Shown here one piece after another: positions 1 through 41,650 of a stretch of 41,650 bases of DNA (the stretch's first letter is position 1; every line of letters starts with the position of its first letter). Source of the DNA: a virus. The stretch lies in IMG/VR virus record IMGVR_UViG_3300023174_000316, positions 1 through 41,650 of that record, one strand, 5' to 3'. The notes beneath the pieces were generated by a model that worked only from the letters and a program-made list of their open reading frames with translations, was not told the origin of the DNA and did no database searches. The position numbers and the translations under genes are program-made.

Positions 1-3000
1 TTGTTAATTCTTGAATTGTTTCATTAGAAAGACGTTTTCTATAATATTGAATTGAATCAACAATATTATTGCCAATTTGTTGACCCGAAGTATTACCAAT
101 TGCTCCAATAACAAATCTGTCTATATTAGTTGGTAGTATACCCGTATTATCTGTGTTAATTGAACCATTTATACTTCCTGCAAAATTATTATTTTGTAAA
201 GCAAGTGCGCTTTGTACATAAGATGAAAGATACATCGTTTTACTAAAAGAAGCTTGAGTGCTAAAACTAGTTAAGCTAACCGCATTTGTAAACGTTGGAG
301 TATTATTAAAGTATCCATAAATATTACCGTTAACTCTATTAGGTGATTGAAAGCCATAAACAGGATTATAATTTTGGGAACCTCCATAACTTAAAGGTCT
401 ATGTGCGCAAAATATTGTTCCTTCGCTTTGATTATAAATACTAGCAATATTTTGACCATCTATAATACATACATCTTGTCCACGAGTTCTGGTGGCACTT
501 GTTGTTGGAATGTAACTTGTAAAAGGATTTCCAGGCTCCATTTGTGCGCCCCATATAAAAAGGGATTCTGCTGTAGTGAATGAATTATTACCACCGATAT
601 ATGCTCTTAGCTCAGACGCACTTGTTGGATAGGTTGCAGTAACAGAAAATCTTTGCCATTGATTTGTTGTTGTGAAGTTAGCACTACCGATCAAATCAAT
701 ACCAACATTAGTATATAAATTAATTGATAATGTTGATGGTGTAACCGCCGCAGATCCAAAATTACCTACAGCCTTGGCCCACACACTAAATGTATGAGAG
801 GTGTTTGCAAGTCCTGTAAGTGTTTGATAAATACTCGCGTCACTACCTGTTGCAGATAATAAGGTAGCATTATATGCACCATCTGGAGATAATGTACTAA
901 GAGTTTTATATTCTACCGTACTATTGGTCTTTGGCCAAATTGATTGACTGAAATCTGTTGAATATTTAAGAAGATTTGTTTTACTCTCCTCAAGTACCAA
1001 TCCCCAACAAGCACCAGATACACCAACAGATTCTGAATGGTGTGTAAATCGTGGTTGATTAGTCGCTGCATATTTAATCAAACCATCAGCTCCCAAATAA
1101 GTACTTCCAGATATAGCATCAGTTTGAGTTCTAGAAAAGGCTACTGTTGGTCCTTTACGAGATGTGGTAGTTTTATCTTGTGAAAATTGAATATCTAAAA
1201 GAAGTGGATCTGCAATACCTATTTTCCCGAAATTATCAGGTATAGTTTTAAAATCTGAACTTAATTGTGATCTTACTTTATTTTTTAAAACATAATCAAA
1301 AATTCCATTCTGTTTGTATAAATCATTATATGATGCGGACTGTGGTATAGTACACATTGAATTATTAAAGTCTAAGGTAAAATCGGTAATCGTGCCATCA
1401 TAAGTACTAACATATTCAAAAAATGAATAATACTTATCAAAATCTTTGGATGTAAAATCCGATGGTAATACCAATGGCCATCCCCATGTAGTATTATATG
1501 AACTCAATGGGTATGTTTGATTAATTAATGTTATAGTTTCTGCTGAGAGTGGAATGTATGTATTTAAAAGTTTGTAATTATTACTAAATTTCTCCAAAGC
1601 CACTATATCTTTTCCAGCAGTTATAGTATAATACAATGTGGTTATTTGATTTCCTATATTTTTACCATATGTGTCTTTTGAAGAGTATCCTTTCACATCA
1701 AAGTTACTAGCAAATTTGTTTTCATAACCATTTAATTTATTTTTTGATATACTTATTAAATTTAAAATGCGTTTTATTGATTCGGGATAATTATTGACAT
1801 TTTTCAAAATATCACCATCCAGCATTTCAATTTGTGAAATTAATGCAGAAATTTCATTTCTATCAACATCTTGGGTATTTTCCACAAAATTGGATATTTT
1901 TTCATATAATTTAGCTCCTAAATTATCATCTATCGGAGTAGTTTGATTGTAAATAGCTCCTAAAAAGTCATCAAACAATACGGTTTTATCTACTAATGAT
2001 TCTTGGAATCTCAAATCCTTTAAAAGATCACCCATATTAAAGTCTTCATGCTTTTTAGACATTTTATAGTAATCTTTTGGATATACATAAAATTGTGATG
2101 ATCTTCCAACTTCTTGAGCAAGATAATCATTTTTCATATAAATGGAATAAGGACCATTTATTTGATTTTCATTTATATATAAGTCCGATAAATTTATATA
2201 ACATTTACTTGCACCTTTATAATGAGATATAGCTGAAATATTTTCACTGATTGTGTTTAGATTATCATCTACAATATAAACACTGTATGGTGGATTGTAT
2301 AAGAAAGAACTTATCGGATTAGTTTTTATTGAAAAGTTTTCATTATCTTTTAGTTTGATTATGAAATATAATTTACTATCTTCGAATTGTATTGGATTTA
2401 TATCAAAAGATGATATAGAATAATATTCACCATCCAAACCGTTGGAAGTTATACTGTATCTTGCTGATAATGTATTTTCAACAACCTTACAAGACAACAA
2501 TATTGATGTTGTATTAAAATAAGAAACATGATTTGATGATGTCGGAGAATATATATTAGTTTTATCAAAATAAAACCTTACAATATCTTGGTTTGATGGT
2601 GTATCGTCTTTGAAATATATATCTTTGTATCCACTGATACCTGTGAATTCAGCACCATCATCAGTTTTTGAACATTGGACGATAGTATTGTTTGATGTTT
2701 TTACATAAACTTCACTGTTTGGAATTTCTATACTATCAATTTCTCTAAATTGATAAAAGTTTAATCCTTTGTTTAAAAACTTATCATATAAACCATATGT
2801 ATTTTCTAAATGACCATATTTGTTTTTCTTTTGCGTCTGATGATGAGCACTTGTACTTCCTTCAACTTCATAAAATATATTTGCTTTATTTTGATATGTT
2901 GGATATGTTGCAATAACTCTCCACGGTCCAGTTATTTTTCCACTACTTAGAGTTATTTGAGAATTTGAACCAGCGGTATCAATTGAAAAATTATGAGGCA

Positions 3001-3985
3001 AATAATCATATATCATTATTTCAGCAGTGTATATAGAAATTTTTGCATTGTTAAAACAATCATAAACAACCAAATTTACATAATATTTTCCTGGATAATC
3101 GTAAGATTTTACAGCAGTTAAAACTTCAGATGATGTTCCATCACCAAAATTCCATAATATTTTAGCATTTTTTATATTTTCAATTCTAGGTATGAATTTT
3201 AAAGGAGTTATATTCAATGAATATGAACTTAGTGTGTTTTCATCTTTATAATCCAACACATCAAACAGCACATCTATAGAATTAGAAGGATCATCTAAAT
3301 CAGAGCGTGGTGCAAGTGTGGTAGTAGTGGTAGTTGTAGTTGGAGCTGGTGTAGTAGTAGTAGTGGTAGTGGTAGTTGGAGCTGGTGTAGTAGTGGTAGT
3401 GGTGGTAGTCGGAGCTGGTGTTGTAGTAGTGGTTGGAAGTATTAAATCTGCAAATGCTATATTAGAACCAAACGCTCCTCCTTTGCCACTAATAGTTAAT
3501 TTAGTGAATGGTTCATTTGATGTAATTTCCGCTACAAATGCAGCACCTTGGTTTCGTGGCCTATTAACACCTTTTCCACACAGCACTAAATTGTTTATAA
3601 GAGTGGCAAGACAGCTGGTTGGTAGAGAAACATTAGCTGCTTTATTACTATTCAATACAAATTCAAAATCTTCATTTATATCAGGTAGGAACTCTCCTTG
3701 TTGACCACACCCTGATACGATAACTTTTATACTTTTAATTGGAGAGGAAAAATTAAGAGTATAACTCCAAGCAGATTGTGTTCCCACCCTAGCTGAATAA
3801 TATTGGCTTGGTACAACTTCTACACCACCGCATATTTGGTCAAGTTTAGGAATATTATTTGGAATTGTAATTTGACTAACATCTCCACTGGTGTTCTGTG
3901 TTACAGTCACACCCTTTACTACCGTTGGTGTCGCCCATGGTGGTGGTATGAATTCCGTGATTGATGAATTAGTAAAACGTGCCAT
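1..3985 (-). CDS. Large tail adhesin/fibre protein with PKD and lectin-like domains (3' end outside window)
   Basis: An open frame of 1328 codons runs from the ATG at 3985 off the left edge, so the C-terminus is missing, probably by only a few residues. The N-terminal 180 residues are beta-rich with several Cys. A linker of about 40 residues of Thr broken by Pro-Ala-Pro follows (3436-3317). Then comes a PKD-type domain with the hallmark WNFGDGT near 3140, a long unassigned region with coiled stretches (about 2050-1750), and a C-terminal part (about 1170-1) with the ESKTNLLKYSTDFSQSIW signature and the YYRKRLSNETIQEL ending typical of concanavalin-A/LamG-like domains in phage tail proteins. 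It lies directly downstream of gp6, where T4 has gp7. Host-surface binding is inferred from domain types. No T4 fibre is recognisably homologous. Confidence 0.8.
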   Translation of the reverse strand, partial: MARFTNSSITEFIPPPWATPTVVKGVTVTQNTSGDVSQITIPNNIPKLDQICGGVEVVPSQYYSARVGTQSAWSYTLNFSSPIKSIKVIVSGCGQQGEFLPDINEDFEFVLNSNKAANVSLPTSCLATLINNLVLCGKGVNRPRNQGAAFVAEITSNEPFTKLTISGKGGAFGSNIAFADLILPTTTTTPAPTTTTTTTTPAPTTTTTTTTTPAPTTTTTTTTLAPRSDLDDPSNSIDVLFDVLDYKDENTLSSYSLNITPLKFIPRIENIKNAKILWNFGDGTSSEVLTAVKSYDYPGKYYVNLVVYDCFNNAKISIYTAEIMIYDYLPHNFSIDTAGSNSQITLSSGKITGPWRVIATYPTYQNKANIFYEVEGSTSAHHQTQKKNKYGHLENTYGLYDKFLNKGLNFYQFREIDSIEIPNSEVYVKTSNNTIVQCSKTDDGAEFTGISGYKDIYFKDDTPSNQDIVRFYFDKTNIYSPTSSNHVSYFNTTSILLSCKVVENTLSARYSITSNGLDGEYYSISSFDINPIQFEDSKLYFIIKLKDNENFSIKTNPISSFLYNPPYSVYIVDDNLNTISENISAISHYKGASKCYINLSDLYINENQINGPYSIYMKNDYLAQEVGRSSQFYVYPKDYYKMSKKHEDFNMGDLLKDLRFQESLVDKTVLFDDFLGAIYNQTTPIDDNLGAKLYEKISNFVENTQDVDRNEISALISQIEMLDGDILKNVNNYPESIKRILNLISISKNKLNGYENKFASNFDVKGYSSKDTYGKNIGNQITTLYYTITAGKDIVALEKFSNNYKLLNTYIPLSAETITLINQTYPLSSYNTTWGWPLVLPSDFTSKDFDKYYSFFEYVSTYDGTITDFTLDFNNSMCTIPQSASYNDLYKQNGIFDYVLKNKVRSQLSSDFKTIPDNFGKIGIADPLLLDIQFSQDKTTTSRKGPTVAFSRTQTDAISGSTYLGADGLIKYAATNQPRFTHHSESVGVSGACWGLVLEESKTNLLKYSTDFSQSIWPKTNSTVEYKTLSTLSPDGAYNATLLSATGSDASIYQTLTGLANTSHTFSVWAKAVGNFGSAAVTPSTLSINLYTNVGIDLIGSANFTTTNQWQRFSVTATYPTSASELRAYIGGNNSFTTAESLFIWGAQMEPGNPFTSYIPTTSATRTRGQDVCIIDGQNIASIYNQSEGTIFCAHRPLSYGGSQNYNPVYGFQSPNRVNGNIYGYFNNTPTFTNAVSLTSFSTQASFSKTMYLSSYVQSALALQNNNFAGSINGSINTDNTGILPTNIDRFVIGAIGNTSGQQIGNNIVDSIQYYRKRLSNETIQELT
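3317..3436 (-). repeat. Thr/Pro-Ala-Pro linker-encoding repeat
   Basis: About 40 codons of ACN (Thr) are interrupted at regular intervals by CCA GCT CCA (Pro-Ala-Pro), giving three or four near-identical units of roughly 33 bp. This is a flexible, possibly extended linker between two domains of the adhesin. The antisense strand gives a misleading Val-rich open frame here. Confidence 0.85.
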
Positions 3986-3988
3986 AAA

Positions 3989-5797
3989 TTATATAATTTC
4001 AATTTTATTTATTAAATTCAAAGGTCTATAGAAATAAGGAAACTTAAAAAATGGCATCGTTGTATTTTGATTTACAAATTCAGAATCAACCCCTTCAAAA
4101 ACTGGGTTCCAAGATATAAACGACAATCCATTAAATGTTGCGCCGTCGTTGCTGTTTGTTGTTTGTATTAAATTAACTCCGTCAATATTTAAAATATCAC
4201 TTGTTAAAGTAGATAAATTCATAATCCCCCCAAGTTGATTATTTTCAGCTTTGAAGAAATTTACAATTTTATTTCTAACTGCTTCTTTTATAGTTTGTTT
4301 GTTTATTCTTGTGTTTTTATCCAATGTAATAACTATTTTACTATCATAATAAGCATCTTTAGTCGCTGCTTTTGTTGAATATCCTATATCAAATGCCATA
4401 TATACTGGATCTCTTGGGATTATTTCGTGACTCAACATTTTTTTATCATTTGTTAAATCTCTAATTAGATTTTTGAAACTGTTTGGCAAATATGTTGGAT
4501 AAGATTCATCAACATTTATGATAAAATCAGGAACACAGAATATATTAACATTATTAAAATCACAACTATCAGCAAAGTTAACTTGGTTTAATAAAACTCT
4601 AGTAACTTTGTTAGGATCTACACATATACTATAAAAATATTGTATATATTCTTCCAAAAATTTTTCATTATTTGCTACCTTTACAGATTTTAAAATGTTT
4701 GGAATGCTCTTTTTTAAATAAATTTCATAATCTTGCTCGCTTACTAATCTATATTGGGATGAAATTAAAAATGGTACATTCTTTTTAAGATCTTCAATGC
4801 TTTCAGCATCACTGATAGTTGTTGAATTTAAAGGATTGATAAAAGTCAATAATGAACTCTTATCTTTGCTTATTAAAGTTGATGTTTGACTATAAACATC
4901 ATCATATATTTGATTGAATGTGCTAGAAGAATAGTTAAACAACTTATTTCCATTTATTACATTTTTACTAATGATTCCAGCGTCACCATCACTCAGTAAA
5001 TACATTACTTTTACTTCATCACCTTGTTCTAATTTTCTTCCAAATGTGCCGTTTCCAAATTTTACTTCATAATGACCGTTTTCATTCAATCTCAATTCAT
5101 ATATTTTTTCATTAGCACTTGAGAAAAATATAGTGTTAACTTTTGAATATTCAAACCATTTATCTGTATCTTGCTCTTTAACATACACAGTAATAGTACC
5201 ATCAGCTATAAAGTTATCATCGTTTAAATTGACTAAATTATCAACAACAATTGGAAAGGTTTCAAATTCAAGACCTTCTGATGTATATGCGGGATATTCA
5301 CCAACACTGCCTTGATATAAAATCAAATTATCATTTATAGTTGTTATACTTTCATCAGATGATGTTACTTTTTCAAAGAAAAAATCATCCAATATGGTAT
5401 ATTGAATATTATCTACCAAAAAGTAACTATATTTTTTCAAATAATAACTTCCAGTTGGTAATGTTGAATCGGCAGTACAATTAATTGGAACTTGGGATGT
5501 TTGTTTACCAGTTGGGTTATATCCAACTAATTTTATTATACGATTCATATTTTCATAAATCGATGATTGTGTAAACAATGATTCTGAACTTGTTTGGTTG
5601 AGATAAAACATCAGAACGTGAGTAGTATAAGCAATAATATCAATCAATGATGATAAGTTACTACCTTCATAATTTTGATCAGTGAACTTTGAACTCTCAT
5701 TCAATCGTTGAATGATAAAGTTTTTTAAAGACACCGCATCAAAATTTATATAAGCGTCTGTTGGTAAATTATATTCTAATGTTTTTGTATCACTCAT
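3989..5797 (-). CDS. 6: Baseplate wedge subunit gp6-like (baseplate J family)
   Basis: This 602-residue protein matches T4 gp6 in length (660) and in the N-terminal block: FxxKNFIIQRLN, then FTDQNYEGSNLSSLIDIIAY, then FYLNQTSSESLF and ENMNRIIKLVGYNPTGKQT. These are hallmarks of gp6, which dimerises to form the inner ring of the baseplate wedge. The ATG at 5797 gives the expected N-terminus. A weak TTAAATAT motif lies 9 nt upstream. The next gene starts 3 bases after its stop, and gp25 lies just upstream, the same gp25-gp6 pairing as in T4-like phages. No oddity was seen. Confidence 0.95.
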   Translation of the reverse strand: MSDTKTLEYNLPTDAYINFDAVSLKNFIIQRLNESSKFTDQNYEGSNLSSLIDIIAYTTHVLMFYLNQTSSESLFTQSSIYENMNRIIKLVGYNPTGKQTSQVPINCTADSTLPTGSYYLKKYSYFLVDNIQYTILDDFFFEKVTSSDESITTINDNLILYQGSVGEYPAYTSEGLEFETFPIVVDNLVNLNDDNFIADGTITVYVKEQDTDKWFEYSKVNTIFFSSANEKIYELRLNENGHYEVKFGNGTFGRKLEQGDEVKVMYLLSDGDAGIISKNVINGNKLFNYSSSTFNQIYDDVYSQTSTLISKDKSSLLTFINPLNSTTISDAESIEDLKKNVPFLISSQYRLVSEQDYEIYLKKSIPNILKSVKVANNEKFLEEYIQYFYSICVDPNKVTRVLLNQVNFADSCDFNNVNIFCVPDFIINVDESYPTYLPNSFKNLIRDLTNDKKMLSHEIIPRDPVYMAFDIGYSTKAATKDAYYDSKIVITLDKNTRINKQTIKEAVRNKIVNFFKAENNQLGGIMNLSTLTSDILNIDGVNLIQTTNSNDGATFNGLSFISWNPVFEGVDSEFVNQNTTMPFFKFPYFYRPLNLINKIEII

Positions 5798-5805
5798 TTT
5801 AAAAA

Positions 5806-5813
5806 ATATTTAA
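5806..5813 (-). promoter_or_regulatory. Weak late-promoter-like motif before gp6
   Basis: TTAAATAT on the minus strand ends 9 nt before the gp6 ATG. Its spacing differs from the 5-nt norm in this window, so it may be fortuitous and gp6 may rely on the gp25 promoter. Confidence 0.3.
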
Positions 5814-5822
5814 TAGGTAAAG

Positions 5823-6308
5823 TTATATAATAGTATATCCAGATGTATTAAGTCTGGATTTTATACTCAATCCAGTCACTCCTAAACTTGGAACATCTAT
5901 TTGTAATTCTATATTGTATTGATTTTCTTCCTCATTAGGCTCAACAAACAAATCAATGATTGTTATTCTAGGTTCCATTTCAGGCAAATGAGTTTCAATA
6001 TCATCTTTAATGATTTCAGTTGTAAAATCATCCATTGGTTCAAACAAAAATCTTCTTAAATCAATTCCATAAGTGGGATTTAATATTTTATCCCCTGGTG
6101 ATGTTAAAAATGCATTGGTTATGCTATTTTTTATAGCTTCAATATCATAAGACGCTTGTACATCTTTTAAAAATTCTTTTTTATTGAGTTGACTATTGTA
6201 AGAATATGCTGGATTTAAATCTAAAGCTAAATCTTTATATAAATAGCCCTTATCTAAAGATATCTTGTCTAATGAATTAGCTTCAAGAGATTTAATTTTA
6301 ATTGCCAT
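5823..6308 (-). CDS. 25: Baseplate wedge subunit gp25-like
   Basis: 161 residues. The core (about residues 55-155) contains ITNAFLTSPGDKILNPTYG, LRRFLFEPMD, a Glu/Asp-rich helix and RITIIDLFVEP, the standard signature of the gp25-like (GPW/gp25) baseplate family. In T4 and all contractile injection systems gp25 joins gp6 and gp53 to form the core bundle that anchors the wedge to the tube-sheath junction. The N-terminal 50 residues extend beyond the core. A TTAAATAT motif lies 6 nt before the ATG. The partner gp6 is immediately downstream, and gp53 is far away at 33605. Confidence 0.95.
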   Translation of the reverse strand: MAIKIKSLEANSLDKISLDKGYLYKDLALDLNPAYSYNSQLNKKEFLKDVQASYDIEAIKNSITNAFLTSPGDKILNPTYGIDLRRFLFEPMDDFTTEIIKDDIETHLPEMEPRITIIDLFVEPNEEENQYNIELQIDVPSLGVTGLSIKSRLNTSGYTII

Positions 6309-6313
6309 TGAGT

Positions 6314-6321
6314 ATATTTAA
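6314..6321 (-). promoter_or_regulatory. Late promoter motif before gp25-like gene
   Basis: TTAAATAT on the minus strand; the TAAATA core ends 6 nt before the ATG at 6308. It fits the window-wide late-promoter pattern, with T instead of A after the core. Confidence 0.55.
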
Positions 6322-6331
6322 TACGACGTAG

Positions 6332-6610
6332 CTATTCAGATTTTTTTTTAGTTTTTTTCCATTGTACACGTTTAGAACTACGTTTTTTGTACATTTTTCC
6401 TTTTATCTTGTTACATTCAGCTTTAGTAGCCCTGCATGCTGGATAAGAACCCCTTGATGTATTATTTCTACCGCACGGTCCTCCAGTTTTACAATTAATC
6501 CACCCGCTGAATTTTTTACCTTTCTTATCTACATGAGGAGCAAACCAATCACGTAAATTTTCTAATATTTCAATTTGACTATAATGTACTGTATTGTCAT
6601 TCTCATTCAT
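6332..6610 (-). CDS. Small basic Cys-containing protein, unknown function
   Basis: 92 residues. The central part reads WINCKTGGPCGRNN, then RGSYPACRATKAECN, followed by a Lys/Arg-rich tail. Short Cys motifs of this type (CKTGGPCGR...YPACRPT) are widespread in uncharacterised phage and giant-virus proteins of the DUF5872-like kind; the exact family name is from memory and uncertain. The four Cys could bind metal, and the basic tail could bind nucleic acid. The gene overlaps the upstream gene by one base (TAATG), so the two are probably translationally coupled. Function unknown. Confidence 0.7.
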   Translation of the reverse strand: MNENDNTVHYSQIEILENLRDWFAPHVDKKGKKFSGWINCKTGGPCGRNNTSRGSYPACRATKAECNKIKGKMYKKRSSKRVQWKKTKKKSE

Positions 6611-6795
6611 TAGTTCATTTTTCCTTTTCTTTTAACGCATTTTTGAACGTAACCACTGGCATAAGCACTAGGCCAGACATCGTACTTGGCCTTGGCCTTT
6701 GCTTGGCATTTTGATCTAAGTTTTGATACTTTTTTCTTCTTTTTTGGTGTATACTTTTCAAGAAGAACAGCGTATAATTCATTAAATTCATTCAT
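6610..6795 (-). CDS. Small basic protein with VWPSAYASG motif and CTS-like N-terminus
   Basis: 61 residues, very Lys-rich. The N-terminus MNEFNELYAVLLEKY resembles those of several neighbours (FN-K/E-L-Y/C..(I/L)LE) and T4 capsid-targeting peptides that end in a prohead-protease site (L/I-x-E). The C-terminal part, KYDVWPSAYASGYVQKC, is a recurring motif in uncharacterised phage structural proteins. A CTAAATAT motif 7 nt upstream of the ATG suggests late expression. It may be a DNA-binding peptide packaged in the head; this is inference. Confidence 0.7.
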   Translation of the reverse strand: MNEFNELYAVLLEKYTPKKKKKVSKLRSKCQAKAKAKYDVWPSAYASGYVQKCVKRKGKMN

Positions 6796-6801
6796 AATTC
6801 A

Positions 6802-6809
6802 ATATTTAG
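6802..6809 (-). promoter_or_regulatory. Late promoter motif before 61-residue gene
   Basis: CTAAATAT on the minus strand, with the core ending 7 nt before the ATG at 6795. It sits in the 16-base gap between two minus-strand genes. Confidence 0.55.
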
Positions 6810-6811
6810 TA

Positions 6812-8488
6812 TTACCAATTTTTACAACTTAAATAACGAGCAGTTCCTGGTTTTGCAGTTGAACATTTATGTCTTGAACGAAATGATTTTTTTCTCTTAG
6901 TGTTACCACTTTTCCCAGTTACTTTAACACCCTTCTGTCCAAAATGTACTCTTTTATACCCAGAACCATCTGGATTTTTTACACATTGCATGTATTTTTT
7001 ACCAGGTCTTGTGCTACTAGCTTTTTTAGTTGTTCCAGTACACTTAGCTGATTTTTTTTCCAGTAATTCAATTATATCAATTTCATAATCATCATGATCA
7101 AATTCCATAGATTCAAGTATTGAAGATACAAATGAATCAAAAGAAGATATATGACTCTCTGATAGTTGCTTTCTATACTTGTTGAGTTCTTGAAGCATCA
7201 ACTGTGCTGTGTTTATTTTTGTTCTGCCAGTAGCATTACTCCACATAGTTCTGGTATATCCTTTGATATTTTGCTTTTGAGAATCGGTCAAAGCCAACAT
7301 ATCAACCAAATCTTCGATATATTTACGATTTTTAATAATCTTAGTTGTCCAAGTTTCTTCGTTATTGATTGAATCTAATATTTTTTTTAATTCTAAATAA
7401 GCACTATCTGATTTTTCATCACTATCCATTGCAACAGGAGCTAACTTATGAGGTTTAAATCCGAACTTTTCATTATACTTCATATTGTTATACAAATTAA
7501 CCAATTGAACAAAAGGAAGAGAATTGTAATCTCTAACTTTGGTTATATTAACATTTGCATTCAATTCTTGATCTCTTAATTCTGCTTCTCTTTGAGAATA
7601 TCGAGTATCATAAATATCCAAATATGCAAGAATTGGATTGATTGTAGGGTCTTCAGAAGCTAAAGCTCTCAACATGTTCATTTTTTCTTGCATCCCCTTT
7701 GGAGTATCTTCCCAATTTAATTGAGAAAGATCTTGAAATTGATTTTCTGATGCGAGTTTTTGTTCATTATCCAATAATAATTGTTCAGCAGTGGACTTTA
7801 GATAATATCTAAATGCTTCCATCTTTTGATCATTCAACATTTTGTTGGTTTCTTCAATTTCACTGGTTCTTTCTAAAACTTGATTGTATATATCTTGAGC
7901 AGTGTTTAATTTATTTTCATATTCTTGGCGTTCTGCTTCAATTTTATTTAATTCTTTATCTATAGCCGCAATTTCTGTTGGTCTTTCAGTATTTTTCTTA
8001 ACTGTTTCTAGATAAGCTATTTTAGCTCTTCTTGTTTCCTCTTCCCCAGCATACTTTGCAATATTTCCTGGAAATATTTTCATTACATTTTCTTCATCGT
8101 ATATTTTATCTTTTCCATTTTCATCTTGTAATGTAATTTTTCCGTATGATTCTCTTTTCTTATCCATATCATTTGACATAGCTACTATTCTTTTATTGAA
8201 ATCGATATCGTTTTCTAACAAGCGAAATGCATTGTTTAAAACTTTATAGATCCTTTTCATTGCACGAAAACCATCACCGCTTTTTCCATTAGTTTCTGGA
8301 TCTGCTGTAACTTCGTTTGACCATTCCCAACGATCCAAAGGTGTCTTTTTTTCTTGAGTTCCTCCAAACCCAGCTGAAGTTCTACTAAACCCCATAGGAG
8401 CAGCTGTTTCTTTAGCAGTTTTATATGTTTGTCCAGGTCTAGTACCTTTAGCTTCTAGGATTACTTCACAAAGTTTGTTAAAATTCAT
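6812..8488 (-). CDS. Coiled-coil protein with CTS-like N-terminus and basic Cys C-terminal module
   Basis: 558 residues from the ATG at 8488. The frame stays open for five more codons to 8503, but the upstream ATG overlaps an ATAAATAA promoter motif whose spacing points to 8488. The N-terminus MNFNKLCEVILEA resembles T4 capsid-targeting peptides with an ILE cleavage site. Residues of about 110-250 are Glu/Lys-rich and likely coiled coil. The last 80 residues carry KCTGTTKKA, YMQCVKNPDGSGYKRVHFG, KSFRSRHKCSTAKPGTARYLSC and end in NW, a module recurring in uncharacterised phage and giant-virus proteins (DUF5754/DUF5872-like, from memory). It is likely a late head-associated protein; function unknown. 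Confidence 0.75.
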   Translation of the reverse strand: MNFNKLCEVILEAKGTRPGQTYKTAKETAAPMGFSRTSAGFGGTQEKKTPLDRWEWSNEVTADPETNGKSGDGFRAMKRIYKVLNNAFRLLENDIDFNKRIVAMSNDMDKKRESYGKITLQDENGKDKIYDEENVMKIFPGNIAKYAGEEETRRAKIAYLETVKKNTERPTEIAAIDKELNKIEAERQEYENKLNTAQDIYNQVLERTSEIEETNKMLNDQKMEAFRYYLKSTAEQLLLDNEQKLASENQFQDLSQLNWEDTPKGMQEKMNMLRALASEDPTINPILAYLDIYDTRYSQREAELRDQELNANVNITKVRDYNSLPFVQLVNLYNNMKYNEKFGFKPHKLAPVAMDSDEKSDSAYLELKKILDSINNEETWTTKIIKNRKYIEDLVDMLALTDSQKQNIKGYTRTMWSNATGRTKINTAQLMLQELNKYRKQLSESHISSFDSFVSSILESMEFDHDDYEIDIIELLEKKSAKCTGTTKKASSTRPGKKYMQCVKNPDGSGYKRVHFGQKGVKVTGKSGNTKRKKSFRSRHKCSTAKPGTARYLSCKNW

Positions 8489-8492
8489 AACT

Positions 8493-8500
8493 TTATTTAT
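8493..8500 (-). promoter_or_regulatory. Late promoter motif that sets the start at 8488
   Basis: ATAAATAA on the minus strand, with TAAATA ending exactly 5 nt before the ATG at 8488. The longer frame beginning at 8503 would use the promoter itself as coding sequence. Confidence 0.75.
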
Positions 8501-8508
8501 CATTTCAA

Positions 8509-8516
8509 CTAAATAA
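8509..8516 (+). promoter_or_regulatory. Late promoter motif before 300-residue gene
   Basis: CTAAATAA, core ending 6 nt before the ATG at 8522. It faces away from the promoter at 8493-8500; the two promoters share a 33-base gap. Confidence 0.7.
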
Positions 8517-8521
8517 TTTAC

Positions 8522-9424
8522 ATGGGAAAATTATTTGATGCAATTTTTGAGTCTGTGATATCACGCCACGATTATCTTAATGGTGATCGTGTTAAGTTCA
8601 GACCTAACTACAAATCATGCGATGCATACAAGTCGATGTCAACTGAATTAAAGAAAGAGGTTGATGATTTAGCAGCTTGTGGATTGAATATCAAGGTAGT
8701 TAAAGTTGGTGATAGATTATCTGGAGCCAGTGCTGGTAATCAATTCAAAACATCAAGTGATTATGTAATAACAATTGCCGCTGATCAAGGTGGAACAAGA
8801 ATTTATGGTAAAGTTACTGTTTCTTCTGATATGATTGATAAAATCCCATCAGATGACATTAATTTAGATCCAGTTCCTGATGAATGGAAAAGAAAAGAAC
8901 GTATTACAATAAAACCAGAAGTTGTAAAAATAGATAATAACCATATCACTAGAAGAACTGATAAAGGGAATGGAAAAGCCACAGCAACTGAATATAGACT
9001 TCCAGAAAGCACAACTTTAAAGAAAGATAATGAAATGCTTGGCATGTTATATGAAAATGCCAGTAATCCAAATAGTATTTCCGATTCAGAAAGACATCAA
9101 ATAACAAATAAATTAACAATCTATGGATTGGATGGAAATGCTCGTTTTGAAACTGCTGGACAAGCATTGAGAGCACTTACAAGCGCATTGGATGAGCTTG
9201 GTTTTGATTTGGATGCTGTTACAAATGATGTTGATTTTCCAAGAGCGCATCACGAACCAGGATATAAAGCTCAAAAAATGTTATCATTTAGAAGAAAAAC
9301 AACAAGTGGAGATCCATTTGATGAAGAACCAGAAATTGAAAATAGTATGATATCATTTAACTTTGAAAATCTTGGAAGAAATCCAGGAGGTAAAGATATC
9401 GAAGTTGTGGCATATGCTTCTTAA
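8522..9424 (+). CDS. Unknown late protein, CTS-like N-terminus
   Basis: 300 residues, not recognised. The N-terminus MGKLFDAIFESVISR resembles the short amphipathic N-terminal peptides of its neighbours that end in a Glu. The body begins LNGDRVKFRPNYKSCDAYKS, followed by a Lys-rich mixed alpha/beta region and an Asp-rich helix near residues 205-235 (ALTSALDELGFDLDAV). No signal peptide or membrane segment was seen. Promoter motif and neighbours suggest a late, possibly head-internal protein, but nothing shows its activity. Confidence 0.75.
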   Translation: MGKLFDAIFESVISRHDYLNGDRVKFRPNYKSCDAYKSMSTELKKEVDDLAACGLNIKVVKVGDRLSGASAGNQFKTSSDYVITIAADQGGTRIYGKVTVSSDMIDKIPSDDINLDPVPDEWKRKERITIKPEVVKIDNNHITRRTDKGNGKATATEYRLPESTTLKKDNEMLGMLYENASNPNSISDSERHQITNKLTIYGLDGNARFETAGQALRALTSALDELGFDLDAVTNDVDFPRAHHEPGYKAQKMLSFRRKTTSGDPFDEEPEIENSMISFNFENLGRNPGGKDIEVVAYAS

Positions 9425-9436
9425 AATTATAATATT

Positions 9437-9697
9437 ATGATAAACGAAAATCAAAAAATAGCCGAAGCATATGAAGAATGTCTCGTAGAAGAAGGTCTTA
9501 TTAGAAGACTTGGATCTAAAGTAGTTGGAGCTTTTTCTAAATCTTCTTTAAAGCAAACAAATAAACATCATGAATTTGCAAAATCTGTTGCATATGATGT
9601 TGGTAAAGATGTGTCCAAAGTATTTGGAGGTGATATAAACAAACACACCCAAGAAATGTACAATTTAATTTTAAATTATTTAAAAAAAATACCTTAA
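9437..9697 (+). CDS. Small unknown protein with CTS-like N-terminus
   Basis: 86 residues. The N-terminus reads MINENQKIAEAYEECLVEEG, an amphipathic helix ending in LVE|E like a T4 prohead-protease site. The rest is basic and helical (RRLGSKVVGAFSKSSLKQ, then KDVSKVFGGDINKHTQEMYN). It has no late motif of its own and lies 12 bases after the preceding stop, so it is probably cotranscribed. No family recognised. Confidence 0.65.
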   Translation: MINENQKIAEAYEECLVEEGLIRRLGSKVVGAFSKSSLKQTNKHHEFAKSVAYDVGKDVSKVFGGDINKHTQEMYNLILNYLKKIP

Positions 9698-9701
9698 CCG
9701 C

Positions 9702-9709
9702 ATAAATAA
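9702..9709 (+). promoter_or_regulatory. Late promoter motif before Ala/Gly-rich gene
   Basis: ATAAATAA within GCATAAATAATAATATGG; TAAATA ends 5 nt before the ATG at 9714. An almost identical sequence precedes the tail sheath gene at 24447. Confidence 0.8.
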
Positions 9710-9713
9710 TAAT

Positions 9714-10355
9714 ATGGCTAGAATAACAAAATTAGATCAAGCGCTTCTCGCTGAAGCATATACCGTTCAACTTTTTCAAGAATCAGCACCTCACATGACA
9801 ATTGCTGAAATTCAAAAAAGACTTCCTCATATGACACTTGAAGAAGCTCAAATTATCGAAGAGCTTTTTGGTAAGCTTGGTCAAAAACTTGGTCAGGTTG
9901 CTTCTGGCATAGGTGGAGTTGGTTCAGCTGCTGGTAAAGGACTTGCAGCTGCTGGTAGAGGCGTTGCAAGTGCCGCTGGACAAGCTGGACAAGCAGTTGC
10001 TCAAAAAGCCCAACAAGTGGGTTCTGGCGTAAAAGCAGCAGCTGGACAAGCTGCTCAAAATGTTGGAAATCTTTATAATACAGCAAGCGCAGATAAAGAA
10101 CAAGCACAAGCAATTGATAATGCTTCAAAAATAGCTATGGATTTGATTGATTTAGTTCAATCAGCACAAGCTAAAGGTCTTATTAATCTCAGAGGAGAAA
10201 TTACCAATATGTCACTTGCTCAAATTATGACTAGACTTGAACAAGCCAAAGGACAAACAGCTGGTCAGAGACAATCAGCTCAAGCCACAGGATTTACTGG
10301 TGGAGTTGGAAGTGCATTCAAGCAAGGAATGCAATCAGCAGGAACACAACCTTAA
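9714..10355 (+). CDS. Ala/Gly/Gln-rich late protein with CTS-like N-terminus
   Basis: 213 residues, not recognised. The N-terminus has ITKLDQALLAEAYTVQLFQE, with two possible (L/F)-x-E cleavage sites. Residues of about 45-125 are a low-complexity Ala/Gly/Gln region (GSAAGKGLAAAGRGVASAAG and similar), likely amphipathic helix of the sort seen in phage internal head or membrane-active proteins. The C-terminal third is helical. The stop codon shares a TTAA palindrome with the stop of the converging clamp-loader gene. Confidence 0.7.
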   Translation: MARITKLDQALLAEAYTVQLFQESAPHMTIAEIQKRLPHMTLEEAQIIEELFGKLGQKLGQVASGIGGVGSAAGKGLAAAGRGVASAAGQAGQAVAQKAQQVGSGVKAAAGQAAQNVGNLYNTASADKEQAQAIDNASKIAMDLIDLVQSAQAKGLINLRGEITNMSLAQIMTRLEQAKGQTAGQRQSAQATGFTGGVGSAFKQGMQSAGTQP

Positions 10356-11263
10356 AATATATGTTCCAACGATAAGAAACACGCAAATGCGTTGATTTCT
10401 TTATCAATCACATTACTACTTCTAAACAAGCTATCTGCAATTTGTATGATAGCTTGTTTTTTTTGTAATTCATCAATTTCCAAATCATATATATGATTTA
10501 AAAAGTTAGAAAGTAATTGATCATAATCATTATCAAACAAATGATCGTTCTCAATTAGATATTTTCTAGTTTGTAATGATGATTTATTCAAGACACCAGC
10601 CCATATATAAGAACATAATGAATTAGAATCTGTTTTTCCATCAATGTTTAATATTCCACTGGTTGAATGTTTTTGAATTTCATTGATACATTTTCTAAGA
10701 TCTGGAAAATAGTTCTTAACAAGATCAATCAATGCCTTGTTTTGATCTTTTGGTATTTCAATATCTTCATTTTGTAAGATATATAAACATCTCTTAACTG
10801 CTCCCTTTAATGTTGGTCTGATATCAACACTTTGACACCTAGATTGCAAAGGAGCTATGATTTTGTGACGATAATTAGCTGTTAAAATAAATCTAGCAAC
10901 TTTAGCATAGTCTTCCATCAAGTTACGTAAACATTTCTGCGCTTCTTTTGAAAGTCCGTCTGCTTCGTCGAGTACCACCACTTTAATACCACCATCAAAA
11001 CTTTTTGTTTGTACAAATCCAGATACTTTCACTCTGATGTTATCGATACCAGTTTCATCTGATGCATTTATATACAAATAATCACATTTTAATATATCTT
11101 GTACAATTATACGAGATATTGTCGTTTTTCCAGTGCCTGGATTTCCTGTAAATAAGAAATGCGGTATTTCATTGGTGAAAGATGAGAAAAAAGTGCGTGT
11201 ATTATCCGACAAACACATATCATCTAACGTATGTGGTCGATATTTTTCAATCCATAAATTCAT
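10352..11263 (-). CDS. 44: Clamp loader ATPase subunit (gp44/RFC-small-subunit-like)
   Basis: 303-residue AAA+ ATPase. It begins LWIEKYRPHTLDDM, the standard clamp-loader opening. Walker A is GNPGTGKTT (residues about 40-48), Walker B VVVLDEADGLS (about 93-103), sensor 1 FILTANYRHKI, and the SRCQS arginine-finger motif follows. The C-terminal third is the collar region. In T4 gp44 forms a pentamer with gp62 and loads sliding clamp gp45. No gp62 or gp45 is in this window. The ATG overlaps the stop of the RmlA-like gene by 4 bases, so a replication gene is translationally coupled to sugar-nucleotide genes. Confidence 0.95.
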   Translation of the reverse strand: MNLWIEKYRPHTLDDMCLSDNTRTFFSSFTNEIPHFLFTGNPGTGKTTISRIIVQDILKCDYLYINASDETGIDNIRVKVSGFVQTKSFDGGIKVVVLDEADGLSKEAQKCLRNLMEDYAKVARFILTANYRHKIIAPLQSRCQSVDIRPTLKGAVKRCLYILQNEDIEIPKDQNKALIDLVKNYFPDLRKCINEIQKHSTSGILNIDGKTDSNSLCSYIWAGVLNKSSLQTRKYLIENDHLFDNDYDQLLSNFLNHIYDLEIDELQKKQAIIQIADSLFRSSNVIDKEINAFACFLSLEHIF

Positions 11264-11991
11264 TCTGATAATCCTATAATTTTGTTTGTTCTATGTTCAA
11301 TTGTAGCAACTAAATTTGCACAGTCAAGCAAATCATTATGAGTTCCACAATCAAACCAGAAACCTTCAAATTCTTCTACATCCACACCTTCAGCTTCTTG
11401 TATTTTTTTGATAAGATCAACTATTTCAAATTCTCCTCTCTTGGAAGGGGTTAGTTTTTTAGCAAGATTAATAGCGATATTAGTAAAAACATATAAACCC
11501 ACTACTGCATCATCACTAACATACTCTGTTGGCTTTTCTACAATATCAACCAAGCTACCATCTTCATCTAACTTAGCAACTCCATATGCAGATGGATTCT
11601 TGACCTTGTAAGTATAGATTGTATTGGGTTGTACTTTAAGTTTTGTATTGGTAATGAATACATTATCACCTAAAATTAAAGTAACATCATCATCTCCTAT
11701 AAAATCTTCACCTATAATAAATGCTTCAGGCAATCCACTTGGTTTTTCTTGAATAGCATATTCAATTTTTAATTGATACGCTTCACCATGTCTAAGTTGA
11801 TTTTGAAATAATCTACATTGCTGTGTATCAGATGTAATAATTAGAATTTCTCTAATACCCATATCCTTCAAAGTCTGGAGTGGATAATAAATCATTGGTT
11901 TATTATAAACAGGCAATAACTGTTTACTGATTGTGCGTGTGAGTGGATAAAGTCTCGTACCTTTACCTCCTGCTAATATAATACCTTTCAT
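11260..11991 (-). CDS. rmlA: Glucose-1-phosphate thymidylyltransferase-like (RmlA, C-terminally short)
   Basis: 243 residues. The N-terminus GIILAGGKGTRLYPLTRTIS plus KQLLPVYNKPMIYYPL is diagnostic of the RmlA nucleotidylyltransferase family, which joins dTTP and glucose-1-phosphate to give dTDP-glucose. LILGDNVF (metal-binding Asp) and WFDCGTHNDLLDCANLVATIE are also present. Bacterial RmlA is about 290 residues; this one ends right after the last motif and lacks the C-terminal helices used in the allosteric site, so regulation may be lost. It overlaps both neighbours by 4 bases. A different NTP or sugar cannot be excluded. Confidence 0.88.
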   Translation of the reverse strand: MKGIILAGGKGTRLYPLTRTISKQLLPVYNKPMIYYPLQTLKDMGIREILIITSDTQQCRLFQNQLRHGEAYQLKIEYAIQEKPSGLPEAFIIGEDFIGDDDVTLILGDNVFITNTKLKVQPNTIYTYKVKNPSAYGVAKLDEDGSLVDIVEKPTEYVSDDAVVGLYVFTNIAINLAKKLTPSKRGEFEIVDLIKKIQEAEGVDVEEFEGFWFDCGTHNDLLDCANLVATIEHRTNKIIGLSE

Positions 11992-12878
11992 ATAATTATT
12001 GTATTAATTAAAGCCATATCCATAGCAGATCCTTCAGTTTGTATATCAAAACCAGGAAACATAGTTCTTAACTTATCAATAGATAACACACAATTTGATC
12101 GTGGTGCAATTATATTGATATCTTCAATATCTACAAACTTCCAATTTTTATTTTTGAAACCATAAGCTTTCATAATTTTAGTTGCGAATTCTGTATCTTG
12201 CGCTTCGGGGTTAACAAAATTAATAACGCCGATAGAGTTGGTTGATATGTTATTTTCAACGATATATTCAATAAAATTACATAAATCAGGAATATATGTT
12301 TTGGAGTTTTTATAGTTAACTAAATTATCATATTTTAGAATTTTAGTAAGATAACTTCTTTCATGAAGATCATTACCAAACGGCATTCTTACACGAATTG
12401 TACAACCATACTCGTTTAAAGTTTCAAAAGCGTGTTTTGTTTTGGAATAGTATGATGAATTGTCAAACAAGCCGAAATTAGGTTCGTCGGTTTCGGTAAA
12501 TTCTTTTTCATAACCACTGTAAATACATCCAGATGAAATATGAATATAATCAATTCCCGAAGTTTTGCAAACGTTGCTGATTTTTAGAGGTAATTTGACA
12601 TTAAGTTCCCAACAGAGTTTCTTTTTCTGTTCTCCTTCATCAACATTCGGTCTTCCTGTAAAACCAGCGCAATTTATGACATGTGTTATTCCATTGTTTA
12701 AAATAAATTTATACAATGTAGCATCATTTGCATAATCTAAATCTTTTCTAGATTTTAAAAAATAATTGATATGTTCTTTGGCTGAATGTGTGTACAATTC
12801 TGTTCCAACATATCCAGATCCTAAAATAAGAACATTAGTTTGCTTCGTATTCTTCTTCGACAAATTTTTGGATGTCAT
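11988..12878 (-). CDS. RmlD-like NAD(P)-dependent sugar-nucleotide reductase
   Basis: 296 residues, extended short-chain dehydrogenase fold. VLILGSGYVGTELY (residues about 16-29) is the Rossmann GxGxxG loop, VINCAGFTGRPNVDE matches the RmlD substrate region, and YYSKTKHAFE holds the catalytic Tyr-x-x-x-Lys. The family includes dTDP-4-dehydrorhamnose reductase (RmlD) and GDP-fucose synthase. The adjacent RmlA-like gene and the RmlB gene at 36782 favour a dTDP-sugar substrate. RmlC, the epimerase needed for rhamnose, was not found here, so the end product may be another 6-deoxyhexose. The N-terminus overlaps the upstream small gene by 44 bases. Confidence 0.8.
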   Translation of the reverse strand: MTSKNLSKKNTKQTNVLILGSGYVGTELYTHSAKEHINYFLKSRKDLDYANDATLYKFILNNGITHVINCAGFTGRPNVDEGEQKKKLCWELNVKLPLKISNVCKTSGIDYIHISSGCIYSGYEKEFTETDEPNFGLFDNSSYYSKTKHAFETLNEYGCTIRVRMPFGNDLHERSYLTKILKYDNLVNYKNSKTYIPDLCNFIEYIVENNISTNSIGVINFVNPEAQDTEFATKIMKAYGFKNKNWKFVDIEDINIIAPRSNCVLSIDKLRTMFPGFDIQTEGSAMDMALINTIII

Positions 12879-13056
12879 ATATATTCAATGTATCGTTGGT
12901 TTGGAAAAAGTCAACCAATAATTCATGAAGCTGATTTCCCATACTGGATATTTCTTCGTCTTCTGTTGAATCCAAGAAAGTTTGTAAATCTTCAAATGCA
13001 TCTAATATTTTTTCTTCTTTTTGAAGTAATCCCTTTAGTAATTTTATTTTTTTCAT
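12835..13056 (-). CDS. Small acidic helical protein, unknown
   Basis: 73 residues, mostly Glu/Asp/Lys/Leu helices (KLLKGLLQKEEKILDAFEDL and so on), ending FVEEEYEAN. Not recognised. It is the first gene after the only perfect TATAAATA promoter in the region and leads the RmlD-RmlA-clamp loader operon. It overlaps the RmlD-like gene by 44 bases in another frame, which is long for this phage; either the RmlD start or this ORF could be misjudged. Confidence 0.55.
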   Translation of the reverse strand: MKKIKLLKGLLQKEEKILDAFEDLQTFLDSTEDEEISSMGNQLHELLVDFFQTNDTLNIYDIQKFVEEEYEAN

Positions 13057-13065
13057 ATATTCGAG

Positions 13066-13073
13066 TATTTATA
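13066..13073 (-). promoter_or_regulatory. Perfect T4-type late promoter TATAAATA
   Basis: TATAAATA on the minus strand, identical to the T4 late consensus, with the core ending 9 nt before the ATG at 13056. It drives the minus-strand operon that includes RmlD, RmlA and the clamp loader. Confidence 0.7.
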
Positions 13074-13083
13074 CAAAAACTAA

Positions 13084-13091
13084 ATAAATAA
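13084..13091 (+). promoter_or_regulatory. Late promoter motif before repeat fibre gene
   Basis: ATAAATAA within CTAAATAAATAAAGACATGG; the second TAAATA core ends 5 nt before the ATG at 13096. It lies back to back with the minus-strand promoter at 13066-13073. Confidence 0.75.
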
Positions 13092-13095
13092 AGAC

Positions 13096-16000
13096 ATGGC
13101 TGTTAAAATTTCTCAACTTCCTTTAAATAATTTACCATATCAAGGATCAGAACAAATACCTTTGGTACAAGGTGGTGTAACAAGAGTGGGTACTTTAAGT
13201 TCATTTACTTCATATCTTTCTGGAAGTTTATTAACTATCAATAAATTTTCTCAATTAAGTGGAGAATTTGCTTCAAGAATTAAAAATAATAATTTCACAA
13301 CATCACAAACAGTATTTGGATCAGTAACAGCAAAAAGTTTCATACTGTCAGGCGGATATACATTTGAATCAACTGCAAATTCTTTAAAAATAAGACCTGA
13401 TACCATTGCTATATCGGGAAGTAGTAATACCTTTATAGGTAATTGTGCTGGAATTAATAACACAACAGGAAATTGTAATAACTTTATAGGTAATAATGCT
13501 GGACGTAGTAACACAACAGGAAGTAGTAATAACTTTTTAGGTAATTGTGCTGGACGTTATAACACAACAGGAGTTTGTAATAACTTTATAGGTTATCGTG
13601 CTGGAGCTAATAACACAACAGGAAGTAGTAATAACTTTTTAGGTAATTGTGCTGGAGCTAATAACACAAGTGGGTATGGTAATAACTTTATAGGTTATCA
13701 AGCTGGACGTAATAACACAACAGGAAGTAGTAATAACTTTATAGGTTATCAAGCTGGATATAGTAACACAACAGGAAATAATAATAACTTTTTAGGTAAT
13801 GAAGCTGGACGTTGTAACACAACAGGAAGTGATAATAACTTTATAGGTTATAGTGCTGGACGTTGTAACACAACAGGACGTTATAATAACTTTATAGGTA
13901 ATTGTGCTGGAGCTAATAACACAACAGGAGGTTGTAATAACTTTTTAGGTTATCGTGCTGGATACAAAAATTCATCAGGAAATAATAATAACTTTATGGG
14001 TCGTTATGCTGGATATAATAACACAACAGGCACTCATAATAACTTTTTAGGTAATTGTGCTGGACGTTACATGTATACGGGGAACAATAATACATTTATA
14101 GGTAATCAAGCTGGTAAATTAATTTCTCAATATAATACACCATCCAGTCCATCTAATAATTTTTTTGTAGGTTATAAAGCTGGACATGGATATTGTAACA
14201 CATGCGCCCCAAATGCTACAGTGTCAGCTAATCACAACATAGCAGTGGGATTTCAAGCTGGTTGTTCATTGGGTGCTAGATATTCTTGTTATTACAACGG
14301 TAGTTATACTTATATTACATGCAGCTCAACACAACACAACATATTTTTAGGTGATCGTGCTGGCGAATGCAGTAGAGCTTCTGGTACTTGTTATAATTCA
14401 TATGCTGCAATTAATAATAACTTCTTAGGTAATCGTGCTGGACGCAATAACACAACAGGATGTAATAATAACTTTTTAGGTGGTTGTGCTGGATATAGTA
14501 ACACAACAGGATTTAATAATAACTTTTTAGGTAATCGTGCTGGATATTGTAACACAACAGGATTTAATAATAACTTTTTAGGTGGTTGTGCTGGATATAG
14601 TAACACAACAGGATTTAATAATAACTTTTTAGGTAATCGTGCTGGATTTTGTAACACATCAGGAATTTATAATAACTTTTTAGGTTATCGTGCTGGATTT
14701 TGTAACACATCAGGAATTAATAATAACTTTTTAGGTAATCGTGCTGGATATTGTAACACAACAGGATTTAATAATAACTTTTTAGGTAATCGTGCTGGAT
14801 ATTGTAACACAACAGGATTTAATAATAACTTTTTAGGTAATAGTGCTGGACGTAGTAACACAACAGGATGTAATAATAACTTTTTAGGTAATTATGCTGG
14901 ATTTAGTAATACAATAGGAAATTGTAATAACTTTATAGGTAATATTGCTGGAAGTTGTAACACAACAGGAGGTTGCAATAACTTTATAGGTAATTTAGCT
15001 GGTCAATTTAACACAACAGGAGGTTGCAATAACTTTATAGGTAATGAAGCTGGACGTTGTAACACAACAGGAAGTAATAATAACTTTTTAGGTAATTGCG
15101 CTGGACGTTGTAACACAACAGGAATTAATAATAACTTTATAGGTTATAGTGCTGGACGTTGTAACACAACAGGATGTTATAATAACTTTATAGGTAATCG
15201 TGCTGGACGCTGTAACACAACAGGACTTTATAATAACTTTATAGGTATTCTTGCTGGATATTGTAACACAACAGGAAGTGACAATAACTTTATAGGTGAT
15301 AATTCTGGAATTTGTAACACAACAGGAAGTAGTAATAACTTTTTAGGTAATGAAGCTGGACGTTGTAACACAACAGGAATTAATAATACTTTTATAGGTA
15401 CTCGTGCTGGATTTACAAATCTATCTGGAACTGGAAATATTATTGTAGGTCGAAATGCAAATACTCTTACAAACGGTTTGAGTAATACTATAGTATTTGG
15501 TAACGATGCAATTGCTACTGAATCAAATCAGTTTGTTGTAAGTACAAATACAATTTCAATATCATCCGTTGGAAGTACAATATTTATTGGAAATTCTCAA
15601 AAAAATAACAGTCTCACAGTCCGTAATTCAATATCTGCTTCTACAATAAATGCACTTTCTGCTAATATAAATTTTGCAAATATTACAACCCTCAACGTAT
15701 TATCTGCAAATATAAGTGTAATAGATATTCAACAATACGAACTATCTGGATTTAATGTAACTGGAAATACTACAGTATCTGGAATTTTAAGTTCAAATTC
15801 TATTTTATATTCAAACAATGGAAACAGTGATCAATGGAATTCTACATATACAACATTCCAACTTAATAGCTCATCATATGCAAAAGTTAACGCTTCTAAT
15901 AACTTCCAAGCATCACAAGTAATTTATGGAGGATTGAGTGCAGCGTTTTTACAATTATCAGGCAGTAGTTACAAGATAGATGGTACAGGAACCAATTTCT

Positions 16001-16353
16001 CAATTGGTACTCATGTTAATCCATTGAGTGGTGATCATGTATTAGCTATTGGGCAAGATTCTGGTGTTAATAATTATGGAAATCACAATATATTTGTTGG
16101 TTTGAGTGCTGGATTTACAAATATATCTGGAACTGGAAATATTATTGTAGGTCGAAATGCAAACACCCTTACAAATGGTTTGAGTAATACTATAGTATTT
16201 GGTAATTTCGCAACTGCTAGTGCTTCTAATCAGATAGCCATTGGTTCTGCATCATTTCCTCTGAGTACAACTGCAACAGCAGGAAGTATATCTAACTACT
16301 TAGTGATTTCATTTAATGGTGTATTGGGTAAAATACCTCTTTATAACCTTTAA
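13096..16353 (+). CDS. Fibre protein of about 37 Asn/Gly-rich 17-residue repeats
   Basis: 1085 residues. The N-terminus (KISQLPLNNLPYQGSEQIPLV, with QGGVTRVGTLSSF) is the usual attachment-domain opening of phage fibre proteins. Residues of about 111-780 are tandem repeats NNF(I/L)GxxAGxxNTTGxx, each 17 residues/51 bp. Units 14-17 carry insertions of up to about 17 residues. Cys recur at fixed repeat positions (GNCAG, RCNTT, TGxC). The C-terminus (about 780-1085) has two copies of an AGFTN(L/I)SGTGNIIVGRNAN segment separated by coil and beta stretches. The pattern suggests a beta-helical, probably trimeric shaft like trimeric-adhesin head repeats. It likely binds receptor; no T4 homologue recognised. 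Confidence 0.85.
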   Translation: MAVKISQLPLNNLPYQGSEQIPLVQGGVTRVGTLSSFTSYLSGSLLTINKFSQLSGEFASRIKNNNFTTSQTVFGSVTAKSFILSGGYTFESTANSLKIRPDTIAISGSSNTFIGNCAGINNTTGNCNNFIGNNAGRSNTTGSSNNFLGNCAGRYNTTGVCNNFIGYRAGANNTTGSSNNFLGNCAGANNTSGYGNNFIGYQAGRNNTTGSSNNFIGYQAGYSNTTGNNNNFLGNEAGRCNTTGSDNNFIGYSAGRCNTTGRYNNFIGNCAGANNTTGGCNNFLGYRAGYKNSSGNNNNFMGRYAGYNNTTGTHNNFLGNCAGRYMYTGNNNTFIGNQAGKLISQYNTPSSPSNNFFVGYKAGHGYCNTCAPNATVSANHNIAVGFQAGCSLGARYSCYYNGSYTYITCSSTQHNIFLGDRAGECSRASGTCYNSYAAINNNFLGNRAGRNNTTGCNNNFLGGCAGYSNTTGFNNNFLGNRAGYCNTTGFNNNFLGGCAGYSNTTGFNNNFLGNRAGFCNTSGIYNNFLGYRAGFCNTSGINNNFLGNRAGYCNTTGFNNNFLGNRAGYCNTTGFNNNFLGNSAGRSNTTGCNNNFLGNYAGFSNTIGNCNNFIGNIAGSCNTTGGCNNFIGNLAGQFNTTGGCNNFIGNEAGRCNTTGSNNNFLGNCAGRCNTTGINNNFIGYSAGRCNTTGCYNNFIGNRAGRCNTTGLYNNFIGILAGYCNTTGSDNNFIGDNSGICNTTGSSNNFLGNEAGRCNTTGINNTFIGTRAGFTNLSGTGNIIVGRNANTLTNGLSNTIVFGNDAIATESNQFVVSTNTISISSVGSTIFIGNSQKNNSLTVRNSISASTINALSANINFANITTLNVLSANISVIDIQQYELSGFNVTGNTTVSGILSSNSILYSNNGNSDQWNSTYTTFQLNSSSYAKVNASNNFQASQVIYGGLSAAFLQLSGSSYKIDGTGTNFSIGTHVNPLSGDHVLAIGQDSGVNNYGNHNIFVGLSAGFTNISGTGNIIVGRNANTLTNGLSNTIVFGNFATASASNQIAIGSASFPLSTTATAGSISNYLVISFNGVLGKIPLYNL
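13426..15435 (+). repeat. 51-bp in-frame tandem repeat array (17 residues per unit)
   Basis: About 37 units with conserved core AATAACTTTATAGGT and GCTGG plus AACACAACAGGA. Six codons per unit vary (two after GN/GY-type positions, two before NTTG, two after TTG). Units at about 14089-14417 are longer and irregular and divide the array into two blocks of 13 and about 20 regular copies. Confidence 0.95.
15406..15503 (+). repeat. 98-bp direct repeat, copy 1
   Basis: Nearly identical to 16108-16205, 702 bp downstream in the same frame. It encodes AGFTNLSGTGNIIVGRNAN and the following TLTNGLSNTIVFGN. It marks a duplication of the segment that caps the repeat array. Confidence 0.9.
16108..16205 (+). 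repeat. 98-bp direct repeat, copy 2
   Basis: Second copy of the 15406-15503 segment, with only a few substitutions (for example an Ile codon for Leu in SGTG's preceding residue). It lies at the C-terminal end of the fibre, just before the last 45 residues. Confidence 0.9.
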
Positions 16354-16359
16354 TAACTA

Positions 16360-17154
16360 TTAAAACTCATACTTAAAATTACCAAATCTATCATATATAG
16401 CACCCAGTACAGTTCTACTATCATCTACTTGTGGTTGTATATTTGGTCTTATAGTATGTAAATCTGTAAAACCATGCTCTGCATCATTTTCATTGGTGTA
16501 TTGATAAACATTATTAAAGTCGTGATTAAAGTATGGTTTTTCTAGAAAATCATAAACTCCTTTGATGGTATTAGCTGGGTTTCTAGTTAAAGATTCATAG
16601 TTTACAAAGTGGAACTTATCTCTATGACCTCTGTATATAGCATCTAGAATTGAATTATAGGTTCCCCCTACTAATCCTTCAGATGCTGACCATACATTTA
16701 ATCTACCTTCAAGTGTATTCATTTGAGGACCAGATTGAAACGGGCTATCTATATTTTTAATTTCTTTTCTGTAAAGTTTTTCCATAGATGCTAGAATACA
16801 AGGAATATCACGAGTAGTAGCTATAATTTTAATAGGTTTTTCTAAAGCATTTTCCACTAATTCTATCATTCCTGCCCAAGCTCTAGATTTATTAAATACG
16901 ATTGGTCTATCAGTATCAGAATGGTAAGACTGAAAAAGATCTCTGATAATTTTTAATTGCTTTTGTGAGGTTTCTGAAGCTTTAATTATCGGGCTTGTTT
17001 TCCAAAAATCATGAACACCTCTCACCAACTCTGATAATCCACTGGTAGCTGTAACATGAAACTCTGGATTTTGTGCTAAGATGTTACACAGTAAAGTTGA
17101 ACCTGATCTTGGCATTCCATTTATAAAAAATATTTCTTTTTCTTTCATTGTCAT
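16360..17154 (-). CDS. Sulfotransferase (PAPS-dependent family)
   Basis: 264 residues from the ATG at 17154; ATGs at 17148 and 17181 are alternatives. FFINGMPRSGSTLLCNIL is the 5'-phosphosulfate-binding loop at the N-terminus, and KIIATTRDIPCILASMEK (about residues 123-140) fits the 3'-phosphate-binding Arg...Ser segment. FVNYESLTRNPANTI matches the later conserved block of the family. These enzymes move sulfate from PAPS to a hydroxyl on a carbohydrate, lipid or Tyr. The gene lies between the fibre gene and a glycosyltransferase, suggesting a surface-glycan target. It has no late motif. Confidence 0.88.
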   Translation of the reverse strand: MTMKEKEIFFINGMPRSGSTLLCNILAQNPEFHVTATSGLSELVRGVHDFWKTSPIIKASETSQKQLKIIRDLFQSYHSDTDRPIVFNKSRAWAGMIELVENALEKPIKIIATTRDIPCILASMEKLYRKEIKNIDSPFQSGPQMNTLEGRLNVWSASEGLVGGTYNSILDAIYRGHRDKFHFVNYESLTRNPANTIKGVYDFLEKPYFNHDFNNVYQYTNENDAEHGFTDLHTIRPNIQPQVDDSRTVLGAIYDRFGNFKYEF

Positions 17155-17192
17155 ACTTATTGACTTCGAATCAAAAAGCAATAATTATATTC

Positions 17193-18080
17193 ATGGCAGA
17201 AACAGCAATTTTTCATATTGAAGGTGGAGTAGGTAAACACATAGCAGCATCTGCTATTATAAAAGCATATCACAACAATAACCCCGAAACAAAAATCATT
17301 GTTTCAAGTGCTTATCCCGATATTTTTTACAGCAACCCGATTGTTGATAAATCCTTAAAAATTGGAAGTAATCAATATTTTTATAGAGATTACATTTATA
17401 ATAAAGATGTTGAAGTGTATAGTCAAGAACCATACAAACAAACATCACACATCACTAAAAGGAATCATCTTATACAAACATGGTGTGATATGATTGGTGT
17501 AAATTACAACAACGAAACCCCATCAATTTATCTAAATTCTAGAGAAAAGGAAATAGCAAGAAACTTAATTAAATTTGATAATAATAAACCCATTTTAATA
17601 TTTCAGCCATTTGGTGGTCCTGGATCTCCACATCAACAGTTACCTTATTCATGGGCTAGAGATATACATCCAGATATAGCTCAACAATTAGTAAGTATTC
17701 TGTCAGAAACCTATAATATTGTGCATGTTTGCTATAATAATCATCCAGTACTCAACGGTTGTTTGCGAATAGATCAACATCTTTCTAAGAAAACTCTATT
17801 TGGTATACTGCTGTATTCAGAAAAAAGACTTTTAATTGATTCATGCTTGCAACATGCCGCAGCAGCACTGGGGTTACCATCTACAGTAGTGTGGAATGTA
17901 ACCAACCCAGAAATTTTTGGTTATTCTATACATAAAAATGTCTTACCAGAAACAACATATCTTGAAGGAGGCGCAAATTCTTACTTATTTGATTATGATA
18001 TATTAGGATCAGTAGAAGAGTGTCCTTATGAAGATTATAATAGCATTTTTAGTATTGAAAATATTTTAAAAAATATATAA
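17193..18080 (+). CDS. Glycosyltransferase family 9-like (heptosyltransferase type)
   Basis: 295 residues from the ATG at 17193. A longer frame from 17148 would overlap the start region of the divergent sulfotransferase. The N-terminal half has EGGVGKHIAASAIIKAY and IIVSSAYPDIFYSNPIVD, typical of the GT-B Rossmann domain of ADP-heptose:LPS heptosyltransferases. The second half has ILIFQPFGGPGSP and RLLIDSCLQHAAAALGLPST, the equivalent of the family's substrate motif (D..hAAAAlg.P). It probably transfers a sugar to an oligosaccharide; donor unknown. With RmlA/B/D and the sulfotransferase it forms a glycan-modifying set. Confidence 0.72.
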   Translation: MAETAIFHIEGGVGKHIAASAIIKAYHNNNPETKIIVSSAYPDIFYSNPIVDKSLKIGSNQYFYRDYIYNKDVEVYSQEPYKQTSHITKRNHLIQTWCDMIGVNYNNETPSIYLNSREKEIARNLIKFDNNKPILIFQPFGGPGSPHQQLPYSWARDIHPDIAQQLVSILSETYNIVHVCYNNHPVLNGCLRIDQHLSKKTLFGILLYSEKRLLIDSCLQHAAAALGLPSTVVWNVTNPEIFGYSIHKNVLPETTYLEGGANSYLFDYDILGSVEECPYEDYNSIFSIENILKNI

Positions 18081-18085
18081 TTAAA

Positions 18086-18093
18086 GTAAATAC
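18086..18093 (+). promoter_or_regulatory. Late promoter motif before 90-residue gene
   Basis: GTAAATAC; TAAATA ends 5 nt before the ATG at 18098. Confidence 0.7.
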
Positions 18094-18097
18094 AAAT

Positions 18098-18370
18098 ATG
18101 AGCTTAACAGTATCAATACCAACAGATGTCACATTGGTTACACAACCAGCACAATCAGTAGAACTACACGGAGAAATTACAATTCAGCGTGTTGTAGATT
18201 TACCAGCAGAAAAAAAAGTTTTTGTTTTTACCAAAGAATTAGGTAAAATTGATCTACCATCACTCTCCAATGCTAATTACGATAATCCTAATGAATGGAC
18301 AAATGCTGATGTTGTTTTAGCAGTTCAAGAATATGTAAATAACTTATTACCACCAACTTCTGAAGTTTAA
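18098..18370 (+). CDS. Small unknown late protein
   Basis: 90 residues, no family recognised. The N-terminal half is beta-rich (LTVSIPTDVTLVTQPAQSV, then HGEITIQRVVDLP). The C-terminal half contains NEWTNADVVLAVQEYVNNLL, probably a helix. It has its own late motif and is followed by a strong terminator, so it is a single-gene unit. A small virion or fibre-accessory protein is possible but unproven. Confidence 0.65.
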   Translation: MSLTVSIPTDVTLVTQPAQSVELHGEITIQRVVDLPAEKKVFVFTKELGKIDLPSLSNANYDNPNEWTNADVVLAVQEYVNNLLPPTSEV

Positions 18371-18396
18371 ATATTTTAATTTGATTTCTTAAATGT

Positions 18397-18429
18397 AAAA
18401 ACCACTATACTTTATGTATAGTGGTTTTT
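18397..18429. terminator. Bidirectional rho-independent terminator
   Basis: A perfect 14-bp stem (AAAAACCACTATAC pairing with GTATAGTGGTTTTT) with a 5-base loop, flanked by A-run and T-run. It lies between two converging genes (stops at 18370 and 18432) and can serve both strands. Confidence 0.92.
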
Positions 18430-18431
18430 TA

Positions 18432-19235
18432 TTAAAAATAATTACCATAAATTGATGTATCATTAACTTTATTATTAAAGATTTTTTCTTTAACATGTTT
18501 ATCAACATCAAAATCGTAAGTTTTTGGAGCACTGGATAATTGCACTGTCAATGTATTTCCATCGTTTTCAATTATTGAAGAACTCAATACACCACTAAAT
18601 GAATTGTCATAAACTTGAACATTATTGTTTTCATGATCAAATCCAGCTTCAAAACTATGATCAAATCGTTTGGCGTTAATTTTCCAAACATAATGACCAG
18701 CCATAGGATTGATAGTTGAACTATCTTCATCAATTACTTGAGTTACAACAAAGTGTTTCGGGCTTCTTGAATATGGTCGATCACATCCAAACGGTGTTAA
18801 GACAAATCCATCGTCGGCTTTTGGTTCAATTCTTTGACCATTAGATGGATATACACTTAAAGATTGAAAAGCTGTTGTGAATGTATTGATATGTATATAC
18901 ATAGTAACACTATCATCAGGTTCCCATCCATGAACTTGCAAAGGAACAGAATTATGTTCATATTGAACATATGCTCGTACTGTTATGGGTCCATAATAAG
19001 GAGCTGTTGTATGTTCTCCATAAAAATTATTTGCTGCTGACAAATTGTAAGTATGTATATAATAATCAATATCAACTCCAAAATTATTAATCAATTCATT
19101 GAATCCGCTGTTAAAAACAGCTCTTTCTGCTTGAAATCTAGAAGGATCAGCAAATCCACCACAAACTGGTGAAAATATACCAGCAAATATATTTGAAGGC
19201 TCAAGACATGATAATGGTGTAACAGGACATCCCAT
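18432..19235 (-). CDS. Neck/head-completion protein, gp14-like
   Basis: 267 residues. The segment LINNFGVDIDYYIHTYN, followed by NFYGEH, a beta-rich stretch and WEPDDSVTMYIHI, parallels T4 gp14 (GVECYYVPREY, FGED, then ...DEVTLSI), and the length is close to gp14's 256. The C-terminal FVVTQVIDED...YVWKINAKRF fits the later gp14 block. In T4 gp14 joins gp13 to finish the head and bind the tail. The match is by pattern only. Late motif 5 nt upstream; terminase lies nearby on the other strand, consistent with head-completion genes. Confidence 0.5.
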   Translation of the reverse strand: MGCPVTPLSCLEPSNIFAGIFSPVCGGFADPSRFQAERAVFNSGFNELINNFGVDIDYYIHTYNLSAANNFYGEHTTAPYYGPITVRAYVQYEHNSVPLQVHGWEPDDSVTMYIHINTFTTAFQSLSVYPSNGQRIEPKADDGFVLTPFGCDRPYSRSPKHFVVTQVIDEDSSTINPMAGHYVWKINAKRFDHSFEAGFDHENNNVQVYDNSFSGVLSSSIIENDGNTLTVQLSSAPKTYDFDVDKHVKEKIFNNKVNDTSIYGNYF

Positions 19236-19239
19236 ATTA

Positions 19240-19247
19240 TTATTTAA
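19240..19247 (-). promoter_or_regulatory. Late promoter motif before gp14-like gene
   Basis: TTAAATAA on the minus strand; TAAATA ends 5 nt before the ATG at 19235. It overlaps the last codons of the upstream minus-strand gene. Confidence 0.7.
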
Positions 19248-19581
19248 CTTTTATTACAACAGCTGCTGGTTGATTATTAATATATCTACATTGCAAACCT
19301 AAATCACTGTTTTTACAAGTTAATATTTTATTTTCTTGAAAATTATCATAACTTTCCGTAGACTTGAATAGCTTCATTAATATATCTGCAAACATGTTTC
19401 CTATAAATTGTTGACCCAATGATAATTGAGGTTTATATTCGGGTTGCTTCATCATGATTTTTCTTTTACCTGGATCTATTGTTAAGTTTCCTCCTTTTTT
19501 ATTAAGATGAATTCCTAATTTAGGTCCACCGATAGCCATATCATGTGCATACTCTAAGAAAAATTTATTGAATGATTTCAC
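19240..19581 (-). CDS. Small late protein with CTS-like N-terminus, GTG start
   Basis: 113 residues starting with GTG at 19581; the late motif 6 nt upstream and the KSFNKFFLEYAHDM N-terminus support this start. The FNKFFLE peptide matches those of 8488, 6795 and 20189 and offers an FLE cleavage site. The rest is basic, with GKRKIMMKQPEYKPQLSLGQ, two Cys and a C-terminal VVIKVK strand. No family recognised; a head-internal protein is suggested only by the N-terminus. Confidence 0.65.
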   Translation of the reverse strand: MKSFNKFFLEYAHDMAIGGPKLGIHLNKKGGNLTIDPGKRKIMMKQPEYKPQLSLGQQFIGNMFADILMKLFKSTESYDNFQENKILTCKNSDLGLQCRYINNQPAAVVIKVK

Positions 19582-19586
19582 TGTAA

Positions 19587-19594
19587 TTATTTAA
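19587..19594 (-). promoter_or_regulatory. Late promoter motif before GTG-started gene
   Basis: TTAAATAA on the minus strand; TAAATA ends 6 nt before the GTG at 19581. It lies just beyond the terminator of the upstream gene, so this gene is independently transcribed. Confidence 0.7.
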
Positions 19595-19599
19595 TAAAA

Positions 19600-19623
19600 A
19601 AAGGGAGTCTTACGACTCCCTTT
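19600..19623 (-). terminator. Rho-independent terminator after acidic gene
   Basis: A perfect 10-bp stem (AAAGGGAGTC with GACTCCCTTT on plus) and a 4-base loop, followed on the minus strand by seven T. It terminates the minus-strand gene ending at 19650. Confidence 0.9.
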
Positions 19624-19649
19624 AATATTTATTTTGAGTTTATTTAAAA

Positions 19650-20189
19650 TTACTTGATATACTCAGCACCTTGTTTGTAGTTACCAACTTTGTTGTTGGA
19701 ACCAGTTCCCATGTTAGGTTGTTTTGCATTGTATATAGCATGACCGAAATCACCGTCATCACCAACGTCGTCAGTGACATCTGAACTTGCACTGCCACCC
19801 TTTGGTTTAACTTTACCTGTAACGATGTTGCTTTTGCCTGTAAGTTTTGAACCTTTTCCAAGAGTTTCTTCGTCTTCTTCACCATACTCTGAATCTTCGT
19901 CTTCTCCACCGAAATCAAGGTCATCTCCTTCTGATTCGCCTTCTGATTCTCCTTCTGATTCGCCAAGAGCTGACATGAGAACGTCATGAAGTTTTTGAGC
20001 AGTCTCACGATCAAGAGTGAATGTTACTTCATCTTCGCCGCCAACTTCATCGCCAATCTCGTCATCTGACATTTCATCATCAAGACCAAGACCTTTGATA
20101 CCATCTTCAGCAGCCTCATCATTCATTCCGAAATTTTCATTAAGAAGTGAATTGTACAATTTGTTGAAACTAAGTGTTTTTCTAGTCAT
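19650..20189 (-). CDS. Nested in-frame gene: short acidic form with CTS-like N-terminus
   Basis: 179 residues from an internal ATG at 20189, same frame and stop as the long form. Evidence for independent expression: CTAAATAA with its core exactly 5 nt before this ATG, as at other late genes, and an N-terminus (TLSFNKLYNSLLNENFGM) matching those of neighbouring genes, including an LNE cleavage site. It comprises the acidic domain with FTLDRETAQKLHDVLMSALG, SEGE repeats and a Gly/Lys-rich tail. A scaffold or head-core role is possible; not shown. Confidence 0.6.
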   Translation of the reverse strand: MTRKTLSFNKLYNSLLNENFGMNDEAAEDGIKGLGLDDEMSDDEIGDEVGGEDEVTFTLDRETAQKLHDVLMSALGESEGESEGESEGDDLDFGGEDEDSEYGEEDEETLGKGSKLTGKSNIVTGKVKPKGGSASSDVTDDVGDDGDFGHAIYNAKQPNMGTGSNNKVGNYKQGAEYIK

Positions 20190-20618
20190 AATGTTATTTA
20201 GTATTTCATTTGCATTTTTTCTAGTATCTTCGTGAATATTTTCTTCACCTTCTTCGGATTGTAAGTTTCTTTCTATTTCTTTTTTCTTTTTTTCTAAAGA
20301 TTTTCTTTGATCTGGTGTTAATTTTGAATTTTTTAATTTTGAATTAATAGATTCTAAAGCTTTATTGTTGGAAGTCTCTTCAGAATCTTCTTCATGATTA
20401 CATGTGCATTCATGTTCAACTTTATTACAATTACAAGCAGGTTTATCATTTAATGCTTTATGATATCCTCCTTTTTCAGAAGGACCACCTTCTTGTTTGG
20501 GAAACTTACTATTAAAAGCGTTTTCTGGTTGTTTACCTTCTTTAACGATAGTGTGTTTTAAGGAATTTAAAATATTTCCATAAACATCCCCAATTTGCTG
20601 CATGTCTTTTTTGAACAT
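19650..20618 (-). CDS. Acidic protein, long form, with Cys cluster (contains nested gene)
   Basis: 322 residues from the ATG at 20618. The frame extends to 20642, but the extra codons encode the promoter motif ATAAATAA. The N-terminal part has MFKKDMQQIGDVYGNILNS, a CxC-x6-CxC cluster (about residues 73-84, possible metal site) and a Glu/Lys helix region. From residue 144 the sequence restarts with a second CTS-like peptide (see the nested entry). The C-terminal half is very acidic, with SEGE repeats and DDLDFGGEDEDSEYGEEDEE. Such acidity recalls prohead core proteins of T4-like phages, but no homology was recognised. Confidence 0.7.
   Translation of the reverse strand: MFKKDMQQIGDVYGNILNSLKHTIVKEGKQPENAFNSKFPKQEGGPSEKGGYHKALNDKPACNCNKVEHECTCNHEEDSEETSNNKALESINSKLKNSKLTPDQRKSLEKKKKEIERNLQSEEGEENIHEDTRKNANEILNNIMTRKTLSFNKLYNSLLNENFGMNDEAAEDGIKGLGLDDEMSDDEIGDEVGGEDEVTFTLDRETAQKLHDVLMSALGESEGESEGESEGDDLDFGGEDEDSEYGEEDEETLGKGSKLTGKSNIVTGKVKPKGGSASSDVTDDVGDDGDFGHAIYNAKQPNMGTGSNNKVGNYKQGAEYIK
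20194..20201 (-). promoter_or_regulatory. Internal late promoter motif of the nested gene
   Basis: CTAAATAA on the minus strand, inside the long-form reading frame (codons for Leu-Asn-Asn); TAAATA ends 5 nt before the ATG at 20189. Confidence 0.65.
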
Positions 20619-20622
20619 ATTG

Positions 20623-20630
20623 TTATTTAT
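20623..20630 (-). promoter_or_regulatory. Late promoter motif that sets the start at 20618
   Basis: ATAAATAA on the minus strand; TAAATA ends 5 nt before the ATG at 20618. It is divergent to the terminase promoter 10 bases away. Confidence 0.75.
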
Positions 20631-20640
20631 CATTTTCAAC

Positions 20641-20648
20641 ATAAATAA
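20641..20648 (+). promoter_or_regulatory. Late promoter motif before terminase N-terminal gene
   Basis: ATAAATAA; TAAATA ends 6 nt before the ATG at 20654. Confidence 0.75.
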
Positions 20649-20653
20649 AATTC

Positions 20654-21307
20654 ATGGCAAAGAAAGAAGATGTAAAATTTTATATGGGAAATCAAAATTT
20701 ACCATCTAAAGGTAGTTCCTTTGCATATACATCAGAACAAATTACAGAATTAGAAAAATGTTCTAAAAATATATTACATTTTGCTGAGAATTACTTCCAT
20801 ATTTTAAATGTTGATGATGGTAAGAAAAAAATCAAATTATACAAAGCTCAAAAAAGAGTTTTAAGAAAAATGATGGATAATAGATTCTTCTGTCTTTTAG
20901 CTTCTAGGCAGATAGGAAAATCAACTTTGATGACAATTTATATATTGTGGATAGCTAATTTCTTTTCAGATCAAAGAATATTATTGGTAGCTAACAAAGA
21001 ATCAACAGCTATTGAAATTTTTAGTCGTGTTCGAATGGCATATGAAATGTTACCAAACTGGTTGAAATCACCAGTTATTGAATATGCTAAAACCAGTATG
21101 GAACTTGAAAATAATAGTAGAATAAGCATTACTACTACAACAGGAACAGCAGCTCGTGGACAAAGTGTATCATGTGTGGTAGGCGAATCCATGGTGACTG
21201 TGAGGGATAAATTTTCTGGTCAGATTTGTGATATATCTATGAAAGAATTGGCAGATATTATCAAATCCGATGGTGATGAAATACATACATTGTTAGTTAA
21301 TGTATAA
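20654..21307 (+). CDS. 17: Large terminase, N-terminal part fused to intein N-fragment
   Basis: 217 residues. Residues 1-173 are the first part of the packaging ATPase (T4 gp17): FCLLASRQIGKSTLMT holds Walker A (residues 84-91), and TGTAARGQSVS is the strand leading to Walker B. At Cys174 the protein switches to an intein N-fragment (CVVGESMVTVRDKFSGQICD onward) of 44 residues and stops at 21305-21307. The ORF at 22210 supplies the other intein part and the rest of terminase. Alone this polypeptide could bind ATP but lacks Walker B and nuclease. A late motif precedes it. The gene is fractured rather than decayed, since both halves keep all motifs. Confidence 0.93.
   Translation: MAKKEDVKFYMGNQNLPSKGSSFAYTSEQITELEKCSKNILHFAENYFHILNVDDGKKKIKLYKAQKRVLRKMMDNRFFCLLASRQIGKSTLMTIYILWIANFFSDQRILLVANKESTAIEIFSRVRMAYEMLPNWLKSPVIEYAKTSMELENNSRISITTTTGTAARGQSVSCVVGESMVTVRDKFSGQICDISMKELADIIKSDGDEIHTLLVNV
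21173..21304 (+). other. Split intein N-fragment in terminase
   Basis: 44 codons beginning with Cys (TGT at 21173). Block A reads CVVGESMVTV, the usual C-x-x-G-(D/E)-(T/S)-x-(V/I). The fragment ends before block B (TxxH), which is in the partner ORF. The split therefore lies unusually near the N-terminus, as in the AceL-TerL intein class known from lake metagenomes. Confidence 0.9.
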
Positions 21308-21332
21308 ATGCGGTCTTTTCTATTATGATGCA

Positions 21333-21340
21333 TTAAATAT
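21333..21340 (+). promoter_or_regulatory. Late promoter motif before GIY-YIG endonuclease
   Basis: TTAAATAT; TAAATA ends 5 nt before the ATG at 21345. It supports this start over the in-frame ATG at 21300. Confidence 0.6.
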
Positions 21341-21344
21341 AATT

Positions 21345-22208
21345 ATGAGAGTAAGTTCTATCGAGAGAAAATATAATTATATCTATCAAATAACAAATCT
21401 AATTAATAATAAAATATATATTGGAATTCATAAAACTGATAATTTGGAAGATGGTTATATGGGGTCTGGTTCTTTGATAAAGATGTCGATTAATAAATAC
21501 GGTATTGAAAATTTTAGAAAAGATATTTTGAAATTTTATGAAACATATGAAGAGGCTATCGAAGAAGAGATTCGGTTAGTTACAGAAAGTTTTATCGAAG
21601 ATCCTTCAAATTATAATATCAGAACTGGGGGAGTTAGTCAGATTAAGTGGTCAGATTATGCTAGAGAGAAGTTATCAAAATCTGCAAAAATTTTATGGAG
21701 TGATCCTAACCATATGATTAAAATGAGAGAGGTTTGTTATGATAATCCTGAGAGAAATGCAAAATTAGGGAAAGGTATTAAAAAATGGATAGTTACAAAT
21801 CCAGAAAAACATAAAATTAGAATGGATAAGATAAACAAAAATCCTGAAAAGATTGAAAAAATGAGATTGAAACATGTTGGTATGAAAAGATCCAAAGAAG
21901 CTGTTGAAAATATGAAACAGGCACAATTGAAAATATATTCAGATGATCCGAAGAAAGCAAGTGAATTCAGAGGCAAAGGTAAAATTTATATTCATAATCC
22001 AGTATCTAAAGAAATTAAAAGAATATCCAAAACAGAAAGTATTCCAATCGGATGGGTGAAAGGATCTGGAATTGATAGAAAACAATCACATAAAAATTTA
22101 AATAAAGGAAGTGTTTTTGCTCATGATCCTATAACCTTAAAAAATAAAAGATTTGCGAATAAAGAACAAATTCCTGAAAATTATATAATAGGAAGATTTA
22201 AAAAATAA
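21345..22208 (+). CDS. GIY-YIG homing endonuclease between split-intein halves
   Basis: 287 residues from the ATG at 21345. The frame opens at 21300 and would overlap the intein N-fragment stop, but the promoter motif favours 21345. Residues of about 9-100 are the GIY-YIG nuclease domain: YNYIYQITNLINNKIYIGIH gives the two Tyr strands, GYMGSGSLIK follows, and NIRTGG closes the domain. The C-terminal part has helical DNA-binding segments (RSKEAVENMKQAQLKIY) and two tandem modules ending SIPIGWVKG and QIPENYIIG, each opening with (Y/F)xHxP, as in T4 Seg/Mob-type endonucleases. It presumably cuts intein-less terminase genes and spreads this locus. Confidence 0.9.
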   Translation: MRVSSIERKYNYIYQITNLINNKIYIGIHKTDNLEDGYMGSGSLIKMSINKYGIENFRKDILKFYETYEEAIEEEIRLVTESFIEDPSNYNIRTGGVSQIKWSDYAREKLSKSAKILWSDPNHMIKMREVCYDNPERNAKLGKGIKKWIVTNPEKHKIRMDKINKNPEKIEKMRLKHVGMKRSKEAVENMKQAQLKIYSDDPKKASEFRGKGKIYIHNPVSKEIKRISKTESIPIGWVKGSGIDRKQSHKNLNKGSVFAHDPITLKNKRFANKEQIPENYIIGRFKK

Positions 22209-22209
22209 T

Positions 22210-22551
22210 ATGGCCGATTTCACAACACATAAAACTTACAAAAATAATAGATTTGAAATCTTAACGGATGTAGGTTTCAAAGATTTTAGAGGCATAATGA
22301 TCGGGACAAATCCTGACAAAATTAGATTTACTCTTGATGATGGATTATCGTTAGATTGCACTCCCATGCATAAAATAATGTTAACCCACGATATTTGGAT
22401 ATATGCAAGGAATATAAAAATAGGGGATACATTATACGGTAATATAAAAGTTATCAATATTGAATCATATCAGAATAATGAGTTGGTATATGATTTTTTG
22501 GATATCGAAGATGTTCATAGATACTATGTAAATGGTGTATTATCGCACCAA
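22210..22551 (+). other. Split intein C-fragment in terminase
   Basis: 114 codons. Block B is here (DCTPMHKIM, the TxxH motif at residues 51-54), then YARNIKIGDTL, block F (LVYDFLDIEDVHRYYVNG) and block G (GVLSHQ followed by Cys+1). The last residue is Gln instead of the usual Asn, with the His before it kept. The C-extein nucleophile is Cys at 22552-22554. Confidence 0.9.
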
Positions 22552-23805
22552 TGCCTCATAATTGATGAGTGTGCCTTTATCGAACCACATTTAATGGACC
22601 CATTCTGGGCATCTGTATTTCCAATCGTTTCATCTTCTAAAAAAGCTAAAGTTTTTATGTGTTCTACACCTAATGGAACAGGAAATCTTTTTTATGATAT
22701 ATATAAAGGAGCCGTTGAAAACACAAACAATTGGGAGCATGATAAAATTTTATGGAACGAAGTTCCTGGTCGTGATGAAAAATGGGCTAAAGAAATTAAA
22801 GGTGGATTAGCATCTGATGATAAATGGGAACAAGAATTTAATTGTAAATTTATGAATGCAGGTACTGGATCGATGACAGAAGATGCATACAATAAAATGA
22901 AACAATACATTTCAACTCCTGTTGAAATATTAATGGATGGAAAATACAAAATATTTGAACATCCACAACCAGAGCGTATATATATAGCAGGTGTTGATAC
23001 TTCAGATGGTGTTGGGAGTGATTATAGTTGCATTAAATTATTAGATATAACAGATTTAAATGAAATAATCGAAGTTGCTGAATATTATGATAATACCATT
23101 CCAGTTGCTGAATTTGCTAACAAAGTATATGAAATACTTTGTCATTGGGGCAAACCATTGGTTTGTATAGAAAGAAACAACCAAGGTGGTCAAATTGTAG
23201 ATAGATTAGCATTGGATATGGGATACATGGACAAAATTGTATCTTGGGGTAGCAAGTTAGCTGGTAGAAAAAGCACCCAATTACTTGGTATGATTTCTTC
23301 TAGAAATACAAAATATAATGCAGTTGCAAATGCGAGATATTATTATAATGATAAGTTAGCAGTTCAATTTAGAAATAAAGAATCTTTAGAAGAAATTGTT
23401 AAAGATTTCATTAAATTACCCAACGATACATGGGGAGCTAGTTCTGGGAAACATGATGATAGAACCATGGCTTTGATTTGGGCTTTGATGATATTGCATG
23501 ATGATTTGGTTGAACAATATTTTACTGTTGAAGAATATGATGATTGTGGAAAACCTTCAAAAATAACACTTAATAACTTTGGATTGAAATATTTTGAAAA
23601 TTCAACATCTATATATACCAATGAACAAGTTGATGGTATTGAAAATAGTCAAATAGCTCCTGTGTATTTTGGAAACTCAACAGAATTAAATTCAGATATT
23701 TCAGATTTGTATGCTGAAGGATGGGTCAACTTGGGAGGGGGATTTGAAAACCCAAGATATGATTTAGATTCAGGACAAACAGAATTTATGGATAAATACT
23801 TTTAA
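22210..23805 (+). CDS. 17: Intein C-fragment fused to C-terminal part of large terminase
   Basis: 531 residues. Residues 1-114 are the intein C-fragment ending LSHQ. From Cys115 the terminase resumes: CLIIDECAF is Walker B with catalytic Glu120, and CSTPNGTGNLFYDIY is the coupling motif. The nuclease domain has Asp263 (GVDTSDG), Glu321 (VCIERNNQGG) and Asp416/417 (GKHDDRTMAL), matching the T4 gp17 acidic triad. After trans-splicing with the 20654 product the enzyme would be 590 residues, close to gp17's 610. The terminase translocates DNA at the portal and cuts concatemers. The ORF starts one base after the endonuclease stop; no late motif of its own. Confidence 0.93.
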   Translation: MADFTTHKTYKNNRFEILTDVGFKDFRGIMIGTNPDKIRFTLDDGLSLDCTPMHKIMLTHDIWIYARNIKIGDTLYGNIKVINIESYQNNELVYDFLDIEDVHRYYVNGVLSHQCLIIDECAFIEPHLMDPFWASVFPIVSSSKKAKVFMCSTPNGTGNLFYDIYKGAVENTNNWEHDKILWNEVPGRDEKWAKEIKGGLASDDKWEQEFNCKFMNAGTGSMTEDAYNKMKQYISTPVEILMDGKYKIFEHPQPERIYIAGVDTSDGVGSDYSCIKLLDITDLNEIIEVAEYYDNTIPVAEFANKVYEILCHWGKPLVCIERNNQGGQIVDRLALDMGYMDKIVSWGSKLAGRKSTQLLGMISSRNTKYNAVANARYYYNDKLAVQFRNKESLEEIVKDFIKLPNDTWGASSGKHDDRTMALIWALMILHDDLVEQYFTVEEYDDCGKPSKITLNNFGLKYFENSTSIYTNEQVDGIENSQIAPVYFGNSTELNSDISDLYAEGWVNLGGGFENPRYDLDSGQTEFMDKYF

Positions 23806-23807
23806 TC

Positions 23808-24410
23808 ATGCAAGAGATTAAACAAAGTCCTCTAAATCAAGCAGCCAAGGATAAATTCTTATTGGTTTTTGATGTACCACCAATTTTAAAAGAATTTTCA
23901 ACGAAATATAATAGAAACAATAGTACTATTATACCAGACAATGTTCAATTTTCAATATTTGGAACTAGTGTTCCTGATATAACTGTGCCAGGAATTGAAA
24001 CAAGATACGCTGGATCTACACTATATGTTTCATCACATAGTAAAAATAGCTATCCCCCAGTAGAAGTAAATTTTGCAGTTGATGGTTTATATAATAATTA
24101 TTGGTGTATATATCAATGGTTGAATTTATTACATGATCAAAAAAATGGAGAATACAACACCAGAAATATCAGCGTAGATGCTAATTTTAATGATTACCAA
24201 ACCGATCTAACGATATATGGATTGGATGATTATGGTAAAAAAAGAATAAAGTTTACTTATAAAAAAGCATTTCCCACAACACTTAAAGGATTGAACTATG
24301 ATTATCAACCAGGTGGTGATATGAGATTGGTTAGTGGTTTTGTATTTATATATAGTCAATTACACACAGAGTTAATAGATCAAGAGCTTTTTAAGTTAAC
24401 TATAGATTAA
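23808..24410 (+). CDS. Tail tube-fold protein (gp19-like), role uncertain
   Basis: 200 residues. The C-terminal part (KRIKFTYKKAFPTTLKGLNY, then MRLVSGFVFIYSQLHTEL) follows the tail-tube pattern in which a (F/W)P(T)xxxxxxxx strand is followed by a final beta-strand. The middle has VEVNFAVDGLYNNYWCIYQW and LLHDQKNGEYN, typical of tube and tube-initiator proteins in T4-like phages. It lies between terminase and sheath, only 2 bases after terminase, without its own late motif. It could be a minor tube protein or a terminator of the tail; the T4 counterpart is not clear. Confidence 0.6.
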   Translation: MQEIKQSPLNQAAKDKFLLVFDVPPILKEFSTKYNRNNSTIIPDNVQFSIFGTSVPDITVPGIETRYAGSTLYVSSHSKNSYPPVEVNFAVDGLYNNYWCIYQWLNLLHDQKNGEYNTRNISVDANFNDYQTDLTIYGLDDYGKKRIKFTYKKAFPTTLKGLNYDYQPGGDMRLVSGFVFIYSQLHTELIDQELFKLTID

Positions 24411-24434
24411 TTTAAAAAAAATATTTTAAAAAGC

Positions 24435-24442
24435 ATAAATAA
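24435..24442 (+). promoter_or_regulatory. Late promoter motif before tail sheath
   Basis: ATAAATAA within GCATAAATAATAATATGG; TAAATA ends 5 nt before the ATG at 24447. Confidence 0.85.
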
Positions 24443-24446
24443 TAAT

Positions 24447-26801
24447 ATGGCAACTAGAACTATCACCAGCCCAGGAGTTGAAATCAGAGAACGCGATCTT
24501 TCATTGAGAATACCTCAAAATATTGGAACTAACGTGTTTTTAGCAGGTTTTGCAAGCCAAGGGCCAACAGACGAAGTTATTAAAATCTCAACTAGAGACG
24601 AATTAGAACAAATTTATGGAACTCCTACTAATAGTTCCGAACGTTATTTTTATTATTCAGCTAGAGAACTTCTTTTATCACCTGCGAATCTCTATACTTT
24701 CAGATTGCCATATGGTGCTGATGCTGGTGCTGGATTTAGCAACACATATTCAGCTCTTGTTTATCCAACAGCCGCAATTTACGATGGTGCATTAACAACA
24801 ACTCTCGACTTATCAGCTGGTACATATGTATTAGGTCAGCCTGTTCAAGTTACCTTAACAGAAAATCAATATAGACAAGCTTTAGAAGGTACATTATTTG
24901 ATTGGAATTTATCTTCCACTAATACAAGACAAACTTTAAGTGCTACTACTGAACTTGGTAGAGCTGGTGTTATTGTTTTTAATAAAGCTCAAACAACAAT
25001 TAACAGCCAATTTGAAGGATATTATATTGGATTAGCGGATAATTCCAATATCAACCCAGCATCAAACTTTGATGCTATTGTCGGAGTAGACACTGTGAGT
25101 TTAAGTGGAAACTTTGTTTCATTATCAGCTGCTGGTAGTATTTCTTACACAGCCATTCCAAATGGAACTCTTGAATTTAATCTAAGTGCGGCTCCGAATC
25201 AATCAACTGGTAGTGTCTCTGAGGTTATGGAAAATCTTACAAACTACAACATCAGTGAACGTAAAGATGATGATCTTTTGAATGTTGGGGTGTTCAAACT
25301 TCGTAAAAGCATATATGCAAGTGAAGCGTTCAAGCTTGATTATATTCTTGATGATGCGATTGTAGGTTCTATCGATACTTTCAGAACTGAATTAAATCCT
25401 GCTGGTGGTCCAGCAATTTCAAAATTCTTGGAATCTGTTGATACAAACAGCAGAAATATTGAAATTATGGTAAATCCATATATTTCCAATAAATTCCGTG
25501 ACACAAGTTTGAATTTAAATGGAATACCACAAAAGAAAGTGCGTATGTTAACTCAAGGACTGATAAACAACTATTCAATATTAAGTTCATCATTGGTAGG
25601 ATCTGGTAGTAATACTACTATACCATTGAGTGTATTGCAATCATTAAGTGCTACACTTGGATATGCTGATAAACTCAATCCTCTTGGAACATTCAACAAT
25701 GTTGTCATTACTCAGAAACCAGTAGGTAATATCCCAACTAAAATAAATCGTGCATTAGAAACAGTTAAAAATGATGAAATATACGATATTGACTTGGTTG
25801 TTGAAGGTGGGTTAGGGACAATATTCTCAATGGCGTGTGCAGCTAATACAACATATTATGATGAAACATTGTACAATTCAACAATTGCAAATAAACTCAG
25901 CACTATTAAAACATCACAACCAATAGATAACAATACAGATGCTCTTGCTATAAGAACAAATTACACCGCAGTTTTCAATCAATTTGAAAATTTCTGTAAT
26001 CTTCCAAGTAACACTGGTGGTAGAGGAGATTGTATGTTTGTAGCTGATGCAATCAGACACTTTGTTGTAACAGGAAAAAATTCAAAAGTTCTCTCTGATA
26101 GAACCAAGACTTTCCAAACAGATGTATATTGGGCTATAAGACATCAATTTGAAACTGCTAATACTTCATATGCTGCTGTATATGGCAACTGGGTACAAAC
26201 ATATGATGACTTCACTGGAGACAAATATTGGATGCCTTTCTCTGCTCATGCATCTGCAGTGATGGCAAGAACTGATGCTAATGACTTCCCATGGATCGCA
26301 CCAGCAGGATTCAACAGAGGTGTTCTCACAACATCAGCACTTGATTTGGCAATCAATCCAAACCAAAAACAACGTGATGAATTATACAAAGTTAATATCA
26401 ACCCAGTATATTTCAGCGCAAGTGATGGAATGGTTGTAATGGGTCAAAAGACTCTTAGCCGCAAGCCAAGTGCGTTTGATAGAATCAATGTAAGAAGACT
26501 CTTCTTAACACTTGAAAGACCAGTTAAGAAAGTATCTAAATACTTCTTGTTTGAGCCGAATACCGAGTTCACCAGAACAAGATTTGTCAACACAATCACA
26601 CCTTTGTTTGAGTTTGCTAAACAAAATCAAGGTTTATACGACTATCTAATTGTAGCTGATGAGCGTGTAAACACTCCCGAAGTTATTGATAACAATGAAT
26701 TGAGAGCTGACATCTTGATCAAACCTACAAGAGCAGCTGAGTTCATATTGGTAACATTCACTGCAACTCGCACTGATGCTAACTTTAACGAGCTAATTTG
26801 A
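24447..26801 (+). CDS. 18: Tail sheath protein (gp18-like)
   Basis: 784 residues (T4 gp18 is 659). It starts TRTITSPGVEIRERDLSLRI, the sheath N-terminal signature, followed by VFLAGFASQGPTDEVIKIST. The C-terminal domain contains YGNWVQTYDDFTGDKYWMPF, PWIAPAGFNRGVL, QKTLSRKPSAFDRINVRRLF and RFVNTITPLFEF, all strongly conserved in contractile-tail sheaths. The C-terminal arm segment ADILIKPTRAAEFILVTFTA is intact. The protein forms the hexameric rings that contract during infection. The extra length lies in the protruding middle domains. A strong terminator follows at 26827. Confidence 0.97.
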   Translation: MATRTITSPGVEIRERDLSLRIPQNIGTNVFLAGFASQGPTDEVIKISTRDELEQIYGTPTNSSERYFYYSARELLLSPANLYTFRLPYGADAGAGFSNTYSALVYPTAAIYDGALTTTLDLSAGTYVLGQPVQVTLTENQYRQALEGTLFDWNLSSTNTRQTLSATTELGRAGVIVFNKAQTTINSQFEGYYIGLADNSNINPASNFDAIVGVDTVSLSGNFVSLSAAGSISYTAIPNGTLEFNLSAAPNQSTGSVSEVMENLTNYNISERKDDDLLNVGVFKLRKSIYASEAFKLDYILDDAIVGSIDTFRTELNPAGGPAISKFLESVDTNSRNIEIMVNPYISNKFRDTSLNLNGIPQKKVRMLTQGLINNYSILSSSLVGSGSNTTIPLSVLQSLSATLGYADKLNPLGTFNNVVITQKPVGNIPTKINRALETVKNDEIYDIDLVVEGGLGTIFSMACAANTTYYDETLYNSTIANKLSTIKTSQPIDNNTDALAIRTNYTAVFNQFENFCNLPSNTGGRGDCMFVADAIRHFVVTGKNSKVLSDRTKTFQTDVYWAIRHQFETANTSYAAVYGNWVQTYDDFTGDKYWMPFSAHASAVMARTDANDFPWIAPAGFNRGVLTTSALDLAINPNQKQRDELYKVNINPVYFSASDGMVVMGQKTLSRKPSAFDRINVRRLFLTLERPVKKVSKYFLFEPNTEFTRTRFVNTITPLFEFAKQNQGLYDYLIVADERVNTPEVIDNNELRADILIKPTRAAEFILVTFTATRTDANFNELI

Positions 26802-27671
26802 TGATGTAAGTGAATTAGAAATTGTTAATAACGGAGAATGTGTATTATTGACATTCTCCGTTATTTTTTTACATATTTCTAAAAATCTTATAATTGGAAA
26901 ATCTACCTTTAATCGATTTATTTCCCATCTGGTCAAACATATATTATCAGTTGTATATCCTTTAGAACTATCAATTCTATCAATTGATATCATATCTGGA
27001 GAACCATAATGATAAGACATATCTTCTTTGGTGTAAAAACATTTCCCATTTTGAATATCCCATAACGTCAATATAACATCCTTAGTTATGTCAAAGTCCC
27101 ATCCTTTATTCTCCGCTCTAGCTTTAGCAGCACTAAATATTCTACCTATTTTTGATTTGAAATTATTGGTCAAATTTTTATTATTAGACTTATAGCATAC
27201 ATCACATCGTCTCAATCTATTTTGATTGGCTCCTTTAGAAGTTTTTATATTATTAAATCTTCTAAAATTTGATTCATTCAACAGACATCTACAATCGGAA
27301 CAATACAATGAGAATGTATTTTTCCAATCTATAGAATTCATCTCAGATACAAAATTTGGATATTTTTTATATCCATTCAAAAATGTCGATATGTGTATTC
27401 CAACTTCTTCAGTGGCATGCTCTAATGAGTTAGCTTTTTTATTTTTAATAAACTCAAAAACCTCTAATATTTTATCATAGGTTTCGGTTCGTTGACCACT
27501 TAATATATCATTCCTATTTTTTCTAACTCCTAATTTTTTAGCAGTCACTTTAAGAATTCCTACACTACATTTATTGTCTAACAATTGCAAAAGATTAGCA
27601 TTGGGAATAGTTCCGTATTTATTTTTGATTTTTATTAAATCTTGTTCACTTAAATTATATTTTTGTTTCAT
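26793..27671 (-). CDS. HNH homing endonuclease inserted between sheath and tube genes
   Basis: 292 residues. Residues 1-60 are helical (SEQDLIKIKNKYGTIPNANL, with LGVRKNR), probably a DNA-binding helix-turn-helix. Residues of about 130-170 hold paired Cys (CSDCRC and CDVC), a likely zinc site. The HNH domain follows: GKCFYTKEDM, SIDRIDSSKGYTTDNICLT and NRLKVDF. The gene is antisense to its surroundings, carries its own late motif, and its 3' end overlaps the sheath stop and the sheath terminator. Its position between two conserved late genes is typical of a freestanding homing endonuclease whose cut site lies in a neighbouring gene. Confidence 0.88.
   Translation of the reverse strand: MKQKYNLSEQDLIKIKNKYGTIPNANLLQLLDNKCSVGILKVTAKKLGVRKNRNDILSGQRTETYDKILEVFEFIKNKKANSLEHATEEVGIHISTFLNGYKKYPNFVSEMNSIDWKNTFSLYCSDCRCLLNESNFRRFNNIKTSKGANQNRLRRCDVCYKSNNKNLTNNFKSKIGRIFSAAKARAENKGWDFDITKDVILTLWDIQNGKCFYTKEDMSYHYGSPDMISIDRIDSSKGYTTDNICLTRWEINRLKVDFPIIRFLEICKKITENVNNTHSPLLTISNSLTSSN
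26827..26870 (+). terminator. Rho-independent terminator after tail sheath
   Basis: A perfect 15-bp stem (AATAACGGAGAATGT with ACATTCTCCGTTATT), a 9-base loop, then a run of T on the plus strand. It lies inside the 3' end of the antisense HNH gene. Confidence 0.93.
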
Positions 27672-27675
27672 ACTA

Positions 27676-27683
27676 TTATTTAG
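27676..27683 (-). promoter_or_regulatory. Late promoter motif before HNH endonuclease
   Basis: CTAAATAA on the minus strand; TAAATA ends 5 nt before the ATG at 27671, exactly as for virion genes. Confidence 0.75.
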
Positions 27684-27754
27684 TGAAATAGCCCCAGTAA
27701 ATCAATAATATCTATTAAAATTTTTATAGTATTTCATTTTTTATTGCGTCTAGA

Positions 27755-27762
27755 CTAAATAA
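27755..27762 (+). promoter_or_regulatory. Late promoter motif before tail tube
   Basis: CTAAATAA; TAAATA ends 5 nt before the ATG at 27767. Confidence 0.85.
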
Positions 27763-27766
27763 TTAT

Positions 27767-28336
27767 ATGCCAGCAAATATTGAAACCTTCTTTTCACAAG
27801 CCGCACAAAAGCAATTCTCAAGAGACTTTCTATTTAGAATAAAACAAATCACACTCCCTGGTTTAAACTTAAATGGAGAAACTGATTTGATTTATGCTAA
27901 ATCAGGTATACTCCCAGGAAGAACAATTGAGAACAAATCTGTAAGTTATGCAGGACAAACATTCAATCTTGGTGGAAGAGCTACTTATGGAAGTGCTGAA
28001 GGATATAGCATTGATTTTTATTGTGATCAATCTCTTGATTTAAGAACCAAACTTGAAAGAGCATCCAGAGTAGCATTTAATAATGAAGACACAACTTCTA
28101 ATTTGTGTATGCCAGGACCAGAAAGTACCATTACCCTTGATGTTCTTTCAGTTCCTTGCACAAGAGAAGCAGGAGCTACCAGCGGACAACCTTTACAAAT
28201 TGTTAAAACTATTCAATTGGTTGGTGTTGGTATAAGAGACATCGGTGAATTGTCTTACAGCATTGCTGAAGGTACAGGTGAGATTGTATCATTTACCTCA
28301 ACATTTGCTTATCATTTTTATAAAGATTTTAGTTGA
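27767..28336 (+). CDS. 19: Major tail tube protein (gp19-like)
   Basis: 189 residues (T4 gp19 is 163). LPGRTIENKSVSYAGQTFNL, followed by GRATYGSAEGYSIDFYCDQS, fits the tube family's conserved beta-strands. VGIRDIGELSYSI and a final IVSFTSTFAYHFY strand match the gp19 ending. It follows the sheath gene once the HNH insertion is discounted, which is the T4 18-19 order. The protein forms the inner tube through which DNA passes. Confidence 0.85.
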   Translation: MPANIETFFSQAAQKQFSRDFLFRIKQITLPGLNLNGETDLIYAKSGILPGRTIENKSVSYAGQTFNLGGRATYGSAEGYSIDFYCDQSLDLRTKLERASRVAFNNEDTTSNLCMPGPESTITLDVLSVPCTREAGATSGQPLQIVKTIQLVGVGIRDIGELSYSIAEGTGEIVSFTSTFAYHFYKDFS

Positions 28337-28345
28337 TCCATTCGC

Positions 28346-28353
28346 CTAAATAT
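28346..28353 (+). promoter_or_regulatory. Late promoter motif before second tube-like gene
   Basis: CTAAATAT; TAAATA ends 5 nt before the ATG at 28358. Confidence 0.75.
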
Positions 28354-28357
28354 ATTT

Positions 28358-28954
28358 ATGGGCGTACAGATAAATGATTTTTTAAATGCATTTAGTAGGG
28401 AGTCTAAGTTTTGTCTTAGTCTCCCTGTTTTTTGGACTGTAACTGTGGATGGTGTAGGAGTTGGAGCTATAAATTCAATATTATCACGAGCTGGAGAAAA
28501 ATGGCAAGCTAAAATGACACCAAAGGATATGATTAAAAATGGTAATTTATTAGTAGCTCAAGAAGTCCAACTACCCAATGAATCATCAACGTTTACAGCT
28601 ACGGCTATGACAAATACTGGTGGTTTTTTACCTGGGTATGGATTAGACGCAAGATCTGATTTTTTAAGTAGAAATGTTGTTATTAATATATTAGAAACAA
28701 ATCAAGATTTAGAACATAATTACTTTAGACCTTGGATGATAGCATTAGGTATAAAAGGATTGGTTGAAACTGGAGCTAGTTTAAAAGGAACTGTTGAAAT
28801 TAAACAATATACAAACCAAGGACAATTTAGAAAAGGATTTAGATTTAAAAAAGCATTTCCAACAGCAGTAGAAGGATTTTCATTAAATTATGACAACACT
28901 GATTTTAAAATAAAATCTGTAACATTTGCTTGTCAAAATTATGAACAGCTGTAA
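28358..28954 (+). CDS. Tube-like tail protein (possible tube initiator)
   Basis: 198 residues. FLPGYGLDARSDFLSRNVVI, IKGLVETGASLKGTVEIKQY and GFRFKKAFPTAVEGFSLNY, with a last strand KIKSVTFACQNY, follow the tail-tube fold pattern also seen in gp54-type tube initiators. It lies between the major tube protein and the hub genes, so a baseplate-proximal tube ring is likely. A hairpin that looks like a terminator lies in codons 14-26, so expression may be partly attenuated from upstream, while its own promoter motif also lies before the hairpin. Confidence 0.6.
   Translation: MGVQINDFLNAFSRESKFCLSLPVFWTVTVDGVGVGAINSILSRAGEKWQAKMTPKDMIKNGNLLVAQEVQLPNESSTFTATAMTNTGGFLPGYGLDARSDFLSRNVVINILETNQDLEHNYFRPWMIALGIKGLVETGASLKGTVEIKQYTNQGQFRKGFRFKKAFPTAVEGFSLNYDNTDFKIKSVTFACQNYEQL
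28397..28433 (+). terminator. Terminator-like hairpin inside the start of the coding region
   Basis: AGGGAGTCTAAG pairs with CTTAGTCTCCCT (11 of 12 bases) across a 6-base loop, followed by GTTTTTT. It lies 40 bases into the 28358 gene. The stem resembles the terminator at 19600. It may end most tube-gene transcripts. Confidence 0.6.
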
Positions 28955-28964
28955 TTAATATAAC

Positions 28965-29690
28965 ATGAGGCTAACTTTTTTAAAACTAAAAGAAGTTTCT
29001 GAAATTATAGACACAAATCAAAATCAAAAACTTTGTGATTTTTTTAATGAATTTGATGGAAATAATATATATCAAAAATTCAAATCAATATTAAAAATTT
29101 GGGAATATCATGTCAGTGATACTTTAACATTTAATTCAGAAGGAAAACAATTAAATCTTCAAATATCATATTTATTAAATGAATTATCTGATGATATAGA
29201 AAAAAATGTATATTTTAAAAATGATAATTTAAACTGTGAATTACAATTATCAAATATCTTTTCATATGATGAGACTAATATGCCAATATATGGATTGATA
29301 AAAAATATTGAAATTTTTAATACATCTTTAAATTTATCAGATTTAAATTTTTATGATAGAAAGATGATTATTGATAAATTACCAGCAAAAGTTTTTTCAA
29401 ACATATTAGATGCGTTAGTGAAAGACAAAACAAAAATTTTTAAATTTGAAAACAAATCACTGGAAAATATAAAATTGAATTTTTATACAAACGATCCGTT
29501 TTTATTTTTAAAAAGCCTGTTTGGAAATTATTCAAAAGAATATTTTCAAGATGTTATATTTTTTGTATCTAAAAGAATCAGTGCTGATATTTTAATGAAT
29601 TCCGATTTAAAAGATGTAAATTTTTACATAAAGAAATACAGCGATGAAATGGAATCTCAACAAAAAACGCTACCATCTCTTGATTTTTAA
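28965..29690 (+). CDS. Baseplate hub protein, gp26/gp51-like
   Basis: 241 residues. The C-terminal half has LNFYDRKMIIDKLPAKVFSN followed by ILDAL and a Phe-rich helix set, the pattern found in the T4 gp26/gp51 baseplate-hub family (a conserved Asp-Lys-Leu-Pro turn). The next gene has the same turn (VRDRVKIVNNLPLSINKQIV), so the two are probably paralogous or partner subunits. It starts 10 bases after the preceding stop without a late motif. The exact T4 equivalent is uncertain. Confidence 0.55.
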   Translation: MRLTFLKLKEVSEIIDTNQNQKLCDFFNEFDGNNIYQKFKSILKIWEYHVSDTLTFNSEGKQLNLQISYLLNELSDDIEKNVYFKNDNLNCELQLSNIFSYDETNMPIYGLIKNIEIFNTSLNLSDLNFYDRKMIIDKLPAKVFSNILDALVKDKTKIFKFENKSLENIKLNFYTNDPFLFLKSLFGNYSKEYFQDVIFFVSKRISADILMNSDLKDVNFYIKKYSDEMESQQKTLPSLDF

Positions 29691-29699
29691 TACTACTTT

Positions 29700-29707
29700 G
29701 TAAATAC
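29700..29707 (+). promoter_or_regulatory. Late promoter motif before hub gene
   Basis: GTAAATAC; TAAATA ends 5 nt before the ATG at 29712. Confidence 0.75.
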
Positions 29708-29711
29708 AGAC

Positions 29712-30449
29712 ATGGATGACAATGTAAAAAACTTTCTTGATAAGATTGAACAGTTAAAGGACGATAAAATAAAGGTTGATGTTTTATCTACTGGAAAAAA
29801 AATAGATGCAGAATCTTTAACATTCAAACAACAAAAAGATATCATATCAACAATCACCGATGGAATCGTCGGTCCTTTAAAGTTTCAAAAAAATTTAAAT
29901 GATATAATTATTGAAAATACAAATAATAAAGAATTAAAAATTGTTGATAAATTTTTAATTGCAATTCAATTACGAATTGACAGTATTGGAAGTAATATTA
30001 AGATAAAAGACAAACAACATGATGTGTTGAATGATGTTGTTGCAAAATTCAAAAAACTTAAACACAATTTAAATAAAAAGATAACAGGTGTTGTTAATAT
30101 AGAATTGGAAGTCCCAACATTAGCAGCAGAAAATCAAGTTATTTCAACATGTGTAGATACTATTAAAAAGGATGGTGATAAAGATGTTGGTAAAAGTTTG
30201 AGTGAAATATACACATACGAAATTACCAAATATATAAAATCATTAACTGTTGGAGAAGATATCGTTCAATTCTCTGATATCTCTGTCAGAGATCGTGTAA
30301 AAATTGTAAACAATCTTCCTTTATCCATAAATAAGCAAATTGTAGAATTTATACAAGATATAAAAGAAAAAGAAACCGAAGTTTTAAAAATTGAAATTGA
30401 CGGTGAAGTACATCAAATTGATATTGATATCACGTTCTTTGACTCGTGA
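29712..30449 (+). CDS. Baseplate hub subunit, gp26/gp51-like
   Basis: 245 residues. LTFKQQKDIISTITDGIVGP, followed by LKFQKNLNDII and FLIAIQLRIDSIG, is the typical start of T4-type hub proteins of the gp26 family. The C-terminus has VRDRVKIVNNLPLSINKQIV and a final strand EVHQIDIDITFF. The role would be in hub assembly around the tape measure, whose gene follows directly. It is likely related to the preceding gene. Confidence 0.65.
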   Translation: MDDNVKNFLDKIEQLKDDKIKVDVLSTGKKIDAESLTFKQQKDIISTITDGIVGPLKFQKNLNDIIIENTNNKELKIVDKFLIAIQLRIDSIGSNIKIKDKQHDVLNDVVAKFKKLKHNLNKKITGVVNIELEVPTLAAENQVISTCVDTIKKDGDKDVGKSLSEIYTYEITKYIKSLTVGEDIVQFSDISVRDRVKIVNNLPLSINKQIVEFIQDIKEKETEVLKIEIDGEVHQIDIDITFFDS

Positions 30450-30451
30450 TC

Positions 30452-30459
30452 CTAAATAA
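30452..30459 (+). promoter_or_regulatory. Late promoter motif before tape measure (GTG start)
   Basis: CTAAATAA; TAAATA ends 5 nt before the GTG at 30464, supporting GTG as the start. Confidence 0.75.
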
Positions 30460-30463
30460 TTAG

Positions 30464-32836
30464 GTGGAGTTGGGTGATATCATAGTAACAATAGGCAGAA
30501 TACTAAACAATCTTGAAAAGATTCAAGAAGAGCGAGGTGTACCCAATGCTCAAAATACTTTAGTAGATAATAATATTAAAAATTCTTCTTTGGGTAAAAA
30601 GAAAGAATCATCATCATTATCATCTTCTGAAAAAAAGAAATTGTCGGAAGTTTTTTCTTTATTCAATCAAGCATTTTTTGCTTATCAAAAAAAACAAACG
30701 CCTGATGAAGCTCCAAAAACATTAATATCAAAATTAGAAAAACAGACAAAACCCAAAGAAACATCTCCAAAACTGCCATCAGGTGGATTCGGTGGACTTG
30801 GTATAATTGCAACAATAGCAGCTGCTATATTTGCATTAGCAGCATGGGCAAAAGATTACTTAGGACCAGTTGGAATATTTTTAACTAAGTTACCATTTAA
30901 ATTAAAGGGTCTTATCAAGAGCTTTGAAATAGTTAAAGATATTTTTAAAGTCTTTAGAGAAAGTAAATTAGGTAAAATATTAGAAGACGCTCTTAAACCC
31001 GTAACAAAATTCTTTGAGTTCTTTAAAGAATCAAAAATAAGTAAATTCTTTGTTGGTGTAGGTGAAAAAATAGCAGAAGCTTTCAACGTGTTTAAAAAAG
31101 TAGGCGGTGCAGTTAAGAACGTGTTTAAAGGTGAGGGATTTTTAGGTAAAATTCTTAAAGGATTAACTACGACAATAGGAGGAAAAATAATGAAAGCTCT
31201 TAGATTTATACCTTTCATAGGTGGTATAATTCAATTAGGATTTGCTTATTCTTTCTTTAAAGAAGGTAAACCTATACGCGCAACTTTTGAATTAATATCA
31301 GCAATATTAGATTTTATACCTGGTGTGGGTAATGCAGCTTCATTTATGCTTGATGGTGCTCTCTTACTATATGATCTTTACGATGCTAAACAAGATAAAA
31401 AAAGTCAAAAAGTTGATGGCAGTAAGGGCGGGGGTATATTAGGCACGATAAAGGAAAAAATGGGGACTGCGCTTAGTGGTAAGTTGAGGTATCTTCCACT
31501 TATTGGCGGTCTGGTTTATCTTGGCGAATCGTATAAAGCATTCACTGCGGGTGATTTGAAAGGCGGTCTTAAAGATTTAGGATTAGGTATATTAGGTACA
31601 ATAGGTGGTCAAGGTTTAATCGATGGTCTAAATTGGGTAATGTCATTCTTTGATACACCAGAACAGCAACAAGCTCAAATAAATGAAGGTGGAGTCATGG
31701 GAACTATCAAAGGATGGGTATCAAGCATAGGACAGTACATATCAGATAATGCCATGAATCTTCCTATTATAGGAGGAATAAAAAGATTCGGAATGGCTTG
31801 GGATGCATTCACAGGTGGTAATATTGGAGAAGGTTTTAAACTTCTTGGAGAGGGAGTTCTAGCTTTTGTTGGCGGTGGACCACTCGTAAGTGGATTTAAT
31901 ATGTTGGCTGGGTGGTTATTAGGTGGTGAAAAAGAAGATACCAAATCATTATCTCCCGATGGAAGTTGGAAAGATAGATTGAAAAATTGGATCAAAGGAA
32001 AGTTACATAAATTACCAGCATTTTTAAGAAAACCTTTGGAATGGTTTGGTATATTAGATGAAACTGATAAAGAAGCTGGTGATAATGCAACAGTATCTGC
32101 TCCTATTCCGAAAAAAGAAAATCTTAACAGCAATACTGAACCAGAAAAAAGTAAACTATCATTTTCAAAAATAACAGATTCTACTACAAGTAGTTTAAAG
32201 AAAGTTGATGATACTGCTGGAAGCATGTTTTTAAAAATAACAGATTCTGTTGGAGATGGTTTAAACGCGGTTGGTGATATCGCTGGAGGTATGTTTTCAT
32301 CATTGAAAGATTTAGGAAAAAATGCCTTTGATACTGCATTTAAAAAGTTTTCTGAAATAAGTCCAGAGCTTTCAAAATTTGCAGGTGACACTGTTGGTAA
32401 ATTATCAAATACAATATCAACAATGTTACCAGACATAAAGCCAATATCATCAACCACAATTCCAAATAATAAATATGAAAAATTAACGGAAAATAATACA
32501 ACAGAAAATTTACAAAATGATTCAAATAAATATGAAATGCCCAAAACATATACTAGAAATGAAACATCACAGAATAAAAATGAAGTTCAAAATAATGAAG
32601 CTATAGGAATCGGTCAAATAATAGAACGAGTAAGTTCAAATGAATGTAAATATCTTGAAGCTCTTGTTAATATAGGAAATTTAACACTTAAAGAAATGAG
32701 AAAAACAAGCAGTTCTGGTGGCGAAGTTTCTGTTATTCCACAAGCATCACCAGCAACACCAACTTCTAATAAAAATAGAATACCATTAATAGATAATAGA
32801 ATTGGATACGCCAACAGTGTATATGCGCTTGGTTGA
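30464..32836 (+). CDS. Tail tape measure protein with threefold internal repeat
   Basis: 790 residues starting with GTG. The N-terminus is helical. Residues of about 107-130 are a hydrophobic Gly/Ala-rich segment (GLGIIATIAAAIFALAAWAK). Residues of about 240-486 contain three units of roughly 70 residues with the pattern (I/L)P.IGG..(L/F)G.A/SY..F..G (247-, 344-, 433-). A partial fourth (LHKLPAFLRKPLEWFG) follows. The C-terminus is Ser/Thr/Asn-rich. Length, hydrophobic helices and position between hub and gp48-like genes fit a tape measure (T4 gp29 role: sets tail length and is ejected with DNA). No sequence match to gp29 was recognised. Confidence 0.75.
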   Translation: MELGDIIVTIGRILNNLEKIQEERGVPNAQNTLVDNNIKNSSLGKKKESSSLSSSEKKKLSEVFSLFNQAFFAYQKKQTPDEAPKTLISKLEKQTKPKETSPKLPSGGFGGLGIIATIAAAIFALAAWAKDYLGPVGIFLTKLPFKLKGLIKSFEIVKDIFKVFRESKLGKILEDALKPVTKFFEFFKESKISKFFVGVGEKIAEAFNVFKKVGGAVKNVFKGEGFLGKILKGLTTTIGGKIMKALRFIPFIGGIIQLGFAYSFFKEGKPIRATFELISAILDFIPGVGNAASFMLDGALLLYDLYDAKQDKKSQKVDGSKGGGILGTIKEKMGTALSGKLRYLPLIGGLVYLGESYKAFTAGDLKGGLKDLGLGILGTIGGQGLIDGLNWVMSFFDTPEQQQAQINEGGVMGTIKGWVSSIGQYISDNAMNLPIIGGIKRFGMAWDAFTGGNIGEGFKLLGEGVLAFVGGGPLVSGFNMLAGWLLGGEKEDTKSLSPDGSWKDRLKNWIKGKLHKLPAFLRKPLEWFGILDETDKEAGDNATVSAPIPKKENLNSNTEPEKSKLSFSKITDSTTSSLKKVDDTAGSMFLKITDSVGDGLNAVGDIAGGMFSSLKDLGKNAFDTAFKKFSEISPELSKFAGDTVGKLSNTISTMLPDIKPISSTTIPNNKYEKLTENNTTENLQNDSNKYEMPKTYTRNETSQNKNEVQNNEAIGIGQIIERVSSNECKYLEALVNIGNLTLKEMRKTSSSGGEVSVIPQASPATPTSNKNRIPLIDNRIGYANSVYALG
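31181..31921 (+). repeat. Three degenerate protein-level repeats in tape measure gene
   Basis: Units start near GGKIMKALRFIPFIGG, KEKMGTALSGKLRYLPLIGG and IGQYISDNAMNLPIIGG, spaced about 88-92 codons. The DNA has diverged, so the similarity is seen only in protein. Confidence 0.7.
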
Positions 32837-32843
32837 TAAATAA
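32836..32843 (+). promoter_or_regulatory. Late promoter motif that sets a GTG start
   Basis: ATAAATAA; TAAATA ends 5 nt before the GTG at 32848. The motif overlaps the tape-measure stop codon (TGA at 32834-32836). Confidence 0.75.
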
Positions 32844-32847
32844 TATT

Positions 32848-33603
32848 GTGAGTAGCTATAATGTTGTAAAAGATTATGATTGGACTAGTGTGCCAAGAGG
32901 AGCAGCATTGAGAAATGATGCACCTAAAGTCATTTTACGTTCTTATAGAATCGTATCAAACCAAGTTGTAGATAGAATCACTTCTTATCTACAAGTAGCA
33001 AACAAATCAACTGATCAATTTTATAAAGATTTATACAAATCTGCAAAACAAGAAGATGATTTTTATTTTCCATATTTTAGTGATCAAGCTAGAACTTTTA
33101 ATAATAAATTTGGTGATATTTTCCAAGATGGTTTTGGAGGAGGAGGTGGTATGGCATCAACATTAGACGATATGGCTAAAAAATATATAGGAGGGGCGGT
33201 GCAAATTGCAGAAGTGGTTAAAGGAAATCCTGGATCATATATAGAAACTCCTAAAATGTATGATTATTCTGATGCAAATGAAGGATCTATGGAAATTTCT
33301 TTTATATTATCAAATACTTTAAATTCTGATTTTAATAAAAATTATGAGCTAGTTAAAAAATTAATTGAAATCAATAGACCTAAGAGAAATGATGCTATTT
33401 CAATGGACCCCCCTAGAATTTTCAAAGCTAAACTATATGGATATCGTTATATGCCGTGGGCATATTGTAGTCAATTTAGTGTAAGATTGTTGGGAACTAA
33501 AAGAATGGTTGATGGTATCATTATGCCAGAAGCTTATGAAATAAACATGTCATTACAACCATTGACCGCAGAACCTTCAAACTTTATGGAACAAGTAAAA
33601 TAA
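32848..33603 (+). CDS. 48: Tail tube cap / baseplate protein, gp48-like
   Basis: 251 residues from GTG at 32848; an in-frame TTG at 32833 would include the promoter motif in the protein. The C-terminal half has EGSMEISFILSNTLNSDFNK, NYELVKKLIEINRPKR, PPRIFKAKLYGYRYMPWAYC and EAYEINMSLQPLT, the arrangement seen in gp48, which caps the hub and starts tube growth. A Gly-rich linker (GFGGGGGM) occurs near residue 95. It sits between tape measure and gp53. Confidence 0.75.
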   Translation: MSSYNVVKDYDWTSVPRGAALRNDAPKVILRSYRIVSNQVVDRITSYLQVANKSTDQFYKDLYKSAKQEDDFYFPYFSDQARTFNNKFGDIFQDGFGGGGGMASTLDDMAKKYIGGAVQIAEVVKGNPGSYIETPKMYDYSDANEGSMEISFILSNTLNSDFNKNYELVKKLIEINRPKRNDAISMDPPRIFKAKLYGYRYMPWAYCSQFSVRLLGTKRMVDGIIMPEAYEINMSLQPLTAEPSNFMEQVK

Positions 33604-33604
33604 T

Positions 33605-34003
33605 ATGGTTGATTCTGGACAATATCAAAATGAGATTACATCTTTAAGCGCATTAAACGTTGAAGATTATGAAAGAATATTTAAAATATTCAAACAATCC
33701 ATCGATAATAAAGAATTTTATACATATAATATTCTTAAAAAAATAGAATTTCCAACGTTGGGAAATGAATTTTTAAAATTTTATGATGTACAAGCTAGAA
33801 CTCCATTAACGACATTATCATATAGAATTTATGGAGATATTAAAAGTTGGTGGATAATATATCTTCTTAATAAAGACAAATTTGATGGTGCTCCTTTTTA
33901 TGTTAATGGAGGAACACAAATTTCATATATACCAATAGTATATAAAACATCAATATATATTGATATTACAAATTCTACAATTTTAGGAGGGAGACATTAT
34001 TAA
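33605..34003 (+). CDS. 53: Baseplate wedge subunit gp53-like
   Basis: 132 residues. TPLTTLSYRIYGDIKSWWII, followed by YLLNKDKF, is the gp53 signature (aromatic Trp-Trp after a Tyr-Gly-Asp turn). T4 gp53 is 196 residues; this one ends soon after the LysM-like strand region. gp53 joins gp6 and gp25 in the wedge. The stop overlaps the next ATG by one base (TAATG). Confidence 0.88.
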   Translation: MVDSGQYQNEITSLSALNVEDYERIFKIFKQSIDNKEFYTYNILKKIEFPTLGNEFLKFYDVQARTPLTTLSYRIYGDIKSWWIIYLLNKDKFDGAPFYVNGGTQISYIPIVYKTSIYIDITNSTILGGRHY

Positions 34004-35316
34004 TGGCTGAAATTTTCAAAATTAATGATTGTGAATTTGAATGTGAATTTAAACTAAAAAATGCTGATGGGCAAGAAGTTAATTTCACAAAATCTGCTGT
34101 TAAGGGAATGACAATAATTGATAATATATTTGAACCTTTTGAATCTGGTACAATATCAATTGCAAATCCTTATGATTTTGTAGAAAATGAGTATTTCATA
34201 AGAGGTGATGGTAGGGATACATTTAAAATAATGTTCAAACCAAAAGATGGTAAAAAAGAAAAATATGAAAACACATTTTGTATAACAAGCGATGATAATG
34301 CTGGATACCCAGATAATAGATCAGAAAATATAAAAACTTTTAATTTGGTTGACGCTAAAATCTTACCATTTTTGGAAACAATACCATATGCAAAAACATT
34401 CACTGGCAAGGTTGGAGACATTTTAAAAGATATTTTTAAAGAATTATTAGGAGGTGATAAAATTGGAGAGTGGGAATCTGGAGATTTTGAATTAACTTAC
34501 ATACCACCTTTGAATTGGAGATACATCGATCTTGTATACTACTTGTTGCGTATTTTTTATGCAAAAGCCGATGATATATATGTAAAGGCATTTTTACAAT
34601 GGGATCACTCTAAAGAAAAATTTAATTTTACATTAATATCAAAAATATTTGAAGATAATAAAAAGAAAGAAAATTTATTAGATGCATTTGCTATTGGAGA
34701 CTTAACAAGTGAATTCGATCCAAGCAATCCAAATAACCCACCACCAGATGCTGAAACTGGAACCTTTATTGGTGGAAGTAGAGCCATAGGTTATTCAACA
34801 CCATCTCACGATATCACTAATAATTTTTTTGTAAATAGATTGATTCATGGTTACGATCCAATTTTAGGAGAAACTAAAATAAAAAAAATAGATATTAAAA
34901 AATTAAAAGACAAATGGAAGAAAAAATTTGTAGATGTTTTTAGTTCTGTTGGTGGAAAACCAAAACCTTGTATAATATTCAATAATACAGTTCCTGCAAA
35001 ATTTAAACATTATAGAATGCCTTTTCAAATTGAAGATAGTGTTAAAATAATAGAAGCCGAAATGAATGCTGCTTTGATATTTTATAATTTACAATCAACA
35101 TTTGTTAATATAGGAGATACTTTTAGACAAAGCGGTAAATTTGTAGATATATATAAAACAAAAAAAGAAAAATTAAAAAGTGATGAAAAATTACTTGGTA
35201 GATGGTTAGTAACAGAAATACAACATATTTTTTACGCTGATTTATATAGAAATCAATTCTTTTGTGCAAAAACGTATATAGGTCCAACCAGTAATGTCAG
35301 CAATGACGCAGAATAA
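34003..35316 (+). CDS. 27: Baseplate hub protein gp27-like
   Basis: 437 residues (T4 gp27 is 391). The N-terminal half has MTIIDNIFEPFESGTISIAN, a beta-barrel strand pattern usual in gp27/gpD hub proteins. The middle has LNWRYIDLVYYLLRIFYAK, and the C-terminus GRWLVTEIQHIFYADLYRNQ then FFCAKTYIG, the closing strands of the second barrel. It should form the trimeric hub that adapts the sixfold tube to the central spike. No gp5 lysozyme-like spike gene was found in this window. Confidence 0.72.
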   Translation: MAEIFKINDCEFECEFKLKNADGQEVNFTKSAVKGMTIIDNIFEPFESGTISIANPYDFVENEYFIRGDGRDTFKIMFKPKDGKKEKYENTFCITSDDNAGYPDNRSENIKTFNLVDAKILPFLETIPYAKTFTGKVGDILKDIFKELLGGDKIGEWESGDFELTYIPPLNWRYIDLVYYLLRIFYAKADDIYVKAFLQWDHSKEKFNFTLISKIFEDNKKKENLLDAFAIGDLTSEFDPSNPNNPPPDAETGTFIGGSRAIGYSTPSHDITNNFFVNRLIHGYDPILGETKIKKIDIKKLKDKWKKKFVDVFSSVGGKPKPCIIFNNTVPAKFKHYRMPFQIEDSVKIIEAEMNAALIFYNLQSTFVNIGDTFRQSGKFVDIYKTKKEKLKSDEKLLGRWLVTEIQHIFYADLYRNQFFCAKTYIGPTSNVSNDAE

Positions 35317-35321
35317 ATGCC

Positions 35322-36245
35322 ATGCGAAATAAAATTGAAATATTAAGAGCTATAGAATTCACAAAAGATGATCTTAACAATATCGTCAATCTTGATGAAT
35401 TTCCAGAATTTACTATCAAAGATAGAGAATTCATGGAAGAATTTAAGAAAGTTTATGAATTGGGATTAAACCAACTTGAAAAGTTTATTAATAAACTTGA
35501 TTTAGAAGGATCTGAATTAGATATATACAGTATTCGTTATTACGTAACGCAATTGTTAACTGGACCTCTTGGATCATACGCTAAAGAATTATCTAAAGAT
35601 AAAAAATATTTCAGAAACATACCAGATATAATGGGAAGATGTGGAAACGTAGAAATAACAAATTCTAATGTTACTATAGTTCCAAACACATCCCCCCCAT
35701 TGGGACAAACAATTGATGTTTACAACAAACTTCCAATATTTTTACAAGATCTATCTGTAGAAGCAAGCACAGTATCTGAAAATGTATTTAGATTTGGAAT
35801 GATTCCAACTTCTTGTATAGATAATACATTGCCATTGATAGATAAGAAAACACAGCAACGGGTAAATACAGAAGATTCTGGTTCGTGGCAAAGTCAAGCA
35901 CATGGAACTAATTGCGTTCGTGATAGGTATTTTTATAATGTACTAAAAGAAATAAATTCTGACATTTTCTTCAAAAAAGTTAAAAATTATTTACAAGATG
36001 AAAATTTTAGGATATTTTATGATAAAAAATCATACAATTCTTTTGATGCATCCAAGAATACATCAACAGCATCAAATTCTACAGTTGTTCTTTCTTCAAA
36101 TGGTGAATTAATTGAAACTGATTTGATGGGAGATGTGTACGATTCTTTTGATAGAAGAAAAAGTACTTTGAAATTGCAAACCGAATCAAAAAACGTCGAA
36201 TACGAATTAAGTACCAATATAGGACAACTGGGAATAAAAAAATAA
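35322..36245 (+). CDS. Unknown protein of baseplate region
   Basis: 307 residues, not recognised. Residues 1-75 are helical and acidic (FTIKDREFMEEFKKVYELGL). A middle region carries MGRCGNVEITNSNVTIVPNT. Then come GSWQSQAHGTNCVRDRYFYN with a Cys, and a C-terminal beta-rich part. It starts 5 bases after the gp27-like gene and converges on the next minus-strand gene. Position suggests a baseplate or hub accessory; no catalytic motif is evident. Confidence 0.7.
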   Translation: MRNKIEILRAIEFTKDDLNNIVNLDEFPEFTIKDREFMEEFKKVYELGLNQLEKFINKLDLEGSELDIYSIRYYVTQLLTGPLGSYAKELSKDKKYFRNIPDIMGRCGNVEITNSNVTIVPNTSPPLGQTIDVYNKLPIFLQDLSVEASTVSENVFRFGMIPTSCIDNTLPLIDKKTQQRVNTEDSGSWQSQAHGTNCVRDRYFYNVLKEINSDIFFKKVKNYLQDENFRIFYDKKSYNSFDASKNTSTASNSTVVLSSNGELIETDLMGDVYDSFDRRKSTLKLQTESKNVEYELSTNIGQLGIKK

Positions 36246-36719
36246 TTATATATCTATAATATTTTTATCTTCTTTTTTAATTTCTTTTGCTTGTTGAAGC
36301 ATTATTTTAAAAAGTTCTTCTCTGCTCATTGTTAAACGAGTAACATCTTCTTGTGCTTGAGCTTCTTTTTTGCTGTCTATATCCATTTGTTTTATTTTAA
36401 CAGCTGTGTCATTTTTATTGTTAGCAATGCTTCTTTTTTGCAACACTTCTAAATTTCCTTGAAATGATTTAGCTAATTCAGCCAATGCAATTACTTGCTT
36501 TTCATCTCCTGTTTGTTTTACAAGATCGGATTGTTCCTTTAACACATCAGCAAGATCAATAACTGCTTTTGATCCATATTTTAAAATAAAAGAATCCACT
36601 TCTTCTGGAGATAATTCTGGATATTCTTTTTCAACATTTTTTAAACTGCGATTTTGATTCTTCAGTTGATTTATAATATCATCTGCGACTTCATCCAAAT
36701 CATTATCATTATATTCCAT
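36246..36719 (-). CDS. Candidate small terminase subunit (gp16-like)
   Basis: 157 residues from the ATG at 36719; the frame extends to 36761 but the extra codons encode the late motif. The protein is acidic at the N-terminus (MEYNDNDLDEVADDIINQLK), then predicted helices, including a coiled stretch QVIALAELAKSFQGNLEVLQ, then RSIANNKNDTAVKIKQMDID, and a Lys-rich end. Size and helix pattern resemble T4 gp16 (164 residues), which stimulates gp17, but no specific motif proves it. It is far from the large terminase, unlike in T4. Confidence 0.45.
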   Translation of the reverse strand: MEYNDNDLDEVADDIINQLKNQNRSLKNVEKEYPELSPEEVDSFILKYGSKAVIDLADVLKEQSDLVKQTGDEKQVIALAELAKSFQGNLEVLQKRSIANNKNDTAVKIKQMDIDSKKEAQAQEDVTRLTMSREELFKIMLQQAKEIKKEDKNIIDI

Positions 36720-36723
36720 AAAA

Positions 36724-36731
36724 TTATTTAA
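36724..36731 (-). promoter_or_regulatory. Late promoter motif that sets the start at 36719
   Basis: TTAAATAA on the minus strand; TAAATA ends 5 nt before the ATG at 36719. It is the rightmost late motif found in the window. Confidence 0.7.
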
Positions 36732-36781
36732 TTTAATTACCACAGGATTGACAAAATGCAATACTATAGTAAATTATCATC

Positions 36782-37792
36782 ATGATTGATTTAAACAGAA
36801 AATCTGTTCTTATTACAGGAGGTTGCGGTTTTATTGGAAGCAATTTCATAGAATATATCAATAATAATTATAAAAACGTTGATATATACAATATTGATAA
36901 ATGGGGTGTTGGTCACAGAAAATTAACAACTTCTATACTTTCAGAATCTAATAATTATCGAGAAGTTCATATGGATATATGCGATCTAGATTGTGATAAA
37001 AGTTTTTTTTATAATGGAATTTTAAATAAAATCAAATTCGATTATGTCTTTCATTTTGCAGCAGAATCTCATGTAGATAGATCAATAAATGATCCCACTA
37101 GTTTTATTACCAGTAATGTCGTTGGAACTTCTAAGTTATTAGAATACATGAAAAATAATAATCCCGATGCGAGAATTATTTGTATATCAACAGATGAAGT
37201 TTATGGACAATTACCAGCAAATGAAGGTGTGTTTTTAGAAAGTACTCCATTGAATCCTAGAAGTCCATATTCAGCATCCAAAGCAGCATCCGACTTGCTT
37301 GCATTGGCATTCCACCAAACATTTGGTATGGATATTCTTGTTACAAGATGCTGTAATAACTTTGGTCCTCATCAACATGATGAAAAATTTATTCCAACAA
37401 TTCTTAAAAGTTTACTAAACAACCAAAAAATACCAGTGTATGGTAAAGGAGACAATGTAAGAGAGTGGATTTTTGTTGAAGATCACAATAAATGTATTCT
37501 TGAAATTGCCGAAAGAGGAGAATCTGGTCAAGTATACAACGTGTCTTCTCCACAAGCCTTTGAATACTCGAATTTAGATCTCATAAAAAAAATAATTGAC
37601 ATATTGTATCAAGGTGATAAAAAGATTGAAGATGTTATTGAATTTGTCGAAGATCGTAAAGGACATGATTTTAGATACGCAATTGCATCAGAAAAAATTA
37701 CGTATCAATCAGAGTTTAAAAACTTCGATGAAGCTTTGAAAGAAACTGTTAATTTTTACAAGAACAAATTTACTAATAAAAAACTAGATTAA
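36782..37792 (+). CDS. rmlB: dTDP-glucose 4,6-dehydratase (RmlB)
   Basis: 336 residues, full length for the family. VLITGGCGFIGSNFIEYI is the NAD-binding GxxGxxG loop. FHFAAESHVDRSI, CISTDEVYGQLP (catalytic Asp-Glu region), RSPYSASKAASDLL (Tyr-x-x-x-Lys) and RCCNNFGPHQHDEKFIPT are RmlB hallmarks. The enzyme turns dTDP-glucose into dTDP-4-keto-6-deoxyglucose, the step after RmlA. RmlA and RmlD homologues lie 24 kb away on the other strand. No late motif precedes it, so its timing may differ from theirs. Confidence 0.95.
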   Translation: MIDLNRKSVLITGGCGFIGSNFIEYINNNYKNVDIYNIDKWGVGHRKLTTSILSESNNYREVHMDICDLDCDKSFFYNGILNKIKFDYVFHFAAESHVDRSINDPTSFITSNVVGTSKLLEYMKNNNPDARIICISTDEVYGQLPANEGVFLESTPLNPRSPYSASKAASDLLALAFHQTFGMDILVTRCCNNFGPHQHDEKFIPTILKSLLNNQKIPVYGKGDNVREWIFVEDHNKCILEIAERGESGQVYNVSSPQAFEYSNLDLIKKIIDILYQGDKKIEDVIEFVEDRKGHDFRYAIASEKITYQSEFKNFDEALKETVNFYKNKFTNKKLD

Positions 37793-37822
37793 TCTTTAGG
37801 CAAAATACACACAATCAACATT

Positions 37823-38026
37823 ATGAAAAAGTTAAATCAAACACAACAAGAACTGGTTGAAAATGCTCGCGCACAAATTAAACATTTACAAGAAACAGAA
37901 TCAATTATTTATGAAAGTCTTGTTAATGAAATTGGATTAGATAATAATTGGTTGTATGATTATGTTTTTAACTGCCAGATAGAAGATAACTATTCGGAAA
38001 TGGTAAAAAGTGAAATTTTTGAATAA
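37823..38026 (+). CDS. Small helical protein, unknown
   Basis: 67 residues: QQELVENARAQIKHLQETES and a second acidic helix. Not recognised. It begins the right-hand accessory operon; AAAATACAC lies about 15 bases upstream and could be part of an early promoter. The next gene begins right after its stop. Confidence 0.6.
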   Translation: MKKLNQTQQELVENARAQIKHLQETESIIYESLVNEIGLDNNWLYDYVFNCQIEDNYSEMVKSEIFE

Positions 38027-38353
38027 ATGGCAACAACCAATTCAATCACGGGAGATGAGATTAAATCAAAAACTCTCTCAAAAGAGGGTAGAGAAAATTA
38101 TGACTTTATTTTTAGAAAGAAAAAACAAATGAAATTAGCAAGTGCAAGTTGGTGTGGACCGTGTTCCGTATTAAAATCAAAAATCGCAAAAGAAGGTTTG
38201 AATGTTGAAATTGAAGATATGGATAATAATCCAGATTTTTTTAAAAAATATAATATTCGATCCGTTCCTCAATTGGTTATTTTTAATCAAGAGTCTTTTG
38301 AGCTTATATCGGGATCTGAAAATATTTTAAAATATATTAAAGAAAACCAATGA
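38027..38353 (+). CDS. Thioredoxin-like protein
   Basis: 108 residues. ASWCGPCSVLKSKI contains the WCGPC active site, and RSVPQLVIFN holds the cis-Pro loop. The first 35 residues replace the usual first beta-alpha unit and contain a Lys-rich strand. It should act as a dithiol reductant in the cytoplasm, for example for a ribonucleotide reductase, but no such gene lies in this window. It overlaps the next gene by ATGA. Confidence 0.88.
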   Translation: MATTNSITGDEIKSKTLSKEGRENYDFIFRKKKQMKLASASWCGPCSVLKSKIAKEGLNVEIEDMDNNPDFFKKYNIRSVPQLVIFNQESFELISGSENILKYIKENQ

Positions 38354-38616
38354 GCGAATACGACGATTTACTTATAATGGATGGATTCGATGATTGTATC
38401 GTTGGGATCGTTGAACGGATTGGACAAGATTCATATGTCATTTATGACAAAGAATTAGTTCTTGAAAAACTTCAAAACAATGGTAGTATGTCTTATGAAG
38501 AAGCTCTTGAGTATTATGAATTCAATCAACTTGGGGCTTATGTTGGAGAAAGAACTCCAGGATTTTTAATTAGAGATTATGATGATATTTTTCAAAACAT
38601 TAAAGCAGAAGCATGA
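38350..38616 (+). CDS. Conserved small phage protein, unknown
   Basis: 88 residues: LLIMDGFDDCIVGIVERIGQ, VIYDKELVLEKL, then MSYEEALEYYEFNQLGAYVG and ERTPGFL. Proteins with this DGF.dc..G, EEA.EY.eFN..GAYVGE pattern occur in many large phages with no known function. ATGA overlaps on both ends place it in a coupled operon. Confidence 0.75.
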   Translation: MSEYDDLLIMDGFDDCIVGIVERIGQDSYVIYDKELVLEKLQNNGSMSYEEALEYYEFNQLGAYVGERTPGFLIRDYDDIFQNIKAEA

Positions 38617-39038
38617 ACCTATTTCTTGATGATCAACGGAACCCAGAGCATGCATATCTACATCTAGATACTGGTGTACCTAAAGTATTGCTCGTCGAAC
38701 ATTCTAGTATTCATCAAAATGACTGGGTAATTGCTAGAACATACGATGAATTCGTAAAGTATGTTACGGTTTTTGGATTACCTGATGTCGTCTCGTTTGA
38801 TCATGATCTCGATGAAGAGCATACCAAGCATTACTTCATGGTTACACGAGATACTGGAGTTATCGAATACGGTAATTTTAAAGAAAAGACAGGAAAGCAC
38901 TGTGCTGAATATCTTGTACAAGAATGGAAGAAACAAGGCAAACCAAAACAGATCAAGACATTCGTACATTCAGCGAATCGTTGGGGTCAAATTGAGATTA
39001 AGAAAGTATTAAATGAACTTCAACATAATAAAATATGA
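38613..39038 (+). CDS. Cyclic-phosphate-processing receiver-domain (cREC) protein
   Basis: 141 residues. NLFLDDQRNPE opens the domain, VSFDHDLDEEHT gives the central Asp pair, KEKTGKHCAEYLVQEW a helix, and TFVHSANRWGQIEIKKVL the last motif, as in the cREC family. cREC proteins are receiver-like domains predicted from comparative genomics to act on cyclic phosphates in RNA-end or ADP-ribose metabolism; activity here is unproven. ATGA overlaps link it to both neighbours. Confidence 0.75.
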   Translation: MNLFLDDQRNPEHAYLHLDTGVPKVLLVEHSSIHQNDWVIARTYDEFVKYVTVFGLPDVVSFDHDLDEEHTKHYFMVTRDTGVIEYGNFKEKTGKHCAEYLVQEWKKQGKPKQIKTFVHSANRWGQIEIKKVLNELQHNKI

Positions 39039-39199
39039 AAAATAAAAATGATATGCTTTTCGATTTTTACAAACTTCAAACCTTTGTGCAGCTAGTTGCT
39101 GTTGGTAAACGACCCGATGGTACATACAACTACTGCCGCGAAGCTTTAGAAAAAAAAGCAAAAGCACTTCTCAAAGAATTAGATAAAAAAACTATATGA
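39035..39199 (+). CDS. Small basic protein, unknown (54 residues)
   Basis: A short ORF fills the gap between two genes and overlaps both by exactly 4 bases (ATGA at each end), which supports its reality. The product reads MKNKNDMLFDFYKLQTFVQL, then VAVGKRPDGTYNYCREALEK, then a Lys-rich helix. No family recognised. Confidence 0.65.
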   Translation: MKNKNDMLFDFYKLQTFVQLVAVGKRPDGTYNYCREALEKKAKALLKELDKKTI

Positions 39200-39714
39200 T
39201 TAAAAGAATATTCCAGGACTTAGATGAATGTATACTGCATACAATGGTCAACTATAAACCAGAAGAGGGCGAAAACGGTATAGAGTTTATACTTAGCGAA
39301 GATATGAATAATTATTATGCGTTCATTCGTCCATGCGCAAAAGAACTTTTTGAATATTACAATAGTGTTGTAGGCAAAGAAAATGTGTATATTCTAACAA
39401 CCGCTACACGCGACTATGCCGAAGAGTTGAATCGACTTGGTGAGTTTGGATTAGACAATGATCACATTTATTCCCGCGAAGATATTCAACAATATACAAA
39501 TTCATTTAACTATGATAAAACTATTGTGTGTCCTATCGCAGACAAAGATAATGTACTCATTGATAATTTACCACATCTTTATAATAATGACAAGATGAAC
39601 ATGATGGGAATTGTTACAGCAAACTATTATCAAACAGCAGAATATTATGGCAATAATCTAAATGACGCAAATTTCTTTGAAAAAATAAAACAGTTTATTA
39701 AAAATAGATTATGA
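39196..39714 (+). CDS. HAD-superfamily phosphatase
   Basis: 172 residues. FQDLDECILHT near the N-terminus is HAD motif I (nucleophile Asp and the second Asp), RPCAKELFEYYN follows, NVYILTTATRDYAEELNR has motif II Thr, and NVLIDNLPHLYNN gives the metal-binding Asp of motif IV. The pattern is nearest to small phage 5'-nucleotidase or FCP1-like phosphatases. Substrate unknown. Coupled by ATGA overlaps. Confidence 0.78.
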   Translation: MIKRIFQDLDECILHTMVNYKPEEGENGIEFILSEDMNNYYAFIRPCAKELFEYYNSVVGKENVYILTTATRDYAEELNRLGEFGLDNDHIYSREDIQQYTNSFNYDKTIVCPIADKDNVLIDNLPHLYNNDKMNMMGIVTANYYQTAEYYGNNLNDANFFEKIKQFIKNRL

Positions 39715-39989
39715 AATATAAAATTACAATTAGCGAAGGCTGTACCGCTTTCTATACTGAAATCAATGAAAAGATTGTTGGTGGTGAATATGAACCAACC
39801 TGTTTTACAGACAAAGAGATTGATGAGTTTGTAGACTATCTTTGTGAGAAGTTTAAAGAGGAATTAAAACAAAGCACAGTCCAACTTAACGATTTAATTC
39901 AATGCTTTCAACCAGATAGTTGGGAAACTGAAGATGATAGTTGTGATCAATGCGGAGATACCGTGCATAAAAAATATTGGGAACTATGA
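39711..39989 (+). CDS. Small protein with CxxC end, unknown
   Basis: 92 residues. The N-terminal strand is KYKITISEGCTAFYTEINEK. Then comes an acidic helix (FVDYLCEKFKEEL), and the C-terminus has SCDQCGDTVHKKYW, a possible half zinc ribbon. Not recognised. It overlaps both neighbours by ATGA. Confidence 0.65.
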   Translation: MKYKITISEGCTAFYTEINEKIVGGEYEPTCFTDKEIDEFVDYLCEKFKEELKQSTVQLNDLIQCFQPDSWETEDDSCDQCGDTVHKKYWEL

Positions 39990-40645
39990 TTGAAGTTTTA
40001 GTTATAAGTGATATCCATCTCGGAACATCCGTAAGTCAAAAAAACAAAGTTTTACAAGTATTAAATTTAGAATTTAATACGCTTGTAATCAATGGAGATT
40101 TGTTTGATAACTACTCATTCAGACGTTATGATAAAAGTGACTGGAAAATTTTAGGAAAGATACGCAAACTTTCAAAAAGTCATAACGTAATTCTTGTCAA
40201 AGGAAATCATGATAGTAATGCAGAATTTTTAAGTGCAATTACAGGCATGGAACTTTTGGAAAATTACTCCACCACAATAAACAATAAAAAATTCTTTTTT
40301 GAACATGGTGATAAGTACGATCATTGGACAACACATCGACCAGTTATCACTTGGTTTTTTACTGGACTCTATTATTGGATTCAAAAATTCGATAAATCTT
40401 ATAAAACTTCAAGATATTTAAAACGATTAAGTAAATCATGGATCAAAGCCAAAGATATTATAAGCAAAAAATTTGTTGAAAAACATGGTAAATGCCATCA
40501 TGTTCTGCTTGCAGGTCATACACATCATGCTGAAGTAAAACAATTTGAAAATTGTGTTTACATAAACTCTGGATCTTTTTGTGAACATCAATGTTCATAT
40601 GTTGAAATTTATTCCAATGGAGATTTCAAATTAAAATATGTTTAA
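39986..40645 (+). CDS. Calcineurin-like metallophosphoesterase
   Basis: 219 residues from the ATG at 39986, which overlaps the previous stop (ATGA); an in-frame TTG at 39977 is less likely. Motifs run in order: VISDIHLG (D-x-H), NGDLFDNY (GDxxD), KGNHDSNA (GNHD), EHGDKYDH, and LAGHTHHAE (GHxH). Together they build a two-metal phosphoesterase site like that of LpxH and related enzymes. The protein may act on a nucleotide or lipid phosphate; substrate unknown. Confidence 0.88.
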   Translation: MIEVLVISDIHLGTSVSQKNKVLQVLNLEFNTLVINGDLFDNYSFRRYDKSDWKILGKIRKLSKSHNVILVKGNHDSNAEFLSAITGMELLENYSTTINNKKFFFEHGDKYDHWTTHRPVITWFFTGLYYWIQKFDKSYKTSRYLKRLSKSWIKAKDIISKKFVEKHGKCHHVLLAGHTHHAEVKQFENCVYINSGSFCEHQCSYVEIYSNGDFKLKYV

Positions 40646-40705
40646 ATGTTAATTTCAAAATATAATTAAAAAACTAGAATACAATAACGAACATGAAAAC
40701 AAGAA

Positions 40706-40861
40706 ATGAAATTATGGGAAATATGGGCTAAAACAATGGGATCAAAGATTAACGACAATGATCGTGAATCTGATGCTGCTGCAATAGTAAGAACAATTTT
40801 TTGGATTGTAAATTTGATCACATGCTTTTTCATCATAGCAAACACAATACGGCATTGGTAA
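40706..40861 (+). CDS. Small single-pass membrane protein (51 residues)
   Basis: The start MKLWEIWAKTMGSKINDNDR is followed by an acidic stretch, then a hydrophobic segment TIFWIVNLITCFFIIAN (about residues 30-46) and a short basic end. Short proteins opening KLWE.WAK.MG are familiar in T4-like marine phages, with unknown role. It likely sits in the host inner membrane. The TAGAAT-like box 25 bases upstream (40674-40679) could be an early promoter element. Confidence 0.65.
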   Translation: MKLWEIWAKTMGSKINDNDRESDAAAIVRTIFWIVNLITCFFIIANTIRHW

Positions 40862-40914
40862 TTATCATATGTTGAGACATAATATACACGAACTTTATCA
40901 ACACAATATTTAAA

Positions 40915-41496
40915 ATGAATTTACACAAATATAAAACCAGTCCTTGGAGAGTTTTCAAACATCCATCATTATTGTTGCATGGCTTTCTTTGGAGGGATTT
41001 AAAATATCAAATCAGTGCATGGTTTAACCCACGCCAAAAATGGCTAACAAAAACCATTCCAAATACATGGTGTGATAAAGTAGAACTTATCCCCCACTTA
41101 CTCTTCGCTTGTATTGTCAATTATGTAGAAGATGAAAAAGGTTTACAAGATAACATGGATTGGGATGATGATATTGCTAAAGGTTATGTCACGCAAGAAT
41201 ATGTAGATAATCGTAATCAAATTTATAGCGAACTTCGTGAAGTTTATAATTATGTTAAAACAGAGCGACCACAACTAGAAGGCCAACACGACAATTCTTA
41301 TCCAACGAGCAAAAAGGAAGACTTTTTTTATGAAACGGAAGATGGTAAATTTATAATGAGAAGTTGTGAAGATCTTTATGGTATGTCGTTTAAAGAAGCA
41401 TATGCTGACACAGATCGTTTTCAAAAACTAATCGAAGAAAAAGATATGTGGGCTATGAATACCATCATCAAACATCATCAGTACATGTGGACATGA
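40915..41496 (+). CDS. Conserved phage protein, unknown
   Basis: 193 residues. LKYQISAWFNPRQKWLTKTI, with PNTWCDKVELIPHLLFACIV, is a recurring block in uncharacterised proteins of large phages. The middle is acidic and helical, and the end contains EKDMWAMNTIIKHHQYMW. No catalytic motif was identified. It follows a 53-base gap after the small membrane protein. Confidence 0.75.
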   Translation: MNLHKYKTSPWRVFKHPSLLLHGFLWRDLKYQISAWFNPRQKWLTKTIPNTWCDKVELIPHLLFACIVNYVEDEKGLQDNMDWDDDIAKGYVTQEYVDNRNQIYSELREVYNYVKTERPQLEGQHDNSYPTSKKEDFFYETEDGKFIMRSCEDLYGMSFKEAYADTDRFQKLIEEKDMWAMNTIIKHHQYMWT

Positions 41497-41509
41497 GAAT
41501 AATCTCAAA

Positions 41510-41632
41510 ATGCGTAAAAAAATAATCAACATATTAGATTTTCTTTATAAGCTACCATATTTAATATTTTTTAAAATATTATTCTTTTTTATGGGGTTAG
41601 TGCTTAAAATTTTAAAAAAATGGAAACAATAA
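41510..41632 (+). CDS. Tiny hydrophobic/basic peptide ORF (40 residues)
   Basis: MRKKIINILDFLYKLPYLIF, then FKILFFFMGLVLKIL and a KKWKQ end: a likely membrane peptide with basic ends. Its 3' end overlaps a possible next start at 41620. Only composition and tight packing support it; it may not be real. Confidence 0.4.
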   Translation: MRKKIINILDFLYKLPYLIFFKILFFFMGLVLKILKKWKQ

Positions 41633-41650
41633 ATCAAAACATATTTGATG
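41620..41650 (+). CDS. Possible start of next gene (partial)
   Basis: ATG followed by codons for ETINQNIFD runs open to the window's right edge, overlapping the preceding small ORF by 13 bases. Too short to identify. Confidence 0.3.
   Translation, partial: METINQNIFD

What the first reader, a model, noticed from the sequence alone, without database searches (positions are those of the whole stretch)
20654..23805. Fractured large terminase: trans-splicing split intein with a GIY-YIG endonuclease gene in the break
Seen: ORF 1 ends in an intein block A (Cys at 21173), ORF 3 starts with blocks B, F and G and then Cys at 22552, and a complete GIY-YIG gene lies between. Exteins join as ...GQSVS + CLIIDECAF..., giving a continuous 590-residue gp17 with Walker A, Walker B and nuclease triad. 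Known: such fractured genes with split inteins were reported from environmental phage sequences, and AceL-TerL is a split intein in terminase. The whole three-ORF locus is intact and promoter-linked here, so the essential packaging motor depends on protein trans-splicing.
Basis: partly seen in the sequence, partly recalled or inferred. Interest (0 to 1): 0.9.

Follow-up and report, generated by a model that had tools for sequence, protein, structure and literature searches.

The report
Split-intein terminase gene with homing endonuclease
In this virus of bacteria the gene for the motor that packs DNA into the virus head is broken in two by a mobile element, and the two protein halves must almost certainly be stitched together after translation by a split intein; the arrangement is of a known kind, but relatives found here break the same gene into up to four pieces.

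Summary
Confirmed. ORF1 (20654-21307) is the N-half of a T4-type TerL plus a 44-aa intein N-part. ORF3 (22210-23805) is a 114-aa intein C-part plus the TerL C-half. Between them lies a GIY-YIG endonuclease gene, probably starting at 21345. The exteins join without loss (173+417 = 590 aa) at SVS|C, just before Walker B. AlphaFold of the C-part (pLDDT 94) matches CatC, the consensus atypically split intein (1.2 A). There is no intron signal, and the halves are in different frames. The insert moved recently: against a relative it has 7 differences in 1379 nt versus 185 in 1770 nt of flanking terL. Intein halves and endonuclease are under purifying selection. I found 55 IMG/VR loci with this intein at this TerL site, all with Cys+1: most carry GIY-YIG, several no endonuclease, one a broken one, one is unsplit. 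A late-promoter-like motif precedes ORF1 and the endonuclease, not ORF3. Some relatives have two or three split inteins in one TerL (up to four polypeptides; one middle extein is 11 aa, containing Walker B), and cultured coliphages carry a related fracture. The window locus is a new member of a known kind. Trans-splicing itself is inferred, not shown.

The parts
20640..20647 (+). late-promoter-like motif CATAAATA, TAAATA 12 nt before the ORF1 start
   Evidence: 17 of 35 window gene starts carry NTAAATA 8-22 nt upstream; shuffled upstream regions mean 1.84, max 7 in 500
20654..21307 (+). ORF1: TerL N-half + IntN
20654..21172 (+). N-extein, 173 aa, ends ...GQSVS
   Evidence: T4 gp17 2o0h E=1.9e-25; terL profile
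20903..20926 (+). Walker A SRQIGKST
   Evidence: alignment with gp17
21173..21304 (+). IntN, 44 aa, block A CVVGESMVTV
   Evidence: family alignment at the same TerL site
21149..22574 (.). tract almost identical to L004 although the flanking terL differs by about 10%: recent transfer unit with about 22-24 nt co-converted on each side
21333..21339 (+). late-promoter-like motif TTAAATA before the endonuclease
   Evidence: TAAATA 9-16 nt before an endonuclease start in 13 of 22 loci
21345..22208 (+). GIY-YIG homing endonuclease gene (alternative start 21300)
   Evidence: PF19835 E=6e-7, PF01541 E=2e-4, phrog_314 E=2e-33; Glu75 and the Y and G of YIG invariant
22210..23805 (+). ORF3: IntC + TerL C-half
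22210..22551 (+). IntC, 114 aa, block B CTPMH, block F VYDFLDIEDVHRYY, block G NGVLSHQ
22552..23802 (+). C-extein, 417 aa, begins with Cys+1: CLIIDECAF
   Evidence: T4 gp17 3ezk E=7.6e-26
22555..22569 (+). Walker B LIIDE
   Evidence: alignment with gp17
22996..23460 (+). nuclease acidic residues: D (22996-22998), E (23170-23172), DD (23455-23460)
   Evidence: alignment with gp17

Best explanation
A fractured essential gene. TerL is made as two proteins. IntN (44 aa) and IntC (114 aa) bind and fold into one Hint-fold intein. Cys1 attacks, the N-extein passes to Cys+1, the C-terminal Gln cyclises and releases the intein, and SVS and CLI are ligated, restoring a 590-aa terminase with Walker A and Walker B on one chain. 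The GIY-YIG enzyme cuts intein-free terL near the junction, and repair copies the whole unit (IntN + endonuclease + IntC). Steps shown: gene structure, fold, motifs, selection, recent transfer, empty alleles. Steps inferred: fragment association, ligation, DNA cleavage and target site.
For: Motifs and fold. Continuous extein profile. The halves are in different frames with 58 stops in the IntN frame across the insert, so read-through cannot join them. Empty allele in close relatives L008 and L014. Transfer signature 7/1379 versus 185/1770 differences (P about 6e-39), bounded within about 24 nt of the insert. W against L013: upstream of terL 98.9% and C-extein 99.3% identical, yet L013 lacks this intein and has another split intein 11 aa downstream. 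dN/dS W-L006: IntN 0.14, IntC 0.14, endonuclease 0.07. 55 loci with this intein at the same TerL site, all Cys+1; 13 with no endonuclease, 1 with it broken, 1 unsplit. At least 6 changes of intact-GIY-YIG presence on a poorly resolved intein tree.
Against: No splicing assay exists. IntC ends in Gln, and the residue before it varies in the family (H, R, K, E, N), which could slow splicing. IntN alone is too short for an independent database match. The target site and activity of the endonuclease are untested. The window is a fragment, so another terL elsewhere cannot be excluded.
Confidence: 0.93

Rival explanations
1. A self-splicing RNA intron with an endonuclease ORF joins the two exons at RNA level.
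For: T4-like phages often carry group I introns with GIY-YIG genes, and the terL of Campylobacter phage IBB_35 was described as holding 'an intein and an intron' (PMC3322345). The endonuclease matches TIGR01453 group I intron endonuclease weakly, below its cut-off.
Against: No Rfam match at gathering score, and with relaxed threshold only one chance-level snoRNA hit outside the insert. Both ends of the insert code for conserved intein halves under purifying selection. In L063 only 8 nt separate the halves and in L124 the intein is unsplit. My reading of CP21 and IBB_35 also finds an IntC where the paper saw an intron.
Confidence: 0.03
2. The two halves work as a non-covalent two-subunit terminase and the intein parts are remnants, as in the 'genes-in-pieces' ribonucleotide reductase (known to me from memory and from its citation).
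For: No splicing data; Gln-ended IntC with a variable penultimate residue.
Against: dN/dS 0.14 in both intein halves; Cys+1 in all 55 loci although intein-free TerLs mostly have Val or Ile there; the break lies inside the ATPase core between Walker A and Walker B; high-confidence intact Hint fold.
Confidence: 0.04
3. Assembly error or dead gene.
For: Single metagenomic contig.
Against: The same layout is in independent contigs L002, L004, L005, L006, L007, and up to the endonuclease in L049, and in dozens of more distant ones; all frames open, low dN/dS.
Confidence: 0.01

Closest known systems
Cat / AceL-TerL / GOS-TerL atypically split inteins
   Same: Short IntN and about 105-115 aa IntC, in TerL; CatC is the best sequence and structure match. 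GOS-TerL IntN is 37 aa, AceL-TerL 25 aa (PMC11766414).
   Different: IntN 44 aa; IntC ends in Gln; 33% identity to CatC in the structural alignment. Whether the insertion site is the same could not be checked with held sources.
Fractured genes (Dassa et al. 2009, NAR 37:2560)
   Same: A phage gene broken by a split intein with a free-standing endonuclease gene in between.
   Different: Paper text not held. From memory, half of its loci had Vsr-like endonucleases; here GIY-YIG. Complete locus with flanks, empty alleles and transfer signature here.
Split TerL in cultured T4-like phages (E. coli JEP6, kaaroe; Yersinia TG1; Pseudomonas PspYZU05)
   Same: IntC about 35% identical, in TerL.
   Different: Inserted 6 residues further on (IDE|CAF); in JEP6, TG1 and PspYZU05 the ORF between is a different, non-GIY-YIG protein (Vsr/TnsA-like by eye), in kaaroe and Thanatos-2 it is fused to the N-half. 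The records read annotate two 'terminase large subunit' genes or a hypothetical protein, with no intein named.
T4 gp17
   Same: Same ATPase and nuclease motifs.
   Different: Uninterrupted in T4.

Membership tests
Atypically (N-terminally) split intein | Nucleophile Cys/Ser at IntN position 1 in a block A | tested here: met
   CVVGESMVTV; Cys at position 1 across the site family
Atypically (N-terminally) split intein | Break between blocks A and B, short IntN and long IntC | tested here: met
   44 + 114 aa; separate ORFs in different frames
Atypically (N-terminally) split intein | Block B His (TxxH) and block F/G in IntC | tested here: met
   CTPMH, VYDFLDIEDVHRYYVNGVLSHQ; H54 and N108 invariant in A5
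Atypically (N-terminally) split intein | C-terminal Asn or Gln and nucleophile at +1 | tested here: met
   Gln, then Cys+1
Atypically (N-terminally) split intein | Hint fold | tested here: met
   pLDDT 94.3, CatC TM 0.84, 1.2 A
Atypically (N-terminally) split intein | Trans-splicing activity | not testable with these tools
   needs co-expression
Fractured gene | One conserved enzyme gene broken by a split intein, extein complete when joined | tested here: met
   terL profile columns continuous
Fractured gene | Free-standing endonuclease gene in the break | tested here: met
   GIY-YIG 21345-22208
GIY-YIG homing endonuclease (SegE-like) | GIY-YIG motif with catalytic Glu | tested here: met
   YIYQ...YIG, Glu75 invariant
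GIY-YIG homing endonuclease (SegE-like) | Cuts the intein-free allele and drives homing | tested here: inconclusive
   recent transfer signature with short co-conversion tracts; no cleavage assay
Group I or group II intron | Intron RNA core at the junction | tested here: not met
   no Rfam match
AceL-TerL / GOS-TerL | Same insertion site in TerL | not tested
   no held source gives the site

The most novel reading that the evidence does not exclude
In aquatic T4-like phages one essential protein, TerL, is naturally assembled from three or four separately translated polypeptides by two or three different split inteins. L084 has four TerL pieces, three split inteins and a different ORF in each break (GIY-YIG, TnsA-like, and an unassigned protein); its second piece carries an extein of only 11 residues (CLVIDEMAFIE, the Walker B motif). 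In the window family the endonuclease brings a late promoter that would also serve the C-half.
Probability: 0.72. Interest if true: 0.78.

Novelty: new member of a known kind. Interest (0 to 1): 0.57.

Why it matters
It gives an intact fractured-gene locus with its empty allele, a close relative carrying a different split intein, decayed and endonuclease-free derivatives and an unsplit intein at the same site, so the origin and life cycle of split inteins can be followed step by step. The family adds dozens of natural short-IntN split inteins, useful as tools. The multi-piece relatives need sets of orthogonal split inteins inside one protein. Related fractures in cultured coliphages make the question 'does DNA packaging depend on protein trans-splicing?' testable in laboratory strains.

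Tried and rejected
RNA intron: rejected (plus L063 and L124). Read-through or frameshift fusion: rejected, 58 stops and a frame change. Second intact terL: none in the window, nor in records of 193, 204 and 111 kb carrying the split intein. Endonuclease start 21300: disfavoured. Canonical TATAAATA enrichment over the whole window: none, fewer than expected; enrichment shows only for TAAATA at a fixed distance from starts. Prokaryote genomes: no relative of IntC. First AlphaFold run with 10 sequences was poor (pLDDT 61) and was replaced. Dassa et al. 2009 could not be read. One Pfam call failed on wrong coordinates. In the listing the rows for L063, L084, L089, L093 and L113 describe the downstream site; one search gives the right values for this site.

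Full report
WHAT IS THERE. The window is a whole IMG/VR record of 41,650 bases with T4-type structural genes: tail tube, sheath, baseplate. ORF1 20654-21307 holds 173 residues of TerL, matching T4 gp17 110-273 (E=2e-25), followed by 44 residues that begin with Cys. ORF3 22210-23805 holds 114 residues ending NGVLSHQ, then CLIIDECAF and the rest of TerL, matching gp17 (E=8e-26). A profile of uninterrupted TerLs from relatives covers columns 1-183 in ORF1 (overrunning slightly into IntN) and 172-591 in ORF3, so nothing is lost at the break. The insert is 1379 nt, not a multiple of three, and the IntN frame has 58 stops across it.

THE INTEIN. One-sequence search of PDB gives CatC, the consensus atypically split intein, at E=2e-10; a 37-row profile gives 7e-15, followed by gp41-1 and VidaL. 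AlphaFold with 37 natural relatives gives pLDDT 94.3 and pTM 0.84; Foldseek's best match is CatC, TM 0.84, rmsd 1.2 A. Block B (CTPMH), F and G are present; His54 and Asn108 are invariant in the 37-row alignment. The C-terminal residue is Gln; from established knowledge some inteins that end in Gln do splice, but this is not shown here. dN/dS between the window and L006 is 0.14 for IntN, 0.14 for IntC and 0.07 for the endonuclease.

THE ENDONUCLEASE. SegE-type GIY-YIG with invariant catalytic Glu75. The better start is 21345. In this window 17 of 35 gene starts have NTAAATA 8-22 nt upstream, mostly at 12-13, against a mean of 1.84 and a maximum of 7 in 500 shuffles: a T4-like late-promoter motif (inference). 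It precedes ORF1 and the endonuclease but not ORF3. Across the family it lies 9-16 nt before an endonuclease start in 13 of 22 loci and before the IntC ORF in 0 of 21 GIY-YIG loci. So the C-half of TerL probably depends on transcripts from the two upstream promoters (inference).

MOBILITY. Window and L004 share the insert with 7 differences in 1379 nt, while their terL exteins differ at 185 of 1770 positions (P about 6e-39). The last difference upstream is at 21148 and the first downstream at 22575, so about 22-24 nt of flank moved with it. L013 is the closest relative in the C-extein (99.3%) and just upstream (98.9%), yet has no insert here and another split intein 11 residues further on; its terL differences from the window are concentrated around the junction. 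L008 and L014 are empty. Empty alleles of close relatives have Val at +1, whereas all 55 filled loci have Cys, so the Cys codon appears to travel with the unit; a few empty alleles (L020, L024, L027, L035) do have Cys, possibly a scar of loss or the older state (not resolved).

THE FAMILY. A scan with the IntC alignment gave 69 viral loci and none in prokaryote genomes. Of 55 loci where both halves were found at this TerL site (34 after removing near-duplicates), 34 have GIY-YIG, 13 have nothing but 8-139 nt between the halves, 6 have another insert, 1 a broken GIY-YIG and 1 (L124) an unsplit intein in a 739-aa ORF. Presence of an intact GIY-YIG changes at least 6 times on the intein tree; many branches are weak. 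Split inteins thus seem to outlive their endonuclease. In L061/L062 the protein fused to IntN has an HNH-like head (by eye; no Pfam match) with the same C-terminal repeats (MDKINKNPEKI...KH.GMKR) as the GIY-YIG enzymes, which suggests those repeats bind the target and the nuclease head is exchangeable (inference).

MULTI-PIECE TERMINASES. L033/L063 (one contig) has this intein and the downstream one, so its middle protein is IntC-CLVIDECAFVE-IntN. L084 has four TerL pieces and three split inteins with a different ORF in each break: GIY-YIG (PF19835), a TnsA-like protein (PF08722) and one with no Pfam match; L089 has the same three breaks with only the gene of the TnsA-like kind left between pieces. 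L053 has three pieces. L058 has four pieces and L059, 99.4% identical over 6.3 kb, three: a precise insertion of about 420 nt with no endonuclease between QEFE and CAW. I found no report of a natural protein assembled by several split inteins in the papers searched, which is not proof of novelty.

KNOWN CONTEXT. Fractured genes with split inteins were described in 2009 (title seen in reference lists; text not held). AceL-TerL and GOS-TerL are natural atypical split inteins and Cat was designed from them (PMC11766414). In cultured phages 55 records have a related IntC, in TerL wherever the region was read; those regions show breaks at IDE|CAF in coliphages and others, and two or three inteins in Campylobacter phages, one of them apparently the one reported as an intron in PMC3322345. 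The window locus is therefore a new member of a known kind; the value lies in the completeness of the locus, the transfer evidence and the family around it.

WHAT IS NOT SHOWN. Ligation, endonuclease activity, promoter activity and essentiality are inferred.

Noticed in passing
L084:375-6243: TerL in four ORFs with three split inteins and a different ORF in each break (GIY-YIG, TnsA-like, unassigned); the second piece has an 11-aa extein with Walker B.
   Followed up: partly
L058:6275-6696 vs L059:6272: Two 99.4% identical contigs differ by a precise split-intein insertion of about 420 nt without endonuclease in TerL (QEFE|CAW).
   Followed up: partly
L124:5317-7533: Unsplit mini-intein at the same TerL site, a possible ancestor or re-fused form of the split intein.
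   Followed up: partly
L061:142-1080; L062:452-1918: HNH-like protein fused in frame to IntN, with the same C-terminal repeats as the GIY-YIG enzymes at this site.
   Followed up: partly
L038:3432-6272: Endonuclease-like domain, IntC and TerL C-half in one 947-aa ORF that overlaps the N-half ORF in another frame.
   Followed up: no
L006:1967-3025; L020, L034, L038, L044: Contiguous large intein interrupts Walker A between GK and S/T (GK|ALALDT...PTHN|S).
   Followed up: no
L065, L066, L067, L068 (cultured Pseudomonas PspYZU05, coliphages JEP6 and kaaroe, Yersinia TG1): Fractured TerL with split intein at IDE|CAF in cultured phages, annotated as two terminase genes or a hypothetical protein.
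   Followed up: partly
L069, L074 (Campylobacter phages CP21, IBB_35): TerL with inteins at Walker A, before Walker B and after the DE motif; in IBB_35 what was published as an intron looks like a split intein with a MobE-like endonuclease.
   Followed up: partly
window 20642, 21334 and before other gene starts: TAAATA motif about 12 nt before many start codons (17 of 35), a late-promoter-like element.
   Followed up: partly
L057:4956-5839 (same contig as L111): GIY-YIG gene broken into two ORFs while both intein halves stay open.
   Followed up: no

Follow-up and report, generated by a model that had tools for sequence, protein, structure and literature searches.

Phage T4 repairs RNA with PNK and RnlA/gp63. 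In large and medium-sized phages, neighbourhoods have been described in which the cyclic-phosphate-processing receiver-like domain cREC is linked to RNA ligases, HAD proteins, a calcineurin-like phosphoesterase and a nucleotide kinase, with RlaP as a companion of the ligase (PMC7824862, PMC9503650). The cREC is predicted to act on cyclic phosphates, on ADPr>P as well as on RNA ends (PMC9503650, PMC7824862). As many as 18% of jumbo phages carry it, and it is described as experimentally uncharacterised in PMC9503650. The HAD types named for RNA repair in these papers include PNK-HAD and the Swiss-army-knife HAD (PMC7824862, PMC9503650). The locus analyzed here shares with these neighbourhoods a PF20274 cREC and, in distant relatives, the presence of such genes near cREC and HAD; it differs in that its HAD is of FCP/SCP type and in that sirtuin, KptA, Nudix and recognised ligases are all absent from the records searched from its own branch. 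It is best read as a ligase-less form of these known phage neighbourhoods in which the HAD partner is new.

The window, i.e. the whole stretch of DNA analyzed (41,650 nt, positions 1-41,650 of IMGVR_UViG_3300023174_000316), is a fragment of a T4-like phage. Its gene run at 38027-40645 lies on the plus strand and starts with a thioredoxin-like protein with WCGPC (38027-38353; Pfam Thioredoxin 32.2 bits, cut-off 23.5, and alignments), which carries a conserved N-terminal stretch of 33 residues, ITGDxIxSK...GRxNYDxIFxKK, here called the tag. It is followed by o88 (38350-38616; PHROG 13182), cREC (38613-39038; PF20274 64.1 bits, cut-off 27), the 54-aa o54 (39035-39199), a HAD-superfamily phosphatase of FCP/SCP (NIF) type (39196-39714; Pfam NIF 32.7 bits, cut-off 21.8), the small protein o92 with CxxC near its end, conserved next to HAD (39711-39989), and a calcineurin-like metallophosphoesterase, MPE (39986-40645; Metallophos_2 50.8 bits, cut-off 27), whose ATG start at 39986 lies within a same-frame ORF with a TTG start from 39977. 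Both the ORF listing and the sequence confirm that consecutive genes are joined by six 4-base ATGA overlaps (38350-38353, 38613-38616, 39035-39038, 39196-39199, 39711-39714 and 39986-39989). The preliminary description had counted eight genes in this chain. Seven are joined by overlaps, and the eighth, the conserved 67-aa ORF o67 (37823-38026, plus strand), precedes the chain, its TAA stop being immediately followed by the ATG at 38027 with zero overlap; its homologues occupy the same place in related contigs. As described there, o54 fits the chain at both ends, and its homologues in related contigs (54.5-75.7% identity; 14 distinct sequences including that of the window) lead us to regard it as a real gene.

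With gene calls, and hence adjacency, taken from a simple script, the window has 36 same-strand junctions, 9 of them overlaps of this 4-nt type (-4 junctions). The two longest relatives have 29/246 and 23/192 with runs of two at most, and 27 deduplicated related contigs have 134/837 with a longest run of three. Among 130 further loci, many of them near-duplicates, the counts are 137/665 at near HAD loci, 114/580 at distant HAD loci and 247/1608 in the cREC set. The longest run at HAD-bearing loci is four (L201/L202) and the remote cREC locus L172 has six, which overturned the idea that more than three in a row are unique to the window. The simulated chance of a run of six in 36 junctions is 0.0001 at a frequency of 11.9%, 0.0005 at 16% and 0.006 at 25%, and shuffling the nine -4 junctions of the window gives 0.001, all of which are optimistic values because the run was chosen post hoc. 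The run of six is rare, with one parallel at L172.

These back-to-back overlaps are compatible with translational coupling of the seven genes. Loss of Shine-Dalgarno sites was rejected as evidence of coupling because sites of this kind are scarce in these phages: in the window they were found in 0/34 non-overlapping genes of at least 60 aa, 1/8 genes with a -4 overlap and 2/3 with another overlap, at a background of 5%. A scan for sigma-70 promoters was uninformative (29 found, 29.9 expected). The late-promoter-like TAAATAAT occurs in 14 copies (13.97 by chance), nine of them no more than 8 nt from a start (0.1 by chance); none of these nine stands before a chain gene.

Residues D6, D7, D63, D65, H119, S120 and N122 of cREC are invariant in an alignment of 16 sequences. 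Its structural model displays a receiver-like fold, and the VIA rows are mostly receiver domains, with a best Z of 7.5 over 93 residues that is middling when taken alone. Foldseek gave no match under 0.001 for this model, the best one (0.042) being a receiver domain, and the alignment returned a single chance-level row from the PDB sequences. The protein is thus classified as a PF20274 member with a predicted receiver-type fold and conserved aspartates of putative catalytic type.

FCP/SCP-type HADs are known mainly as phosphoprotein phosphatases. In the HAD of the window, motif I reads DLDECILHT (DLDETLLHT in a deep relative), D8, D10, T68, D123 and N124 are invariant in 17 sequences, and motifs I, II and IV are taken by us as FCP/SCP-like. 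Foldseek rows 1-24 for the model are all Fcp1, Scp1-3 or CTDNEP1; SCP3 matches with Z 15.0 and an rmsd of 3.0 over 147 residues, followed by Tim50 (Z 11.1) and another HAD, 3r09 (Z 10.8), and Pnkp1 (4xru) appears at Foldseek rank 32 with E 0.15. By the Pfam cut-off and the motifs the protein is FCP/SCP (PF03031)-like. It resembles SCP1-3, Fcp1 and CTDNEP1 in the NIF score, the fold and the DLDET-type motif of the deep relative, and differs from them as a phage protein of 172 aa with 14-20% identity to the solved chains in rows 1-15 as listed. PNKP-type or Swiss-army-knife HADs are absent from its Pfam matches at E 0.1, an absence that is no proof. Searches against PDB sequences gave nothing with the single sequence and CTD phosphatases at only E 0.25-0.74 with the alignment; 50,697 phage records contained zero matches at E 0.01, and no PHROG was matched. 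The earlier remark that phosphate esters are the substrates of cREC, HAD and the metallophosphoesterase alike carries little information, since this HAD is FCP/SCP-like.

Relatives were gathered by scans with cREC, HAD or MPE. The same neighbours were looked for elsewhere, and the exact seven-gene set was found in 0/36 other contigs, some of them truncated. Fifteen distinct stretches span o67/tag to o193: HAD is present in 15, an unbroken cREC in 11, MPE (at least 50% identity) in 11, and all three in eight. In one long relative (G003) cREC is broken beside HAD and MPE, and in another (G002) it is absent from all 138.7 kb, again with HAD and MPE present. A scan whose HAD profile, built from 17 sequences, is somewhat biased because some of these came from loci first found via cREC or MPE yielded 50 HAD loci, 25 near (the branch of the window) and 25 distant (below 50% HAD identity), which outnumber the lineages because of many near-duplicates (L208/L209, L214/L215, L220/L221 and others). 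A near full-length cREC (at least 96% of the profile) was found in 36 of the 50, on the same strand in all; the broken gene (L181) makes a 37th. The cREC and HAD ORFs are within 150 nt of each other at 14/25 near and 8/25 distant loci. The neighbourhood is kept down to 36% HAD identity, with the two genes adjacent in some loci there, and is old. The tag accompanies HAD at 25/25 near and 21/25 distant loci, a linkage at least as tight as that of cREC, and general synteny therefore accounts for part of the linkage. Freely varying neighbours had been named as the finding that would speak against a common operon; what we found lies between, with cREC-HAD persisting as a neighbourhood while cREC and MPE come and go.

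The distant loci are flanked by RNA ligases, a kinase-like protein, RlaP, Pth2 and, tentatively, a 2H-like protein. An RNA-repair or tRNA gene on the same strand was found at 17/25 of them (12/25 leaving out Pth2) and an RNA ligase, likewise on the same strand, at 7/25: RtcB at L214/L215, an Rnl2-like ligase at L222 and T4-RnlA-like ligases at L208/L209/L212/L216. Locus L208 holds the tag, cREC, HAD, o92, the 2H-like and kinase-like genes, ligase, thioredoxin, metallophosphoesterase and Pth2; in its lineage, a stretch of about 6 kb brings together, all on one strand, cREC and HAD, the kinase-like gene and T4-type ligase, a separate thioredoxin and another metallophosphoesterase. The T4-type call rests on PHROG 562 (E 1e-35 for the L208 ligase), with no Pfam ligase match and none among PDB sequences; the kinase-like protein is under the Pfam cut-off and fits the PHROG 'ATPase' better than polynucleotide kinase; and the 2H-like reading of a 145-148-aa protein is a tentative one from two HxT motifs, Pfam giving no match for the L216 copy and PHROGs only an unknown family for the L216 and L208 copies. 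Pfam searches of 50 whole records gave 11 matches to RNA_ligase, RtcB or RlaP; six of them are no further than 5 kb from HAD, including one at 4.9 (1.6 expected, P 0.001), and five no further than 3.5 kb (1.1 expected, P 0.002), by distances compiled by hand. With our own profiles in 13 records, 16 of 30 RNA-repair-type genes (29, the RtcB of G036 having been counted twice) lie within 6 kb of HAD, where a randomly placed point would have 4.7 (P 0.0008), in a test whose outcome was favoured by five of the seven profiles coming from HAD- or cREC-flanking loci and which overlooked one Pfam RNA_ligase match (G036, about 25 kb from HAD). Phages of both the near and the distant group carry tRNA genes.

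At the HAD loci of the window's own branch, RNA-repair or tRNA genes were found at 0/25. No RNA ligase (PF09414), RtcB, kinase, 2H, RlaP or Pth2 reached threshold in the window, in the three longest records of its branch (G001-G003) or at the 25 near-kin loci; G001 gave a short weak hit with the T4-type ligase profile (45 aa, E 0.0019) and the near-kin record G011 a below-cut-off AAA_33 match of 16.7 bits, neither of which was counted. The PF09511 search was uninformative, being silent even in controls, and T4-RnlA-type ligases were then sought with our own profile. KptA, sirtuin, 2H (PF13563) and Nudix were rejected as partners, with none in the window or near kin among 14 records, of which only one or two are distant kin; over all 14, KptA and sirtuin were matched in none, and Nudix only in the jumbo records G009/G010. 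The T4 system is resembled by L208 and L216, where an RnlA-family ligase (PHROG 562) and a kinase-like gene stand beside cREC-HAD, and differs from the window and its near kin, where ligase and kinase were not found. Since a nearby RNA ligase or end-healing kinase occurs only in the distant relatives, the chain is not filed as a full phage cREC RNA-repair island.

Our best guess for cREC-HAD is a role at RNA ends. We lean, at a little under even confidence, to reading the chain as an accessory operon in a T4-like phage whose core is an old cREC-HAD pair belonging to an RNA, probably tRNA, end-repair island. A metal-independent RNase of the host would cut RNA and leave a 2',3'-cyclic phosphate; cREC would open this ring, or that of ADP-ribose 1'',2''-cyclic phosphate; and the HAD of FCP/SCP type, possibly helped by the metallophosphoesterase, would take off the phosphate to give a ligatable end. 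As the ligase and the kinase-like gene are missing or unrecognised in the branch of the window, joining would be left to a ligase that is unrecognised or supplied by the host; alternatively, the enzymes may serve only to clear damaged ends or signals. The thioredoxin and the three small proteins o88, o54 and o92 could have some part in this. The suggestion that the operon forms one RNA-end or nucleotide-processing pathway thus stands in part for cREC and HAD, through the flanks of distant kin, and weakly for the thioredoxin and MPE; a single pathway of all seven genes would go beyond this support. A bolder version, which we consider rather unlikely, is that T4-like phages recruited an FCP/SCP-type phosphatase, whose fold is familiar mainly from phosphoprotein phosphatases of eukaryotes, as RNA-end phosphatase with cREC, the joining enzyme being exchangeable (RtcB, Rnl2-like, T4-RnlA-like) and lost in this branch to leave a healing-only module in one coupled chain. 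If true, this HAD would be a third type for phage RNA repair. The conserved cREC-HAD, the L208 arrangement with kinase-like gene and ligase, and the ligase-less branch offer a natural comparison between cREC mending RNA and cREC clearing signals.

The genes may also share no pathway at all, unrelated enzymes having met in a hypervariable accessory stretch where genes are traded and overlaps reflect compaction. The lack of the exact set in the 36 other contigs, the many unrelated inserts, the variable cREC and MPE, the broken cREC beside an intact HAD and MPE, and the absence of a recognised ligase from the branch of the window all fit this, as do the commonness of -4 junctions in these phages (15-21% over the 130 further loci) and the entry of c18 and similar genes between HAD and o92 with -4 overlaps retained on both sides. 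However, the retention of cREC-HAD to 36% HAD identity and the enrichment of RNA-repair genes near HAD in distant kin argue against it, and we regard it as a doubtful explanation.

Degradation of cyclic-phosphate or ADP-ribose defence signals of the host by cREC, HAD and MPE, in place of RNA mending, would need no ligase and agrees with the ADPr>P prediction for cREC (PMC9503650, PMC7824862), with a macro-domain gene near cREC in Cellulophaga phage phi17:2, and with L201, where the second gene ahead of cREC encodes a 106-aa protein that resembles DprA/SLOG at scores under the Pfam cut-offs. It is improbable given that Nudix, KptA and sirtuin are unmatched in 12 of the 14 records, few of them distant, and that the sampled distant context is RNA ligase, kinase-like protein, RlaP and Pth2. 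A HAD acting as phosphoprotein phosphatase on a host or phage protein, with incidental neighbours, agrees with the Foldseek rows and the SCP3 match; similarity of fold does not establish the substrate, though, and this HAD keeps company with cREC and, in the distant relatives, with RNA-repair genes, which leaves this the most improbable of the explanations considered.

Elsewhere, a jumbo phage has cREC next to an Rnl2-like ligase and a kinase, a Flavobacterium phage has it near two metallophosphoesterases and tRNA genes, and in Aeromonas phage AS-zj a gene annotated as tRNA nucleotidyltransferase lies near it. Among the surroundings in six named phages, those in DLP_6, Atu_ph07 and Tunturi_5 hold no annotated or over-cut-off ligase or tRNA-linked gene, and most of 46 remote cREC loci (L127-L172) have neither HAD nor the RNA genes looked for. 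A PolyA_pol match below cut-off was seen around the DLP_6 cREC.

The MPE is nearest to the YfcE/LpxH type, which it resembles by its Pfam match and by 5k8k at E 0.009, and from which it differs in scoring 52.2 bits to the YfcE family TIGR00040, below the NCBIfam cut-off of 56.25; its close homologues are confined to nearer kin. The gene c4, conserved before o67/tag in most kin and missing from the window, was dismissed as an RNA enzyme with zero Pfam or PHROG match. In several near kin o88 occupies the place held by cREC in others. An o54 placed between cREC and HAD proved not to be unique to the window: in near kin o54 follows o92 or MPE, and in the remote contigs L201/L202 it again separates these two genes, overlapping cREC by 4 nt in L201. 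Alignments place the tag and thioredoxin parts in separate genes in many relatives, and a tag-cREC fusion was found in one 4.3-kb contig only.

The seven genes of the chain lie on the plus strand in the order thioredoxin-like (38027-38353), o88 (38350-38616), cREC (38613-39038), o54 (39035-39199), HAD (39196-39714), o92 (39711-39989) and a metallophosphoesterase, MPE (39986-40645), with o67 (37823-38026) before them. Thioredoxin, cREC, NIF-type HAD and metallophosphoesterase all passed the Pfam cut-offs. Residues D6, D7, D63, D65, H119, S120 and N122 of cREC are kept across 16 sequences, and its model (mean pLDDT 83) aligned best to receiver domains, with a middling Z of 7.5. Foldseek rows 1-24 for the HAD model (mean pLDDT 89) are all FCP/SCP/CTDNEP1 phosphatases, with Z 15.0 against SCP3; HAD had no relative at E 0.01 among 50,697 phage records and no match in the PHROG search. 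The best PHROG of MPE is 547 (E 2e-5), which is also matched by the metallophosphoesterase of the distant locus L208 (E 1e-20).

A total of 25 HAD loci with less than 50% HAD identity, some of them near-duplicates, were analyzed as distant kin. cREC is present in 21 of them, always on the strand of HAD, and at least one same-strand RNA-repair or tRNA gene was found in 17 (12 without counting Pth2). Curated Pfam models gave 11 matches to RNA_ligase, RtcB or RlaP in 50 whole records; six of these are no more than 5 kb from HAD, vs 1.6 expected (P 0.001), or five of 10 when one near-duplicate record is removed (P 0.004). Custom profiles placed 16 of 30 repair genes from 13 whole records within 6 kb of HAD, against 4.7 expected (P 0.0008). 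Neither test was planned before the first examples were known, and the custom profiles were built mostly from flanking genes, so the clustering is taken as support and not as proof.

Ligases of three kinds occur in seven of the 25 distant loci: RtcB immediately ahead of the gene c4 in L214/L215 (225.7 bits for the L051 copy, on the same contig as L214), an Rnl2-like ligase immediately ahead of c4 and HAD in L222, and T4-RnlA-like ligases in L208/L209, L212 and L216 (PHROG 562 at E 1e-35 for L208 and E 7e-39 for L216). The four loci missing cREC include the ligase-bearing L222 and L212. The c4 gene (L004:6748-7467; 206-240 aa, no assigned family), which RtcB or the Rnl2-like ligase directly precedes in three distant loci, is the usual gene before o67 or the tag in most related loci and is absent from the window.

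The tag is a conserved N-terminal stretch of 33 residues, ITGDxIxSK...GRxNYDxIFxKK, encoded at 38027-38125 in the window and found also in L208, L216, L220 and others, with weak matches in five other phage records. At the same locus it is fused to differing bodies, namely thioredoxin in the window, cREC in L216 and unrelated C-termini in kin. In L207, RlaP stands immediately ahead of tag, cREC and HAD. L216 encodes tag and cREC as one protein, after which come HAD, a tentatively 2H-like gene, a kinase-like gene, the ligase and a metallophosphoesterase, all in 4.3 kb. L208 holds the same kinds of gene, with tag and cREC unfused, together with a separate thioredoxin and Pth2.

The surroundings of cREC were also viewed in six named phages. 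It lies near tRNA genes and two metallophosphoesterases in a Flavobacterium phage, an annotated tRNA nucleotidyltransferase in Aeromonas phage AS-zj, a macro domain in Cellulophaga phage phi17:2, and a poly(A)-polymerase-like match below the cut-off in Stenotrophomonas phage DLP_6. Nothing RNA-repair-like was found in the viewed surroundings in Atu_ph07, and nothing similar in those of Tunturi_5 except a cytidyltransferase and the annotation of its cREC gene as "nudix hydrolase". In the jumbo records G009/G010, cREC is flanked by an Rnl2-like ligase and a kinase. Among loci with no HAD match, a T4-RnlA-like ligase adjoins cREC in L113 (3307-4855) and lies about 3 kb away on the opposite strand in L151-L154, L156, L157 and L161-L163.

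Gene order is largely kept, with frequent inserts and losses, among the 25 near-kin HAD loci of the window's branch (at least 57% identity), as o67, tag/thioredoxin, cREC or o88, HAD, o92, MPE, o54, o51 and o193. Profiles of RNA ligase, kinase, 2H-like, RlaP, RtcB and Pth2 matched none of these 25 loci, and gave no counted match in the window or in the branch records G001 (173.8 kb), G002 (138.7 kb) and G003 (85.3 kb), one 45-aa match in G001 (E 0.0019) being left uncounted. These records carry 19, 8 and 15 tRNA genes, respectively. cREC is broken in G003, where HAD and MPE are intact, and has no match at all in G002. In G001 ARAGORN also called a tmRNA (L062:9001-9327) whose 27-residue tag is odd, and this may be a false call.

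According to PMC7824862 and PMC9503650, cREC is predicted to resolve cyclic phosphates, whether these are on RNA ends or in ADPr>P. The papers link it with calcineurin-like enzymes, HAD and RNA ligases, and the phosphatases that they give as typical are PNK-HAD and Swiss-army-knife HAD. The general kind, a phage cREC RNA-repair neighbourhood, is already known. The word FCP1 is absent from the main text of PMC7824862; a literature search combining cREC, phage and "HAD phosphatase" returned no paper, and the two papers found for "NLI interacting factor" with bacteriophage have listings on subjects other than phage genes. Within the reach of these searches, the FCP/SCP partner of cREC, the exchangeable ligase near the cREC-HAD pair, the tag-cREC fusion and a branch without recognised ligase are new. 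The preliminary description suggested that the operon may form one RNA-end or nucleotide-processing pathway; for cREC and HAD a common RNA-end pathway is the best reading, and MPE and thioredoxin may possibly belong to it, L208 having genes of both kinds, which may or may not be orthologous.

The same description counted eight genes and six ATGA overlaps; all six overlaps are present, joining seven genes, and the eighth abuts. The longest run of such 4-base overlaps is three in 27 deduplicated related contigs, vs six in the window, two in each of two long related records and four among the 50 HAD loci. A run of six also occurs in one of 80 cREC loci, the remote L172, which is without HAD. With duplicates included, the overlap was found in all eight contigs with HAD and o92 as neighbours, all eight with o92 and MPE, 12 of 15 for thioredoxin or tag with cREC, and none of 13 for cREC with HAD; it also joins cREC to an o54 homologue in the remote contig L201. 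Judged from these sequences, certain junctions of the chain are old. The window has the full run because o88 and o54 are both in the chain and HAD-o92-MPE is unsplit by inserts. Between HAD and o92 some contigs carry a gene, c18, that others lack, and the 4-base overlaps are exact in both states (3300044640_002187, 3300027225_000026 and 3300020539_000007), as if ATGA boundaries were sites of gene gain and loss.

With its 41,650 bases, the window is a viral contig in its own right, classed as linear. Its terminase is about 30% identical to the best tblastn matches, which are from T4-type phages, and clamp-loader, baseplate and tail sheath genes are present, so the proposed operon is a phage cassette. 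A dTDP-glucose-4,6-dehydratase-like gene (36782-37792) stands upstream of it. The motif TAAATAAT, which is T4-late-promoter-like, occurs 3-4 nt ahead of nine gene starts, at 8522, 9714, 19235, 19581, 24447, 27671, 27767 and 30464 and at the minus-strand gene 36246-36761, where its placement suggests that the start is an ATG near 36719 and not the listed TTG.
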